This document shows positions 1 to 64,000 of a DNA stretch of 64,000 nt, piece after piece. Origin of the DNA: Comamonadaceae bacterium PBBC1 (GTDB lineage: Bacteria; Pseudomonadota; Gammaproteobacteria; Burkholderiales; Burkholderiaceae_C). Below the pieces are notes generated by a model, which had not been told where the DNA came from, did not search any database, and saw only the letters and a program-made list of their open reading frames with translations. The translations under genes were made by a program, and so were the position numbers. The stretch lies in NCBI GenBank assembly GCA_002256145.1, contig NKIP01000008.1, positions 62,001 to 126,000 on the forward strand. Reading direction: 5' to 3'. Positions within the stretch are counted from its first letter, which is position 1. Each line of letters begins with the position of its first letter.

Positions 1-219
1 GACAAAGTCAAGTTCTACAAGACTCCAGATTCAATCTTGCAAGATCAACTGAAAATTTGGTCTGAAATTCTTGAGAAAAAATCTGCTGAAAACCCCTTGT
101 TCAAGGAAATCGTGGCTTCGCAAAAAGCATTTGCGCAGCGTGCTGTCAAGTGGGAGCAAGACACGATCATCAGCCGTCGTATGGCTGTGAATCATTTCTT
201 CGGCGCCAAAAAGGCCTGA
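1..219 (+). CDS. dctP: TRAP transporter solute receptor, C-terminal part (cut by window edge)
   Basis: The reading frame is open at the left edge and ends in TGA at 217-219, leaving the last 72 residues. They are charged and helical, ending FFGAKKA, as expected for the C-terminal helices of a TRAP periplasmic receptor. The fragment alone carries no diagnostic motif. The assignment rests on the two genes that follow in the same direction, which are a TRAP small and large permease. In this family the receptor binds a carboxylate in the periplasm and hands it to the DctQM complex. Its substrate cannot be read from this fragment. Confidence 0.7.
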   Translation, partial: DKVKFYKTPDSILQDQLKIWSEILEKKSAENPLFKEIVASQKAFAQRAVKWEQDTIISRRMAVNHFFGAKKA

Positions 220-240
220 TCGTTTGAGTTGATCCAACCC

Positions 241-276
241 ATCAGCCATCCGGCAACACCGGATGGCTGATTTACT
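241..276 (+). terminator. Hairpin terminator between TRAP receptor and permease genes
   Basis: A perfect 13-bp inverted repeat (241-253 against 259-271) encloses a 5-nt loop and is followed by a T-rich stretch. It lies between the receptor stop codon and the dctQ start. It fits an intrinsic terminator or attenuator that would make receptor transcripts more abundant than permease transcripts. The T-tract is short, so termination may be partial. Confidence 0.75.
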
Positions 277-291
277 TATGTGATCCCTGAT

Positions 292-918
292 ATGCAAAAA
301 TTGTTGTTGGCAATCGACAAAATCAGCACCTGGATTGGCCAATTTTTTTCATGGCTGATTGTGGCGTTGACTCTCATGATTTCGTGGGAAGTTTTCTCGC
401 GATATGCGCTTGACGATCCCCACCCTTGGGCTTTTGATGTGATGAGCATGATGTATGGCTCGCTCTTCATGATGGCAGGTGCTTACACCTTGTCCAAAAA
501 TGGCCATGTGCGAGGCGATGTACTTTACGGATTTTTCCCGCCACGTCTTCAAGCTTGGTTTGACTTGATTCTGTACATTCTTTTCTTTATTCCGGGTGTT
601 GTGGCTCTGGCCTACGCCGGTTACGGCTTTGCCGCTGAGTCCTGGGCCATCAGTGAACATTCCAACATCACGGCCAATGGCCCACCGGTATATCCCTTTA
701 AAACCATTTTGCCAATTGCTGGTGCGTTTTTGTTGGCGCAAGGTTTGGTGGAAATCGTTCGATGCATTGTTTGTATCAAGCAAGGCGAATGGCCTTCACG
801 TGGCGATGACGTGGACGAGGTTGATGTCGAAAAACTCAAGGAAATGGTCAACGTCAAGGACGAGGACATTGCCAAACTTGATGCGCTGGTAACTGCTGGC
901 AAGGGAACTCACAAATGA
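292..918 (+). CDS. dctQ: TRAP transporter small permease subunit
   Basis: This 208-residue protein has four predicted membrane helices, and the stretch AYTLSKNGHVRGD is the typical DctQ signature after the second helix. DctQ pairs with the large permease DctM in the inner membrane to form a sodium-driven carboxylate importer. The ATG at 292 is preferred to a GTG at 280. Neither has a clear ribosome binding site, which suggests coupling with upstream translation or weak initiation. The acidic C-terminal tail (about residues 165-208) is longer than usual. The gene overlaps the next by 4 bp (ATGA). Confidence 0.88.
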   Translation: MQKLLLAIDKISTWIGQFFSWLIVALTLMISWEVFSRYALDDPHPWAFDVMSMMYGSLFMMAGAYTLSKNGHVRGDVLYGFFPPRLQAWFDLILYILFFIPGVVALAYAGYGFAAESWAISEHSNITANGPPVYPFKTILPIAGAFLLAQGLVEIVRCIVCIKQGEWPSRGDDVDEVDVEKLKEMVNVKDEDIAKLDALVTAGKGTHK

Positions 919-2867
919 AAAAAGAAGTCTGGTTTGGCTTGACGATCATGGCGTTGGTCGTTTTGGCCTCATTTATATTGCTGCCTTCGCCCTCCGAAAT
1001 GACCAATGGACACGTGGGCTTGCTGATGTTGGCACTGGTTGTGGTGGCGATCATGTTGGGTTTTCCAACCGCCTTCACCCTGATGGGCATGGGCATGATC
1101 TTTGCTTGGATTGCCTACCGCAGTCAGAACCCCGATCTGGCGGTTAACCAAACGTTGGACTTGATGGTTCAGCGTGCTTATTCGGTCATGTCCAACGACG
1201 TGCTGATTTCGATCCCCTTGTTCGTGTTCATGGGCTACCTTATTGAACGCGCCAATCTGATTGAAAAACTGTTCAAGAGCATGCACTTGGCCATGGCCCG
1301 TGTGCCAGGCTCCTTGGCTGTGGCCACCATCGTCACTTGCGCCATCTTCGCGACCGCCACGGGCATCGTGGGTGCGGTGGTCACGCTCATGGGCTTGCTG
1401 GCGTTGCCTGCCATGCTTCGCGCAGGTTACAGCGTGCAGCTGTCGGCCGGTGCAATCACTGCGGGTGGATGTTTGGGTATTTTGATTCCGCCATCGGTCA
1501 TGTTGATCGTTTATGGTGCGACGGCTGGTGTGTCGGTGGTCAAGTTGTATGCCGGTGCATTTTTCCCAGGCATCATGCTGGCCACTTTGTATGTTCTTTA
1601 CGTGGTCATTTTGGCCAAAATCAAACCCCACATGGCTCCCCCCATGTCGGCTGAGGACCGCATAGTGCCCTTGCCCGCTTTTGCACAAGTCGTGTCAACA
1701 GAGGTGAGCAACACCGTGTTGCCAGGCTTGATCGGTGCCATCAAGGGCAAGCGCAATGCCGCTGTCCCCATGCGCGAATTGCTCAACCATTTGGGCATCG
1801 CTTTGCTTCCTCTTTTGGCAGTGGCTGCCATCATGGGCACGATTTACTTCAAAGTCACAGCGCCTTTGCCACCCGAAGTGGTGGAAGGTGTTGTGGCCAT
1901 GGGCGGGGAACTGGTCGATTCTGCAGAAGAGAGCGATGAAGGTGGTTTGGCAGAGCCTCCGGGTGATGATTTGCAAACCCCACCAGGCACTGAAAAGTCT
2001 GCAGCGCCCGCAGCTGATAAGGCACCTGCTGAAATGGCTGCCAAAGAAGCCGCGCCTTCAACCGCACCAGCTGCTTCAACAGTCGAGGCCACTGCCACAG
2101 CTGGGGAGCGTCAAGCGGCTCCCCTGTCTTTCTGGATTGGGTTGGCCAGCTGTGCAGTGGCTTTGGCCATCTTCTATGCTTACTTCAGCTTTGTGCGCCT
2201 TGAAATCTTCAAGATGCTGCTGGGTTCGTTCTTCCCATTGGCGCTGATGATTCTGGCTGTGCTGGGCACCATTGTGTTTGGTTTGGCCACGCCAACCGAA
2301 GCGGCGGCCATGGGTTCCCTCGGTGGTTTGTTGTTGGCTGCAGCTTACCGACGGCTGAACTATGTGGTGCTGCGCGAGTCGGTTTATCTCACGGCCAAAA
2401 CCAGCGCCATGGTGTGCTGGTTGTTTGTGGGCTCGAGCATCTTCTCAGCAGCCTTTGCCCTGCTTGGTGGACAAGAGATCATCAACAGCTGGGTCTTGGG
2501 CATGGACCTGACGCCAGTACAGTTCATGATCTTGGCGCAAGTGGTCATTTTCTTGCTGGGCTGGCCTTTGGAGTGGACTGAGATCATCGTGATTTTTATG
2601 CCGATCTTCATCCCCTTGTTGCCTCACTTCGGCATCGATCCGCTGTTCTTCGGCTTGTTGGTGGCCCTGAACTTGCAGACCGCATTCCTGAGCCCCCCCG
2701 TGGCCATGGCGGCGTTCTACCTGAAGGGCGTGAGCCCACCCCACGTCACCTTGAACCAGATTTTTGCAGGCATGCTGCCCTTCATGGCCATCCAGGTGTT
2801 TGCGATCGTGCTGCTCTACATGTTCCCGGCCATCGGCATGTGGTTGCCTGAAGTTCTTTACAAGTAA
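915..2867 (+). CDS. dctM: TRAP transporter large permease subunit with long insert
   Basis: A 650-residue, very hydrophobic protein of the DctM family, the translocating subunit of the TRAP importer. Conserved segments include the GILIPPS motif near residue 188 and a second IPLLPHFGID segment near the end. Typical DctM proteins are about 430 residues. The excess lies in the middle: a loop and extra hydrophobic segment at about 240-330, then an Ala/Pro/Glu-rich hydrophilic stretch at about 330-403. Long versions of this kind are known among TRAP proteins annotated for mannitol or chloroaromatic compounds. The start codon overlaps the dctQ stop, so translation is coupled. Confidence 0.88.
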   Translation: MKKEVWFGLTIMALVVLASFILLPSPSEMTNGHVGLLMLALVVVAIMLGFPTAFTLMGMGMIFAWIAYRSQNPDLAVNQTLDLMVQRAYSVMSNDVLISIPLFVFMGYLIERANLIEKLFKSMHLAMARVPGSLAVATIVTCAIFATATGIVGAVVTLMGLLALPAMLRAGYSVQLSAGAITAGGCLGILIPPSVMLIVYGATAGVSVVKLYAGAFFPGIMLATLYVLYVVILAKIKPHMAPPMSAEDRIVPLPAFAQVVSTEVSNTVLPGLIGAIKGKRNAAVPMRELLNHLGIALLPLLAVAAIMGTIYFKVTAPLPPEVVEGVVAMGGELVDSAEESDEGGLAEPPGDDLQTPPGTEKSAAPAADKAPAEMAAKEAAPSTAPAASTVEATATAGERQAAPLSFWIGLASCAVALAIFYAYFSFVRLEIFKMLLGSFFPLALMILAVLGTIVFGLATPTEAAAMGSLGGLLLAAAYRRLNYVVLRESVYLTAKTSAMVCWLFVGSSIFSAAFALLGGQEIINSWVLGMDLTPVQFMILAQVVIFLLGWPLEWTEIIVIFMPIFIPLLPHFGIDPLFFGLLVALNLQTAFLSPPVAMAAFYLKGVSPPHVTLNQIFAGMLPFMAIQVFAIVLLYMFPAIGMWLPEVLYK

Positions 2868-2879
2868 ACACCTTCGCAC

Positions 2880-2925
2880 AGGCCAATACAAACCAAGCAC
2901 AGTCTTGGTGTGTGTTGGCCTTTTT
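2880..2925 (+). terminator. Intrinsic terminator after the TRAP operon
   Basis: An 18-bp stem with two mismatches (2880-2897 against 2904-2921) runs directly into five T residues. It stands just after the dctM stop codon and closes the TRAP operon before the formate dehydrogenase region. Confidence 0.8.
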
Positions 2926-2958
2926 CATGGCGTCTGTTGTGCTCAGTTCAAACAAGAG

Positions 2959-2975
2959 CATGAAACGTTTTCATG
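2959..2975. promoter_or_regulatory. Palindrome upstream of the formate dehydrogenase operon
   Basis: CATGAAA, a 3-nt spacer and TTTCATG form a perfect inverted repeat about 105 bp before the first gene of the operon. It could be an operator for an unidentified regulator. No regulator gene sits next to the operon in this window. Confidence 0.35.
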
Positions 2976-3031
2976 TAAGGGTTATTACAGTGTGAATGCG
3001 CTGGCTTGTCGTTAAGATCACGTATGCAAAA

Positions 3032-3051
3032 AATTGCCTATCTTGGCAATT
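3032..3051. promoter_or_regulatory. Second palindrome close to the start of the formate dehydrogenase operon
   Basis: AATTGCC, a 6-nt spacer and GGCAATT form a perfect inverted repeat whose right arm ends 27 bp before the ATG at 3079. It may be an operator, or a hairpin in the 5' leader of the mRNA. A ribosome binding site (CAGGAG) follows at 3067-3072. Confidence 0.4.
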
Positions 3052-3078
3052 CGCTTTTGAAACCATCAGGAGTCTCAG

Positions 3079-3285
3079 ATGTCTTCCAAAACTTCTTTTT
3101 TATCGCGTCGTGGCCTGTTTTCCGGGGCTGCAACCGTTGGTGTTGTCGCAGCAGCTACGGCTGTATTGCCCGGCGTGGTCAAGCCTACAGCGCAAGTGGC
3201 TGCGGCTTTACCCAAACCGACACGCGGCGGTGGTTACACGCTGAGCGAGCACGTTCAGCAGTACTACAAGACCACCCGCGTCTGA
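3079..3285 (+). CDS. Small Tat-signal protein of the formate dehydrogenase region
   Basis: A 68-residue protein with a twin-arginine signal (SRRGLFSG near residues 9-16) followed by an Ala/Val-rich hydrophobic stretch and a short C-terminal part ending YYKTTRV. It matches the short family known as formate dehydrogenase region Tat target, found next to periplasmic formate dehydrogenases. Its biochemical role is not established. It may escort or stabilise the enzyme during export. It is the first gene of the operon and has a good ribosome binding site. Confidence 0.8.
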   Translation: MSSKTSFLSRRGLFSGAATVGVVAAATAVLPGVVKPTAQVAAALPKPTRGGGYTLSEHVQQYYKTTRV

Positions 3286-3331
3286 ACCTGATTTCATTTT
3301 CATTTCTGTTCACCCTCAACTGGAGCACTCC

Positions 3332-6292
3332 ATGTTGCTGACTAAAAAACAAACGGGCACCACCGGTGCCGTCTCCTCGCCATTCATTCACAGCCTGCGC
3401 CGTGGTTTGTCTCAGGCCTTGCCCACTTTGGATCGCCGCAGCTTTTTGCGCCGTTCGGGTTTGGGTGTGGGTGTCGGGTTGGCCGCATCGCAACTGAGCT
3501 TGGTGCAAAAAGCCCAAGCTGCCACCGGCGCTGCCATTGTTGGCGCTGGCAAGGTCGAAGTCAAACGCACCATTTGCACCCACTGCTCAGTGGGTTGTGC
3601 GGTCGATGCGGTGGTGGAGAACGGCGTCTGGGTGCGCCAAGAAGCTGTGTTTGATTCGCCCATCAACTTGGGTGCGCATTGCGCCAAAGGCGCTGCCTTG
3701 CGCGAGCACGGCCATGGTGAGTACCGCCTGCGTTACCCCATGAAGCTGGTCAACGGCAAATACGAGCGCATCAGCTGGGACACAGCCCTCACCGAAATCA
3801 GCGCCAAGATGCTGGAGCTGAAAAAAGCCAGCGGTCCTGACAGCGTTTACTTCATTGGCTCGTCCAAACACAACAACGAACAGGCCTATTTGCTGCGCAA
3901 GTTCGTGAGCTTCTGGGGCACCAACAACTGCGACCATCAGGCCCGTATTTGCCACTCCACAACCGTGGCCGGTGTGGCCAACACCTGGGGTTATGGTGCC
4001 ATGACCAACTCGTACAACGACATGCAAAACAGCAAGGTCGCTTTGTACATCGGATCCAACGCCGCCGAAGCGCACCCTGTGTCGATGCTGCACATGCTGC
4101 ACGCCAAAGAAAACGGCTGCAAGATGATCGTGGTCGACCCACGCTTCACCCGCACTGCCGCCAAAGCCGACGAGTACGTTCGCATCCGCTCTGGCACCGA
4201 CATCCCATTCCTGTTTGGTGTGCTGTACCACATCTTTAAAAACGGCTGGGAAGACAAAAAATACATCAACGATCGTGTCTATGGCATGGACGCGATCAAG
4301 ACCGAAGTGCTGGCCAAGTGGACACCCGACAAGGTGGAAGAGGCCTGTGGCGTCAAAGAAGATCAAGTCTTCAAGATTGCCAAGATGCTGCACGAGAACA
4401 ACCCCGGCACCATCGTCTGGTGCATGGGCCAAACCCAGCACACCATCGGCAACGCCATCGTGCGTGCTTCTTGCATTTTGCAATTGGCATTGGGCAACGT
4501 CGGCAAGACCGGTGGCGGCACCAACATTTTCCGCGGTCATGACAACGTGCAAGGCGCGACCGACGTCGGCCCCAACCCTGACTCACTGCCCGGCTACTAC
4601 GGCTTGGCCGAAGGCTCCTGGAAGCACTTCGCCAAGGCTTGGGGTGTCGACTTTGAGTGGATCAAAAAGCAGTTCGCCAGCCCCGCCATGATGGGCAAGA
4701 ACGGCATCACTGTGTCCCGCTGGATCGACGGTGTGCTTGAAAACAACGAACTGATCGACCAAGACAGCAACTTGCGCGGCGTGTTTTATTGGGGCCACGC
4801 ACCCAACTCTCAGACCCGTGGTCTGGACATGAAACGAGCCATGGACAAGCTGGACTTGTTGGTGGTGGTGGACCCCTATCCATCGGCCACAGCCGCCATG
4901 GCCGCCATGCCCGGCAAAGCCGAAGACCTGAACCCCAACCGCGCCGTGTACCTGTTGCCCGCCGCGACCCAGTTCGAAACCAGCGGCTCTTGCACCGCCT
5001 CCAACCGCTCTTTGCAGTGGCGCGAGAAGGTCATCGAGCCCTTGTGGGAAAGCCGCTCCGATCACATGATCATGCACCAGTTCGCCGAGAAGCTGGGCTT
5101 TGCCAAAGAGCTGTCCAAGAACTACAAAATGCAAAAGGTCGGCGGCATGGACGAGCCCATGCCTGAAGACATCCTGCGCGAAATCAACAAGTGCGTCTGG
5201 ACCATTGGTTACACCGGTCAAAGCCCTGAGCGCCTGAAGGCCCACATGAAGAACATGAACGTGTTCGACGTGAAAACCCTCAAGGCCAAAGGCGGCAAAG
5301 ACAAGGAAACTGGCTACGACTTCACCGGCGACTACTTCGGTTTGCCCTGGCCTTGCTACGGCACGCCAGAACTCAAGCATCCTGGCTCACCCAACCTTTA
5401 CGACACCTCCAAGCACGTCATGGACGGCGGCGGTAACTTCCGCGCCAACTTTGGTGTGGAACGCGAAGGCAAGAGCTTGTTGGCTGAAGACGGTTCGCAC
5501 TCCATGGGTGCGGACATCACCACCGGCTATCCAGAACTCGACCACATCCTGCTCAAGAAGCTGGGCTGGTGGGACGAGCTGACGGAAGCTGAAAAAACAG
5601 CAGCCGATGGCAAAAACTGGAAGACCGACTCGTCGGGCGGCATGATCCGTGTGTTCATGAAAGGCCATGGCTGCCATCCCTTTGGCAACGCCAAAGCGCG
5701 GGCCGTGGTGTGGAACTTCCCCGACCCGATTCCTCAGCACCGCGAGCCTTTGTACGGCACCCGTCCGGACATGATGGCCAAGTACCCCACGCACGACGAT
5801 AAAAAAGCGTTCTGGCGTCTGCCCACCCTGTACAAAACCGTGCAGGACAAGAACATCGCCGACAAAGCGCACGAGAAGTACCCACTCATCCTGACCTCTG
5901 GCCGTTTGGTCGAGTACGAAGGTGGCGGCGAAGAAACCCGCTCCAACCCCTGGTTGGCCGAGTTGCAGCAAGAAGCCTTTGTCGAGATCAATCCGAAGAC
6001 AGCGGCAGACCGCGGCATTCGCAACGGCGACCGCGTGTGGTTGTTGGGTGCGACCGGTGCCCGCCTGAATGTGCAGGCTTTGGTCACCGAACGCGTGGAC
6101 ACCGGCACCGTCTGGATGCCTTTCCACTTCTCGGGTCGTTGGCAAGGTGCGGACATGCTGGCGCACTACCCCAAGGGTGCAGCGCCCATCGTGCGCGGCG
6201 AGGCGGTCAACACCGCCACCACTTACGGTTATGACAGCGTCACCATGATGCAAGAGACCAAGACCACCATCTGCAACATCGAAAAAGCCTAA
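3332..6292 (+). CDS. fdhA: Formate dehydrogenase catalytic (alpha) subunit
   Basis: A 986-residue molybdopterin oxidoreductase that oxidises formate to CO2. Residues 35-52 hold a Tat signal (DRRSFLRRSG), so the folded enzyme is exported to the periplasm. Cys82, Cys85, Cys89 and Cys117 form the N-terminal [4Fe-4S] site. The active-site pair is Cys207-His208 (motif ARICHS). The codon is TGC, so this is a cysteine and not a selenocysteine enzyme. The C-terminal part is the molybdopterin dinucleotide binding domain. Whether the metal is Mo or W cannot be read from sequence. The Fe-S subunit gene follows after 18 bp. Confidence 0.96.
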   Translation: MLLTKKQTGTTGAVSSPFIHSLRRGLSQALPTLDRRSFLRRSGLGVGVGLAASQLSLVQKAQAATGAAIVGAGKVEVKRTICTHCSVGCAVDAVVENGVWVRQEAVFDSPINLGAHCAKGAALREHGHGEYRLRYPMKLVNGKYERISWDTALTEISAKMLELKKASGPDSVYFIGSSKHNNEQAYLLRKFVSFWGTNNCDHQARICHSTTVAGVANTWGYGAMTNSYNDMQNSKVALYIGSNAAEAHPVSMLHMLHAKENGCKMIVVDPRFTRTAAKADEYVRIRSGTDIPFLFGVLYHIFKNGWEDKKYINDRVYGMDAIKTEVLAKWTPDKVEEACGVKEDQVFKIAKMLHENNPGTIVWCMGQTQHTIGNAIVRASCILQLALGNVGKTGGGTNIFRGHDNVQGATDVGPNPDSLPGYYGLAEGSWKHFAKAWGVDFEWIKKQFASPAMMGKNGITVSRWIDGVLENNELIDQDSNLRGVFYWGHAPNSQTRGLDMKRAMDKLDLLVVVDPYPSATAAMAAMPGKAEDLNPNRAVYLLPAATQFETSGSCTASNRSLQWREKVIEPLWESRSDHMIMHQFAEKLGFAKELSKNYKMQKVGGMDEPMPEDILREINKCVWTIGYTGQSPERLKAHMKNMNVFDVKTLKAKGGKDKETGYDFTGDYFGLPWPCYGTPELKHPGSPNLYDTSKHVMDGGGNFRANFGVEREGKSLLAEDGSHSMGADITTGYPELDHILLKKLGWWDELTEAEKTAADGKNWKTDSSGGMIRVFMKGHGCHPFGNAKARAVVWNFPDPIPQHREPLYGTRPDMMAKYPTHDDKKAFWRLPTLYKTVQDKNIADKAHEKYPLILTSGRLVEYEGGGEETRSNPWLAELQQEAFVEINPKTAADRGIRNGDRVWLLGATGARLNVQALVTERVDTGTVWMPFHFSGRWQGADMLAHYPKGAAPIVRGEAVNTATTYGYDSVTMMQETKTTICNIEKA

Positions 6293-6310
6293 GCGCATCA
6301 GGAGAACACG

Positions 6311-6922
6311 ATGGCACGAATGAAATTTATTTGCGATGCAGAGCGCTGCATCGAATGCAACGGCTGCGTGACCGCTTGCAAAAACGAGCACGAAGTTCCA
6401 TGGGGCGTGAACCGCCGCCGAGTGGTCACCTTGAATGACGGCGTACCCGGTGAGAAGTCGATCTCGGTCGCTTGCATGCACTGCTCTGATGCACCTTGCA
6501 TGGCCGTTTGCCCGGTCAACTGCTTTTATAAAACCGAAGAAGGCGTGGTCTTGCACGACAAGGATATTTGCATTGGCTGCGGCTACTGCTCTTATGCATG
6601 TCCGTTTGGCGCTCCGCAATTCCCGTCCAACGGCACTTTTGGCTTGCGCGGCAAGATGGACAAGTGCACCTTCTGTGCCGGTGGCCCCGAAGAGCACGGC
6701 AGCCAGTCCGAGTTCGAGAAATACGGCCGCAACCGTTTGGCCGAAGGCAAGTTGCCTGCTTGCGCAGAGATGTGCTCGACCAAGGCGCTGCTTGCCGGGG
6801 ACGGCGATGTCATCACCGATATCCTGCGTGGCCGTGTGATCAGCCGTGGCAAGGGTGCAGAAGTCTGGGGCTGGGGCACTGCTTACGGCAACCAAGCCCA
6901 ACCCGCCAAACAAGGAGCCTGA
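6311..6922 (+). CDS. fdhB: Formate dehydrogenase iron-sulfur (beta) subunit
   Basis: This 203-residue ferredoxin-like subunit relays electrons from the catalytic subunit to the cytochrome b. Four cysteine clusters are visible: CIECNGC near residue 14, CMHCSDAPC with CPVNC, CIGCGYC with a following CPFG, and a final CTFC. These match the four [4Fe-4S] centres of the family. It has no signal peptide of its own, so it is presumably exported bound to the Tat-signal alpha subunit. A strong ribosome binding site (AGGAGA) precedes the ATG. Confidence 0.94.
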   Translation: MARMKFICDAERCIECNGCVTACKNEHEVPWGVNRRRVVTLNDGVPGEKSISVACMHCSDAPCMAVCPVNCFYKTEEGVVLHDKDICIGCGYCSYACPFGAPQFPSNGTFGLRGKMDKCTFCAGGPEEHGSQSEFEKYGRNRLAEGKLPACAEMCSTKALLAGDGDVITDILRGRVISRGKGAEVWGWGTAYGNQAQPAKQGA

Positions 6923-6924
6923 AC

Positions 6925-7149
6925 ATGAAAGCAGCTTTCATCATTTGCAGTGTTGCCTTGTTGGCCGCTTGCGGCGAAAAACCGCAAGAGGTCAAGGGTG
7001 TGCGAACCGACAAGCCGCCTTACAGCGGCACGGGCGTGGCCTCTTTCACTGAACCTGGCTGGAAAGCCGGAGACAAAGACGGCTGGGCCAACCACCTCAA
7101 GGCCCGTGCCACTTACGGCATGAACGACCACGTCCGCGCACCCAAGTGA
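6925..7149 (+). CDS. Small lipoprotein within the formate dehydrogenase operon
   Basis: A 74-residue protein starting 2 bp after the fdhB stop, with a ribosome binding site (AAGGAG) inside the end of fdhB. A short hydrophobic signal ends in the lipobox LAAC, so it should be lipid-anchored at the periplasmic face. The mature part contains PPYSGTG and GWANHLKARATYGMND. No known family was recognised. Its place between the Fe-S and cytochrome b genes suggests a structural or assembly role for the enzyme. That is inference from position only. Confidence 0.75.
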   Translation: MKAAFIICSVALLAACGEKPQEVKGVRTDKPPYSGTGVASFTEPGWKAGDKDGWANHLKARATYGMNDHVRAPK

Positions 7150-7166
7150 GCGCCAAGGAGAAGTTC

Positions 7167-8345
7167 ATGCGCCGCATGTTATTGACTTTGGGACTGACCA
7201 TGGCGGTGATGGGTGTCTGCGCCCAAACGCCTGCCCCTGCAGCTCCTGCATCTGCGTCATCGCCCGCTGCCCAGGCTGAATCCAGCCTGGGTGTGAAAAG
7301 CGGCAACGTTTTTCAATTGGCACCCGGCGCTGACGCGGATGCCAAATACAAAGACCAAACCAACGCTGAGCGTGGCCAGGTGCAACCCGGCAACAATGCG
7401 CCCATGTGGCGTGCGGTGGGCCAGGGCGTGACGGGTTACACCAGTCTGCCCAAGAGTCAGGCCCCTGAAGCGGGCAACCTGATTCAGCCTTTTGTGCAGT
7501 ACCCTGGTTCTCGCTTGGCCTCGGCCGGGGAATCGTGGCGACAGGTACGAAACAACATCGTGATTCCTTATGGCGCAGCTTTGTTGTTGATTGCCGTGGG
7601 TGCGATGGCGCTGTTTTATTTCAGCAAGGGCACGATGGAATTGCACGGCCAGGAAACCGGCCGCAAGATTGAGCGGTTCACACCCTTCGAGCGCTCGGCC
7701 CACTGGGCCAATGCCATCGCGTTTTGCGCACTGGCCATTTCCGGCATCGTCATGGCCTATGGCAAGTTCTTTTTGTTGCCCCTCATTGGCAGCACCTTGT
7801 TTGGCTGGTTGACCTACGCCTTGAAGAACCTTCACAACTTTTCCGGGCCGCTGTTTGCGGTGTCCTTGGTGGTGGTGTTTGTCACTTTCCTGAAGGACAA
7901 CCTGCCCAGCAAGGACGATGTGGTCTGGTTGCTCAAGGGGGGTGGCTTGTTCTCAGGCACCGAAGTGCCTTCGCACCGCTTCAATGCCGGTGAAAAGGTG
8001 GTGTTCTGGGGCGGTGTGTTGTTCCTCGGTTTGATCGTGGTGGCTTCTGGCTTGGTGCTGGACAAGCTCATTCCCGGTCTGATCTATGAGCGCAGCACGA
8101 TGCAGATCGCCAACCTGATTCATGGCGTTGCCACATTGTTCATGATGGCCATGTTCATTGGTCACATTTACATGGGCACGATCGGCATGCGCGGTGCTTA
8201 CAAAGCCATGCGCGAAGGCTATGTGGATGAAACTTGGGCCAAAGAACACCACGAACTTTGGTACAAGGACATCAAGTCCGGCAAGATTCCGGCGCAACGC
8301 TCTGTGCCTGCATCGGCTACCCCCGCTAAAACGGCTTCTGTTTGA
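7167..8345 (+). CDS. fdhC: Formate dehydrogenase cytochrome b (gamma) subunit
   Basis: A 392-residue protein with a signal peptide (residues 1-20), a periplasmic N-terminal region of about 115 residues, and then a cytochrome b561-like core with four membrane helices. Histidines in ERSAHWAN, LHNFSG, LIHGVA and GHIYMG are the probable haem b ligands. The subunit anchors the enzyme and passes electrons to quinone. The ATG at 7167 is chosen over a GTG at 7146 because an AAGGAG site lies 6 bp before it. The long N-terminal domain is common to the FDH gamma family of betaproteobacteria. Confidence 0.92.
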   Translation: MRRMLLTLGLTMAVMGVCAQTPAPAAPASASSPAAQAESSLGVKSGNVFQLAPGADADAKYKDQTNAERGQVQPGNNAPMWRAVGQGVTGYTSLPKSQAPEAGNLIQPFVQYPGSRLASAGESWRQVRNNIVIPYGAALLLIAVGAMALFYFSKGTMELHGQETGRKIERFTPFERSAHWANAIAFCALAISGIVMAYGKFFLLPLIGSTLFGWLTYALKNLHNFSGPLFAVSLVVVFVTFLKDNLPSKDDVVWLLKGGGLFSGTEVPSHRFNAGEKVVFWGGVLFLGLIVVASGLVLDKLIPGLIYERSTMQIANLIHGVATLFMMAMFIGHIYMGTIGMRGAYKAMREGYVDETWAKEHHELWYKDIKSGKIPAQRSVPASATPAKTASV

Positions 8346-8359
8346 GCCAGGAGAACACC

Positions 8360-8704
8360 ATGAAAAAATACCTGCTTGTCATGTCGGCACTGGCCATCAG
8401 CTTTGGCGCCATGGCCAAATTGCCCGCCTTGAGCGACGAGGCCAAAGCCAAGGCCGTAGAAGCCGCTGCCAAAACCGCACACGGCAACAAAGTGGCCGAT
8501 TTCCAGCTGTGCAAGTCACGCGAAAAAGTGGCGGCGCACTATTACAAAACCAATGGCAAGGGCAAAGCTGCACCCACGGCCACACCCGCTTGCGTGGACC
8601 CGGGTGCTTACAAGCCTGCTGAAACCACGGCGGCGGCCGCCGCAGCAGCGCCTGCCGCAGCTGCTGGGGCCAAGCCAGCGGCAGCACCAGCCAAAAAAGG
8701 CTGA
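8360..8704 (+). CDS. Small Ala-rich periplasmic protein of the formate dehydrogenase operon
   Basis: A 114-residue protein with a clear signal peptide ending AMA and a small domain containing two cysteines (contexts FQLCKSR and TPACVDP). Its C-terminal tail consists mainly of Ala, Pro and Lys. No family was recognised. It follows fdhC by 14 bp with a good ribosome binding site (CAGGAGA) and precedes a terminator, so it is the last gene of the operon. The cysteine spacing rules out a CxxCH haem motif. A role as a periplasmic assembly factor is only a guess. Confidence 0.7.
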   Translation: MKKYLLVMSALAISFGAMAKLPALSDEAKAKAVEAAAKTAHGNKVADFQLCKSREKVAAHYYKTNGKGKAAPTATPACVDPGAYKPAETTAAAAAAAPAAAAGAKPAAAPAKKG

Positions 8705-8726
8705 TCCTTTTTTCTGCGTCACTGCC

Positions 8727-8758
8727 AAATCCCCCGTCGGCAACGTCGGGGGATTTTT
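8727..8758 (+). terminator. Intrinsic terminator after the formate dehydrogenase operon
   Basis: A perfect 10-bp stem (8727-8736 against 8747-8756) rich in G-C ends in a run of five T residues. It separates the structural operon from fdhD, which therefore probably has its own transcription start. Confidence 0.85.
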
Positions 8759-8774
8759 ACGTTAGGCTCTTGCC

Positions 8775-9653
8775 ATGTCTGCTGTTATGAATACCCCTGT
8801 GCCCATATTGGCCAAGCCCCACATCACGCAAGCGCGTGCACCCCTGACCCGCAACGTGAAGGTGTGCAACGAATGGGGTGAACACTCCGAAACACAAATC
8901 CCCGCCGAGAGGGCACTGACCGTTTATTTGGACAAAAAAGAACTGGTGACGCTGATGACCTTGGGTGCTGAGCCCGAATGGTTGGTCTTGGGCTTTTTGC
9001 GCAACCAACGTTTGGTGGATTCGGTGGACCAAATTGAATCGATCACCGTGGACTGGACGATTGGAGAAGGCGAAATCGGTGAGCCCGGCGTGGCGGCTGT
9101 CAAAACCCGCGCGGGGGCTCAAGTGGTGGTTGAGCGCAGTGCTGACCGCGTGGTGACCACAGGTTGCGGTCAAGGCAGCGTGTTTGGCGACCTCATGGCC
9201 CACATTGACGAGATTCAATTGCCACCCGCTCAAATCACGCAAAGCCAGCTGTATGGTTTGGTCAATGCCATTCGCTTGCAGGAAACCACCTACAAATCGT
9301 CCGGCTCGGTGCACGGTTGCGCCTTGTTTCAGGGCGACGAGATGCTCATGTTTGTGGAAGACGTGGGCCGGCACAACGCGGTCGACACCATTGCGGGCTG
9401 GATGTGGATGAACGATGTGAGCGGCCAAGACAAGGTGTTCTACACCACAGGCCGTTTGACCAGCGAGATGGTGATCAAATCCGCCCAGATGGGCGTGCCC
9501 GTGGTCGTGTCGCGCAGCGGCATCACCCAAATGGGGCTCGATGTCTCCAAACGACTGGGTCTGTGCGCCATCGGCCGCGCCACCAACAAGCGCTTTTTGT
9601 GCTTCAGTGCCCCAGAGCGCTTGGTCTGGCAGCCTGAGCTGCTGACACCTTGA
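8775..9653 (+). CDS. fdhD: FdhD, sulfur carrier for formate dehydrogenase maturation
   Basis: A 292-residue protein of the FdhD family, which passes sulfur from cysteine desulfurase to the molybdenum cofactor of formate dehydrogenase in the cytoplasm. Conserved blocks include TTGCGQGS (Cys131), the stretch with HGCALF, and EDVGRHNA(V)D. Escherichia coli FdhD carries a CxxC pair in the first block, whereas only Cys131 is present here. It lies directly behind the enzyme operon that needs it, just after a terminator. Confidence 0.93.
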   Translation: MSAVMNTPVPILAKPHITQARAPLTRNVKVCNEWGEHSETQIPAERALTVYLDKKELVTLMTLGAEPEWLVLGFLRNQRLVDSVDQIESITVDWTIGEGEIGEPGVAAVKTRAGAQVVVERSADRVVTTGCGQGSVFGDLMAHIDEIQLPPAQITQSQLYGLVNAIRLQETTYKSSGSVHGCALFQGDEMLMFVEDVGRHNAVDTIAGWMWMNDVSGQDKVFYTTGRLTSEMVIKSAQMGVPVVVSRSGITQMGLDVSKRLGLCAIGRATNKRFLCFSAPERLVWQPELLTP

Positions 9654-9723
9654 CAACCTGACTGTCTGACAGGTCCAACTACACGAGGCGACAGTTTTAA
9701 AGCCCATGCGTTCACTGTCGCTG

Positions 9724-9751
9724 TGTCGGACCTGAAGGTACCGACCTACAA
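9724..9751. repeat. Palindromic intergenic repeat, GTCGG/CCGAC family
   Basis: A 28-bp imperfect palindrome beginning TGTCGGACCTGAAGG and ending CCGACCTACAA lies in the 175-bp gap between the convergent fdhD and crotonase genes. Two closely similar copies occur at 60581-60647. Its size, palindromic form and intergenic position fit a REP-type element. Confidence 0.55.
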
Positions 9752-9828
9752 ATCTCTAGCAAGTCGATCCTTGAGGGTCCGTCGTGTCATCTCTTCGCGA
9801 AATGACATTCTGAAGATGGATCATCGTC

Positions 9829-10608
9829 TCACCCGTGGATGAACTTCGGCGCACGTTTGTTCAAAAACGCGTCCATGCCTTCTTTTTGGTCAGCGGTGGC
9901 AAACAGACCGTGGAACATGCGGCGCTCGAACATCACGCCGTCGCTCAGGCCGCTCTCAAAGGCGCGGTTCACGCTTTCTTTGGCCGCCATCACCGACAAC
10001 TGGCCATAGCCACAAATCATCAAAGCAGCGCCCAGAGCTTCGTCCATCAGCTTGTCCAGCGGCACGACACGACTGACCAAACCGCCGCGCTCGGCTTCGT
10101 TGGCATCCATCATGCGCCCGGTGAGCACCAGGTCCATGGCCTTGGACTTGCCCATGGCGCGGGGCAGACGCTGCGTGCCGCCAGCACCAGGGATGATGCC
10201 GATCTTGATTTCGGGCTGACCAAACTTGGCGTTGTCAGCGGCGATGATGAAGTCGCACATCATGGCAAGTTCGCAACCACCGCCCAGTGCAAAGCCACTC
10301 ACGGCCGCGATCACCGGTTTGCGAATGCTGCGGATGGTTTCCCAGTTGCGGGTGATGAAGTCGTTTTTATAGACCTCATGGAAATTGAATTTGGCCATGG
10401 CCGCGATATCGGCACCCGCTGCAAAGGCCTTTTCGCTGCCGGTGATGATGATGCAGCCGATGGCTTCGTCGGCGTCGAAGGCTTTGAGCGCAGTGCCCAG
10501 CTCGTCCATCAAGGCCCCGTTGAGCGCATTCAGGGCTTTGGGGCGGTTGAGGGTGATGATGCCCACTTGGCCGCCTTCGGTGCGGACTTCGATGTTTTCG
10601 TAGCTCAT
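9829..10608 (-). CDS. Enoyl-CoA hydratase (crotonase family)
   Basis: A 259-residue crotonase. It keeps the oxyanion-hole and catalytic segments: GGGCELAM with the first catalytic Glu, and FGQPEIKIG with the second, followed by PGAGGTQRL. Both glutamates present means a real hydratase, acting on a 2-enoyl-CoA. The start is set at ATG 10608, behind a GGAG site, because the upstream extension has no family character. It stands divergent from paaG across a TetR-type palindrome. It may therefore serve as the PaaF-like hydratase of phenylacetate breakdown, or as a general beta-oxidation enzyme. Confidence 0.88.
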
Positions 10609-10701
10609 GGTTTTCTCCAGCAGTGATGTCAAACGGTGACTATAACCACGCCAGCTGTACCAAGCCTGTCGCTCTGGCGTTGGGGTGTGCATAGGGAAAA
10701 C

Positions 10702-10727
10702 ATTAACCAACCGTGCGGTCGGTTAAT
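10702..10727. promoter_or_regulatory. TetR-type operator between crotonase and paaG
   Basis: Two 12-bp half sites, ATTAACCAACCG (10702-10713) and CGGTCGGTTAAT (10716-10727), are inverted repeats with one mismatch and a 2-bp spacer. TetR-family repressors such as PaaR, which responds to phenylacetyl-CoA, control many paa operons of betaproteobacteria through ACCG...CGGT palindromes. The site ends 29 bp before the paaG ATG. No tetR gene is in the window. Confidence 0.6.
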
Positions 10728-10756
10728 GGTACATTCGGGGATTCAGGAGACACGAC

Positions 10757-11557
10757 ATGACCGAATCCACCGCATCGGTGCTGTATGAAGTGCGAGGCGC
10801 TGTGGCGCTGGTCACGCTCAACCGCCCACAGGCCCTCAACAGTTTCACACGCGAAATGCACCACGCTTTGTGGGCAGCCTTTGACCAAGCCGAGGGCAAC
10901 CCTGCCGTGCGTGCCTTGGTTTTGACGGGTGCAGGTCGTGGCTTTTGTGCCGGACTTGATTTGTCCGAACTCGATTTCACCCCGGGCCCCGGCTTGCTCG
11001 AACGAGCCGACCCCGGGCCGGTCATCAACGACGCCTTCAACCCCACCACGCGCCGCCTGCAGTCGCTGCGCATGCCGGTCATTTGCGCCGTCAATGGGGT
11101 TGCCGCAGGAGCCGGCGCATCGGTGGCCATGGCCTGCGACATCGCCATTGCCGCACCCACCGCCAGTTTTGTGCAGGCCTTCAGCAAGATTGGCCTGATT
11201 CCCGACGCTGGGGGCAGCTGGTTGCTGGTCGAGCGCCTGGGCCAGCCCCGCGCCCTGGCTTTGGCCATGACAGGTGACAAGTTGAGCGCCGACAAAGCCA
11301 AAGAGTGGGGCTTGATTTGGGAGGTGGCCGAGGACTGCGTGGCCGCCGCCCTGGCGATGGCCGAGAAGCTGGCGGTGATGCCGACCCAGGCCCTGGTGGC
11401 CACACGCCACTTGCTGCGCGATGCGGGCACCCGTTCGCTGGACGCGCACCTGAACGTCGAGCGTGACACGCAATCGGCGCTGGGCAAAACACACGACTAC
11501 ATGGAAGGCGTGAACGCCTTTTTGCAAAAACGCGCCCCGCAATTCACGGGCCAATGA
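10757..11557 (+). CDS. paaG: PaaG, ring-epoxide isomerase of phenylacetate catabolism
   Basis: A 266-residue crotonase-fold isomerase. In the pathway it converts the 1,2-epoxide of phenylacetyl-CoA to the oxepin-CoA and also shifts double bonds later on. The segment KIGLIPDAGGSWLL, with Asp in place of the hydratase Glu, is typical of PaaG, as is FTPGPGL after the first oxyanion-hole segment (GFCAGLDLS). A CAGGAGA site precedes the ATG. It is the first gene of a paaG-paaI-paaK run. The epoxidase genes paaABCDE and paaZ must lie outside the window. Confidence 0.92.
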   Translation: MTESTASVLYEVRGAVALVTLNRPQALNSFTREMHHALWAAFDQAEGNPAVRALVLTGAGRGFCAGLDLSELDFTPGPGLLERADPGPVINDAFNPTTRRLQSLRMPVICAVNGVAAGAGASVAMACDIAIAAPTASFVQAFSKIGLIPDAGGSWLLVERLGQPRALALAMTGDKLSADKAKEWGLIWEVAEDCVAAALAMAEKLAVMPTQALVATRHLLRDAGTRSLDAHLNVERDTQSALGKTHDYMEGVNAFLQKRAPQFTGQ

Positions 11558-11570
11558 TCCAAGGCAAACG

Positions 11571-12008
11571 ATGAGTACCCCAGACCCCAAAGCCCTCGCC
11601 CGTTTGGTGGGCGACACCATGTTCGCAGTCGACGTGGCCTCCAAAGACACCATGGGCATGGAGCTGCTGGCCTGCGAGCCCGGCCGTGCCCTGATGCGCA
11701 TGGTGGTCAAAGAGCTGCACCTGAATGGTCACAAGATCTGCCATGGCGGCTTCATCTTCACGCTGGCCGATTCCACCTTTGCCTTTGCCTGCAACAGCTA
11801 CAACAAGAACGCGGTGGCGGCGGGTTGCAGCATCGAATTTTTGAAGCCCGGCAAGCTGGGCGATGTGCTGACCTGCGAAGGCCTTGAACAAACACTCAGC
11901 GGACGCCATGGCATTTACGACATGAAAGTCAGCAACCAAAACGGTGAAGTGATTGCCATGTTCCGCGGCAAGAGCGCTCAAATTCAGGGCACGGTTGTGC
12001 CCGAGTGA
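11571..12008 (+). CDS. paaI: PaaI, phenylacetate-pathway acyl-CoA thioesterase
   Basis: A 145-residue hot-dog-fold thioesterase. The signature HGGFIFTLADS contains His58-Gly-Gly and Asp67, corresponding to the catalytic Asp of PaaI. The enzyme releases CoA from ring-hydroxylated phenylacetyl-CoA and so protects the CoA pool when the pathway stalls. It starts 13 bp after paaG and ends 33 bp before paaK, in the common order of betaproteobacteria. Confidence 0.93.
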   Translation: MSTPDPKALARLVGDTMFAVDVASKDTMGMELLACEPGRALMRMVVKELHLNGHKICHGGFIFTLADSTFAFACNSYNKNAVAAGCSIEFLKPGKLGDVLTCEGLEQTLSGRHGIYDMKVSNQNGEVIAMFRGKSAQIQGTVVPE

Positions 12009-12041
12009 AACCCTTTATTGATTTTGAATCTGGAGAACCTC

Positions 12042-13343
12042 ATGTCTGAAAAAGCCTTCCCCCTGGAGCCGATTGAAAAGGCCAGCATCGACGAGCTGCG
12101 CAGCCTGCAGCTCAAGCGCTTGAAGCAAACGCTGCAACACGCCTATGCCAATTCACCCGTGTACCGCGCCAAATTCGATGCCGCAGGCGTGCACCCCGAT
12201 GACTGCAAAACCCTGGCCGACATTGCCAAGTTCCCGTTCACCACCAAAGCCGACTTGCGCGACAGCTACCCCTTTGGCATGTTTGCCGTACCGCGTGAAA
12301 ACTGCGCCCGCATCCACGCGTCCAGCGGCACCACCGGCAAACCCACGGTGGTGGGTTACACCCTCAAAGACATCGACACCTGGTCCACCGTGGTGGCCCG
12401 CAGCATCCGCGCGGGGGGCGCCAAGCCCGGTGACATGGTGCACATCAGCTACGGATATGGCCTGTTCACCGGCGGCATGGGCGCACATTACGGTGCCGAA
12501 AAACTGGGCCTCACGGTCGTGCCTTTTGGGGGCGGTCAGACCGAACGCCAGGTGCAGCTGATTCAGGACTTCAAGTCCAACATCATCATGGTCACGCCCA
12601 GCTACATGCTGGCGATTGCCGACGAATTCGAGCGGCAAGGCATCGACCCCCAAACCAGCTCGCTGCGCATCGGCATCTTTGGCGCTGAGCCCTGGACCAA
12701 CGACATGCGCGCCGCGATTGAAAAGCGCATGGCCATCGACGCGGTCGACATCTATGGCCTGTCGGAAGTGATGGGGCCGGGTGTGGCCAGCGAATGCATC
12801 GAGACCAAAGACGGCCCGACCATCTGGGAAGACCATTTCTACCCCGAGATCATCAACCCCGAGACGGGCGAGCCGGTGGCCGATGGCGAAATGGGCGAGT
12901 TGGTCTTCACCAGCCTGACCAAGGAAGCGCTGCCCATCATCCGCTACCGCACCCGTGACCTGACGCGTCTGCTGCCCGGTACCGCACGCACCATGCGCCG
13001 CATGGAAAAGATCACCGGCCGCAGCGACGACATGATGATCATCCGGGGCGTGAACGTGTTCCCCAGCCAGATCGAAGAGCTGATTTTGAAGCGTGCCGAG
13101 TTGGCCCCGCACTACCAGTGCGTGTTGACCCGCGAAGGCCCGATGGATGACCTGAAAGTGGTGGTTGAGACCAAGCCGGGTGTCTCCCCCGAGAGCGTCG
13201 AAGCCCGCGCAGCGGCCAAACAGTTGCAGCACGAGATCAAAGTGTTCATCGGCTCCAGCGTGGCGATTGAACTCAAAACCGAAGGCGGCGTGGAGCGCAG
13301 TCAGGGCAAAGCCAAGCGGGTTTTGGATTTGCGCAGCAAGTGA
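12042..13343 (+). CDS. paaK: PaaK, phenylacetate-CoA ligase
   Basis: A 433-residue member of the adenylate-forming ligase family that activates phenylacetate with ATP and CoA, the first step of the pathway. The AMP-binding motif SSGTTGKPT is at about residues 93-101, followed by YGYGLFTGG and the typical GAEPWT. The C-terminal part carries the hinge segment RSDDMMIIRGVNVFPSQIE. The ATG at 12042 is preferred to an upstream ATT-type extension because a GGAGA site lies 7 bp before it. Length equals that of other PaaK proteins. Confidence 0.95.
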   Translation: MSEKAFPLEPIEKASIDELRSLQLKRLKQTLQHAYANSPVYRAKFDAAGVHPDDCKTLADIAKFPFTTKADLRDSYPFGMFAVPRENCARIHASSGTTGKPTVVGYTLKDIDTWSTVVARSIRAGGAKPGDMVHISYGYGLFTGGMGAHYGAEKLGLTVVPFGGGQTERQVQLIQDFKSNIIMVTPSYMLAIADEFERQGIDPQTSSLRIGIFGAEPWTNDMRAAIEKRMAIDAVDIYGLSEVMGPGVASECIETKDGPTIWEDHFYPEIINPETGEPVADGEMGELVFTSLTKEALPIIRYRTRDLTRLLPGTARTMRRMEKITGRSDDMMIIRGVNVFPSQIEELILKRAELAPHYQCVLTREGPMDDLKVVVETKPGVSPESVEARAAAKQLQHEIKVFIGSSVAIELKTEGGVERSQGKAKRVLDLRSK

Positions 13344-13397
13344 CGCGGCTTGCGGGCAACACGCGCCCGCATGGACCCCAATGGGTCCAGCTGAGCC

Positions 13398-15167
13398 TCA
13401 CGCTGCAGGCCAGCCGCTTTGGCGGCCCTCGGCCGTGGCCAGTTTCCAGGTGCTGGACTCCTCGGGCATTTTCATGGGCAAGCGCAGCAGGCGTTTGTCG
13501 CGTGCGACCAGGGCGATGAATTGACGTTCTTGGCCGAGCAAAGCGCTCAGCTCCTCGAGTTTGTTCAGACGCCAACTGCCGCCTTGGCCCTTGTTCCCCA
13601 CGTCCAGCCCCAACCACTCGTCACCTGCGGCCAGGCCTGCTGCCTCGGCAGCGCTGTGGCGCAGCACGCTTTTGACGTGCACATGGCCACTGTTTTCGTT
13701 CACGCGCAGGCCCAGGCGCTGTGCCAGGGAGCCGGCTTCGGACTTGATGTCAATGCCCTGACTTGACAGCAGTTCGCGCAGGGGCAGGTCATGGGTGCTG
13801 TGCACCCAGGCCTGGATTTCAGCTTGCCAACTGCGCCCGGTCAGGGCGAGCAACTCGTCGAGCAAATCCTGCTCGCGCATGGGCCCAGCTTTGCAGCGTT
13901 TCCACAGGCCGCGCATCACGCTGTCCAGGGTGTGGCCTTCTTTGCGCAGGCTCAAGTCCAGACACAAGGCGACCAATGAACCTTTGCTGTAATAACTCAC
14001 GGTGGCGTTGAGTGTGTTTTCGTCCTGGCGGTAGTACTTGACCCAGGCGTCAAAGCTGGCCTGTGCCACAGTCTGAACATGGCGGCCTGGCGTTTGCTGA
14101 ACTTGGTTGATGGCTTGGCCCAAGAGCTTCAGGTAAGTGGCATCGTCAATCAGGCCCGCTCGGCGCAGCAGCAGATCGTCGTAATAACTGGTGAAGCCTT
14201 CAAAAAACCACAGCAGTGGCGTGTAGTTTTCTTGGGTGTAGTCGTAGCTGGCCAAGGCATCTGGGCGCAGTTGCTTGACGTTCCAAGTGTGAAAGTACTC
14301 ATGGCTGATCAGCCCCAACAAGGTGGTGTAACCCTCGCTGGCAAACGGGCGGCCCTGCTTGTGCACGAGGCGTGGCAGGTCGGCGCGGTTGCAGATCAGC
14401 GCAGTGCTGTTGACGTGTTCCAGCCCGCCGTAGCCGTCGCTCACGGCGTTGAGCATGAAGAGGTAACTTTGGTGAGGTGCTTTGGAGCCGGCCTGCGAGC
14501 CTTGTCCGTGCCAAAAGCGAATTTCAGCCTCGCAGATTTTTTGTGCATCGGCCAGCAGGCGGTCACCATCAAAAGAGGCCAGAGCACCGGCCACCACAAA
14601 GCGGTGCGCAATGCCGCAAGCCGAAAACTGACCGCTCCAAAACTCGCCCAACTCCACCGGACAATCCACCAGTTCGTCGTAGTTGACAGCTTGGTACAGG
14701 CCAAAGCCTTTTTTGTCGGTTTTGACGGGTGTCAGGCCCGTGGCGGCTTGCCAGGTCGCTTGGCCTTTGACGGCGGGCAGCAGCAGCTGGTGCGGCGCAT
14801 GCTCTTGACCATGCACCCGCAAGCAAAGACTGGTGCCATTGAAAAAACCGCGCTGGCTGTCGAGCCAAGCGGTGCGCACCGACGGGTCAAAGGCATAGAC
14901 CTCGTAGCTGAGCACCAAAGCTTGATCGCGCTTGCAGCTCATCACCCATGTGCATTTGTCCTGTTGGCTCAAGGCGATGCTGCGACGGCCTTGTTTGGCC
15001 GTGAGTTTTTGCAGGTTTTTGGCAAATTCGCGCACCAGATAACTGCCGGGAATCCAGACTGGCAGTGACACGGTTTGAGTGGCTTGGGGCTCCGGGATGG
15101 TCAGCGTGACACGAAACAAGTGGGCGTGCAGGTCGGCGGCTTCAACGGTGTAGTGGATGGCGGTCAT
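13398..15167 (-). CDS. M61-family metallopeptidase with PDZ domain
   Basis: A 589-residue protein of the glycyl aminopeptidase-like M61 family. The zinc motif HEYFH lies at residues 289-293 with the third ligand Glu in the later FFEGFTSYYDD segment. An N-terminal beta domain precedes the catalytic domain, and a PDZ-like domain occupies about the last 90 residues. No signal peptide is evident, so it probably acts in the cytoplasm. Its substrates in bacteria are poorly known. It is convergent with paaK. The upstream gap holds a palindromic repeat. Confidence 0.88.
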   Translation of the reverse strand: MTAIHYTVEAADLHAHLFRVTLTIPEPQATQTVSLPVWIPGSYLVREFAKNLQKLTAKQGRRSIALSQQDKCTWVMSCKRDQALVLSYEVYAFDPSVRTAWLDSQRGFFNGTSLCLRVHGQEHAPHQLLLPAVKGQATWQAATGLTPVKTDKKGFGLYQAVNYDELVDCPVELGEFWSGQFSACGIAHRFVVAGALASFDGDRLLADAQKICEAEIRFWHGQGSQAGSKAPHQSYLFMLNAVSDGYGGLEHVNSTALICNRADLPRLVHKQGRPFASEGYTTLLGLISHEYFHTWNVKQLRPDALASYDYTQENYTPLLWFFEGFTSYYDDLLLRRAGLIDDATYLKLLGQAINQVQQTPGRHVQTVAQASFDAWVKYYRQDENTLNATVSYYSKGSLVALCLDLSLRKEGHTLDSVMRGLWKRCKAGPMREQDLLDELLALTGRSWQAEIQAWVHSTHDLPLRELLSSQGIDIKSEAGSLAQRLGLRVNENSGHVHVKSVLRHSAAEAAGLAAGDEWLGLDVGNKGQGGSWRLNKLEELSALLGQERQFIALVARDKRLLRLPMKMPEESSTWKLATAEGRQSGWPAA

Positions 15168-15237
15168 GGGTCAAGGCTGAAATGGGGGGGGGCTTGGCTT
15201 GCAGGGCTGGGTTGGGAGGGGACAGCAGACCACGCCC

Positions 15238-15263
15238 ATCGCCCACAGGGGTGGGCTCCTGCA
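15238..15263. repeat. Palindromic intergenic repeat, GGGCTCC/GGAGCCC family
   Basis: ATCGCCCACAGGGGTGGGCT is followed by CCTGCA in the gap between the M61 peptidase and DUF3429 genes. It is the same sequence, in inverse orientation, as the repeats at 39487 and 39629, including the flanking CACGCCC. The palindrome is GCCCAC-(4)-GTGGGC. Confidence 0.7.
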
Positions 15264-15287
15264 AAAACGTGTGCGGGGTGCTTGGGC

Positions 15288-15743
15288 TCAGGTGGCGCCT
15301 GCGGCCAAAAAACAGCTCAGGCTGGCCACGATGGTCAGCTGCAAGCGCATGGGCAGCCACGGTGCCAGGCCTGCGGCAGGCCATGTGCGCCGGTCCATCA
15401 CGTAGCAGCCGATCAGCACAAATCCCAGCAAGGGCAAACCGGCAAAGGCGGGCATCATCACGCCGACCCAAGCCAGGATGGAAGGCACCACGCCCCAGGT
15501 GAAATGGATGCGCGCAGCGTTGGGCACGATCAAGGCATTGCGAAACCCCACACCCCAGTGAATGCCCCCCAAAAAGGACACGATCACTGCGCCATAGCCC
15601 TGCATGGCCAAGGCCACATAAGGGTGCAAGTCAGGACCCACCAACCACAGACACAGGGCCAAAAACACAAAAGGGATCAAGCCTGCATAACCCAGGCGTC
15701 GGATCCATTGCCAAGTAGGGTCTTCGCTGGTGTTCATGTTCAT
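15288..15743 (-). CDS. DUF3429 membrane protein
   Basis: A 151-residue protein with four to five hydrophobic helices and the family-typical stretch SFLGGIHWG near the second helix. It belongs to the DUF3429 inner-membrane family, whose function is unknown. Its ATG overlaps the dsbC stop by 4 bp, so the two are translated together. An alternative ATG lies two codons downstream. Confidence 0.8.
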   Translation of the reverse strand: MNMNTSEDPTWQWIRRLGYAGLIPFVFLALCLWLVGPDLHPYVALAMQGYGAVIVSFLGGIHWGVGFRNALIVPNAARIHFTWGVVPSILAWVGVMMPAFAGLPLLGFVLIGCYVMDRRTWPAAGLAPWLPMRLQLTIVASLSCFLAAGAT

Positions 15744-16456
15744 TTGATGTCAGCGAGCATTTTTTCGATCTGGGCCAAAGGCACAGCACCTGGCACGCGT
15801 GTGCCATCGGCCAACAAGATCATGGGTGTTCCGGTGATGCGGTTCTTCTTGCCAAATTCCACCACGGTGTCAATGGCGCTGGCATCGCAGTTGGCTGTCA
15901 CCGGCACTGTCGCGTTGATCATCCAGTCGTTCCAGGTTTTGGCTTTGTCTTTGGCGCACCAGATGTTTTTGGACTTGGTCTTGGAGTCCTCGCCCAAGAT
16001 GGGGTAGAGGAAGTGATAGATGGTCACGTTGTCCAGCTTTTGCAGGTCTTTCTCGAAGCGCTTGCAGTAGCCGCAGTTGGGATCGGCGAACACCGCCAAT
16101 TTGCGTTTGCCGTTGCCGCGCACCTGGGTGAAGGCGGTTTTCAGGGGCAACTGGTCAAAGGGGATGGCCGACAGTTTGTCCATGCGCTCTTCGGTCAGGT
16201 TGCGTTTTTGCTTGACGTCGATCAGCGCCCCTTGGATCAAAAAGTTGCCCTCGGCGTCGCTGTACATCACATCGTTGCCCATGCGGATTTCATAGAGGCC
16301 GTTCATCGGCGTTTTGCTGACCTCGTCAATTTTGGGCAGGTTGCTCAGGCGCTCGCTCAGGTTTTTGCGGATGGTGGCTTCTTGGGCCATCACGCTGCCC
16401 AAAGACAAAGCGGTGGTGGCCACAATCAAGGCCAACTTGGAGAGAACGAACTTCAT
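15740..16456 (-). CDS. dsbC: DsbC-type disulfide isomerase
   Basis: A 238-residue periplasmic protein with a signal peptide (residues 1-24, ending VMAQ), an N-terminal dimerisation domain and a thioredoxin domain. The active site is Cys128-Gly-Tyr-Cys131 in FADPNCGYCKRF, as in DsbC. It shuffles wrong disulfides in exported proteins. The start is ATG 16456; the codons before it lack a signal and a ribosome binding site. A second cysteine pair in the C-terminal half (IWCAKD and TANCDA) matches the structural disulfide of the family. Confidence 0.93.
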   Translation of the reverse strand: MKFVLSKLALIVATTALSLGSVMAQEATIRKNLSERLSNLPKIDEVSKTPMNGLYEIRMGNDVMYSDAEGNFLIQGALIDVKQKRNLTEERMDKLSAIPFDQLPLKTAFTQVRGNGKRKLAVFADPNCGYCKRFEKDLQKLDNVTIYHFLYPILGEDSKTKSKNIWCAKDKAKTWNDWMINATVPVTANCDASAIDTVVEFGKKNRITGTPMILLADGTRVPGAVPLAQIEKMLADIK

Positions 16457-16493
16457 AAAAACGCTTTCAGATGCAGAAAAACAAAAGGGCAGT

Positions 16494-17669
16494 TCAGCGC
16501 GAAGCTGAAGCTTCATGCGCACTTTGGCCCATGGCGCGTTGGGTCATCCAGTGCTTGAGGGGACCGCTGCGGTCAAAGCCACGCATCCCCCAATTGCGCA
16601 GGTTTTGCCACACCGGGCCGGGCTGCGCAAACAAGCGTTGCAGGCCATCGGTGACCAGGCCCATGGCCTGCACATCGGCTTGACGTGCGCGTTCGTAGCG
16701 GCGAAGCAGTTTAGGGTCATAAAGTGGCCGCCAAAATTCTTTGGCACGGATCACCTGCACCAGTTCAGCCACATCGGCCAGGCCCACGTTCAGGCCTTGA
16801 CCTGCCAGCGGGTGCATGGCGTGAGCGGCGTCACCGGCCAACACAAAGGCCTGTTTCGAGGTGCCGGGCATCAGGCCCATCCAGCGCGAGGCACGGGCCA
16901 GTTGCAGCGGCCACACGGCACGCTCTGCAGACAGCGTCATGTGACCCAAGGCCAGGCCACAGGCCTGTGCCAATTCGGCGGCAAAGGCTTCGGCAGTCAG
17001 ACCCATCAGGTCAGCGGCCCGCAGAGGGTGGACGGACCAGACCAGCGCCACTTCACGGCCGCCTTCGCCGCCCAAGGGCAGCAGCGCCAAGATCTCGGCT
17101 TGGGCTTCAGTTCTGCCCGGCACTTGGCCCCATGTGAACCACTGGCGAGCCACGCCACCGTGCGGCCGTTCGCAGAGCAAACGGGTCGCCACGGCGTGCT
17201 GCTCATAGGCCTTGATGTCAAAAGCCACGCCCAGTTGTGCGCGGGTCAGGCTGTCGCGGCCTTCACAAATCACAGTGAGGGAAGCGGCCACGGGGGCCTG
17301 CACGACTTCGATCAACGGTTGAAACTGAACGGCTGCCGTCAAGCGTGCTTCCAGCACGGGCACGTCCACCATCCAGTTGAGTTCGCCTGTGCCCAGGTTG
17401 GGTGTGTCAAAAGTCAATTCACCGCCGTGGTCGCCAAAGACCTGCATCTGGTGCACAGGTGTGACGGCCGGGCTGTCAGGCCAGCAGCGCAGGTCTTGCA
17501 AAATGCGCTGCGAAGCCCCATTGAGCGAGTAGGCCCGCACGTCGGGGCTTGCGCCTTTGACAGGTGCATCGACCAGCGCCACGCGCAGACGTTCGCGGGC
17601 CAGCAGCAGTGCCAAAGTGCGGCCCACAATGCCAGCGCCGCGGATGCAAATATCGGAAGGGTTAGCCAT
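16494..17669 (-). CDS. UbiH/UbiF/VisC-family FAD monooxygenase
   Basis: A 391-residue flavoprotein hydroxylase. The FAD-binding GAGIVGRTLAL lies near the N-terminus and the second FAD motif VLAGDAAHAMHPLAGQG near residue 275. This family hydroxylates the ring of ubiquinone precursors. Which ring position this member acts on cannot be read from sequence. The start is ATG 17669, directly before the FAD fold. It is 37 bp upstream of dsbC and in the same direction. Confidence 0.85.
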   Translation of the reverse strand: MANPSDICIRGAGIVGRTLALLLARERLRVALVDAPVKGASPDVRAYSLNGASQRILQDLRCWPDSPAVTPVHQMQVFGDHGGELTFDTPNLGTGELNWMVDVPVLEARLTAAVQFQPLIEVVQAPVAASLTVICEGRDSLTRAQLGVAFDIKAYEQHAVATRLLCERPHGGVARQWFTWGQVPGRTEAQAEILALLPLGGEGGREVALVWSVHPLRAADLMGLTAEAFAAELAQACGLALGHMTLSAERAVWPLQLARASRWMGLMPGTSKQAFVLAGDAAHAMHPLAGQGLNVGLADVAELVQVIRAKEFWRPLYDPKLLRRYERARQADVQAMGLVTDGLQRLFAQPGPVWQNLRNWGMRGFDRSGPLKHWMTQRAMGQSAHEASASR

Positions 17670-17867
17670 GGCTGCATTGTAGGTGGCAGCCCCAGTGCAC
17701 CAAGCGGTCACTGGACCACAAGACCCTGTCCATCCTGGGCATGTCCTGGAAGAGTACATCTCACCCGTGCAAGGCTGGGTACTTGTGTTCTTTGGGTCAA
17801 TTAACCGTAAAAAATATCTATTTTTATCAATGAAATGTTAAATATTGAATTAAATTCAGTCTTTTTG

Positions 17868-18446
17868 ATGAGGTATTCAGTGAGTTACAAAAGCAAAGTG
17901 GCCATGGTTTTGGGGTGCATCGGGCTGGTTTCATGCAGCGCCATTCCTGATGTGACGCATCAAGGTCAACCCACGGGCACCACCGCGCAGTCAAGCCACA
18001 GTGGTACGACCCCGTCCTTGGTTTGTGTCGTGCAACCCGGCGACCCCTCCAACGGACAAGAGAAAACGGCCGGAAGTGGCGCTGAAATCGGTCGTCGAAT
18101 TCAGCAGTCGGTGCAACTAGCGGGATCGAAAACACTGATGATCCAGGGCGACACGGGGCAGCCCTCGGCAGAGTGCCTGCGCCGAGGGGGCACGCATGTG
18201 CTTGAGACCCGAATCGCCCACTACGAAGACAACATGACAGGCTGGTCTGGCAAGCCGGACCGGATCGAGCTTCAGCTGCGCTTGAGCCTGGCATCTGAAC
18301 CCGCATCGGTGCGGCAAATCAGCTACGAGGCCAAGTCCAATGTGGTGGCCAGTGCCTTCATGGAGTGGGGAAATGCCAAACCGGTCAGCCTTTTGAAAGG
18401 CGATTTTGACCATCTTGTCAGCCGTCTCTTGCGCGATATTCGCTGA
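17868..18446 (+). CDS. Putative lipoprotein of unknown function
   Basis: About 192 residues with a lipoprotein signal: basic N-terminus, hydrophobic core and lipobox LVSC at residues 20-23. The mature part is Gly/Ser/Thr-rich at first. It then becomes a mixed domain with the segments HVLETRIAHYEDN and RIELQLRLSL. No family was recognised with confidence. ATG 17868 is taken as start because it gives a normal signal length. An in-frame ATG at 17835 is possible. The gene sits behind a markedly AT-rich leader (17800-17870), unlike its neighbours. Confidence 0.6.
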   Translation: MRYSVSYKSKVAMVLGCIGLVSCSAIPDVTHQGQPTGTTAQSSHSGTTPSLVCVVQPGDPSNGQEKTAGSGAEIGRRIQQSVQLAGSKTLMIQGDTGQPSAECLRRGGTHVLETRIAHYEDNMTGWSGKPDRIELQLRLSLASEPASVRQISYEAKSNVVASAFMEWGNAKPVSLLKGDFDHLVSRLLRDIR

Positions 18447-18755
18447 TCCATCGTTTCTTGGGTCCGTGCAGTCTGGATGGGGTGAGCGCTTTTGAAATCA
18501 CCCCTGAAACGGATGGACGACAGCCACGACAGATGAGACTCGATCTTTTCAAAGTTCACAGGGCTGGATCCCTCAGTACAATCGTTGGCACACCCCCCAG
18601 GACAAAACCAGGACACAAAACCCGCATTTGGCGCAGTTTTGGATGAAACCCCCGGCACTTTGGCTACCACGGATCTGCGCAGGTCAGGCTGATTGACCAC
18701 GCGGGTTTTGGACATGAACGCATGACTGGGGTCTTGATTTATAAGGACTTTTTCC
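18447..18755. other. 309-bp intergenic region before ychF with a possible promoter
   Basis: No gene is supported here. A possible sigma-70 promoter is TTCACA (18555-18560), 16 bp, then TACAAT (18577-18582). It would give ychF a leader of roughly 165 nt. Small open frames in the region have no ribosome binding site and no family character. No riboswitch-like structure was recognised. Confidence 0.4.
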
Positions 18756-19847
18756 ATGAGCCTCAAATGCGGCATCGTGGGTTTGCCCAACGTTGGCAAA
18801 TCCACCCTTTTCAACGCCCTGACCAAAGCCGGCATCGCCGCTGAAAACTACCCCTTTTGCACCATCGAGCCCAACACCGGCGTGGTCGAGGTGCCTGATC
18901 CGCGCTTGCAGCAATTGGCCGACATCATCACACCCGAACGCATCGTGCCGGCCATTGTGGAGTTTGTCGACATTGCCGGTTTGGTGGCCGGGGCCAGCAC
19001 GGGCGAAGGCCTGGGCAACAAGTTTTTGGCCCACATCCGTGAGACCGACGCCATCGTCAACGTGGTGCGCTGCTTTGAAGACGACAACGTGATCCACGTC
19101 GCCAACAAGGTCGACCCGATTGCCGACATCGAGGTCATCCAGACCGAGTTGTGCCTGGCCGACCTGGCCGCTGTGGAAAAAGCCATCCACCGCGTGAGCA
19201 AAATCGCTCGCTCTGGCGACAAGGATGCCGTCAAGCAAATGGCGATCCTGGAAAAGTGCCAAGCGGCTCTGAACGACACCCAGCCGGTACGCACCATCGA
19301 CTTCAGCAAAGAAGAACGCGCCGAACTCAAGCAGTTCTTCTTCATCACCGCCAAACCCGCCATGTTTGTGGCCAACGTGTCGGAAGACGGCTTCGAGAAC
19401 AATCCCTTCCTCGATCGCCTCAAGGCCTTTGCCGCCAAGCAAAACGCACCCGTGGTGGCCATTTGCGCCAAGATCGAAGCCGAGTTGTCCGAGATGGAAG
19501 ATGCAGACCGCCTCGAATTTTTGAAGGAACTGGGCCAGGACGAGCCCGGCCTGAACCGCCTGATCCGCTCGGCTTACAGCTTGCTGGGCCTGCAAACCTA
19601 CTTCACCGCAGGCGTGAAAGAAGTGCGCGCCTGGACCATCCATGTGGGCGACACCGGCCCGCAAGCGGCTGGCGTGATCCACACCGACTTTGAAAAAGGC
19701 TACATCCGCGCCCAGACCATCGCCTTTGACGACTTCATCACCTTCAAGGGCGAGCAAGGTGCCAAAGACGCGGGCAAGATGCGCGCCGAAGGCAAGGACT
19801 ACGTCGTGAAAGATGGCGACGTGATGAACTTCTTGTTCAGCTCCTGA
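18756..19847 (+). CDS. ychF: YchF, Obg-family ATPase
   Basis: A 363-residue P-loop protein of the Obg-like YchF/OLA1 group, which prefers ATP to GTP. It binds ribosomes and dampens the oxidative-stress response. The P-loop GLPNVGKST is at residues 9-17, and the NVSE segment replaces the usual G4 NKxD motif, which explains the ATP preference. A coiled-coil insert and a C-terminal TGS-like domain with GYIRA(Q)T follow. The ATG has an AAGGAC site. Confidence 0.95.
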
Positions 19848-19854
19848 TGCCGCG

Positions 19855-20802
19855 TCAAGGCGGTAAGTTCAAAAAACTTTTCACCGCCTGCACCGTGGCC
19901 TCGGGGTCCTCTTCGTGGGGCACATGGCCCAGGCCCTCAAAGACCTGGAGTTGGCTGCCTGCGATGTCCTTGTTAAAACCTTGCCCGTGCTCGGGTGGTA
20001 TCAAACGGTCTTCGCTGCCCCACAAAATCAAGGTGGGTTGGCGAAGCTGAGAAATCTCCCCGGCCAGGGCGGCGTCGCTGCTTCGGTATTGGAAGCGTTT
20101 CGTCAAGCTGGCCCGGTTGCCTTCGCGCAGCGTCAACTCGTAGTAGCGATCCACCAGATCGGCGCTCACCTTTTCCGGCTGGCCATAGACGTTGCGCACG
20201 CTGGCGGCAATCATGGATCGGGGCAGGACTTTCTGGGTGACTGGCGCCAGCCATGACATCTGGGCCAGTCGAAAACCGATGGGCATGGACTGGGGTTGCA
20301 AGGGGTAACCTGTGGCATCGACCAGCACCAATTGGCGCACCCGCGTTGGGTGGGCCAGAGCGGTTTGCCAAGCAATGCCGCCGCCCAGCGAATTGCCCGC
20401 CAGCACGGCTTGGTCGATGTTCAGCAAGTCCAGCAAATCCCGCATGAAGCCGGTGTATCGCGCCATGCTGTAGTCGCCGTCGGGTGCAGGGCCGGTCAGC
20501 CCGAAGCCGGGCAAATCCATGCGGACCACACGGCGGTGTGGGCTCAACGCGGCCACCCAGCCGTCCCAAGTGTGCAAACTGGCCGAGGTGCCGTGGATCA
20601 ACACAATCGGGGTCGGGTCATCGCGTGGCCCCTCGTCGCGAACATGCACCTGCATGCCTTGCAGCGTCACAAAGCGCGATGGCGGTGTGGCCCAGCGTGC
20701 TTTGAGGGAGTCCACCGAGCGGTCGGGTGCCCAGCTCCAGGCCAAGACCCCAATGGAGGCTGCCAGTAAAGACAAAAACAAAGTCCAAAATGTGTTGGCC
20801 AT
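19855..20802 (-). CDS. Membrane-anchored alpha/beta hydrolase
   Basis: A 315-residue protein with an N-terminal hydrophobic segment (signal anchor, residues 1-26) and an alpha/beta-hydrolase domain. The oxyanion segment is VLIHGTSAS, the nucleophile elbow GNSLGGG, the acid in SEDRLIPPEHG and the catalytic His in GLGHVPHEE. Substrate unknown; esterase or lipase activity is typical. The ATG at 20802 is used in place of a TTG two codons earlier. It is convergent with ychF, with 7 bp between them. Confidence 0.82.
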   Translation of the reverse strand: MANTFWTLFLSLLAASIGVLAWSWAPDRSVDSLKARWATPPSRFVTLQGMQVHVRDEGPRDDPTPIVLIHGTSASLHTWDGWVAALSPHRRVVRMDLPGFGLTGPAPDGDYSMARYTGFMRDLLDLLNIDQAVLAGNSLGGGIAWQTALAHPTRVRQLVLVDATGYPLQPQSMPIGFRLAQMSWLAPVTQKVLPRSMIAASVRNVYGQPEKVSADLVDRYYELTLREGNRASLTKRFQYRSSDAALAGEISQLRQPTLILWGSEDRLIPPEHGQGFNKDIAGSQLQVFEGLGHVPHEEDPEATVQAVKSFLNLPP

Positions 20803-20904
20803 GCGCAAATCTCAGAAAATGAACAACGACACACTTGTTGTGTGATGTGCCTTGTTGGTGTGCAAGCGGGGGCAAAAGTGCATGCGATGGGCCAGTAGTC
20901 AGGC

Positions 20905-21642
20905 TCAAAGCCTGGCCAGCGGAGAGTGGCTGTCGATGTTGCTCAGCAAGCGCTCGCGCCCTTTGAGCACATGCCGCTCGGCGGTGGTTTTGGCTTTGGC
21001 CTTCGAGCCTTTGACGATGGCTTCATACAGTGTGCGGTGCTCGGCATTGGACTGGCGCATGTTGCCCGGCGCATTGAAGTATTCACGCCGAAACAGGTGC
21101 ATTTCTTTCACATAGTCGTCGTAAGCCGCCTGCGCCCGCCGGTTGTTGGCGAGCTGCAGAACCAGGGCGTGGAACTGCAGATTCAACTCGTAATAGAGGT
21201 TGGGGTTTTCAGTTTCACAGGCATGGTCCATGGCTTGCAGAAGTTCTTCGAATCTGGCTTTGTGACTCTCGGCGATGTGTTCGGTGGCGCGTTCGGCGGC
21301 AAAGCCAAACACCAGGGCCCGCAGGTCGTAAAGCTCTAGCATTTCTCGCACCGACATCTGGCGCACAAACACCCCCCGGTTGAGCACGGCCGTGACCAAT
21401 CCCAAACCGGTGAGCATGCGAATGGCCTCGCGCACAGGGCCACGGCTGGTGCCCATGCGCAGGGCCAAAGCCGCTTCGTTCAGGCGCTCACCGGGTTTGA
21501 GCTCACCGCTGTAGATGAGTTGCTTGAGCTGGTCCGCCACAAAAACAGGCAAACCTTGCTCGGGCTTTTCGGGGGCTGCGTTCATGGGCTGAAGGTTGTG
21601 CTGTTCAGGGTTGGATGTTGCTGAAAAACGCAGCAGTTGCAT
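20905..21642 (-). CDS. GntR/FCD-family transcriptional regulator
   Basis: A 245-residue regulator with an N-terminal winged helix (segment LGTSRGPVREAIR-like, here MGTSRGPVREAIRML) and a C-terminal all-helical FCD domain that usually binds an organic acid and a metal. Start at ATG 21642, preceded by GAGGAC. It is divergent from the CoA-transferase operon across a 162-bp gap with palindromes. It is therefore the probable regulator of that operon and of itself. The inducer is presumably the acid the operon degrades. Confidence 0.88.
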   Translation of the reverse strand: MQLLRFSATSNPEQHNLQPMNAAPEKPEQGLPVFVADQLKQLIYSGELKPGERLNEAALALRMGTSRGPVREAIRMLTGLGLVTAVLNRGVFVRQMSVREMLELYDLRALVFGFAAERATEHIAESHKARFEELLQAMDHACETENPNLYYELNLQFHALVLQLANNRRAQAAYDDYVKEMHLFRREYFNAPGNMRQSNAEHRTLYEAIVKGSKAKAKTTAERHVLKGRERLLSNIDSHSPLARL

Positions 21643-21694
21643 GTCCTCATGCTAACTGATGATGTGACAAATCATCCCATTGGCGTCGCCAATG

Positions 21695-21726
21695 TGTCAA
21701 CAATTCAGTCAAAGTGTTGACACTTT
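21695..21726. promoter_or_regulatory. Overlapping palindromes in the GntR/CoA-transferase divergent promoter
   Basis: AAAGTGT-TG-ACACTTT (21711-21726) is a perfect inverted repeat. In addition TGTCAACA (21695-21702) and TGTTGACA (21715-21722) are inverted copies separated by 12 bp. GntR-family proteins bind short palindromes of this size, so the site is a good candidate operator for the adjacent regulator. Confidence 0.55.
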
Positions 21727-21804
21727 TTGGGCTGACGTTCACACTTTGTGCGGTCAACAAGTGTCCGTTTTTGATCCGTTCGTGTTTTCCGTTTGGAACT
21801 TTTC

Positions 21805-22995
21805 ATGCCGCACCAACCCGCATCTGCTGCGCTGTCGCGTTTTCGAGTGATCGACTTGACCCAAGTCCGCGCTGGCCCCACCGCTTGCCGCCAGCTGGCC
21901 GATTGGGGGGCCGATGTGGTGCAGGTGCAAATGCCTGAGCACATGCGAGGTGACGACACGCTGGGTGGGCAAGAGGGCTCGGACTACCAGTACACGCACC
22001 GCAACAAGCGCTCGATCACGCTCAACCTGAAAGAGCCCGAGGGCATTGCGCTGCTCAAAGACTTGATCGCCAAGGCCGATGTGGTGGTGGAAAACTTCCG
22101 CCCCGACGTCAAGTTCCGCTTGGGCATTGATTATGAGACCCTGAAAAAGGACAACCCTGGCTTGGTGTACGCCAGCATTTCGGGCTTTGGCCAGACCGGG
22201 CCTTTGGCCGCACGGCCAGGCTTTGACCAGATCGCACAAGGCATGGGCGGGCTGATGTCGGTCACGGGCATGGCCGAGCAGGGGCCCATGCGCGTGGGCA
22301 TCCCCATTGCCGATTTGTGCGCGGGCATTTTTGCCGCCCAAGGCATTTTGGTGGCCTTGCTGGAGCGTGAAAAGTCTGGCCAAGGCCAGTGGTTGCACAC
22401 CTCTTTGCTCGAGTCCATGGTGTACATGATGGATTTCCAGACCTCGCGCTGGCTGATCGACGAAGAAGTGGCCACACAGGCGGGCAACTTCCACCCCACC
22501 AGCATCCCCACCGGGGTCTACAAAGCGCGCGACGGCTACATGAACATCGCGGTGTTTGGCTCCAAAATTTGGGAGCGCTTTTGCGATATTTTGGAAGCGC
22601 CGCAATGGGTCACCGACCCGCGTTACCACGACAAGCCCAGCCGCTCGGTCAACCGCGACGCGCTCAACGCCGAAATCAACGAACGCTTGGCCAAGCAAGA
22701 CCGTGCTTATTGGATTGAGCGCTTGAACGATGGCGGGGTGGCCTGTGGCTTGATCAACAGCATGGACGAGGTGTTTAAGGAACCACAAGTCCAGCACTTA
22801 CAGATGGTGAAAGACGTGGTGTCGGTCCACCAGGGTCCGCAGCGCCTGGTGGGTCAACCGGTTCAGCTGGAGCGCACGCCCAGCACCATAGCCCGCGCCG
22901 CACCTCGGCGTGGCGAGCACAGCGTAGAAATTCTGGGCGAACTGGGGCTGGATGACCAGACCTTGGCCGCATTGAAATCCAAAGGAGTGTTTTGA
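21805..22995 (+). CDS. Class III (CaiB/BaiF) CoA-transferase
   Basis: A 396-residue member of the family III CoA-transferases, which move CoA between carboxylic acids. Recognisable segments are RVIDLTQVRAGP at the N-terminus, the NKRSITLNLK block, and GFGQTGPLAARPGFD. The ATG at 21805 is preferred to a TTG at 21793. It heads a run of seven genes in one direction. In this setting it probably activates the imported substrate by transfer of CoA from a cellular thioester. The substrate is not evident. Confidence 0.87.
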   Translation: MPHQPASAALSRFRVIDLTQVRAGPTACRQLADWGADVVQVQMPEHMRGDDTLGGQEGSDYQYTHRNKRSITLNLKEPEGIALLKDLIAKADVVVENFRPDVKFRLGIDYETLKKDNPGLVYASISGFGQTGPLAARPGFDQIAQGMGGLMSVTGMAEQGPMRVGIPIADLCAGIFAAQGILVALLEREKSGQGQWLHTSLLESMVYMMDFQTSRWLIDEEVATQAGNFHPTSIPTGVYKARDGYMNIAVFGSKIWERFCDILEAPQWVTDPRYHDKPSRSVNRDALNAEINERLAKQDRAYWIERLNDGGVACGLINSMDEVFKEPQVQHLQMVKDVVSVHQGPQRLVGQPVQLERTPSTIARAAPRRGEHSVEILGELGLDDQTLAALKSKGVF

Positions 22996-23805
22996 ATGTC
23001 TGAAGTGGTCTACACCTCACCCACCGAGCGGGTCAACACCTGGCTGGACGGCAGCACGCTGTTCATCCAGTTCAACAATGTGGCGCGCCACAACGCCTTG
23101 TCGGTGGACATGTGGGAAGCCGTGCCGGTGCTGCTGAACCAGGCCGAACACGACCCCCGTGTGCGCCTGGTGGTGTTCTCCGGTGCGGGCGAGAAAGCCT
23201 TTGTCTCGGGGGCTGACATTTCTCAGTTTGAAGACATGCGTGCCGCGCGTGAGGCGGTGACCCGCTACGAGCACATGGCCGAGACCGCGCTCATGGGCAT
23301 CTTCAATTTCCCCAAGCCCACACTGGCCTGCATTCGCGGTTTTTGCATCGGTGGCGGCATCAACGTGGCCATCAGCTGCGACATGCGCATTGCCGCCAGC
23401 GATGCGGTGTTCTCTGTGCCCGCAGCTCGACTGGGTCTGGGCTACCGTTACTCGGCCATGAAAAACCTGGTGGACCTGATTGGCCCGGGTGCGGCCAAAG
23501 ACTTGTTTTTCACGGCTCGAAAAATCAAAGCGCCAGAGGCCCTCAGTCTGGGTTTGGTCACGCGGGTGTGTGCCCCCGAAGCCTTGCCTGAGTTGCTGGC
23601 CGAATACACCTCGGCACTGGCTGCCAACGCCCCCCTGACCATTCAGGCGGCCAAGGCCATCACCCGCGAAATCCTCAAGCCCTCGCCCGAGCTGGACATG
23701 GACTTGTGCACCCAGCTCATTCGCGGCTGCTTTGACAGCGCCGACTATGCCGAAGGCCGCAAGGCCTTCATGGAAAAACGCCAGCCTGTCTTCAAAGGCG
23801 AATGA
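22996..23805 (+). CDS. Crotonase-family protein lacking hydratase glutamates
   Basis: A 269-residue crotonase-fold protein starting immediately after the CoA-transferase stop. The oxyanion segment VSGADISQF and the GGGINVAIS block are present. However, the two catalytic glutamates of enoyl-CoA hydratases are replaced: Asn-Val at GGGINV, and Ala in VPAARLGLGY. It is therefore unlikely to be a simple hydratase. Isomerase, hydrolase or decarboxylase activity on a CoA thioester is possible. Tight coupling with the CoA-transferase suggests it acts on that product. Confidence 0.82.
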   Translation: MSEVVYTSPTERVNTWLDGSTLFIQFNNVARHNALSVDMWEAVPVLLNQAEHDPRVRLVVFSGAGEKAFVSGADISQFEDMRAAREAVTRYEHMAETALMGIFNFPKPTLACIRGFCIGGGINVAISCDMRIAASDAVFSVPAARLGLGYRYSAMKNLVDLIGPGAAKDLFFTARKIKAPEALSLGLVTRVCAPEALPELLAEYTSALAANAPLTIQAAKAITREILKPSPELDMDLCTQLIRGCFDSADYAEGRKAFMEKRQPVFKGE

Positions 23806-23813
23806 GGTCTCAC

Positions 23814-24797
23814 ATGAAATCGTATTGGATGAACATCGCTGAAGGCCAAGCCAGCATGGCGCTGCGCGAGGTGGACATGCCGGAGCCCGGCGCAGGCCAG
23901 GTGTTGGTCAAGCTGCATGCGGCGTCGCTGAACCGGGGTGAATTGATCGTGGGCCATGGGCTGCACGGCAAAGGCGGCAGCAAGCCTGCCGGCATGGAAG
24001 GGGCAGGACAAATCGTTCAGCTGGGCAGTGACGCCGGGGCCTGGCAAGTCGGTGATCGTGTCATGGGCCGCTGCCCGGGGGCGTTTGCCGAATACGCCTT
24101 GATGGATGTGCGCGAAATCATGCGTGTGCCGGACAACTTGAGTTTTGAGCAAGCCGCATCGATACCCCTGACGTTTTTGGTGACCTATGACCTTTTGGTT
24201 TTGCAAGGTCATTTGCAAGCCGGGCAATGGCTGTTGGTCAATGGTGTGTCTTCTGGTGTGGGTGTGGCCAGCCTGCAAATGGCCAAGGTGCTGGGGGCCA
24301 AGGTGATGGGCACCTCAGGCTCGCAGGCCAAGCTCGATCAATTGAAACCACTTGGCTTGGATCTGGGCTTGTGCACACGCGGGGCCGATTTTCACCAGGC
24401 CGTGTTGCAGGCCACCGATCAACAAGGCGCCAACCTGGTGGTGAACACCGTGGGCGGCACGGTGTTTGCCGAAAACATGCGCTGCATGGCCTTTCAAGGG
24501 CGCATGGGTTTTGTGGGGTATGTGGACGGCACGCTCAACGCCAACATTGACCTGGAAGCGCTGCACGCCAAACGCTTGTGCTTGTTTGGGGTGTCCAACA
24601 AGTTGAGAACACCGGCTCAGCGAGCGGACGGCATTGCGCAGTTTGCCGCGCAGATTTTGCCGGCCTTTGCCGACGGTCGCATCCAGCCTTTGATCGATCG
24701 CGTGTTTGAGTTTGACCAGCTGGAGGCGGCCAAGCGGCACATGGAAAGCAACCAACACACCGGCAAGATCGTCTTGCGCATTGCCAGCAGCGCCTGA
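23814..24797 (+). CDS. Quinone-oxidoreductase-like zinc-independent dehydrogenase
   Basis: A 327-residue medium-chain dehydrogenase/reductase. The cofactor-binding segment is NGVSSGVGVASLQMA near residue 142, typical of NADPH quinone oxidoreductases. The cysteine and histidine ligands of zinc alcohol dehydrogenases are absent. ATG 23814 with a GAGGT site is chosen over an ATG at 23802 that overlaps the previous stop. In this operon it may reduce an enoyl or enone intermediate. Confidence 0.82.
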   Translation: MKSYWMNIAEGQASMALREVDMPEPGAGQVLVKLHAASLNRGELIVGHGLHGKGGSKPAGMEGAGQIVQLGSDAGAWQVGDRVMGRCPGAFAEYALMDVREIMRVPDNLSFEQAASIPLTFLVTYDLLVLQGHLQAGQWLLVNGVSSGVGVASLQMAKVLGAKVMGTSGSQAKLDQLKPLGLDLGLCTRGADFHQAVLQATDQQGANLVVNTVGGTVFAENMRCMAFQGRMGFVGYVDGTLNANIDLEALHAKRLCLFGVSNKLRTPAQRADGIAQFAAQILPAFADGRIQPLIDRVFEFDQLEAAKRHMESNQHTGKIVLRIASSA

Positions 24798-24844
24798 GAC
24801 CGCGCTCAGGCCACTGCCCATTTTGAAGCCATGGAGACAACAGC

Positions 24845-25816
24845 ATGAACAAAAGAATCCTGATTTCCGCCTTGGTCCTGTCCTGTGTGACCTGGAGTGC
24901 GCAAGCGCAGGGGACGGCTTACCCGAACAAGCCCGTGCGTTTGGTGGTGGGCTTTGCGCCCGGTGGTGCGGCCGACTATGTGGCCCGCGCCATGAGCGAT
25001 GCCATGGGCAAATCTTTGGGTCAAACGGTGATCGTGGAAAACCGGGCTGGGGCCGGCTCCAGCATCGCGGCCGAAAACGTGGCGAAGGCTGCACCCGATG
25101 GCTACAGTGTGCTGCTGGCCAGTCCCAGCAGCATTTCGGTCAATCCGGCTTTGAATCCCAAGCTCAACTACACACCCAAAGATCTGGTCCCGGTGACCAA
25201 GGTGACCACTTCACCCCTGGTTATTGCGGTCAACCCCGGTATAGGCATCAACTCGCTGCAAGACCTGATTGCCCGCGCCAAACAGGCCCCGGGCAAAATC
25301 AATTACGCCACGTCGGGCAATGGCTCGGCACCGCATTTGGGTGCCGCTTTGTTCACCCAATTGGCGGGTGTGAACCTGACCCATATTCCTTTTCGGGGCG
25401 GTTCGCCCGCCATTCAGTCGGTGATTGCGGGTGACACGCAGGTCACCTTTGGCACACCGCCCTCGGTCTTGCCCATGGTGCAAGCCGGCCGGCTCAAGGG
25501 GCTGGCTGTCAGCACCCGTGAACGCTCAGCCTTGGTTCCGGGTGTGCCTGGCATGCAAGAGGCTGGCTTGCCCGACTACGCGATTGAGTTTTGGTATGGC
25601 TTGTTTGTGCCAGTGGGCACGCCCCCTGCAGTGATCAAAAAAATCTACGAAGCGGCACAAGTGGCGATGGAGCAAGCCAGCGTCAAGGCCGCATTGGCGC
25701 GTGAAGGCACCGAGGTGTCCTTGTCCAAATCACCCGAGCAGTTTGCCGCTTTCTTGCAAGACGATGCCAAGTTTTGGGTCAATTTGGTCAAGAGCGCTGG
25801 CGTCAAACTCGATTGA
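24845..25816 (+). CDS. Bug/TctC-family periplasmic receptor
   Basis: A 323-residue exported protein with a signal peptide ending AQAQ. It has the usual TctC landmarks: YPNKPVRLVVGFAPGG at the start of the mature part, ENRAGAGSSIAAE, and HIPFRGG. These receptors bind carboxylates for tripartite tricarboxylate transporters. No tctA or tctB genes lie nearby, which is normal for the expanded Bug families of Burkholderiales. It probably captures the substrate of this operon or senses it. Confidence 0.9.
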   Translation: MNKRILISALVLSCVTWSAQAQGTAYPNKPVRLVVGFAPGGAADYVARAMSDAMGKSLGQTVIVENRAGAGSSIAAENVAKAAPDGYSVLLASPSSISVNPALNPKLNYTPKDLVPVTKVTTSPLVIAVNPGIGINSLQDLIARAKQAPGKINYATSGNGSAPHLGAALFTQLAGVNLTHIPFRGGSPAIQSVIAGDTQVTFGTPPSVLPMVQAGRLKGLAVSTRERSALVPGVPGMQEAGLPDYAIEFWYGLFVPVGTPPAVIKKIYEAAQVAMEQASVKAALAREGTEVSLSKSPEQFAAFLQDDAKFWVNLVKSAGVKLD

Positions 25817-25834
25817 ACCCCTGAAGGAGTCCCC

Positions 25835-26623
25835 ATGGTCAAAGACGGTTTTTTGAACATCGAATCCATGCAGTCGCGCTGCTCTGCCGCTGAGTGGCAG
25901 GCGCGTGTCGATCTGGCAGCGTGCTACCGGCTGGTGGCCATTTATGGCATGTCGGACATGATGGCCAACCACATCTCTTCGCGTGTGCCGGGTGAGGAGG
26001 GTGCTTTTCTCATCAACGCTTACGGCATGATGTACGAGGAGATCACAGCGTCGAGCCTGATCAAGATTGATCACGACGGCAACATTTTGTCCAAGCCCGA
26101 TTTTGGCGACTTGAACTACGGCATCAACAAGGCCGGTTATGTGATCCACAGCGCGGTGCACGCGGCTCGTCCCGAGGTGGACTGCGTCATTCACACCCAC
26201 AGCTGGGCCTCCATGGCGGTGTCCTCGCTCGAATGTGGCCTCTTGCCGATCACGCAAACGGCCATGCGCTTTTTGAAGATTGGCTACCACGACTACCAGG
26301 GTGTGGTGCTCGATCTGGCCGAACAAGCGTCCTTGGTTCAGGACCTGGGGCAGGGCGAGGCGCTCATCTTGCGCAACCACGGGGCCTTGACGGTCGGCCG
26401 CAGCGTGGGTGAGGCCTTCAACTGGATGCACCGATTAGAGTTGGCTTGCCATGCCCAACTGGCGGCCATGGCCTGCAACACGCCATTCGTGAAAGTGGCC
26501 CCTGAGGTGCTGGAAGAAACCTGGAACAACTACCAGCCCAGCACGCGCAGGCCTTACGGCTTGATGGAGTGGCCCGCCTTGCTGCGCAAACTTGACCGCA
26601 TGGACCCCAGTTACAAAACTTGA
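25835..26623 (+). CDS. Class II aldolase/adducin-family protein
   Basis: A 262-residue protein of the class II aldolase fold. Metal-binding histidines are visible in IHTHSW and in LRNHGAL, and an N-terminal ANHISSRVPG segment is typical. Members act as aldolases, epimerases or decarboxylases on hydroxy- or keto-acids with a divalent metal. It lies between two Bug receptor genes, so its substrate is presumably an acid imported by them. Confidence 0.85.
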   Translation: MVKDGFLNIESMQSRCSAAEWQARVDLAACYRLVAIYGMSDMMANHISSRVPGEEGAFLINAYGMMYEEITASSLIKIDHDGNILSKPDFGDLNYGINKAGYVIHSAVHAARPEVDCVIHTHSWASMAVSSLECGLLPITQTAMRFLKIGYHDYQGVVLDLAEQASLVQDLGQGEALILRNHGALTVGRSVGEAFNWMHRLELACHAQLAAMACNTPFVKVAPEVLEETWNNYQPSTRRPYGLMEWPALLRKLDRMDPSYKT

Positions 26624-26677
26624 GGTTTGTTTTGCCTCAGGGCTGTGATCACCATTGTTGAATGAACGGAGACACCC

Positions 26678-27652
26678 ATGAAACTCAAAGCCATGACCTT
26701 GTTGGGCTGCCTGACGCTTGTGGCGTGGGGTGGGTTCCCGTTGGCCCAGGCGCAGACCTATCCCCAAAAGCCGGTCAAAGTTGTGGTGGCCTTTACCGCC
26801 GGGGGCACCACCGACATCCTGGCCCGCACCGTGGCGCAGCAATTGTCTGAAAAGCTCAAGCAGCCTTTTGTGATTGACAACAAGCCCGGCGCAGGGGGCA
26901 ACTTGGGCACCGAAATGGTGGTGCGTGCAGCGCCCGATGGCTACACCCTGATTGTCAATTCGGTGGGGCCGATCGCGGTCAATCCTACGCTGTATGCCAA
27001 GCTGCCCTACAACCCCCTGACCGATCTGGTGCCCATGGTGCAAATTGCCGATGTGCCCAATGTGCTGGTGATTCACCCGTCGGTGCCCGCACAAAACATG
27101 GAAGAGCTGGTCGCCTACGCCAAAGCCAACCCGGGCAAGCTCAACTACGGCTCGACCGGCATTGGCACCTCCTCGCATTTGTCGAGTTTCATGCTGGCCA
27201 AACGGGTGGGTTTTGAGGCCACCCACATTCCCTACAAAGGGGCAGATGCCTTGAAGGACCTTTTGGCCGGGCGCATCCAGTTCATGTTTGCCACCATCCC
27301 GTCCGTCATGCCGCACATCACGGCGGGCAAACTCAAGCCCATGGCGGTCAGCTCGCTCAAGCGCTCCCGTGCCATGCCCGATGTGCCCACCGTGGTCGAA
27401 AAAGGTTTTCCCAACTTCGAGGCGGGTTCGTGGTTTGGTTTTTTTGCACCCAAAGGCACGCCCGAATCGGTGATCAACTTGGTCAACAAGGCGGTCAACG
27501 AGGTTCTGCAAGTGCCTGCGATCGAGCAGCAAATGGTGGCGCAAGGGGCGGACCCTGCAGGTGGCACCCCCGCACAGTTTGGACAGTTTGTGCTGCGCGA
27601 ACACGACAAGTGGCGCTTGATCGTGCGTGACTCGGGAGCGCGGGCTGAATGA
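26678..27652 (+). CDS. Second Bug/TctC-family periplasmic receptor
   Basis: A 324-residue exported receptor with signal peptide and the family segments KVVVAFTAGGTTD, DNKPGAGGNLGTE and HIPYKGADAL. It shares the family fold with the receptor at 24845 but is clearly divergent, so the two are not a recent duplication. Its stop overlaps the start of the dehydrogenase gene by 4 bp, so the products are made together. Confidence 0.9.
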   Translation: MKLKAMTLLGCLTLVAWGGFPLAQAQTYPQKPVKVVVAFTAGGTTDILARTVAQQLSEKLKQPFVIDNKPGAGGNLGTEMVVRAAPDGYTLIVNSVGPIAVNPTLYAKLPYNPLTDLVPMVQIADVPNVLVIHPSVPAQNMEELVAYAKANPGKLNYGSTGIGTSSHLSSFMLAKRVGFEATHIPYKGADALKDLLAGRIQFMFATIPSVMPHITAGKLKPMAVSSLKRSRAMPDVPTVVEKGFPNFEAGSWFGFFAPKGTPESVINLVNKAVNEVLQVPAIEQQMVAQGADPAGGTPAQFGQFVLREHDKWRLIVRDSGARAE

Positions 27653-28665
27653 ACGCCCCCATGCGCCCTTTGCGCTTGCTGATGTCGCAGCCAAGCATCG
27701 ATCAGTTGGGGCCGGCCATCTCAGCGCTCATGGGCCCGCGACCCCATGAGTTGCTGGCGCTGGACACGGCGGTGGCCACGCAGCGCACTGATGCCGATGT
27801 GGCCTTCATCTCGCGTGAAGTCACTGGCACCTCGACCAAGCACCAAATTCACCCCGCCTTGCAGCGGGTGTATGACTTGCTGCGCCAATCGCCGGGTTTG
27901 AAGTGGGTGCACATCCACTCGGCGGGGGCTGACCGGCAGATCTATCTGGACTTGAAGGCCCGGGGGGTGCAAATTGCCACCTCGTCCGGGGCCAATGCGC
28001 AGGTGGTAGCCACCGTGGCCTTGGCGGGCTTGTTGGCCTTGGCCCGGCGTTTTCCGGGTTTGTGGGCCGAGCAACAAGCACGCCAGTGGATCCCGCTGCT
28101 CGGTGAACGCATGCCGCGCGACTTGCCTGGGCAAACCGCCACCCTTGTGGGCTGGGGGCCCATTGGTCAAAAGCTGGGCAGTTTGCTGCAGGCTTTGGGT
28201 TTGCATGTGGTGGCCGTGCGCCAGCACGCCGCGACACCTTGGCAGGCCACGCCCGATGCGGTCGAGCATGTCACATTTGAGCGCTTGCATGAGGTGCTGC
28301 CCCGTACCGATTGGCTGATTCTGGCCTGCCCCTTGACCGACAAGACCCGTCAACTGGTCAATGCGCACACCTTGGCCGCCTTGCCAGCGGGTGCGCACCT
28401 GATCAATGTGGCGCGAGGTGAGGTGGTGGATGAAGCTGCACTGGTGTCGGCCCTGCAAAGTGGCCATTTGGGCGGTGCTTTTCTGGATGTGTTTGCGCAC
28501 GAACCCTTGCCAACAGACTCCCCTTTGTGGTCCATGCCCCAGGTCATGGTCACGCCCCACGCGGCGGGTCATTCGGATGGCAACGAACAGCGCGTTCGTC
28601 AGATGTTTTTGGACAATCTGCGGCGCTACACGGCTGGGCAAGCTTTGTTGAACGTTGTGAGCTGA
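27649..28665 (+). CDS. D-2-hydroxyacid dehydrogenase
   Basis: A 338-residue NAD(P)-dependent dehydrogenase of the D-isomer family. The nucleotide-binding segment is LVGWGPIGQKLG near residue 165, with NVARGEVVDE as the second conserved block and the catalytic His in TPHAAGHS. It interconverts a D-2-hydroxyacid and a 2-keto acid. As the last gene of the operon it fits oxidation of a hydroxyacid released by the aldolase-type enzyme, or the reverse. The ATG overlaps the receptor stop. Confidence 0.87.
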   Translation: MNAPMRPLRLLMSQPSIDQLGPAISALMGPRPHELLALDTAVATQRTDADVAFISREVTGTSTKHQIHPALQRVYDLLRQSPGLKWVHIHSAGADRQIYLDLKARGVQIATSSGANAQVVATVALAGLLALARRFPGLWAEQQARQWIPLLGERMPRDLPGQTATLVGWGPIGQKLGSLLQALGLHVVAVRQHAATPWQATPDAVEHVTFERLHEVLPRTDWLILACPLTDKTRQLVNAHTLAALPAGAHLINVARGEVVDEAALVSALQSGHLGGAFLDVFAHEPLPTDSPLWSMPQVMVTPHAAGHSDGNEQRVRQMFLDNLRRYTAGQALLNVVS

Positions 28666-28752
28666 GTTAGGGATTCACTTGACAGCAGCAGCGTTGGTTT
28701 TGAGCCAGCAGGCCGACTGGCCAACTGGCCAGGCTCGCTCGGCCAAGCCTGG

Positions 28753-29226
28753 TCAATGCCAGGGAAACACCCAAAGCAACAAGGCGGTCATGACCAGGTA
28801 GCGCAAGAATTTGCCGATGGCCATGTACAAGGTGCAAGGCCAAAAAGGCATCTTCAGCCAGCCAGCCACCGCGCACAAGGGGTCGCCCACCACCGGCAAC
28901 CAACTGAATAAACAGGCTTTAGGGCCCAGTTTTTCGAGCCAAGACAGGGCTCTGAGGTGCCCTGGCGTGTCGCGCCAGCGCTTCATGGCGTGCAAGGTGC
29001 CTCGGCCCATCCACCAGCTGAGCATGCCACCCAAGGTGTTGCCCGCCGTGGCGACCACCACCGCAGGCCAAAACAGTTCAGGATTGAGTTTGACCAGCCC
29101 AAAAACAACGGGCTCAGAACCCATGGGCAACAAAGTGGCCGAGATGAAGGCCACCACAAACACCGTACTCAAACCGTGTTGCGGCAAAGCCAGCCATTGC
29201 ATGAGTTGATTCAGCCAAATATCCAT
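28753..29226 (-). CDS. YqaA/DedA-family membrane protein
   Basis: A 157-residue protein with four to five hydrophobic segments and the VTT/SNARE-associated core. The core shows TLLPMGSEPVV, the GNTLGGMLSWWMGRG block and LPVVGDPLCAVAG. DedA-like proteins are inner-membrane lipid flippases or proton-dependent carriers. The small YqaA branch is uncharacterised. ATG 29226 is used because the preceding codons are hydrophilic and unlike the family. Confidence 0.85.
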   Translation of the reverse strand: MDIWLNQLMQWLALPQHGLSTVFVVAFISATLLPMGSEPVVFGLVKLNPELFWPAVVVATAGNTLGGMLSWWMGRGTLHAMKRWRDTPGHLRALSWLEKLGPKACLFSWLPVVGDPLCAVAGWLKMPFWPCTLYMAIGKFLRYLVMTALLLWVFPWH

Positions 29227-29441
29227 CGGGGCAGTGTAGCGGTGTCCGGTTTTGTGGTTTTTTTCCGGGTTACCCGAGGCCCTGAGGTCATGGAACAGTG
29301 GAAACAAAGACTGATTCGAATGAATACTTCAAATATAACAAATTGAATAAATGCAAGTTTTCTTTGGACATCAAAAAACAGGAAATATAAAATCTAATAA
29401 CTGATCTTGAGGTGACAATAGATTCAAAAGGGAGCATGCCG

Positions 29442-31640
29442 ATGAGGGAAAACAAAAACAAACGCCAAAATCTCTGGCGATGGACGCTGTTGGCATGCGC
29501 CATTCACGCCTCGTGTGCAGTAGCGGCCACGGGCAATGAGTTTTTGGACATGTCTTTGGAGGAGTTGGTCGATTACCGGCTCATGTCCATGTCGCGCAAA
29601 GAGCAGCGTGTGGCCGACATGGCGGCAGCCGCCTATGTGATCTCGGCAGAAGAAATTCGGCGCTCCGGTGCGCAATCCATCCCCGAAGCCTTGCGTTTGG
29701 TGCCGGGCCTGAACGTGGCGCAAATGGCGCGAAACCGTTGGGCAGTCAGCTCTCGCGGGTTCAATGAGCGTTTTTCCAGCAAATTGTTGGTGCAAGTCGA
29801 CGGCCGCAGCGTTTATTCCCCCTTGTTTTCTGGCGTGTTGTGGGAAACGCAAGACCTGATCATGGACGACATCGAACGGATCGAAGTCATCCGTGGCCCA
29901 GGCGCAGCCTTGTGGGGCACCAACGCCATGAACGGCGTCATCAACATCGTCACGCGTTCGGCCAGCGCCAGCCAGGGCCAACGGGTCAGTGCTGTGCTGG
30001 GCAATGGTCAAACGGCCTCGGCCTCGCTGACTCAGGGCGGCGAGTTGACCCAAGGCGGGCACTACAAGGTGTATGGCAAAGCCAGCAGCATGGGGGGGTC
30101 TTTGGAGCGCGACACCGGTTTGACGGGTGTCGATGCGGCCAAGGGGCAGCGCTTGGGCATCCGGCTTGAGCCCAAGCTCGACGGTGGCTCTTTGAGCCTC
30201 AAGGCCGAGGTGTACCAAGACCGGTCGCACGATTACTGGGGCACGCCTTCGGTTTTGGCTTTGAGCGACCCGGCCACCCCATTTGCGCGTGACAGCCTCA
30301 TGAACGAACGTGCCCAGGGCGGGGCCTTGCAAGCGCGTTATGCCTGGAAAGGCAGTGCCGGGGCCGAGAATGTCTTGCAAGCGTCGATTGACCGAGACCG
30401 GTCGATTCATGAGGGGCTTTGGGGCTCAGGTGCAGGCACTTCAATGCCCTTGGCAGAGTTGCCTCGATTTATGGACATGGGGGGCAGCAAAACAGATGCC
30501 GATGTGGACTTTCAGCAGCGTCAAATTTGGGGTGACCATGATTTCATTTGGGGACTGAACCTGCGCTACACCTCGGACAAGCTGATCTTGCCCACCTCGC
30601 CCTATCTTTTGCTGGATGGCGAAAGCCATCGACTGAGTTACAGCGCTTTCGTGCATGACGAAATCACCTTGGTGCCCGAACGCTTCAAGCTGATTGTGGG
30701 CTCCAAGTTCGAAAAAGATGGTTTGACGGGGTTCAACATCCAGCCCAATGTGCGCATGCTCTACACGCCAGGACAGAACGAAGCCTATTGGGGGGCCTTG
30801 TCGCGTTCGGTGCGTTCGTCGCGTCGTACCGAGAGCCTGGCCACGATTGACATCAGTGCTGCGGATGCGGCCAGTTTCAATGGCGTGACGGGCTTGAACC
30901 TGCCGGCCCAGATGCTCACGGCCATCACTCAGATCTCGCCGCGTGCGCAGGCGGGCTTAAAAGCCGAGCAGGCACTCAGTCTGGAGGGCGGTTGGCGCAA
31001 ACAATTCTCCAATTTCCTGAGCGTCGACGTCTCTTTGTTTGCGTCCGATTACAGCCATTTGCGTGGCGCCCGCATGAACAGCCAACCGGTGGTGGGTTTG
31101 CCCGAGGCCCTGGGTTGCTTGGCGGTTTACGGTCCGGGCATGTGTTACTACACCATGTCTGGCTACAACACCAACCTGGACAAGGCCCGTTCATGGGGTG
31201 GGGAGCTGTCTCTGGAATGGCATCCCCGTGCCTGGTGGAAGGTGCAGGGTTCTTACAGCCTGTTGCGTGTCAAAGGGAAAATGTCTGGCGACTTCTTGGG
31301 TGATATCCAGGTCCGGGCCTTTGAAAACAGTGCGCCACGTCACCAGATTTTGCTGCGCAACAACTTCAACCTCGCCAGCGATCTGAACTTGGACGTGCGC
31401 CTGCGCTACAACTCGGGGACGGCCCACTACACCCTCAACACCGACACGCCCACCCCCTTGCCTGGCTATACCGGCCTGGACATGCGACTGGCATGGCAAG
31501 TCAACCGCAGCACCGAACTGTCCTTGATGGGGCGCAACCTGCTCAAAGACCGTCACACCGAATTCATCAACATTTTCCCCGTGACCCGGGCGTATGACGT
31601 ACAGCGCAGCGCTCTGGTTCAAGCGGTGGTTCGTTTTTGA
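29442..31640 (+). CDS. TonB-dependent outer-membrane receptor
   Basis: A 732-residue receptor with a signal peptide, a plug domain (from about residue 36 to 165, including the EVIRGPGAALWGTNAMNGVI block) and a 22-strand barrel ending in phenylalanine. The N-terminal MSLEELVDYRLMSMSRKEQ stretch typifies a subgroup found next to YfiR and kinase genes. ATG 29442 is taken because AAGGGAG lies 8 bp before it. Ligand unknown; no siderophore or cobalamin genes are nearby. The leader (29320-29411) is strongly AT-rich. It is the first of three tightly spaced genes. Confidence 0.9.
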   Translation: MRENKNKRQNLWRWTLLACAIHASCAVAATGNEFLDMSLEELVDYRLMSMSRKEQRVADMAAAAYVISAEEIRRSGAQSIPEALRLVPGLNVAQMARNRWAVSSRGFNERFSSKLLVQVDGRSVYSPLFSGVLWETQDLIMDDIERIEVIRGPGAALWGTNAMNGVINIVTRSASASQGQRVSAVLGNGQTASASLTQGGELTQGGHYKVYGKASSMGGSLERDTGLTGVDAAKGQRLGIRLEPKLDGGSLSLKAEVYQDRSHDYWGTPSVLALSDPATPFARDSLMNERAQGGALQARYAWKGSAGAENVLQASIDRDRSIHEGLWGSGAGTSMPLAELPRFMDMGGSKTDADVDFQQRQIWGDHDFIWGLNLRYTSDKLILPTSPYLLLDGESHRLSYSAFVHDEITLVPERFKLIVGSKFEKDGLTGFNIQPNVRMLYTPGQNEAYWGALSRSVRSSRRTESLATIDISAADAASFNGVTGLNLPAQMLTAITQISPRAQAGLKAEQALSLEGGWRKQFSNFLSVDVSLFASDYSHLRGARMNSQPVVGLPEALGCLAVYGPGMCYYTMSGYNTNLDKARSWGGELSLEWHPRAWWKVQGSYSLLRVKGKMSGDFLGDIQVRAFENSAPRHQILLRNNFNLASDLNLDVRLRYNSGTAHYTLNTDTPTPLPGYTGLDMRLAWQVNRSTELSLMGRNLLKDRHTEFINIFPVTRAYDVQRSALVQAVVRF

Positions 31641-31651
31641 AGGACATGACC

Positions 31652-32230
31652 ATGACCTTTCAAAATATGACCCGTCTCGCGTGCCTGCGACAAGTCTCTG
31701 TGCAGGTGGGGCAAGGCCTTCGCTGGGGTGCCATGTTGTGGTGCTGTTTGTCCTCTTGGACGGCTGCAGCCCAGCCCGCAGGGCAAACGGTGGACCGCAT
31801 CAAAGCCGCTTATGTGTTCAACTTCGCCAAGTTTGTCGAGTTGCCCGCCTCCGAAGACAAAATTCTTCGGATGTGTGTCATGGGTCGTGATGACCTGAAT
31901 GGGGCCATGCTCAGCTTGAATCGCCGCGTGGCTCAGGGCCGCGAAATCATGGTGCGCAAGGATGTGGCCATCGAGCAGGCCAAGGAGTGCAGCATGGTCT
32001 TTGTGGGCGAGAGTGATGCACGACTTTTGCCTTTGTTGGTGCGGCAATTGGGCTCAGCTTCGGTGCTTTTGGTCAGCGACGCCCGCCAAGCCATGGACCA
32101 GGGTGCGCACTTGTCCATGGTTTTCAACGACGACCGGGTGGAGTTCGATGTGAACCTGCTGAACTTGCAAAAATCCAGCATCAAAGCCAGCAGCCAGATG
32201 CTCAAGTTGGCCCGCGTGGTCGTTCGATAA
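31652..32230 (+). CDS. YfiR/DUF4154-family periplasmic protein
   Basis: A 192-residue protein with a signal peptide and the DUF4154 core. The core shows [16 protein letters not shown] near the N-terminus, CVMGRDDL, and the closing [20 protein letters not shown]. In Pseudomonas YfiR is the periplasmic inhibitor of a membrane diguanylate cyclase. Here the partner is instead the hybrid kinase that begins 8 bp downstream. ATG 31652 is preferred over 31646 on ribosome-site spacing. It is inferred to convey an envelope signal, perhaps receptor occupancy, to the kinase. Confidence 0.87.
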
Positions 32231-32237
32231 GGGCTTG

Positions 32238-34223
<1,986 letters not shown>

Positions 34224-34447
34224 CGCACTTGGGCTGCAAAAGCCCCAAGAGTTCGCTGCTGGCCATGCCAAGCAAGCCCTGCAGGTGATCCGCTCCTGGG
34301 GGCATTGGCCCAAGGGTCGATCACCCTGCTTAAGGGGGGAGCTGCAAAATCAAACTGCTAACACACTCAGCTTTCATTTGCTGAAATATTAAGCAATTAC
34401 AATCTTGCCTCTTCGTCTCCCACTCCCCCCGAAAAACCATTCCAGTC

Positions 34448-35494
34448 ATGCAGATTGGCCCTTACCTATTGCCGAACAACTTGTTTGTTGCCCCCATGGC
34501 GGGGGTGACCGACCGGCCTTTCCGCCAGCTGTGCAGGCAGTTTGGGGCGGGTTATGCCGTGAGCGAAATGGTGACCTCGCGGCCCGATTTGTGGGCCTCG
34601 CTCAAAACCTCGCGCCGCGCCAACCACGACGGCGAGCCCGGCCCGATTGCGGTGCAAATTGCGGGCACCGAGGCGCAGATGATGGCCGACGCTGCCCGCT
34701 ACAACATCGACCGGGGCGCGCAAATCATCGACATCAACATGGGTTGCCCGGCCAAAAAAGTTTGCAACAAATGGGCTGGCTCGGCCCTGATGCAAGACGA
34801 GCCGCTGGCGCTGGAGATCATCAGCGCGGTGGTTGAAGCGGCTTTGCCCCATGGCGTGCCCGTCACACTCAAGATGCGCACCGGTTGGTGCGATGCCGAA
34901 AAAAACGCCTTGAGCCTGGCCCGTGCTGCGGAATCTGCGGGCGTGCAAATGGTCACCGTGCACGGCCGCACCCGCGAGCAAGGCTACAAAGGCTTTGCCG
35001 AATACGACACCGTGGCCGCCGTCAAGGCTGCTTTGCGCATCCCGGTGGTGGCCAACGGCGACGTGGATTCACCCGAAAAAGCCCGCGAAGTGCTCAAGTT
35101 CACCGGTGCTGACGCCGTGATGATTGGCCGCGCTGCGCAAGGCAGCCCCTGGATATTCCGTGAGATCGACCACTTTCTGGCCACGGGCGAACACCTGGCC
35201 CCACCCCTGGTGGCCGAAGTGCGCCGCGCCTTGCTGGAACACCTGCAAGACCACTACGGTTTGTACGGCGAATACACCGGCGTTCGATCGGCCCGCAAAC
35301 ACATCGGCTGGTATGTGCGCACGCTGCCCGGTGGCGACGCCTTTCGCGAACACATGAACACCCTGCAAACCGCAGACGCACAACTGGCCGCCGTGGCCGC
35401 TTATCTGGACGGCCTGGCCGAGCAGATGGAGCGCTTGCCCCAGCGCCAGGCCCAGCGCCCCGAGGCCTGCACCGATTTAGAGACCACGCCATGA
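34448..35494 (+). CDS. dusB: tRNA-dihydrouridine synthase B
   Basis: A 348-residue FMN-dependent enzyme that reduces uridines in the tRNA D-loop. Conserved segments are APMAGVTDRPFR, the NMGCPAKKVCNK block with the active-site Cys, and ANGDVDSPEKA. It overlaps fis by 4 bp in the dusB-fis order known from many proteobacteria. The 224-bp upstream gap has hairpin-forming sequence (34284-34325) but no gene. Confidence 0.95.
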   Translation: MQIGPYLLPNNLFVAPMAGVTDRPFRQLCRQFGAGYAVSEMVTSRPDLWASLKTSRRANHDGEPGPIAVQIAGTEAQMMADAARYNIDRGAQIIDINMGCPAKKVCNKWAGSALMQDEPLALEIISAVVEAALPHGVPVTLKMRTGWCDAEKNALSLARAAESAGVQMVTVHGRTREQGYKGFAEYDTVAAVKAALRIPVVANGDVDSPEKAREVLKFTGADAVMIGRAAQGSPWIFREIDHFLATGEHLAPPLVAEVRRALLEHLQDHYGLYGEYTGVRSARKHIGWYVRTLPGGDAFREHMNTLQTADAQLAAVAAYLDGLAEQMERLPQRQAQRPEACTDLETTP

Positions 35495-35730
35495 GCGAAC
35501 CCCAATCCATTGAAAACTGCATCCGGGACAACCTGGACATTTACTTTCGCGACCTGGACGGCACCGACCCCACAGGCCTGTACGACATGCTGGTCAAGCT
35601 GGTCGAAAAGCCACTGCTCGATGTGGTGATGACCCAGTCGGGCCAAAACCAGTCGCGCGCGGCCGAATGGCTGGGCCTGAACCGCAACACCTTGCGCAAA
35701 AAGTTGCTCGAACACGATTTGTTGAAATAA
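35491..35730 (+). CDS. fis: Fis-family DNA-binding protein
   Basis: A 79-residue protein with the Fis C-terminal helix-turn-helix (NQSRAAEWLGLNRNTLRKKL). Fis bends DNA and organises the nucleoid and rRNA promoters. It is shorter than the 98-residue E. coli protein because the N-terminal arm is reduced, as is usual in betaproteobacteria. Its ATG overlaps the dusB stop. The purH ribosome site lies just behind it. Confidence 0.93.
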   Translation: MSEPQSIENCIRDNLDIYFRDLDGTDPTGLYDMLVKLVEKPLLDVVMTQSGQNQSRAAEWLGLNRNTLRKKLLEHDLLK

Positions 35731-35748
35731 ATTTTGAAGAAAGTCCCC

Positions 35749-37335
35749 ATGAGAGCCCTCATCTCCGTCTCTGACAAAACCGGCATCGTTGACCTGGCCA
35801 AAGAACTGCACGCCCTGGGCGTCGGCCTGATCTCCACCGGCGGCACCGCCAAACTGCTGGCCGAACAAGGCTTGCCTGTGACCGAAGTGGCCGAAGTCAC
35901 CGGCTTCCCCGAAATGCTGGACGGCCGCGTCAAAACACTGCACCCCAAAGTGCACGGCGGCTTGCTGGCCCGTCGCGACACGCCCGAGCACATGGCCGCT
36001 TTGCAGGCGCATGGCATCGAGACCATCGATTTGTTGATCGTCAACCTCTATCCCTTTGAAGCCACTGTGGCCAAGCCCGGTTGCACACTGGCCGACGCCA
36101 TTGAGAACATCGACATCGGCGGCCCCGCCATGGTGCGCTCTGCCGCCAAGAACTGGAAAGACGTGGGCATCGTGACCGACGCGAGCCAATACGCCGACGT
36201 GATTTCCGAGCTGAAGTCCAGCGGCAAACTCAGCGATAAACTGCGCTTTGCCTTGTCGGTGTCTGCGTTCAACCGCATCAGCCAATACGACGGCGCGATC
36301 AGCAACTACCTGTCGAGTGTGAACTTTGAAGCTGAAAAACTCAGCGAAGACTACGTGCCCGAGCGTGCCCAGTTCTCAGGCCAATTCAACGAGCAATACG
36401 TCAAAGTGCAAGACCTGCGCTACGGCGAAAACAGCCACCAACAAGCCGCTTGGTACCGAGACTTGGCCCCCGCCGCTGGTTCGCTGGCCACGGGCGTGCA
36501 GCTGCAAGGCAAAGAGCTGAGCTACAACAACATCGCCGACGCCGATGCGGCTTGGGAATGTGTGAAGAGCTTTGAGAACACCGCGTGTGTGATCGTCAAA
36601 CACGCCAACCCCTGTGGCGTGGCCGTGGGCACCACCGCTTTGGAGGCCTACAGCAAAGCTTTCCAAACCGACCCCACCAGCGCGTTTGGCGGCATCATCG
36701 CCTTCAACCGCCCTGTGGACAAAGCCGCTGCCGAGGCGGTGAGCAAGCAGTTTGTCGAAGTGCTGATGGCCCCTGACTTCAGCGCCGAAGCGCTCGAAGT
36801 GTTCAAGAGCAAAGTGAACGTGCGCTTGATGAAAATTGCTTTGCCTGCCAACTATGGCGACGTGCGCAACGCTTTGGAAACCAAGCGCGTGGGCTCTGGC
36901 CTGTTGCTGCAAAGCGCCGACAACCACGAGTTGGCTTTGGCCGACATGAAAATCGTCACCGTCAAACAACCCACCCCCGAAGAACTGCACGACCTGCTGT
37001 TCGCCTGGAAAGTGGCCAAGTTCGTCAAATCCAACGCCATCGTGTTCTGCAAAAACGGCATGACCATGGGCGTGGGCGCAGGCCAAATGAGCCGCCTCGA
37101 CTCCGCCCGCATCGCCAGCATCAAGGCCGAAGCCGCCAAGCTCAGCCTGCAGGGCACCGTGGTCGCCAGCGACGCCTTCTTCCCCTTCCGCGACGGCCTG
37201 GATGTGGTGGTGGACGCAGGTGCCACCTGCGTGGCCCAGCCCGGCGGCTCGATGCGCGACCAGGAAGTCATTGACGCCGCCAACGAGCGTGGCGTGGCGA
37301 TGGTGTTCACGGGTGTGCGCCACTTCCGTCATTGA
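35749..37335 (+). CDS. purH: PurH, bifunctional AICAR transformylase/IMP cyclohydrolase
   Basis: A 528-residue enzyme for the last two steps of IMP synthesis. The N-terminal MGS-like cyclohydrolase domain begins [11 protein letters not shown]. The formyltransferase domain carries the KHANPCG motif near residue 284 and closes with TGVRHFRH. Length matches E. coli PurH (529). ATG 35749 is used because the preceding in-frame TTG lacks a ribosome site and the family begins at this Met. Confidence 0.97.
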
Positions 37336-37491
37336 CATCAACGGTCACGACGAACCAAATTTTCACGGCGAGTGCAGCGCAGCAGCGCAAACTTGGCTCG
37401 CCTTGTGCGCCGCGATCTCTGGTGCATCATTTCTGTGCACCCACGTCATTAGGCCCGATGCTGATTATTCGCTGATATCATTGGCAACATC

Positions 37492-37923
37492 ATGAAAACC
37501 ATGTTGCTGGACACCAACGTGCTGGTTGCAGGCTTGAGCAGCGCTCGGGGCGCGTCGTATGCACTGCTTCAAGCGGTGGCTTCGACGCGTTTGCGCGTGG
37601 TGGCGTCGCCTGCTTTGTGGCTTGAATACGAGTCGGTGCTCAAGCGCGATTCGATACGGGCCTTGCATGGTTTTTCTGTTGAGCAGGTCGATGCGTTTTT
37701 GTCCGCCTTGGCCCTTTGGGTGGAGCCGGTGAGCTTGCATTACATCTGGCGGCCACAGTTGCGCGACCCGGGTGATGAGATGGTGCTCGAGGCCGCTGTC
37801 AACGCGCGGGTACATGCCCTGGTCACCTTGAATGTGAAAGATTTTTCGATCGCCGCGCCACGCTTTGGCCTGGCTGTCAAAACACCAGCCCAGGCTTTGG
37901 CTTTTTTGGAGGATGCCGTATGA
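37492..37923 (+). CDS. PIN-domain toxin (COG1569 type)
   Basis: A 143-residue PIN-fold protein, presumably an RNase toxin. Acidic residues Asp7 (LLDTNVLV), Glu45, Asp95 (RDPGDE) and Asp117 (NVKDF) are in the positions of the metal-binding active site. It overlaps the antitoxin-like gene by 4 bp but comes first, the reverse of the usual VapBC order. This order is known for the PIN_3 group. Target RNA unknown. Confidence 0.82.
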   Translation: MKTMLLDTNVLVAGLSSARGASYALLQAVASTRLRVVASPALWLEYESVLKRDSIRALHGFSVEQVDAFLSALALWVEPVSLHYIWRPQLRDPGDEMVLEAAVNARVHALVTLNVKDFSIAAPRFGLAVKTPAQALAFLEDAV

Positions 37924-38156
37924 GTACCTTTGCCCTTCGTTTGCCCGATTCCTTGTATGCCCATGCTCGCAAGCTGGCGGAACAAGACCAGGCTTCGCTC
38001 AACCAGTTCATCACCGTGGCGGTGGCTGAAAAGGTGTCGGCCCTCAACGCAGTGGCTTTTTTTGCCGAACGTGCTGGTGCGGCCAAGCCGGGCGATTTGG
38101 CCAGCTTTTTGGCGATGGTGTCCGAACGTTCTCCGCTGGAGGGTGATGAGCGATGA
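37920..38156 (+). CDS. Ribbon-helix-helix antitoxin partner
   Basis: A 78-residue protein whose N-terminal strand and two helices (FALRLPDSLYAHARKLAEQD then SLNQFITVAVAEK) match the ribbon-helix-helix DNA-binding fold of small antitoxins. The C-terminal segment (about 45-78) would wrap the toxin. It starts within the toxin stop codon, so both are made from one message. It should neutralise the PIN toxin and repress the pair. Confidence 0.78.
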   Translation: MSTFALRLPDSLYAHARKLAEQDQASLNQFITVAVAEKVSALNAVAFFAERAGAAKPGDLASFLAMVSERSPLEGDER

Positions 38157-38205
38157 GCCGTTTCACCTTGATCCTTAACGGGCAGCATTTTTTTGAGGAT
38201 CAAGC

Positions 38206-39459
38206 ATGACCTTGAGTTTTGGCCCATTGGGCCTGTCCCCCGCGCTGCAACACGCCGTGTCCGACATGGGCTTGTACGCCCCCACCCCCATCCAGGCCGA
38301 GGCTATCCCTGCGGTTTTGAAGTCGGCCGACGTGTGGGCCACCGCGCCCACCGGCTCGGGCAAAACGCTGGCTTTTGCGCTGCCGCTGTTGCAGCACCTG
38401 CTGGCCGCGCCCCGGCAGACCAATTTTCGCCGCCCCGTGCGTACGCTGGTGCTGGTGCCGACGCGCGAGCTGGCGGTGCAGGTGGGCGATGTGTTGGCCA
38501 ACCTGGCTTACAAGTTGCCGCAGTCGCTCAAGGTGAACACGGTGTTTGGCGGCGTTTCGGTCAACCCGCAAATGATGGCGCTGCGTGGTGGTGCCGACAT
38601 CGTGGTGGCCACACCCGGCCGTTTGCTCGACCTGATCGACCAAAACGCTGTGCGCTTGGCCGATGTGCAGCACTTGGTGCTGGACGAAGCCGACCGATTG
38701 CTGGATTTGGGCTTTGCCGATGAGCTGCAACGCGTGCTGGCGCTGCTGCCCGCCCAACGTCAAACCTTGTTGTTCTCGGCCACGTTTGCACCCGAGGTGG
38801 AAGCCTTGGCGGCCAAGTTGCTGCGCGATCCGGTGCGCATCACGGTAGAGGCCTTTGAAGGCCACAAGCCCGACATCACCCAGCGGGCCATTGCCGTGGA
38901 CGAGAAAAGCCGCACCGCCTTGCTGCGCCACCTGATCACCGAAAACAGCTGGAAGCAGGTGCTGGTGTTTGTGGCCACGCGATACGCCTGCGAGCATGTG
39001 GCAAACAAGCTCTACAAAGCTGGGGTGTTTGCCACGCCTTTTCATGGCGAGATGAGTCAAGGCGCACGCCAGGAAGTCTTGAGCGAGTTCAAGGCGGGCC
39101 GCTGGGACGTGGTGGTCACCACCGACCTGGCTTCACGGGGTATCGACATCGCCATGCTGCCCGTGGTGGTCAACTACGACTTGCCGCGCTCGGCCACCGA
39201 CTACACCCATCGCATTGGCCGCACCGGCAGGGCGGGGGCGCATGGTGATGCGGTGAGCTTTGTCACCGCTGCAGCGCTGGCGCACTGGCAGCTGATCCAG
39301 AAACGCGAAAGCTTGGAGCTGCCTTTGGAGCAGGTGCCTGGTTTTGAGCAAACCGAAACCCCACCGCCGCCGTCACCCGGCAATGGCGGCATCAAGGGTT
39401 CACGGCCGAGTAAAAAAGACAAGTTGCGGGCGGCAGGTCTGCTCAAATCGAACGATTGA
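38206..39459 (+). CDS. DEAD-box RNA helicase (RhlE-like)
   Basis: A 417-residue helicase with all core motifs: Q motif before TPIQAEAIP, ATP-binding APTGSGKT, VLDEADR, SATF, and the C-terminal HRIGRTGRAG. The short C-terminal tail contains Pro and Lys residues and ends KSND, resembling the RhlE group. It unwinds structured RNA, with likely roles in ribosome assembly or RNA decay. It starts 49 bp after the antitoxin gene but is probably independent. Confidence 0.93.
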   Translation: MTLSFGPLGLSPALQHAVSDMGLYAPTPIQAEAIPAVLKSADVWATAPTGSGKTLAFALPLLQHLLAAPRQTNFRRPVRTLVLVPTRELAVQVGDVLANLAYKLPQSLKVNTVFGGVSVNPQMMALRGGADIVVATPGRLLDLIDQNAVRLADVQHLVLDEADRLLDLGFADELQRVLALLPAQRQTLLFSATFAPEVEALAAKLLRDPVRITVEAFEGHKPDITQRAIAVDEKSRTALLRHLITENSWKQVLVFVATRYACEHVANKLYKAGVFATPFHGEMSQGARQEVLSEFKAGRWDVVVTTDLASRGIDIAMLPVVVNYDLPRSATDYTHRIGRTGRAGAHGDAVSFVTAAALAHWQLIQKRESLELPLEQVPGFEQTETPPPPSPGNGGIKGSRPSKKDKLRAAGLLKSND

Positions 39460-39486
39460 TCCAACCGCAGGCTGTTGTCTGTATCT

Positions 39487-39708
39487 TTGTAGGAGCCCAC
39501 CCCTGTGGGCGATGGCTTGCCTTGGCGGTGTGGATGCCATCGCCCACGGGGTGGGCTCCCACAAAGACAAAATATCCGCACGGCCGACAAAAACATGGGC
39601 CATTCAAACATCTGCTGTCGTCTGTATCTTTGTAGGAGCCCACCCCTGTGGGCGATGGGCGTGGCACACGCCCTTGAAACCATCGCCCACAAGGTAGGTT
39701 CCTACAAG
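39487..39708. repeat. Four copies of a palindromic repeat in two inverted pairs
   Basis: Copies lie at 39487-39514 and 39629-39659 (TTTGTAGGAGCCCACCCCTG orientation) and at 39539-39566 and 39680-39708 (reverse orientation). Each pair can fold into a long hairpin with about 25-bp arms. The two pairs are direct repeats of each other, including the preceding GTCTGTATC. The copy at 39680 has diverged (AAGGTAGGTTCC). This is the arrangement of REP/BIME elements, placed between two convergent genes. Confidence 0.8.
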
Positions 39709-39715
39709 CAGCCCA

Positions 39716-41035
39716 TCAGCCCATCCACCCCGGCAGCCAGGTTGCAATACCCGGCACCATGAACACCGCCACCAGCAGCAGCAAACTCATCACCACGTAG
39801 GGTGCCACGGCCATAAAGATGTGGCCCATGGTGACCGAGGGAGGGGCCACACCACGCATGGTCATGAGCAGCAAACCATGTGGCGGCAACAACAAGCCCA
39901 GTTGCATGCAGATCAAAAACAGCACGCCAAACCACACCGGGTCAATGCCCAAGGTGTTCACAATCGGCATGAAGATGGGCAGGGTGATCATCATCATGCT
40001 GACCTGGTCCACAAAGATGCCCAGAAAGATCAGCAGCAGCATCATGCCGACCAAAATTTGGTTGGCCGACAGACCGTGGCCTGTGATGAACTGCACCAAG
40101 CCCGAACTGGCACCCGAGAAAGACAGAATCTGCGCAAAGGTGGTGGCACCCAGGATGATGAACAAAATCATGCCGGAGATGCCGGCTGTGCCCTTGAGGG
40201 CTTTGAGCACCGCATCCCAACGCAGCACCCGGTAAAGCGCGGCCAGGAACATGGTGGCAAAGGCACCCAAGGCGGCGCATTCGGTGGGGGTGGCCCAGCC
40301 TGCGGCCAATGCACCCACCACCACACCAAAAATGGACAAGGTGGGCAAGACATAAGCAAACAGCAAATGCCACCGTGCCCAGCCCCGATGTTGCTCGACT
40401 TCTGTGTCAGCCGGTGCCAAGTGCGGGCTGATGCGCACGCGCACAATGATCCAAGCCACAAAAGCCACCGACAGCAAGATGCCCGGCATGATGCCGCCTA
40501 AAAGCAGCTTGGAGATGGAGATGCCCGACAGGGAGCCCAGCAGTACCGTGAGGGCCGATGGCGGAATCAGCATGTCCACCGCGCCAATGGCCATGATCGG
40601 GCCGGTGGCGATGGTGGGGTGGTAGCCGCGTGCCAACATGACGGGCAGCATGAGCGAGCCCAGCATGGCCGTGGTGGCAATGGTCGAGCCCGAGATGGCC
40701 GAAAAAACCGTGCCCGCGACCACGGCAACCACCGCCAGTCGCCCCGGCACGCGAATGATGAGACGCTCGACGCCTTCAATCACTTTGAGGGCCAGTCCGG
40801 TGTGAAACAAAATCTCGCCCATCAGCACAAACAGCGGAATGGGCGTGAGCGCAAAAGCGGTGACTGAACTGACGCTGTTGCGCACCAGTTGCACCAATCC
40901 GGGTTCGCCCCCCATGTAAAGCACGGCCCCGATGATGTTGACGCCCAAAAAAGTCAGCGCCACGGGCATGCCCATGAACAGCAGCAAGGTGGAGCCGCCC
41001 AACATCAACCAGGCTGCGATTGGCCAACTGCTCAT
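39716..41035 (-). CDS. dctM: TRAP transporter large permease
   Basis: A 439-residue, about 12-helix membrane protein of normal DctM length. Typical segments are GAVDMLIPPSALTVLLG in the middle and FMPIVNTLGIDPVWFG near the end. It forms the translocation path of a sodium-dependent carboxylate importer. It is the last gene of the dctP-dctQ-dctM block and lies 43 bp behind dctQ. Confidence 0.92.
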   Translation of the reverse strand: MSSWPIAAWLMLGGSTLLLFMGMPVALTFLGVNIIGAVLYMGGEPGLVQLVRNSVSSVTAFALTPIPLFVLMGEILFHTGLALKVIEGVERLIIRVPGRLAVVAVVAGTVFSAISGSTIATTAMLGSLMLPVMLARGYHPTIATGPIMAIGAVDMLIPPSALTVLLGSLSGISISKLLLGGIMPGILLSVAFVAWIIVRVRISPHLAPADTEVEQHRGWARWHLLFAYVLPTLSIFGVVVGALAAGWATPTECAALGAFATMFLAALYRVLRWDAVLKALKGTAGISGMILFIILGATTFAQILSFSGASSGLVQFITGHGLSANQILVGMMLLLIFLGIFVDQVSMMMITLPIFMPIVNTLGIDPVWFGVLFLICMQLGLLLPPHGLLLMTMRGVAPPSVTMGHIFMAVAPYVVMSLLLLVAVFMVPGIATWLPGWMG

Positions 41036-41078
41036 GTGCAGACTCCAGACAAGATAAATAAAAACATGGGTGACAGGT

Positions 41079-44188
<3,110 letters not shown>

Positions 44189-44192
<4 letters not shown>

Positions 44193-46336
44193 GCGGCAAT
44201 GCCTTCCAGTCGGCGCTCAATGCGGTTTTGCAGCCAGCCAATCACCCGCTGGCGCAGACCTTGTTTGAAGCGGTCCCAGGCGCTGGGGTTGTTGATGATC
44301 TCGGCCCGGTAAAACGAGGGGCACAGCACCGCCGCGTGCGCGACCTCGCCGCACAAACCGCAGCCCACGCAACTGTCGGCCACGGCCGCCACCGGGTCTT
44401 GGCGCAGCGGATCGGGGTTGGGCTTGATGCTGAGCGACGGGCAGCCCGACAGGCGAATGCACGAGTGGTCGCCGGTGCAGGTGTCGGGGTCAATGCCAAA
44501 GCGCTCGCGCACCACGCGCTCACCTTTTTGGATGCGCTGGCGAATCAGCGGCTTGACGCGGCGCTGGCGGTTGAGCATGCATTCGCTTTGCGCCACGATG
44601 ACCTTGGGGCCTTGCTGCTTCGTGGTCAGGGCGTCGCGCAAGGTCTGGCGCATTTGGTCCAGGCTGTAGGTGTGGGTCACGGTCTTGACCCATTCAACCC
44701 CCACGCCGCGCACGGCCTTTTCAATCGGGTTGTTGGTGCTGCGAATCGGGTTGATGGCTTTGGACGAGAGCACGTCCTGCCCGCCGGTCGCTGCCGAATA
44801 ACCGTTGTCCACCACCAGCAGCAAGTTGTCGGACTGGTTGAACACCGCGTTGCCCACGCCGCTGGTCAGGCCGTTGTGCCAAAAGCCCCCGTCGCCCATG
44901 ATCGAGACGGTGCGCTTGCTCGTCTCGTTGGTGTTGAAGGCCGAAGCGCCCGCCCAGCCCAGGCCATAGCCCATGGTGGTGGCACCAATGTTGAAGGGCG
45001 GCAGGATCGAAAACAAGTGGCAGCCGATGTCGCAGCTCACATGGTGCTGACCCAGCTCTTTTTCGATCATCTTGATGGCTGTGAAGATGGGCCGCTCCGG
45101 GCAACCGGTGCAAAACGACGGTGGGCGAGGGTGCACTTGGGCCACGGCTTCGCTGATCGCCAGTTGGTTGCTCGCTTGAACTGCGGGCACTGTTGCTGGC
45201 AGCAGGTGCGCCGCGTATTGCGCGATGAATGCCCGGATGCCTTTCAGCACCACCCCACCGGTGTATTCGCCGCCCATGGGCAACACATCCTTCCCGTGCA
45301 CCTCGGTGTTCAGACCCGCCTTGTGCAAGATGCTGTGGATGTTTTGCTCAATGAAGTCGGGCTGGCCTTCTTCGACCACCAGCAAGCCACGCTTGCCCGC
45401 ACAAAAGCGCTTGAACTCCTCGTCCACCAGCGGGTAGGTGATGTTGAGCACATACAGCGGGATGTCGGTCTTGCCGAAGTCGTCCGCCAGGCCCAGCAAC
45501 TGCAGCGCGCGCACCACGCCGTTGTACAGACCTCCTTGCAGCACGATGCCAAAGTCCTGAGCACCTTCAGAGAAGAATTCGTTGAGCTGGTGTTCCTGAA
45601 TGAACTTGACCGCAGCGGGCCACCGTTTGTGGGTTTTTTCCTGCTCGTGCAGGTAGCTGGCGGGGGGCAACACGATGCGGTTGACATCGCGCTTGGGGTT
45701 TTCGATGGCGTCTTTGAGCGTGAAGCTGGGGCGCACGTTGTCCCGGGTGGGAAAGCGGCCGTGCACATGGCAGGCGCGGATGCGCAACTCCAGCATCACC
45801 GGCGTGTTGCTGGCCTCGGACAGCTCAAAGCCTTTTTCCACCGCGTGCACGATGCTCGGCAGGTTGGGGCGGGGGTCGATCAGCCAGACCTGCGACTTCA
45901 TGGCAAAGGCGTGCGAGCGCTCTTGCATGATGCTCGAGCCCTCACCGTAATCCTCGCCCACGATCAGCATGGCGCCGCCGGTGACGCCGCCTGAGGCCAG
46001 ATTGGCCAGTGCGTCCGACGCCACATTGGTGCCCACGGTGGATTTGAAGGTGACCGCGCCGCGCAAGGGGTAGTTGACCGAGGCGGCCAAAGTGGCGGCG
46101 GCCGTGGCTTCCGAGGCGCTGTGCTCAAAATGCACACCCAGCTCTTGCAAGATGTCATTCGCATCGGTCAGCACATCCATCAGGTGCGAGATCGGTGCGC
46201 CTTGGTAGCCCGCCACATACGAGACGCCCGACTGCAGCAAAGCCTTGGTCACGGCCAAAATGCCCTCGCCATGGAATTCGTCGCCATCGCCCAAGCGCAG
46301 TTTTTGCACCTCTTGCACAAACGAGCGTTCAGCCAT
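44189..46336 (-). CDS. iorA: Indolepyruvate ferredoxin oxidoreductase alpha-like subunit
   Basis: A 715-residue thiamine-diphosphate enzyme. It has a pyruvate-binding domain near the N-terminus, and the ThDP/Mg segment MGDGGFWHNGLTSG with following DNGYSAATGGQD near residues 480-525. A C-terminal ferredoxin-like part shows CTGDHSCIRLSGCPS and CVGCGLCGE. It oxidatively decarboxylates aryl-pyruvates and reduces ferredoxin. ATG 46336 is used over a TTG at 46342. With the TRAP importer downstream it may serve uptake and breakdown of aromatic oxoacids. Confidence 0.9.
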
Positions 46337-46375
46337 GCCCAAAACCTTTCACGGGGTTTTGACCCCTTAGTGACC

Positions 46376-46418
46376 CATTGAATGGATTTCAATGTAGGCC
46401 AGCTGCACAGGCTGTGCA
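46376..46418. promoter_or_regulatory. Two palindromes between iorA and the LysR gene
   Basis: CATTGAA-(5)-TTCAATG (46376-46394) and TGCACA-(3)-TGTGCA (46404-46418) are perfect inverted repeats in the 161-bp divergent gap. LysR proteins bind such interrupted palindromes. The first ends 40 bp upstream of the iorA ATG and is a candidate operator for the adjacent regulator. Confidence 0.5.
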
Positions 46419-46497
46419 AATGGATTCTTCCAATGGTGTACATTGATGTTGTGAATAATTGGTAGCAACCCTTATTTGTTTGAGCCATGGGGCAAGC

Positions 46498-47412
46498 ATG
46501 AATTTCCGACAACTCGACCTGAACCTCTTGCGGGTGCTGGTGGCCATCCACCGCAGCCGCTCGGTCACGGCGGCGGGCAAGGCGTTGGCCTTGTCGCAGC
46601 CCGCCACCAGCAACGCCTTGGCCCGTTTGCGCGAATTTTTTGGCGATGAATTGTTTGTGCGCTCGCCCGCTGGTTTGCAGCCCACGCGGCTGTGCGAACA
46701 ACTGGCACCCACCATGCAATCGCAGTTGCTGGCCATGGAAAGCCTGGTGCTCAACCACCAGCCTTTTGACGCATTGAGCAGCCAGCGCCATTGGCGCTTG
46801 TCTTTGTCCGACTTGGGCGAAATTTTGTTTTTGCCGCGCCTGGCTTCGGCGCTGCGCAAAGTCTCGCCCCAGGCGAGTTTGTCCAACGTGTCGGTGGATG
46901 CGTCCCAAGTGGCGGCGGCCCTGGAGTCGCGTGACATCGACATGGCCATCGGCATCCTCAAGCCGCAACACCGGGGCATACGCAGCCAGCTGTTGTTCAA
47001 GGAACGCTACATGGCCATCTCTGCCAAAGACTGGTCACCCACACCCCGTGGGCGTGGGCGCACCCTCAGCCCTGCGCAATTGGCGCAAGCGAATTTTGTG
47101 GTGGTCTCGCCTACAGCGACCTTCCATGGGAGTGTGGAAAAAATGCTGGCGGGCATGAAACTGCAAGACCGAATTCTGGTGCGTCCCCGCCACTTTGGCG
47201 CGATCGCCGAGCTGGCGCAAAACACCGATTTGTTGTGCATCGTGCCCGAAATGTACGCCCGCGAACTGAGCCAGCGCGTGCAGCTGCAGATGTGGGCCTT
47301 CGAGGACGCACCTGTTTATGAGGTGCACATGCTGTGGCACAGCAGCACCGAGCAGGACTCGGATCAGCAATGGATGCGGGCAGAGGTGGAGCGCTTGTTT
47401 GCACGGGGTTAA
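46498..47412 (+). CDS. LysR-family transcriptional regulator
   Basis: A 304-residue regulator with an N-terminal winged helix (segment SVTAAGKALALSQPATSNALARL) and a C-terminal effector-binding domain. The ATG at 46498 places the family start (MNFRQLDLNLL) at residue 1. It is divergent from the ior/TRAP genes, so it probably activates them in response to the imported acid. The FVRSPAGLQPT segment is typical of the NodD/NahR-like branch that answers to aromatic compounds. Confidence 0.9.
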   Translation: MNFRQLDLNLLRVLVAIHRSRSVTAAGKALALSQPATSNALARLREFFGDELFVRSPAGLQPTRLCEQLAPTMQSQLLAMESLVLNHQPFDALSSQRHWRLSLSDLGEILFLPRLASALRKVSPQASLSNVSVDASQVAAALESRDIDMAIGILKPQHRGIRSQLLFKERYMAISAKDWSPTPRGRGRTLSPAQLAQANFVVVSPTATFHGSVEKMLAGMKLQDRILVRPRHFGAIAELAQNTDLLCIVPEMYARELSQRVQLQMWAFEDAPVYEVHMLWHSSTEQDSDQQWMRAEVERLFARG

Positions 47413-47460
47413 GGTGTGAATCTTTGCTGCAGGTGGTCGTGGTGACAAGCTCAGCGCTGT

Positions 47461-47528
47461 CAAATATCTAAAAATTAAATAAATTAAGAATAGTCTTTAT
47501 AAATCTTTAATTTCGGTATACTTTGACC
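47461..47528 (+). promoter_or_regulatory. AT-rich promoter region directly before an ATPase gene
   Basis: This 60-bp stretch is strikingly AT-rich compared with its surroundings. A TATACT (-10-like) box is at 47517-47522, only 6 bp before the ATG at 47529. The predicted transcription start would fall on or next to the ATG, giving a leaderless message. No ribosome binding site is visible. The -35 element is unclear. Confidence 0.4.
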
Positions 47529-48722
47529 ATGAATCCGATTCTTAACCCTTATGCGCCCGGTGCGGGCACCCCTCCACCCGAGCTGGCGGGCCGCGACGAA
47601 TTGCGTGAAAAAGTGCGGGTGGCCATCGGCCGCATCCGCATTGGTAATCCCGCGAAAAGTGTATTGATGGTGGGTTTGCGCGGCGTAGGCAAAACCGTGT
47701 TGCTGGACAGAATGCGTCAGGACGCCGAAGCCAGCGGGGTCTACACCCTGAAGCTGGAGGCTCCCGAAGACCGCTCTTTGCCAGCCTTGTTGGCACCTCA
47801 GTTGCGCTTGATTTTGCTCAAACTCAGCGCTGTCGAATCGGCCAAAGCCTATGCGACGCGCGGGCTGCGTGCCTTGGCTGGTTTTGCCAAAGCCCTCAAG
47901 GTCAAATTCAACGACATCGAGGTTGGGCTCGACTTGGAGCCCGAGTTGGGTTTGGCCGACAACGGCGACTTGGAGGGCGATCTGGCTGTGTTGTTGGAGC
48001 AGGTGGGCTTGGCGGCCCAAAGTGCCAAAACTGCCGTGGTCATGTTCATCGATGAACTGCAATACGTGAAAGAGGCCGAGCTTGCCGCGCTCATCACCGC
48101 ATTGCACCGATGTGCCCAAGCCAAGTTGCCCGTGACCGTGATTGGGGCCGGCTTGCCTCAATTGTTGGCGCGGGCGGGACAAGCCAAATCTTATTCTGAG
48201 CGCTTGTTTGATTACCCCATGGTCGGCCCTTTGTCACTGGCCGACGCCAGCCAGGCCATCACCCGTCCAGCGGAAGAACTCAACGTGGTGTTTGAGCCCG
48301 AAGCCATCGATGAAATTTACAAAGACACCGACGGCTATCCATACTTTTTGCAAATGTGGAGCAAGTACGCCTGGGATGTGGCGACGATCAGCCCCATCAC
48401 GCGTACGGATGTCCAGCGGGCCAGGTTGTTGACCGAAGCAGACTTGGATGAAAGCTTTTTCAAAACCCGTTTTGAACGCTGCACACCCAGCGAACGGCGC
48501 TACCTGCGGGCCATGGCATCGCTGGGCTCTGGTCCGCACCGCTCGGGTGATATCGCTGCGGCGCTGGGACGATCCATCAACACCTTGGGCATGGTGCGAA
48601 GCAGCCTCATCAACAAAGGCATGGTCTGGAGCCCCAGCCACGGAGATACGGCGTTCACCGTGCCCTTGTTCGATCAGTTCATGATTCGCGTTATGCCGGG
48701 AGACGGTTGGCGGCAGGTGTGA
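47529..48722 (+). CDS. ATPase of AAA/ORC1-like type with C-terminal helical domain
   Basis: A 397-residue P-loop ATPase. Walker A is GLRGVGKT (residues 49-56) and Walker B is VVMFIDE (170-176). The stretch TVIGAGLPQL near residue 205 is a sensor-like strand and a winged-helix-like end follows. The fold resembles the archaeal-type/ORC1-like ATPases that occur in bacterial accessory regions. No function is established. No ribosome binding site is visible. It stands alone, with a different ATPase gene 130 bp behind. Confidence 0.75.
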   Translation: MNPILNPYAPGAGTPPPELAGRDELREKVRVAIGRIRIGNPAKSVLMVGLRGVGKTVLLDRMRQDAEASGVYTLKLEAPEDRSLPALLAPQLRLILLKLSAVESAKAYATRGLRALAGFAKALKVKFNDIEVGLDLEPELGLADNGDLEGDLAVLLEQVGLAAQSAKTAVVMFIDELQYVKEAELAALITALHRCAQAKLPVTVIGAGLPQLLARAGQAKSYSERLFDYPMVGPLSLADASQAITRPAEELNVVFEPEAIDEIYKDTDGYPYFLQMWSKYAWDVATISPITRTDVQRARLLTEADLDESFFKTRFERCTPSERRYLRAMASLGSGPHRSGDIAAALGRSINTLGMVRSSLINKGMVWSPSHGDTAFTVPLFDQFMIRVMPGDGWRQV

Positions 48723-48814
48723 TGCTGGGGCTGATGCGCCCCCTGAATGGCAACACAAGGACCTGAATTGACACCGTCAATTCAGTGACTGCTCAAATTA
48801 AGGTCTTAAAATAA

Positions 48815-48851
48815 CCTTGCATTTTGATAAACCACCTATCAAAATGCAAGG
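48815..48851. promoter_or_regulatory. Perfect 15-bp inverted repeat ending at the start codon of the second ATPase gene
   Basis: CCTTGCATTTTGATA (48815-48829) and its exact reverse complement (48837-48851) flank a 7-bp loop. The right arm ends at the base before the ATG at 48852, and the only possible ribosome site (CAAGG) is inside it. It could be an operator or an mRNA hairpin blocking translation. Confidence 0.7.
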
Positions 48852-50096
48852 ATGATTGATCGTATTTTCATGGCCGATTTGTCGGACCGATTGTCTTTTT
48901 ATCCGGGTGTTGTTTTGCTAGGCGCTCGCCAAGTGGGCAAGTCCACCTTGGCGCGGCAGGTGGCGGCGCAAATGCCAGGCGCGTTATTTCTGGATCTGGA
49001 ACTTCCGGCTGACCGGGCCAAACTTGACAACCCCGCTGCATTTTTTGCTGCGCACCGTGACCACTTGGTGGTCATTGACGAAGTGCAAACCATGCCCAAC
49101 TTGTTTGTGCAGCTGCGCCCCGAAATCGACGCGGACCGACGGCCTGGACGTTTCTTGTTGCTGGGTTCTGCCAGTGGGGTGTTGCTCAGGCAAACAGCTG
49201 AATCGTTGGCTGGGCGGGTCAGTTACCTGGAGTTGCCGCCTTTACTCTGGTCCGAAGTCCAAGCCAAAGTTCAACCTGGAGGGGCCGCCCATCAAGAAGC
49301 CACCAGCGATCCTGTACAGCAGGCCACGCAGCAGTTGTTGGCCCTGCAATCGCATTGGCAACGCGGGGGCATGCCCCTGAGTTGTTTGGCCAAAAAGGAC
49401 GCGCAATCGCTGCGCTGGCGCAACGATTACTTGCAATCGGTGGTTCGACGAGATTTACCCAGCTTGGGTATTCACATTCCCAGCGAAACCTTGTGGCGTT
49501 TTTTGCGCATGCTGGCGCACCAGCACGGGCAGCTTTTTAATGCTTCGGCGCTGGCCGTGGCCATGGGCGGCATCTCACCCATCACGGTGGGCCGCTACCT
49601 CGACATCTTTTGTGATGCCCTGATCGTGCGCAAAGTTGAGCCCTATTTCGTGAACCTGGGCAAGCGTCTGGTCAAGTCGCCCAAGGTGTATTTCCGCGAC
49701 ACTGGCTTGCTGCACGCCCTGCTGGGCATAGGCAACGCGCAAGACCTGCAAGGCCACCCCATGTCGGGGTTTTCTTGGGAAGGGCTGGTGGTCAACCACA
49801 TCGCCGCATTGTTGCCCTTGATCGCCGGTGGCAACGCGAGTCTGCACTTTTTCCGAACCGCCGCTGGGGCCGAACTCGACGCAGTGGTCGACACGGGGCA
49901 AGAGCGCTTGGGGTTTGAAATCAAGCTCTCCGACGCCCCCCGCGTGACCAAAGGCTTCTGGAACGCCTGCGCCGACCTGCAAGTCAGCCGCGCTTATGTG
50001 GTGGCCCCCGTGTCAAGCAGCTGGCCGCTGTCAGACAAGGCGCAGGTGATTGGGCTTTTGGATGTGGGGCGGGTCTTGGGGATTGTTGAGCCTTGA
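48852..50096 (+). CDS. AAA_14/DUF4143-family ATPase
   Basis: A 414-residue protein with an N-terminal ATPase domain (Walker A GARQVGKS at 24-31, Walker B LVVIDE at 72-77) and a C-terminal DUF4143 domain resembling a nuclease fold (segments FFRTAAGAELDAVVD and GFEIKLSDAP). These ATPases are common in bacterial genomes, often single and variable between strains. Their function is not known. The second half of the last domain is duplicated in degraded form 190 bp downstream. Translation may begin at 48852 or at ATG 48870. Confidence 0.85.
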   Translation: MIDRIFMADLSDRLSFYPGVVLLGARQVGKSTLARQVAAQMPGALFLDLELPADRAKLDNPAAFFAAHRDHLVVIDEVQTMPNLFVQLRPEIDADRRPGRFLLLGSASGVLLRQTAESLAGRVSYLELPPLLWSEVQAKVQPGGAAHQEATSDPVQQATQQLLALQSHWQRGGMPLSCLAKKDAQSLRWRNDYLQSVVRRDLPSLGIHIPSETLWRFLRMLAHQHGQLFNASALAVAMGGISPITVGRYLDIFCDALIVRKVEPYFVNLGKRLVKSPKVYFRDTGLLHALLGIGNAQDLQGHPMSGFSWEGLVVNHIAALLPLIAGGNASLHFFRTAAGAELDAVVDTGQERLGFEIKLSDAPRVTKGFWNACADLQVSRAYVVAPVSSSWPLSDKAQVIGLLDVGRVLGIVEP

Positions 50097-50100
50097 CGCC

Positions 50101-50250
50101 GCAGCTGGCCAGGGGCGGTGACTTTGCCGACGGTGTGATTGCAGCCGATCGTGAGCTGCTGGGCGGCACCGAGTTTGTGTCATTTGAGCAGCAGGCCATT
50201 CAGCTGCTGATGGCACAAAAACGCAAGGCGCGGTTGTTGGTTGTGTCAAG
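50101..50250 (+). pseudogene. C-terminal remnant of a VapC-like PIN toxin
   Basis: The frame reads GGDFADGVIAADRELLGG and TEFVSFEQQAIQLL. This resembles the last third of VapC-type PIN toxins, where the DFADG Asp is a metal ligand and xFVSFD begins the final strand. The first two thirds of the gene are absent and there is no start codon with a ribosome site. Identification is from memory of the family and should be treated as likely, not certain. Confidence 0.5.
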
Positions 50251-50286
50251 GTGTGTGGCGCTATTGCGGTGCGTTTCTAAAAGAGG

Positions 50287-50430
50287 TGGAATGCCTGCGC
50301 CGACCTGCAAGTCGGCCGTGCTGATGTAGAGGCCCTTGTGTCAGCCAGCTGTCCGCTGGCCGAGAAGGCGCAAGTGATTGGGATGCTGGAGTGGGCCGGG
50401 TGTCAGAGGTGGTGTGAGGCGGTGCCATGA
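50287..50430 (+). pseudogene. Degraded duplicate of the 3' end of the AAA_14/DUF4143 gene
   Basis: Bases 50287-50405 align with 49959-50080 of the intact gene with scattered substitutions: WNACADLQVGRADVEALV here against WNACADLQVSRAYVVAPV there. The rest of the gene is missing. The divergence suggests an old tandem or independently acquired homologue that was later truncated. Confidence 0.75.
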
Positions 50431-50463
50431 GCGCTAACCAACAGTGAACAGGCTGAGAAGAAA

Positions 50464-50544
50464 CTGGCGGTGCCGGATTCGAACCGGATAATAGCGCAGC
50501 ACCGAAATGCTGACCTAACCATTCCCATTGGAAACAACCGCCAG
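50464..50544 (-). tRNA. tRNA-like element, possibly a degenerate tRNA
   Basis: Read on the minus strand, an 8-bp acceptor-like stem (CTGGCGGT with ACCGCCAG) closes an 81-nt unit. Inside are a T-arm CCGG-TTCGAAT-CCGG, an anticodon-like arm CAGCA-TTTCGG-TGCTG and a D-arm-like hairpin TTTCC/GGGAA. The TTCGAAT loop is typical of tRNA. The anticodon loop is 6 (or 8) nt instead of 7, and no CCA end is encoded. It may be a decayed tRNA or an unusual one; no anticodon can be assigned safely. Confidence 0.4.
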
Positions 50545-50712
50545 CCCGCTGGGATCATAAGGCAATACCAAAGTATCAGCGCTTGATTAAAATCAGCTGG
50601 TGCCGGGGCTACATCAAGTCCCAGATCGAGATTCTGGTCCCGTTTCGGACGTAAAGCTTGGGACCCGGTACACCGCTTTAAGAGTCGGCCAAATCAAAGC
50701 GCCATGCCGATC

Positions 50713-51222
50713 TCAATCGTCGAAATTCAACAGTTCCTCGTCGCTGTCATCCTCGTCGGCTGGACGTGTTCTTTCGTTGATGTTGTGTTGGAGCAGCTGC
50801 AAGGCGAGTGACGGAAACTCTGCCATTGACCAAAGCCGCTTGTATTCGGCTTCTCCGTGGGTTTGGAGCACCGATGTGGCTGCGTCGCCAATGGCTTGCG
50901 CAAATGCCAATCGATGGGTGTCGAAGCTCATTTGCCATTCGGTTTCGCCGGGGTCACCGAACATGGACATTTCTTCATAAGCCGTGATGGACACCCGAAT
51001 CTCGCCTGAGATGGGGGCGAACGACCAGCGGTAGGTGCCGGGCTCATCGAGCAGGTCAATGGACATGTCTCTTGCGCCCATCAAACAGGCATTGGCCATC
51101 ATCACCAGTTGTTCGAGTCCATGCGTGAGATAAGACACCTGCAACACCCGGACTTGTTCATCGTGTCGGACTTCGCAGCGTGCCCAGCCGACGCCGCGCA
51201 CCGTGTAGTCGATCTTCAGCAT
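50713..51222 (-). CDS. Unknown 169-residue protein coupled to the type IIG enzyme
   Basis: No family was recognised. The protein is hydrophilic, with no signal or membrane segment. Aromatic and acidic residues are frequent, and it ends in a strongly acidic tail (about residues 150-169, rich in Asp and Glu). Its ATG lies 7 bp inside the 3' end of the restriction-modification gene, so it is translated from the same message. It may assist, regulate or protect against that enzyme; position is the only evidence. It is not a recognisable methyltransferase, nuclease or DNA-binding protein. Confidence 0.7.
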   Translation of the reverse strand: MLKIDYTVRGVGWARCEVRHDEQVRVLQVSYLTHGLEQLVMMANACLMGARDMSIDLLDEPGTYRWSFAPISGEIRVSITAYEEMSMFGDPGETEWQMSFDTHRLAFAQAIGDAATSVLQTHGEAEYKRLWSMAEFPSLALQLLQHNINERTRPADEDDSDEELLNFDD

Positions 51223-54200
51223 GAGGCGTATGTCTCACCCTGTTGGCGCACCCGGCCAATGGCCATCAGCGTGTCCAAAATCACGGGTAAACGGTCGCGC
51301 CAGCGGCCTTTGGCTTTGAAGTGGGCGGCGATGGCGTCCATGTCCAGCGGGACGGGGGTGGCGCTGAGCACGGCGGCCACGGCCTTGATTTGTTCAGGCA
51401 CTGTGGTGGGCCAGGCTTGTTGGGTGGTGGGTTTTGTAGCTGCTGGGCGGGTGTCTTCGTTGTCTTCGCCGTCGTTGGCGTTCGTGTCGATGCCCGAGTT
51501 TTTCTTTGTGCTTTGCTTTGTTCCGATCTTTGTTCCTGATGGTGTGGGCGTGTCGTCTTCCATGTCCAGGCTGGCTTGTTGGGCCACGGGAAGCGCTTTG
51601 GACGTTGCCGGGTTTTGGTAGTCGGGGCGCAGCCAGCGGATGGTGCCGGTGGCTTCTTCGGCGGCGCGGCGGGTGTTCAGGGCCACCAGGCGTTGCAGCA
51701 GGGTGCCGTTCCAGGCGGCGCGGGCGGTGGTGCTGGCTTCGTCTTGGCCGCAGGGGGCGGAGCCGAGGTCTTGCCAGCCGTAGGCCGTCAGCACGGCGGT
51801 GTCGAGTTCTTCGTGCAGGGTGCGCAGCACCGACACCAGGCCTTGTTTGTGGAGGGTTTTGTCTTTGGCGCTCAGGGCTTCGCCGCTGCGCAATTTTTCC
51901 AGCACGTTGTACATGCCGGTGAGTGTGAGGTCAGGGTGTGCGGCTTGTTGGGTTTTGCGGTGCGCGTCGAGTTGTTCGGCCAGCTGGCGGATGCGCTCCG
52001 CCAATGCGGGCGTGAGGCCGGTGTCTTCGGCGGGGAAGGGGAAGGTTTCGAAGCAGCGGGTTTTGACGTAAACCGGGTCGTTGCCAACGCCTAACCAGCT
52101 GCCTGCAGACAGCGCCCAAGACGAGTGCAGACTGCTTGACAACACACCCAATTGATACGCGTCCTGCAGCGCAATCGCCACCAGTTTGTTGTCTGGCAGA
52201 ACGGTGTCATTGAGAAATTGAAAGACCCGGTGTTTCGCGGTTTCCACAGTGACTATGTAGCGCGGCAAACCGTCAAGAGCCATTCGCAAATCTTCCCGCA
52301 AACGGCGGTGCAGCCACCATCGAGTTCTCAACAGTTCATTGCGGTTGACATCTCTTTCTGGCTTGACGCGCTCCAAGACCCATTGATAGACAGAGGGAAA
52401 TTCTTCTCGTACTTGGTCTGCTGTCAGACCAAAAAGGTCAATCACCATCACATCCCGTGGAGTTCCCGTGAGGTCGCGACCGTTGCGATATTCGCGAATA
52501 TGCTTTTCAATTCCAGCGACAGCGCCGAGACCAAGTTGGGACGCCTCTGAGCGCTTTACGATAAAGCCAGCACCACCCAACTCGAACCCGCGATTGGAAA
52601 TTCCAAAAGTGGATTTCAGTGTTTTGGCCGCCGCCACATTGGCCCCAATGCGCAAATCGGCGTGCAGCAAGCCCTGGCTTTCGCTCACGGTCACGGCCAC
52701 TTCGCCGTCGTCTTGTGGGGTTTCACTTTGCACCGTGAGCAAGCGCCCGGTGTGTTCGCCTGCTTGCGCGGCGGTCATGGCAATGCGCACGGCCGCGCCG
52801 TTGGCGCCGTCCACCCAGGGGTGGTCGGCCACCGCAAAAACAAGCGAGAGGGGTTTCAGGCTGGGGGGCGCAAGGCCGGGGGCCGATTTCTGCGCGTTTG
52901 GCAGCATGAGGCCCCCGGCCTTGCGCCCCCCAGCCTTGTCAGCGACAGTCTCAGCGCCCGTTGGGTTCCAAGACCCGTCGAGCGCCGCCTGCATCACGCG
53001 GCGGTTGAAGGTTTGTTTGATGCTGTTGGTGGTGATGAAGCCAAAGCGTTCGGCCCCGCCTGCGCTCACGGTCAGCGCGGCCTGGTGCCACCAGTACATG
53101 ACCAGGTCGGCGCTTTCGGGCACCTCGGGCCAGGTGCTGCGCAGCGCGTCCACATAACCGTCACCCAAGGCGGCGCGCATGGTGCTGGCACCAATGAAGG
53201 GCGGGTTGCCCACGATGAAATGCACCTTGGGCCACTGCGCTTTGCGCGGGTGGATGTAACGCTCTTGCACCACTTGGGCGGATTCGTCGGGCACGTTCAG
53301 GCCAGTGACCGGGTGGGGTTTGAAGGTTTTGCCGTCCCAGCGGGTGACGATCTGACCCGCTGCGTCTTTTTGGGGTTCGGTGCCGTCGCAGGCCAGCACC
53401 GCGTCTCGGTTTTCGATGTTGCCGTAGTCGTGCACCACCGGCTCGGCGATGTTGCCCACGCCCACGGTGCGCGCTTGCCACTGCAGGTAGCCGATCCACA
53501 GCACCAACTCGGCCAGGGCAGCGGCACGGGGGTTGAGTTCGATGCCCAACAGTTGCTGCAGGGTGACGGTTTCGCCCTCCAGGTTCAGGCTGTTCTGGCC
53601 CGCGTCCAACGCTTCGAGTTGGTTGAGCACTTCGCCTTCGAGGCGTTTGAGGTGTTCCAGCGTCACATACAAAAAGTTGCCACTGCCGCAGGCCGGGTCC
53701 AGTACCAGCACGGTGCACAGGCGGTGGTGAAAGGCTTTGACGGTCTGGATGGCTTCGCGTTTGTTGGCGCGGGCGCTGGCGCGCAGCGCATCGATTTCTT
53801 TCAGTTCCTCTTTGACTTTGTGATTGGCCTCGCGCTGTGTTTTTTGTTGTTGGGCGAGGGTGTCGCTCAGTTGGTCGGCTTCTGCGTTGAGGGCGTCGTG
53901 CTCGCCCATCAGCAGCAAGGTGGCCGCTTGGGTATCGTTCCATTCGGCGCGCAGCGGGTCGATGACGGTGGGGATGACCAGGCGGTCCACATAGGCGCGG
54001 GGCGTGAAGTGTGCGCCCAGGGCGTGGCGCTCGTCCGGGTCCAGGGCGCGTTCGAGCAAGGTACCAAAGATGGCGGGCTCCACCTCGGTCCAGTTGGCTT
54101 TGGCGGCTTCGAGCAGGCTGTCGATTTGGCTGCGGTTCAGGGGCAGGGCGTAGCCATCGGCTTGTGAGGCTTTGAAAAGCTTGCCGTTGAACTTGAGCAC

Positions 54201-55052
54201 TTCGCGGGCCAGCGCGGCGCTGAAGCCCCCCCGGTCCATGTCGGCCCACAGGGCTTGCAGCATGCGTTGCAGCGTGGGCGGGTGTTCGCGATGGCGCTGC
54301 AGCAATTCGCTGAACGCGCCTTTGCCCTCTCCCTTGTCGCTGGCGGGCAGCAGGCCCACGTCTTCGGCAAACATGCTGAACAGGCAGCGGGTCAGGAAGG
54401 CACCGACCTGGTGAGCGGGGTGTCCATCGGCCTCCAGGCTTTTGGCCACGGTGGCCAGTTGTTTGGCCACTTCGCGGGTGACTTGGGCGTTGGCGCGGCT
54501 GGGGTCCAGCGCCATGGGGTCGGTCCAAACTTGGCGCAGGCGGTGGCGGATTTTTTCGTCGCGCAGGTCTTGCAGCTTGATCTGGTGGCTGCGCGGATCA
54601 GGAAAGGGGATGTAGTTGCCGCCGGTGCGGCTGAATTCAGAAAACAGCTGGATGATCTGGCCGACATCGACCACCAGGATGATGGGCGGGCGGCCTTCGG
54701 CGGCGGGCAGGGCGCGGGCGTAGTTTTGCGCTTGGGCGTGAGCGCCGTACAGTGTTTTGCTGTAGCTTTTGGTGTGGCTGCCGATGTTGACTTTTTTGGC
54801 TTCGAGAATGAAGTGGCCGCGTTTGTAGCAGTCCACGTACCGGTCTGATTCTTGGCCGTCGGCATGCGCTTCTTTCAAAGCGCGTTCAAACATGTAGTCC
54901 CGGTCTGCGGTGGCGTGCGGTCTGGGCACGTCCAGCAGTTCGCACAGTTCAATGATGAAGCTTTGCGATGTGGCGCGTTCGCTGGCGGTGCTGATTGCCC
55001 AGCGCTGGATGAATTTTTCGGCGCGCTCGTCTTGGGTATTTATGGGGTCCAT
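51216..55052 (-). CDS. Type IIG restriction-modification enzyme (MmeI-like)
   Basis: A 1278-residue single-chain enzyme. A PD-(D/E)xK nuclease site is near the N-terminus: Asp74 and Glu84-Ala-Lys86 in the FILEAKK stretch. A helical spacer reaches about residue 440. The adenine-methyltransferase domain has motif I DPACGSGNF (452-460) and motif IV NPPF (616-619). The target-recognition region follows. A Lys/Asp/Thr-rich linker (about 1150-1210) leads to a final helical, winged-helix-like end. Such enzymes cut and methylate DNA with one polypeptide. Residues 706-732 are encoded by an inserted palindrome inside the methyltransferase domain. Confidence 0.88.
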   Translation of the reverse strand: MDPINTQDERAEKFIQRWAISTASERATSQSFIIELCELLDVPRPHATADRDYMFERALKEAHADGQESDRYVDCYKRGHFILEAKKVNIGSHTKSYSKTLYGAHAQAQNYARALPAAEGRPPIILVVDVGQIIQLFSEFSRTGGNYIPFPDPRSHQIKLQDLRDEKIRHRLRQVWTDPMALDPSRANAQVTREVAKQLATVAKSLEADGHPAHQVGAFLTRCLFSMFAEDVGLLPASDKGEGKGAFSELLQRHREHPPTLQRMLQALWADMDRGGFSAALAREVLKFNGKLFKASQADGYALPLNRSQIDSLLEAAKANWTEVEPAIFGTLLERALDPDERHALGAHFTPRAYVDRLVIPTVIDPLRAEWNDTQAATLLLMGEHDALNAEADQLSDTLAQQQKTQREANHKVKEELKEIDALRASARANKREAIQTVKAFHHRLCTVLVLDPACGSGNFLYVTLEHLKRLEGEVLNQLEALDAGQNSLNLEGETVTLQQLLGIELNPRAAALAELVLWIGYLQWQARTVGVGNIAEPVVHDYGNIENRDAVLACDGTEPQKDAAGQIVTRWDGKTFKPHPVTGLNVPDESAQVVQERYIHPRKAQWPKVHFIVGNPPFIGASTMRAALGDGYVDALRSTWPEVPESADLVMYWWHQAALTVSAGGAERFGFITTNSIKQTFNRRVMQAALDGSWNPTGAETVADKAGGRKAGGLMLPNAQKSAPGLAPPSLKPLSLVFAVADHPWVDGANGAAVRIAMTAAQAGEHTGRLLTVQSETPQDDGEVAVTVSESQGLLHADLRIGANVAAAKTLKSTFGISNRGFELGGAGFIVKRSEASQLGLGAVAGIEKHIREYRNGRDLTGTPRDVMVIDLFGLTADQVREEFPSVYQWVLERVKPERDVNRNELLRTRWWLHRRLREDLRMALDGLPRYIVTVETAKHRVFQFLNDTVLPDNKLVAIALQDAYQLGVLSSSLHSSWALSAGSWLGVGNDPVYVKTRCFETFPFPAEDTGLTPALAERIRQLAEQLDAHRKTQQAAHPDLTLTGMYNVLEKLRSGEALSAKDKTLHKQGLVSVLRTLHEELDTAVLTAYGWQDLGSAPCGQDEASTTARAAWNGTLLQRLVALNTRRAAEEATGTIRWLRPDYQNPATSKALPVAQQASLDMEDDTPTPSGTKIGTKQSTKKNSGIDTNANDGEDNEDTRPAATKPTTQQAWPTTVPEQIKAVAAVLSATPVPLDMDAIAAHFKAKGRWRDRLPVILDTLMAIGRVRQQGETYASC
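52858..52936. repeat. Palindromic insert within the restriction-modification gene
   Basis: Perfect 27-bp arms (52858-52884 and 52910-52936) surround a 25-nt loop. The arms are very GC-rich (AGGCTGGGGGGCGCAAGGCC at the start). The element is read through in frame and encodes K706 to L732 of the enzyme, a Gly/Pro/Ala/Lys-rich peptide. It lies between conserved segments FNRRVMQAAL and LVFAVADHPWVDG. Confidence 0.85.
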
Positions 55053-55089
55053 GATTCATATCATAGACTCCAAAATAAATACTTTTTAT

Positions 55090-55416
55090 TCAATATTGAG
55101 CGTCTTGCTGCGGAACTTCGTAGTCGTCTTGTGCCTTGATCACACGCACGCCGTGCTTGCTCAAAATCTCTACATACACCGATGTGGCCCCTGTTTTGGC
55201 GGCGGCGTCCACGGCTTCGATCACGGCGCTCACGCGAACCACTTCGGCGGTGTCGGCGGTCAGGCCCACTTTGCAGTCAAAGTCCCAAAAGTCTACGCCC
55301 TTGGGCAGGGCGCGGTTGCGTTCACGTTTGAAGTATTTGCGGATGTCGTGCTTGACGGCTTCAAGCACGCGGTCGGGGTGCTTGCCTTCGGCTTGCAGGG
55401 GAAAGTTCTTTTTCAT
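55090..55416 (-). CDS. DUF6172-family protein
   Basis: A 108-residue protein that fits the DUF6172 family, with the landmarks KKNFPLQAEGKHPDRV and LPKGVDFWDFDCKVG. It is cytoplasmic and mostly of mixed alpha/beta type; function unknown. ATG 55416 is used because the family begins there. Upstream codons belong to the divergent promoter gap shared with the VapB-like gene. It lies 37 bp from the start of the restriction-modification gene, on the same strand. Confidence 0.78.
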   Translation of the reverse strand: MKKNFPLQAEGKHPDRVLEAVKHDIRKYFKRERNRALPKGVDFWDFDCKVGLTADTAEVVRVSAVIEAVDAAAKTGATSVYVEILSKHGVRVIKAQDDYEVPQQDAQY

Positions 55417-55564
55417 GGGGGGGTCCTGAGGGGTGGGCAAGCGCCCGGTCCGGACGTGAATGCAGGGGCGAATTATCGCTGGTTTGCTTGGGCGCACGGG
55501 GCAACACGGTGGTGCACATCAAGACGGCTTGTGCATATTGATGTATTCATGCAAAAATGCAGAC

Positions 55565-55849
55565 ATGCGAACTTCACTTGATTTTCCCGACGCGCTGTTC
55601 AAGCACCTCAAAACCCGTGCAGCCCAAGAGGGCAGGACCTTGCGCGACCTGGTCATTGAGCTGGTGGAGCGGGGCTTGACCGCCCGCGAGGTGGTGGACC
55701 CGCAAAAGCGGTTTGAGGCCAGGCCACTGATCATTCCAAACCAAGGCCCATTGCCGCTGCATCTGAGCAAATTGACCAATGCCGATTTGTATGAATTGAT
55801 CAACGAGGAAGACGATGAGCGAACCATCCAGCTCTTGGGGCGTGGCTGA
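55565..55849 (+). CDS. VapB-like antitoxin
   Basis: A 94-residue protein whose N-terminus is a ribbon-helix-helix DNA-binding unit (MRTSLDFPDALFKHLKTRA then TLRDLVIELVERGL). A C-terminal arm for toxin binding ends in an acidic stretch. ATG 55565 matches the family start. It overlaps the following PIN toxin gene by 35 bp, so translation is coupled. Confidence 0.82.
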   Translation: MRTSLDFPDALFKHLKTRAAQEGRTLRDLVIELVERGLTAREVVDPQKRFEARPLIIPNQGPLPLHLSKLTNADLYELINEEDDERTIQLLGRG

Positions 55850-56351
55850 GGCCTCGGCCAACTGGCGATTGGCACCGGGTGATTTGCTCGATGTCAATGT
55901 GTGGGTGGGGCTTTGCAGTGCCGCTCACCCGTTTCATGCGCAGGCCATGCGCTACTGGGAATCGGCCTGCGCGGCCGCAACGCCTTTGTGGTTTTGCCGC
56001 AGCACCATGATGGGTTTGGTGCGCGTGCTGTCGCAACCCCGCGCGATGGGCCTCAATGTGTTGAGTCTGACGCAGGCCATGACCATGTACCGCCAATGGT
56101 TGGAAACGCCTGCCGTGGGAATGCTGGCCGACCCGCCTGGTTTGGATGACGCCATTGCGCAGTTACTGGGGCGTCGCGGTGAGCCCCAGCCCATTCGCTT
56201 GTGGACCGACATGTGCCTGGCGGCCACAGCCCAAAGCGCAGGCCTGCGCATGGTCACCTTCGACCGTGACTTTGAGCGTTTTGGGCTGACGCGTTGTTTG
56301 GTGTTGCCAACCGACACCAACCCCCACACCAACCCAGACACCGCGCCCTGA
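55815..56351 (+). CDS. VapC-like PIN toxin
   Basis: A 178-residue PIN-domain protein with active-site acids in LLDVNVWVGL (Asp26), in LWTDMCLAA and in VTFDRDFERF. This pattern fits a metal-dependent RNase. The first about 20 residues precede the usual family start. A GAGGAAG site precedes the ATG. The order antitoxin-toxin is normal for VapBC. The cleaved RNA cannot be predicted. Confidence 0.83.
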   Translation: MSEPSSSWGVAEASANWRLAPGDLLDVNVWVGLCSAAHPFHAQAMRYWESACAAATPLWFCRSTMMGLVRVLSQPRAMGLNVLSLTQAMTMYRQWLETPAVGMLADPPGLDDAIAQLLGRRGEPQPIRLWTDMCLAATAQSAGLRMVTFDRDFERFGLTRCLVLPTDTNPHTNPDTAP

Positions 56352-56362
56352 GCGCATTCACA

Positions 56363-57346
56363 TCAATCGGCCTTGATGCCCTGGTCTTTGATCAGGCGGG
56401 CCCAGCGTTCGGCATCGCGCTCGACCAGTTGGGCAAAGGCTTGTGGGGTGCTGCCGCTGGGGTCCATGCCTTGAGAGACAAATGCTTTTTGCACGTCTTC
56501 GCCGCCGAGCAGTTGGTTGATCTCGCGGTTGTACAGGTTGACGATGTCGGTCGGTGTGCCTTTGGGGGCAAAAAAGCCATACCACATGTCCACGTTCACA
56601 TTGCCTGCTTTGGCCTCGGCCAAGGTGGGCAGATCGGGCAGCAGGGCGTGGCGCTTGTCACTGCCAATGCCCAGCGCCACCAGTCGGCCAGATCGGATGT
56701 GCGGCAAGGCCACATGAATGGGCAAGAACATCGCGTCCACCTGGCCGCCGAGCAAATCGGTCACGGCCGGGCCGGTGCCCCGGTAAGGAATGTGGGTCAG
56801 AAACACCCGTGCGGTGTTTTTGAAGAGTTCCATGGACAAGTGGTGCGGTGTGCCCACGCCAGGCGATGCGTAATTGATGCGGCCCGGTTGAAGCCGTGCG
56901 GCTTGCACCAGTTCTGCAGCGGTTTTGTAGCCGGCTTTGGGGTGAGTGACCAAGAGCAATTGCCCCCAGCTGGTTTGCGAGACGGCCGTCAAGTCTTTCA
57001 CTGGGTCAAAACTCAATCCGGGGTACAGCGCCCGGTTCATGACCAGGGTGTTGACGCTCACCAACAAGGTGGTGCCATCGGGCGCGGCGCGCACCACAGC
57101 TTCGGTGCCAATGTTGCCGGATGCACCCACACGGTTCTCGACCACCACCGGACGGTTCAGGCGCTGCGAGAGTTTGGGCCCCAAGGTGCGTGCGATCAGG
57201 TCAATGCCCGTGCCGGGCGTGAAGGGCACGATCAGTTTCAGGGGCGCTTGGCTGGCTGCAGATTGAGCCCAAGCCAAGGGGGCAGCGCCCAAACTCAAAA
57301 GGCTGGCACCCAGCAAGGTGCTCAGTTGGCGGCGTGACGGGTTCAT
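56363..57346 (-). CDS. Orphan Bug/TctC-family periplasmic receptor
   Basis: A 327-residue exported receptor. An N-terminal SRRQLSTLLGAS stretch with a hydrophobic core gives a possible Tat-type signal. Family segments are LKLIVPFTPGTGIDL, ENRVGASGNIGTE and HIPYRGTG. It stands alone, convergent with the vapC-like gene and without transporter or catabolic neighbours. Ligand unknown. Confidence 0.88.
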   Translation of the reverse strand: MNPSRRQLSTLLGASLLSLGAAPLAWAQSAASQAPLKLIVPFTPGTGIDLIARTLGPKLSQRLNRPVVVENRVGASGNIGTEAVVRAAPDGTTLLVSVNTLVMNRALYPGLSFDPVKDLTAVSQTSWGQLLLVTHPKAGYKTAAELVQAARLQPGRINYASPGVGTPHHLSMELFKNTARVFLTHIPYRGTGPAVTDLLGGQVDAMFLPIHVALPHIRSGRLVALGIGSDKRHALLPDLPTLAEAKAGNVNVDMWYGFFAPKGTPTDIVNLYNREINQLLGGEDVQKAFVSQGMDPSGSTPQAFAQLVERDAERWARLIKDQGIKAD

Positions 57347-57451
57347 GGGGCGATCTCCAAGTGTTTTTGGTCAATGGTCATTATTGAAGAGCCCAGCTGT
57401 GCCTTGTACCTCTGGAGTCCCTTCACCTGTCGTGTGCCGGACAGTGCCGTG

Positions 57452-57949
57452 TCAGCGTAAACGGTACTTAAGCTGAAAACTGACCGCACCATACAGCCGG
57501 TCTTTGAGGGGCGGCACCAGCGCCACGTTCAGGCCCCAGTGCTGGCCTTCCAGGCTGGCGGTGGGAATGAGGGCTGGAAACCAACCGCCCTGGTAGGCAT
57601 TGGGGTAACCGTTGAAAGCCCCGGCCACCACGCCCAGCTTCACGCCGGCCCAAGTCCAGGGTTGGTAGTAGGCACCCACATAGTTGGAGTTGGCGTTGTT
57701 GCTGTTGCGAAAGCGCCCCGCTGTGGCTGACCAGGTGTCGTCAATGCGGTATTCGAAGCCGATGCCGGGGTTGGCGTTGCGCAGGCCTTGGTTGGTGTCA
57801 AAGTGGGCCGAGTAAAACCCGGCGTTGACCCACAGGCGGCTGGCGTCGAACTCGGCTTTTGCTGCGCTGCCTAATGTGCACAGCAAAACCAAGCTGAGGG
57901 CTTTGAGGGAAGAGCCCAAGACCAGATCAGGTGGAACTGGCAATTTCAT
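57452..57949 (-). CDS. Putative outer-membrane beta-barrel protein
   Basis: A 165-residue exported protein with a signal peptide (residues 1-36) and alternating hydrophobic/aromatic strands such as LWVNAGFYSAHF, GIGFEYRID and WSATAGRFRNS. It ends in a basic strand YRLR. The pattern suggests an eight-stranded barrel, and its size recalls PagP. The PagP catalytic residues could not be located, so that function is not claimed. ATG 57949 has a good GAGAGA site. Related proteins may occur in phages. Confidence 0.6.
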   Translation of the reverse strand: MKLPVPPDLVLGSSLKALSLVLLCTLGSAAKAEFDASRLWVNAGFYSAHFDTNQGLRNANPGIGFEYRIDDTWSATAGRFRNSNNANSNYVGAYYQPWTWAGVKLGVVAGAFNGYPNAYQGGWFPALIPTASLEGQHWGLNVALVPPLKDRLYGAVSFQLKYRLR

Positions 57950-58000
57950 CGGTGTCTCTCCATACAAGCCCAAGTTGCGGGCGGCGTTTTTGGGGCGTGT

Positions 58001-58033
58001 GCCACGCCCATCGCCCACAGGGCTCCCACAAAG
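58001..58033. repeat. Truncated copy of the GGGCTCC palindromic repeat
   Basis: GCCACGCCCATCGCCCACAG followed by GGCTCCCACAAAG matches the repeats at 15238 and 39539 but lacks the central GGTG, which breaks the palindrome. It ends one base before the hemL stop codon. Confidence 0.6.
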
Positions 58034-59329
58034 TCAGAGGGTTTTGAACACGTCGCCTGCCACCCGCACCGTCTCGGTGATGTCGGCTTCAGTGTGGGCG
58101 GCACTCACAAAGCCAGCTTCGTATAAAGCGGGCGCGATGTAGACACCGCCGTCCAGCAGGCCGTGGAACAGTTTGTTGAACTTGGGACTGTCGCTGGTCA
58201 TGACCTGGGCGTAGTTTTGCGCCAACTCGGGCAGCAAGAAAAAGCCAAACATGCCGCCTTGGCAGTCGGCGCTGAAAGGCACGCCCGCATTGGCCGCAGC
58301 ACCTTTGAGGCCGTCAACCAAACTTTGCGTGCGAGAACTCAACGCATCCCAAAAGCCGGGCTTGGCGATCTCGCGCAGTGTGGCCAAGCCGCAGGCGGTG
58401 GCCACCGGGTTGCCGCTGAGCGTTCCCGCCTGGTAGACCGGGCCGGTGGGGGCCAACTGGCGCATGATCTCACGCGGACCGCCAAAGGCGGCCAAAGGCA
58501 TGCCGCCGCCAATCACCTTGCCCAGCACCGTCATGTCGGGCTTGAAGCCGGGGATCAATTTGGCGTACACGCTTTGTGCGCTGCCCAAGGCCACGCGGAA
58601 ACCGGACATCACTTCGTCAAACACCAGCAGCGCGCCGTGCTGTGTGCACAGCTCGCGGCAGCGCGTCATGAAGGGCACGCTGGCGCGCACAAAGTTCATG
58701 TTGCCCGCGATGGGCTCGATCATCACGCAGGCCAGTTCCTTGCCGTGCAGTGCAAAGGCTTCTTCCAGTTGCTGGATGTTGTTGTATTCCAGCACCAAGG
58801 TGTCGCGCACCACTTCGGGCGGCACACCCGCGCTGGTGGGGTTGCCAAAGGTGGCCAGGCCCGATCCTGCCTTGACGAGCAGCGCGTCGGCGTGTCCGTG
58901 GTAGCAGCCTTCGAACTTGATGAACTTGGTGCGGCCCGTCGCACCGCGTGCCAGCCGCAGGGCGCTCATGCCCGCTTCGGTGCCCGAGCTGACCAGGCGC
59001 ACCATTTCCATGGAGGGGACATGCTTGAGTATTTCTTCGGCCAGTTCGATCTCGCGCTCGGTGGGGGCACCAAACGAGAAGCCGTCCAGTGCCGCTTTTT
59101 GAACGGCTTCAAGCACGGCGGGGTGACCGTGGCCCAGGATCATGGGACCCCAAGAGCCGATGTAATCGATGTACTTTTGGCCGTTGGCGTCCCAAAAATA
59201 GGCACCCTGGGCACGCTGCACAAAGCGGGGTGTGCCCCCCACTGCGCGAAAGGCACGAACGGGAGAATTCACCCCCCCGGGGATCACCTGGGCGGCGCGG
59301 TCAAAAAGGGTTTGGTTGCGATCAGTCAT
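58034..59329 (-). CDS. hemL: Glutamate-1-semialdehyde 2,1-aminomutase
   Basis: A 431-residue PLP enzyme that makes 5-aminolevulinate for haem synthesis. Landmarks are [13 protein letters not shown] at the N-terminus, the cofactor loop [15 protein letters not shown], and the PLP lysine in [16 protein letters not shown]. Length is standard. The thiD gene lies 17 bp upstream on the same strand, and the pair is usually co-transcribed in Burkholderiales. Confidence 0.96.
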
Positions 59330-59346
59330 GGGGTGTGTCTCTGGCT

Positions 59347-60288
59347 TCAGTGTTTGGTTTCGTTGAAAGGTACTTCAAAGTAATCTGCCCCTGGGTGCAC
59401 TTCGGGATCCGCTTCGTCGTCGGTTTCATCGCCTTCGGGTAGTGCCCAAAACAGGCGGTCAGGGATGACCTGGCCCATGCCGGGCCGAAAGCCTTCGTCC
59501 AGGCACCGGTCCAGATAATGCAGTGCTTCGCTGGTGGCTTCGGGCAGGTCCATGCCGGTGGCCAGCAACGCGGCCAAAGCAGCGGTCAAGGTGTCACCGG
59601 CACCCGCAAATACAGCTTCAATGTGCTCGAATTTCTCGTGGGCCATCACCGACTCAGGTGACGTCAACACGTTGTCGATGTGCTGTTCGGGCAAGGGCAG
59701 ACCGGTCACCAGGGTGTAGGGCACGCCCCATTCGGATGCCGCCTTGGCAATGTCGCGTGGACCGGGGTTGCGCTGACCCGTCCATTCTGGCAAGAGCCAG
59801 CGGCGCAGCGTGCTGTGGTGGCCGATCAAGACGCTGGTCTGCGGCAACAGCAGTTCGCGAAAAGCGTCCAAGTAAGCGTCGATTTTGTCTTCTTCCCACC
59901 ACGACAAGTTGGGCATGTAGGCCACCACCGGCACACCTTCGTAGTCATCGGCCAACTCGGCGATTGCGCTCAAGTTTTCAGGTGTGCCCACAAAACCAAC
60001 CTTGATGACCTGCACCGGAACGTCTTCGGCCATGGTGCGGGCCTGGTCGTTCACGGCTTCGCTGTCCAGAGGGTAAAAGTCGGTGATGCTGGTGGTGTCA
60101 CGCACGTAGGCACCGGTGCACACGGGCAGGCAATGCGCCCCAACCGACGCCATGGCGACGGCATCGCAACTGAGGCCTCCAGCACCACTGGGGTCGTTGG
60201 CATTGAAGGACAGGACACAGGCCATGAGGGCAGGCTCTTGGTCGGCTAACAGCTGTTCAAGGTCGGGGTCGTGGCTGACGTCGGTCAT
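59347..60288 (-). CDS. thiD: ThiD-like hydroxymethylpyrimidine/phosphomethylpyrimidine kinase
   Basis: A 313-residue ribokinase-fold kinase for the pyrimidine half of thiamin. The N-terminal motif [11 protein letters not shown] and the C-terminal [14 protein letters not shown] (anion hole with catalytic Asp) are present. The middle differs from E. coli ThiD, and there is an acidic C-terminal tail (about 280-313) not usual in ThiD. No TPP riboswitch was recognised in the 105-bp gap to the divergent rubredoxin gene. Confidence 0.85.
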
Positions 60289-60393
60289 TAAAAGGGCGAA
60301 TGTCGGGTGCTTCGGTAGGTTTGAACTGGGGGCTCATCGAACAGCCCGATACAATCAAAACATTCTATTCGACTCTCTGATTGCGACACTGTG

Positions 60394-60564
60394 ATGGAAC
60401 TCAAAACTTGGATGTGCCTGATTTGCGGCTGGATCTACGATGAAGCTGAGGGCGATCCCGAGCATGGCATTGCTCCCGGCACCAAATGGGAAGACGTGCC
60501 CATGAACTGGACTTGCCCCGAATGCGCGGCCCGCAAGGAAGACTTCGAGATGGTTGCGATCTGA
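60394..60564 (+). CDS. rubA: Rubredoxin
   Basis: A 56-residue iron protein with the two CxxC knuckles Cys8/Cys11 (CLICG) and Cys41/Cys44 (CPECA), which bind one Fe. The central DPEHGIAPGTKWEDVP is typical. It carries single electrons in the cytoplasm. ATG 60394 is taken; a GTG directly before is possible. It is divergent from thiD-hemL, a common betaproteobacterial arrangement, and is followed by palindromic repeats. Confidence 0.95.
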   Translation: MELKTWMCLICGWIYDEAEGDPEHGIAPGTKWEDVPMNWTCPECAARKEDFEMVAI

Positions 60565-60580
60565 TCGGCACTCGCATGCC

Positions 60581-60647
60581 GTAGGTCGGTGGCTTCAGCC
60601 CCGACAAACCCGGTGGGCCAAGTGTCGGAGCTGAAGCTCCGACCTAC
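60581..60647. repeat. Inverted pair of GTCGG-family palindromic repeats
   Basis: GTAGGTCGGTGGCTTCAGCC (60581-60600, continuing CCGACA) and TGTCGGAGCTGAAGCTCCGA (60623-60642, continuing CCTAC) are inverted copies separated by 16 bp. Each is itself palindromic. They match the single copy at 9724 and lie between the convergent rubredoxin and photolyase genes. Confidence 0.7.
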
Positions 60648-60669
60648 AACGAGCACCCGTATCGCAGCC

Positions 60670-62148
60670 TTATTCAGACAGTGTTTTCTTGACCACCGCA
60701 TAGCGGGCCAGCGTTTTTTCGCGGGCTTGGGCGTGGTCCACGATGGGGGCCGGGTAGGTTTTACCAATCACCACTCCCGCCGCTTGCAATTCCATGGGTT
60801 TGGCCAGCCAAGGCGCGTGCAACGCGGCCGTGGGCAAGTCCGCCAATTCCGGCACATAGCGGCGGATGAACTTGCCCTCGGGGTCGAACTTTTCGCTTTG
60901 GCTGATCGGGTTGAAGATGCGAAAGTAGGGCTGCGCGTCACAGCCGCTGGAGCTGGCCCACTGCCAGCCGCCGTTGTTGGCCGACAAATCAAAGTCGTTC
61001 AGGTGGGTGGCGAAGTATTTTTCGCCCCAGCGCCAGTCAATGCCCAAGTCTTTGACCAAAAAGCTCGCCACCACCATGCGCAAGCGGTTGTGCATGTAGC
61101 CCGTCTGGTTGATCTGGCGCATGGCCGCGTCCACCAGCGGGTAGCCGGTGCGGGCTTCGCACCAGGCGTCAAACAGCTTGTGGGCGTGCGGGCCGTGTTC
61201 CCAGTGGATGGCGTCGTAGTCGGGCTTGAAGCTTTGGCCTTGGCCCACATGCGCAAAGTTGTGCAGCACCTGCACATAAAAGTCGCGCCAAATCAGCTCG
61301 GACAGCCACACGCTGGCCCCCACGCTGCCGGCCAGCATGCGCGGGTGCGCCTCGCGGGCCAGCTGGCGGATCGACACCGTGCCAAAGCGCAAATGCACAC
61401 TCAAATAACTGGGGCCTTTGACAGCCGGAAAGTTGCGTGTGTCCTCGTACTGGTCAATGCGGGTCAAAAAGTCTTGCAGCAAGGCCTGTGCACCCGATTC
61501 GCCGGTGGGGATTTTCAGGGCTTTGAGGTTCGTGATTTCAAAATCAAGGTCCTGCAGCGCAGGCACGGCTTGGGCCAGGTCATCCGGCCTTGGGGCCAGC
61601 CGCTGGGCCATGGATGCCACGTCAAAGGCCCGAAGGTCCTCCGGCCTGACTTTTTTCAGCCAAGCGTTTTTGTAGGGCGTGAACACGCTGAAGGGCTTGG
61701 CCATCTGGGTCAGCACCTCGTTGCGCTCAAACACCACATGGTCCTTGAAGGTGTGCAGCACGATGCCGTGGTCGGCCAAGTGGCCGCGCACCTGAATGTC
61801 GCGGGCCAGCGCCAAGGGCTCGTCGTCGTGGTTGGCAAACACGGCCTGGGCCTGCAGGTGCTGGGCCAGTTTGACAATTTTGTATTTGGCCACGCCGTGG
61901 CGCACGATGAGGCCCGCCTGCGGGTGACCCGACATTTCCCGCAAACGGGCATCGACTTCGACCAGTGACTCGCGGATGAACTCGACCCGGCGGTCGGCGC
62001 GGGGCAGGGCGTTCAGGATCTCGGTGTCGAACACAAACACCACATGCACCCGCTGGCAGTGCTTCAGGGCTTGATGCAGGGCGGCGTGGTCACTCACGCG
62101 CAGGTCGCGCCGCAGCCAGACCAGGCCGCAAGAAAAAGGGGTTTGCAT
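60670..62148 (-). CDS. phrB: Deoxyribodipyrimidine photolyase (class I CPD type)
   Basis: A 492-residue flavoprotein that splits UV-induced pyrimidine dimers with light. An N-terminal antenna domain begins GLVWLRRDLRVSDH. The C-terminal FAD domain carries the signature segments TGYPLVDAAMRQ, MHNRLRMVVASFLVKDL and WASSSGCDAQPYFRIFNP. Length and motifs are those of standard class I photolyases. It is divergent from yqgE. Confidence 0.95.
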   Translation of the reverse strand: MQTPFSCGLVWLRRDLRVSDHAALHQALKHCQRVHVVFVFDTEILNALPRADRRVEFIRESLVEVDARLREMSGHPQAGLIVRHGVAKYKIVKLAQHLQAQAVFANHDDEPLALARDIQVRGHLADHGIVLHTFKDHVVFERNEVLTQMAKPFSVFTPYKNAWLKKVRPEDLRAFDVASMAQRLAPRPDDLAQAVPALQDLDFEITNLKALKIPTGESGAQALLQDFLTRIDQYEDTRNFPAVKGPSYLSVHLRFGTVSIRQLAREAHPRMLAGSVGASVWLSELIWRDFYVQVLHNFAHVGQGQSFKPDYDAIHWEHGPHAHKLFDAWCEARTGYPLVDAAMRQINQTGYMHNRLRMVVASFLVKDLGIDWRWGEKYFATHLNDFDLSANNGGWQWASSSGCDAQPYFRIFNPISQSEKFDPEGKFIRRYVPELADLPTAALHAPWLAKPMELQAAGVVIGKTYPAPIVDHAQAREKTLARYAVVKKTLSE

Positions 62149-62221
62149 GGGGTAAGCCGGGTTGTATCAAACAATGCACATCTGGCCCAAACAGAGGAGA
62201 CGGGGCCGCTAAAATCGGTGC

Positions 62222-62845
62222 ATGACCGCCGATTCTGCCTCTATTGACCTCAAGCATCATTTCCTGATCGCCATGCCCGGGTTGGAGGACGAGACATTTG
62301 CCCGCAGCGTCATCTACATGTGCGAGCACAGCCCCCGCGGTGCCATGGGCCTGATCATCAACAAACCCTCCGACATCAGCATGCGCCTTTTGTTTGACAA
62401 GGTGGAGCTGCCCTTGCGCCGGGAAGACCTGATGCAAAACCCGGTGGGCCACGGCGGCCCGGTGCAAACCGAGCGCGGCTTTGTGCTGCACGACCCTTTG
62501 CGCCCCCTCGTGCACGATCCACTGCGCATGGACAAACCCGAACAAGAAAGCTCGGCCTACGCCTCCACCCTCACCGTGCCGGGTGGGCTGGAGATGACGA
62601 CATCGCGCGACGTGCTCGAAGCCCTGTCGTCTGGCGCAGGCCCGCGCCGCGTGCTGGTCACGTTGGGGTATTCGTCTTGGGGCGAAGGCCAGCTTGAATC
62701 CGAGCTGGTTGAAAACACCTGGCTCACGGTGCCCGCCTCGGCCGATGTGATCTTTGATGTACCCATGGCCGAGCGCTACGACCGTGCCCTGGACTTGCTG
62801 GGCCTCAAAAGCTGGATGCTCTCGCCAGACGCGGGGCACGCATGA
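62222..62845 (+). CDS. yqgE: YqgE/AlgH-family protein
   Basis: A 207-residue protein of the UPF0301/AlgH family with the segments FLIAMPGLEDETFARSVIY and GAMGLIINKP near the start, and VTLGYSSWGEGQLE in the second half. Its function is not firmly known. In Pseudomonas AlgH affects alginate and other traits. It overlaps ruvX by 4 bp in a conserved order. Confidence 0.93.
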   Translation: MTADSASIDLKHHFLIAMPGLEDETFARSVIYMCEHSPRGAMGLIINKPSDISMRLLFDKVELPLRREDLMQNPVGHGGPVQTERGFVLHDPLRPLVHDPLRMDKPEQESSAYASTLTVPGGLEMTTSRDVLEALSSGAGPRRVLVTLGYSSWGEGQLESELVENTWLTVPASADVIFDVPMAERYDRALDLLGLKSWMLSPDAGHA

Positions 62846-63258
62846 GCAGCACCCCAGAAAACACCGTCCCCGCCAATCACCAGAGTTTTCTGGCCTTTGA
62901 CTATGGTCTCAAGCGCACCGGCGTGGCCGTGGGCAACCGCCTCATGAAAACCGCCACGCCGCAAGGCACCATCGCCGCTGAGGGCGACGCCCGCTTTGAG
63001 CACATCGCCAAACGCATCAAGGAGTGGCAGCCCGACGCGCTGGTGATTGGCGTGCCCCTCCACCCCGATGGCGGCGAGCACGAAAACACCTTGCGTGCCC
63101 GCAAGTTTGGCCGTCAGCTGCGTGGCCGTTTTGGCTTGGTGGTGTACGAGGTGGATGAGCGTTACACCACCACCGAAGCCCACTCTTATGGGGCCAAAGA
63201 CGCCGATGCGGCGGCGGCGGCGATCATTCTTGACCAATTTTTAAGGAGCCTGCCATGA
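62842..63258 (+). CDS. ruvX: RuvX/YqgF Holliday-junction resolvase-like RNase H fold protein
   Basis: A 138-residue RNase H-fold protein with the N-terminal AFDYGLKRTGVAVG catalytic strand, the VIGVPLHPDG block, and EVDERYTTTEA with the second acid. The YqgF group is linked to 16S rRNA 5' end processing and was proposed as a Holliday junction resolvase. It overlaps yqgE before it and pyrR after it by 4 bp. Confidence 0.94.
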   Translation: MSSTPENTVPANHQSFLAFDYGLKRTGVAVGNRLMKTATPQGTIAAEGDARFEHIAKRIKEWQPDALVIGVPLHPDGGEHENTLRARKFGRQLRGRFGLVVYEVDERYTTTEAHSYGAKDADAAAAAIILDQFLRSLP

Positions 63259-63764
63259 GTGCTTTGGCGTTGAATGCAGAAGCCCTGTACCTGGAGCTGC
63301 TGCGCGGCGTGCGCAGCCTGTATCAGGCCAATACCCGATTGGTCGGCATTACCTCGGGTGGGGCCTGGTTGGCCCAGCGCCTGCAACGTGACCTGTGCTT
63401 GCCCGGTGAGTCGGGTCAGGTGTCTTCGGTCATGCACCGCGACGACTTTGCCCAACGCGGCTTGTCGACCGGTGGTCAGACCAGCTTGCCGTTCGAGGTC
63501 GACGGTGCCGACATCCTGGTGCTGGACGATGTGCTCTACACCGGCCGCACCATTCGCGCCGTGCTCAACGAAATTTTTGACTACGGCCGACCCGCCCGCG
63601 TGCAGCTGGCGGTGCTGGTTGACCGGGGTGGACGGCAACTGCCCATTCAGGCCGACTTTGCCGCCGCCCGCGTGGCCCTGCCCGAGACCCAATCGCTGGC
63701 GCTGGCCCGCGACCCGGCTGGCGCATTCAGTTTTGACGTGGAGATCAAAGCCGCGCTTTCTTGA
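63255..63764 (+). CDS. pyrR: PyrR, bifunctional pyr regulator/uracil phosphoribosyltransferase
   Basis: A 169-residue phosphoribosyltransferase with the PRPP loop [17 protein letters not shown]. In Gram-positive bacteria PyrR attenuates pyr mRNA. In proteobacteria it mainly sits beside pyrB as seen here, and a regulatory role is uncertain. The start overlaps the ruvX stop. Confidence 0.93.
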
Positions 63765-63795
63765 AGGCGCTTCAACAGGCCACGAGGTGAAAAAC

Positions 63796-64000
63796 ATGCT
63801 CTACAAACGCAACAACCCCCAACTCAACAAAAACGGCGAGCTGATCCACCTGCTATCCACCGAGGGTCTGTCCAAAGACATCCTCACCCACATCCTCGAC
63901 ACGGCGGCCAGCTTCGTCAGTGTGAGTGACCGCGAAGTCAAAAAGGTGCCCCTTCTGCGCGGCAAAAGCGTGTTCAACCTGTTTTTTGAAAACAGCACCC
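63796..64000 (+). CDS. pyrB: Aspartate carbamoyltransferase catalytic chain, N-terminal part (cut by window edge)
   Basis: The frame starts at ATG 63796 behind a GAGGTGA site and runs off the window after 68 residues. The final [11 protein letters not shown] matches the carbamoyl-phosphate-binding start of PyrB (family motif FFExSTRT). It would catalyse the first committed step of pyrimidine synthesis. Position behind pyrR supports the call. Confidence 0.93.

Follow-up and report, generated by a model that had tools for sequence, protein, structure and literature searches.

A palindrome lying in frame in a type IIG restriction-enzyme gene belongs to a hairpin family of the Comamonadaceae

In integron attC sites the boxes at the stem base are constant and the tip varies, and GGAG is one of the tetranucleotide heads of REPs. 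The heads GTAG and CGTC are described in PMC3733652, which gives CGTC-tagged REPs stems of 8-9 bp and a CGTC tag at one end. Rickettsia palindromic elements (RPEs) are, according to the review PMC10969869, about 150 bp long, present in many unrelated genes and the source of a conserved peptide encoded in them. An earlier note on the DNA analysed here, a window of 64,000 nucleotides from Comamonadaceae bacterium PBBC1, had compared a palindrome inside a restriction-enzyme gene with this Rickettsia setting. We found that the window palindrome belongs to a family of ~78-bp hairpin elements in the Comamonadaceae, dispersed among freshwater relatives of Limnohabitans, of which we met no earlier account in the accessible part of the open-licence literature searched; in two Rhodoferax genome papers the relevant passages deal with CRISPR.

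The palindrome consists of two perfectly complementary 27-bp arms around the 25-nt core GATTTCTGCGCGTTTGGCAGCATGA (52885-52909), and the window sequence confirms that these arms lie in frame in a type IIG gene, where the palindrome is read as residues 706-732 (KAGGRKAGGLMLPNAQKSAPGLAPPSL) of the uninterrupted 1278-codon frame, just as had been described. Its fold beats 200 of 200 dinucleotide shuffles on either strand, as DNA or as RNA (z about -9.5 to -10.4), and it was recovered at E 4.1e-14 by a covariance model of the family (R1) that was built without the window copy and for which no training locus was fetched from this genome. The features are collected in Table 1.

Table 1. Coordinates, in the window, of the host gene, the hairpin and its parts
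Feature	Position	Strand	Basis or remark
MmeI-like type IIG/IIL restriction-modification enzyme, 1278 aa, uninterrupted frame	51216..55052	-	Pfam, PADLOC, PDB
Whole hairpin element	52858..52936	+	+ is the folding strand (E strand) by the G:T test on the family; R1 match
Left arm, 27 nt	52858..52884	+	
Internal loop, 5' side, GATTT, constant family motif	52885..52889	+	
Inner stem, 5' side, CTGC	52890..52893	+	Predicted fold; inner stems covary between subfamilies
Apical loop GCGTTTG of the window copy's subfamily	52894..52900	+	Predicted fold and subfamily comparison
Inner stem, 3' side, GCAG	52901..52904	+	Predicted fold
Internal loop, 3' side, CATGA, constant except C/T at the first place	52905..52909	+	
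Right arm, 27 nt, perfectly complementary to the left one	52910..52936	+	
Gene stretch without counterpart in G003/G032 (net 111 bp, 37 codons)	52863..52976	-	BLAST

The host protein carries the Pfam domains MmeI_N, MmeI_hel, MmeI_Mtase and MmeI_TRD in one chain, all above the cut-offs, which places it among the MmeI-type IIG/IIL enzymes; PADLOC called the gene REase_MTase_IIG, and MmeI (5hr4) was the sole PDB match at E<=0.001 (E 9e-29). Matches to the enzyme were present at E<=1e-60 in 6 of 90 genomes of the genus and at E<=1e-100 in 22 of 200 genomes of a family sample. Two enzymes of the same genus (G003 and G032) are without the element and 111 bp (37 codons) shorter at the insertion site, having KPE where the window enzyme has 40 residues; their identity to it is 87-89% over residues 1-692 and 75-76% beyond. 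The insert thus exceeds the palindrome, comprising the 79-bp element and 32 bp of net flank, and the stretch without counterpart is most of the element plus a flanking piece. The insert starts about 12 residues past a stretch whose alignment to MmeI residues 474-543 is weak.

Reading the insertion site in 24 homologues used for a tree, we found 16 without the insert, five with it and three that the motif pair could not read, namely a carrier at a contig end (G267), an enzyme with abutting matches on both sides (G240) and one whose match stops short of the site (G188). Homologues lacking the segment, as the earlier note had supposed, therefore exist, G003 and G032 among the 16. The carriers found were G000, G020, G146, G152, G267 and G344, with a short fragment in G159; they have extra residues of varying length ahead of the core, Gly/Ala-rich in some. 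In the G020 enzyme (L098) the element has decayed arms and one in-frame TAG stop lies upstream of the insertion, and the G152 gene holds a second element of the family (L273 2540-2620; core GATTTGGCACGCGCAGCGCCTATGA), in frame and in E strand sense. On a tree of the 24 C-terminal segments, labelled as six carriers and 18 non-carriers with G188 and G240 counted among the latter, the element label requires three changes, two of them forced by well-supported branches, and a 21-row methyltransferase tree had the same outcome. The carriers are not one clade, and the element was gained more than once, or gained and then lost or transferred. The peptide AGGLMLPNAQKSAxG is common to G000 and G146, with the same or a near copy in G020, G152 and G344, as would be expected if the insert were a functional module that alters recognition or activity of the enzyme. 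We find this hardly credible, since the peptide is the translation of the subfamily core and 16 of the 24 homologues, two of them in the same genus, do without it. MLGYQKS, a candidate conserved peptide, was rejected, because cores of a different size would throw it out of frame.

An 18-nt piece of the arm occurs genome-wide, at zero mismatch, only in the window element, so that an arm-based search for a "79-bp element" misses the family. The 79-bp sequence and the arms were rejected as search handles, returning the element itself and copies that resemble mainly the core; a DNA search with the element gave two further hairpins that resemble it in the core and in a few adjoining bases. The core pattern GATTTCTGN{0,20}CAGCATGA has four occurrences in the genome of the window and is present in 51 of the 90 genus genomes, a few of its matches being armless and due to chance, and the reversed control pattern matched in none of the 90. 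A stricter pattern identified at least 119 stretches in named genomes, with Limnohabitans, Rhodoferax, Polaromonas and other Comamonadaceae/Burkholderiales among the sources listed. R1 gave nine matches in the genome of the window, one of them partial, matches in 85 of the 90 genus genomes with a maximum of 33 per genome and, under stricter filters and with non-matching genomes listed in part, matches in 2 of 369 genomes sampled across the class, both of them members of the window's family. The core of the IIG type (<=2 mismatches) was present in 16 of 399 family genomes and 12 of 141 genera, inside and outside the enzyme gene. One hairpin is identical in Limnohabitans sp. Bal53 (L106) and G017 (L048), which suggests that the genus of the 90 genomes is Limnohabitans. 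Further copies, which the earlier note had named as support for mobility, do exist in this genome and its relatives, without the common 79-bp sequence that had been assumed; what the copies share is the internal loop and covarying stems. The proposal of a mobile palindrome tolerated in frame stands without that sequence, because homologues lacking the segment and further copies of the element both exist.

Of 115 elements placed in their genomic context, 74 lie between automatically called ORFs (>=90 aa) and 41 inside one, although several of these ORFs look like genes that the automatic call has extended upstream. Most other copies are thus placed between automatically called genes, and the element was seen in one bacterial family, outside a setting like that of Rickettsia. 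The commonest gene families next to 110 loci look, by eye, like ordinary chromosomal genes at shared intergenic sites. In viral contigs there were no exact core matches and three matches to the peptide pattern, none of which encodes a relative of the enzyme. Two copies were also seen near the start of L161, titled Chitinophaga pinensis (MAG), about 2 kb before a gene that resembles, by eye, parC; this is probably a mis-binned Comamonadaceae contig.

The arms are 25-29 bp long in 143 of 207 distinct pattern matches and differ in sequence from copy to copy; by an ungapped walk, 15 of the 207 have arms below 5 bp, some of them chance matches and some with arms that start past a mismatched step. 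Nevertheless, pairing is retained. In an alignment of 57 diverged copies (A1), all 28 outer pairs have changed on both sides, 93.6% of the outer-pair cells are paired versus 34.7-45.1% with the partners slid, and the covariation score is 0.868 versus 0.126-0.164. The inner stems of 282 elements, counted with a pattern that fixes the internal loop, are CTGG/CCAG in 201, CTGC/GCAG in 18, GTGC/GCAC in 14 and GTGG/CCAC in 13, the rest being rarer. The internal loop GATTT/YATGA is constant across copies while the arms change, a constancy that is partly by construction, as it was the core pattern that retrieved most of them. Among 150 aligned model matches, out of 188 obtained with a model that itself favours this loop, 29 lie outside the fetch pattern and keep each loop position at 97-100%, except for one C/T. 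Outside the arms, 187 copies have no constant position.

At orthologous sites, defined by homology of both flanks, 601 pairwise comparisons gave, as raw counts, 1783 double and 726 one-sided changes that keep pairing, and 696 one-sided and 157 double changes that break it. Arms could also stay matched neutrally: in quasi-palindrome correction, a known process, template switching during replication copies one arm onto the other, and no selection is needed. This would account for compensated double changes at one site and for the presence, in one gene across genera, of matched hairpins whose arms are not alike. As an explanation of the family we consider it improbable, because it leaves unaccounted for the constant loop amid changing arms, the doublets and the unequal mismatches of the two strands (240 G:T versus 22 A:C) described below.

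In a neutrally decaying double-stranded repeat, equal numbers of mismatches are expected for both strands. The arm mismatches of 174 copies, read on the GATTT strand, comprise 240 G:T versus 22 A:C and 67 G:A versus 6 T:C; the count drops 33 of the 207 matches (short, truncated or ambiguous arms) and excludes pairs two and three counted from the core, at which roughly half of the copies show G.A/A.G. For a less redundant set of 109 copies the ratio of G:T to A:C is 40:2 for elements sense and 55:2 for elements antisense to tandem genes, 25:5 in convergent and 8:0 in divergent settings, and 43:7 without context, and at orthologous sites (162 copies) it is 230:40. The same bias in both tandem orientations speaks for the element's own strand and not for the host mRNA, and we read it as a constraint on that strand, as single-stranded DNA or as an RNA of its own. 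Among 61 single copies we were able to place 36, seven sense, 14 antisense, 11 convergent and four divergent, all of these orientations resting on automatic ORF calls; a role in mRNA was rejected on orientation, as no bias relative to the neighbouring genes appeared.

An RNA role is the main rival to a reading as single-stranded DNA. The E strand would be transcribed, and the hairpin and its loop would act as an sRNA, an mRNA 3' end or a protein-binding site. Such an RNA would be marked by just this covariation and wobble bias, and the copies are mostly found between called genes, several of them directly behind a stop codon. We nevertheless regard a structured RNA as rather unlikely, since there is no preferred orientation to the neighbouring genes (seven sense and 14 antisense among the 36 placed), the bias is equal in both tandem orientations and the window copy is antisense to its gene. 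In addition, no Rfam family was found above threshold: Rfam 15 had no match in positions 45000-60000 of the window and, at ten other loci, 18 matches, all below threshold and mostly to microRNA-precursor models. The mostly intergenic position by called genes, with several copies close to stop codons, would also suit a bidirectional transcription terminator or an mRNA stabiliser between genes. This is very unlikely, as position counts over 187 copies revealed no T-run after the arms and a terminator does not need a constant internal loop.

The 150 aligned model matches contain 47 close pairs, of which 41 have -+ order with spacings of 105-257 bp, and, as in REPINs, two inverted hairpins form one dispersed unit. 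In the low-GC genomes of the genus the element has been amplified as a ~205-bp inverted doublet with sharp ends. Fifteen aligned doublets from six genomes have the inside in common, and the flanks past their ends differ at most sites; some doublet sites are common to several species. Neither target duplication nor excision was seen. Left half-elements were observed in G018, G039 and G044, in L258 (immediately above 11293 and 12771), L265 (immediately below 7825 and 10986) and L261 (immediately above 7013). They end at the hairpin tip (CTCATRCTGR), and directly behind them comes a full doublet that begins (A)GCGTTGAG; right halves to match them did not turn up. They may stem from insertion into the tip or from slippage during replication.

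Inverted GGGGTC[AT]GA ends enclose 13 of 280 elements, the other 267 having no such paired ends; in any orientation, the motif lies within 150 bp of 26 of the 280 elements versus 3 of 280 in control windows 400-550 bp off. The repeat GGGGTCAGA, the same motif as the ends of the 13 composite hairpins, brackets the RAYT gene at 16 of 20 loci, and its long form GGGGTCAGATCAACATTAATTT or a near variant stands on both sides of RAYT in five genomes (G044, G076, G033, G026 and G018). With inverted RAYT-type ends around them, the 13 copies are REPINs that hold the hairpin as spacer, and RAYT is plausible as their mover. The hairpin itself does not flank RAYT genes as a RAYT-associated REP does: R1, at E up to 1, found none within ~1.5 kb of the 20 RAYT loci, and RAYT genes are present also in the five genus genomes without hairpin matches (G071, G074, G078, G081 and G083). 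Hairpins inside inverted GGGGTCAGATC...TTAATTT ends, of the type found around RAYT genes, were noticed at L259, L260, L262, L264, L108 and L156, and on contig C43 of the genome of the window (L224) a RAYT gene is flanked by TTAATTGGGGTCAGATCCCAATTAA-type palindromes (1106-1130 and 1893-1919).

The family, with its covariation, strand asymmetry, inverted doublets and lineage-specific amplification, would probably, though by no means surely, be explained by a REPIN-like non-autonomous hairpin that is recognised as single-stranded DNA through its internal loop and, in the window, tolerated in a putative loop of the enzyme. Arms that vary and yet stay matched, together with a constant loop motif, suggest that a factor of the cell recognises the folded single strand. 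We infer both this recognition of the folded E strand, as single-stranded DNA, by a loop-reading factor and the mobility of the element. In each element a long outer stem (mostly 25-29 bp), unconstrained in sequence but matched, is joined to a short inner stem through a constant 5x5 internal loop, GATTT/YATGA, and the factor would read this loop in the folded E strand as single-stranded DNA; if the loop is what is read, the arms must pair and need no fixed sequence. Its spread would be non-autonomous, in the manner of REPINs or MITEs, with doublets as units and, in some genomes, with the hairpin carried as a spacer between RAYT-type REPs. The window copy would have landed in a length-variable loop of the type IIG enzyme, in frame and free of stops, and been tolerated there.

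Several observations stand against this proposal. No enzyme is tied to the hairpin itself (0 of 20 RAYT loci, 267 of 280 copies without paired RAYT-type ends), the copy number is low (nine here, at most 33), and copies persist at the same intergenic sites, unlike active transposons. Moreover, the G:T excess is weaker in convergent settings and at orthologous sites, and the wobble asymmetry would fit an RNA equally. A distinct mobile hairpin, with the internal loop and not a sequence tag as its signal, drifting but compensated arms and a putative factor that reads one strand as single-stranded DNA, hitch-hiking as the spacer of RAYT REPINs, is a reading we hold as possible and tentative. The family is a large natural collection of hairpins that keep their structure as the sequence changes and that bear a mark of the folding strand, and it puts a direct question: are single-stranded hairpins selected in bacterial chromosomes, and by what? 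In the window, furthermore, a restriction-enzyme gene outside Rickettsia has taken up a palindrome in frame, and the origin of that palindrome is accounted for.

Compared with MmeI (PDB 5hr4), the host gene has the same gene family and domain order, and the 37-codon insert is absent from 16 of 24 homologues. Like Rickettsia palindromic elements, the window palindrome is in frame within a protein gene; the in-frame copies verified here are in the IIG gene family only, and 41 of 115 elements fell in automatically called ORFs. Integron attC sites are the reverse of the present family, in which the 28 outer pairs are all variable and the upper internal loop is constant. CGTC-tagged REPs are, in PMC3733652, likewise palindromic and dimeric, with some intragenic units, and flank no transposase gene, but the present stems are mostly 25-29 bp long and no constant tag lies outside them; nor does the family show a short stem with a constant head, be it GTAG/GGAG or CGTC, on its outside. 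REPINs/BIMEs differ in the same respects, the present family having long stems without a short constant head outside, its constant part in an internal loop high in the hairpin, and few copies, many kept at orthologous sites and none found beside the RAYT gene at 20 loci. The likeness to them lies in an inverted doublet unit, a hairpin expected in single-stranded DNA, compensatory changes and a unit without transposase, all reported in PMC3116915, and in the 13 of 280 copies that sit between REP ends like those around the RAYT gene.
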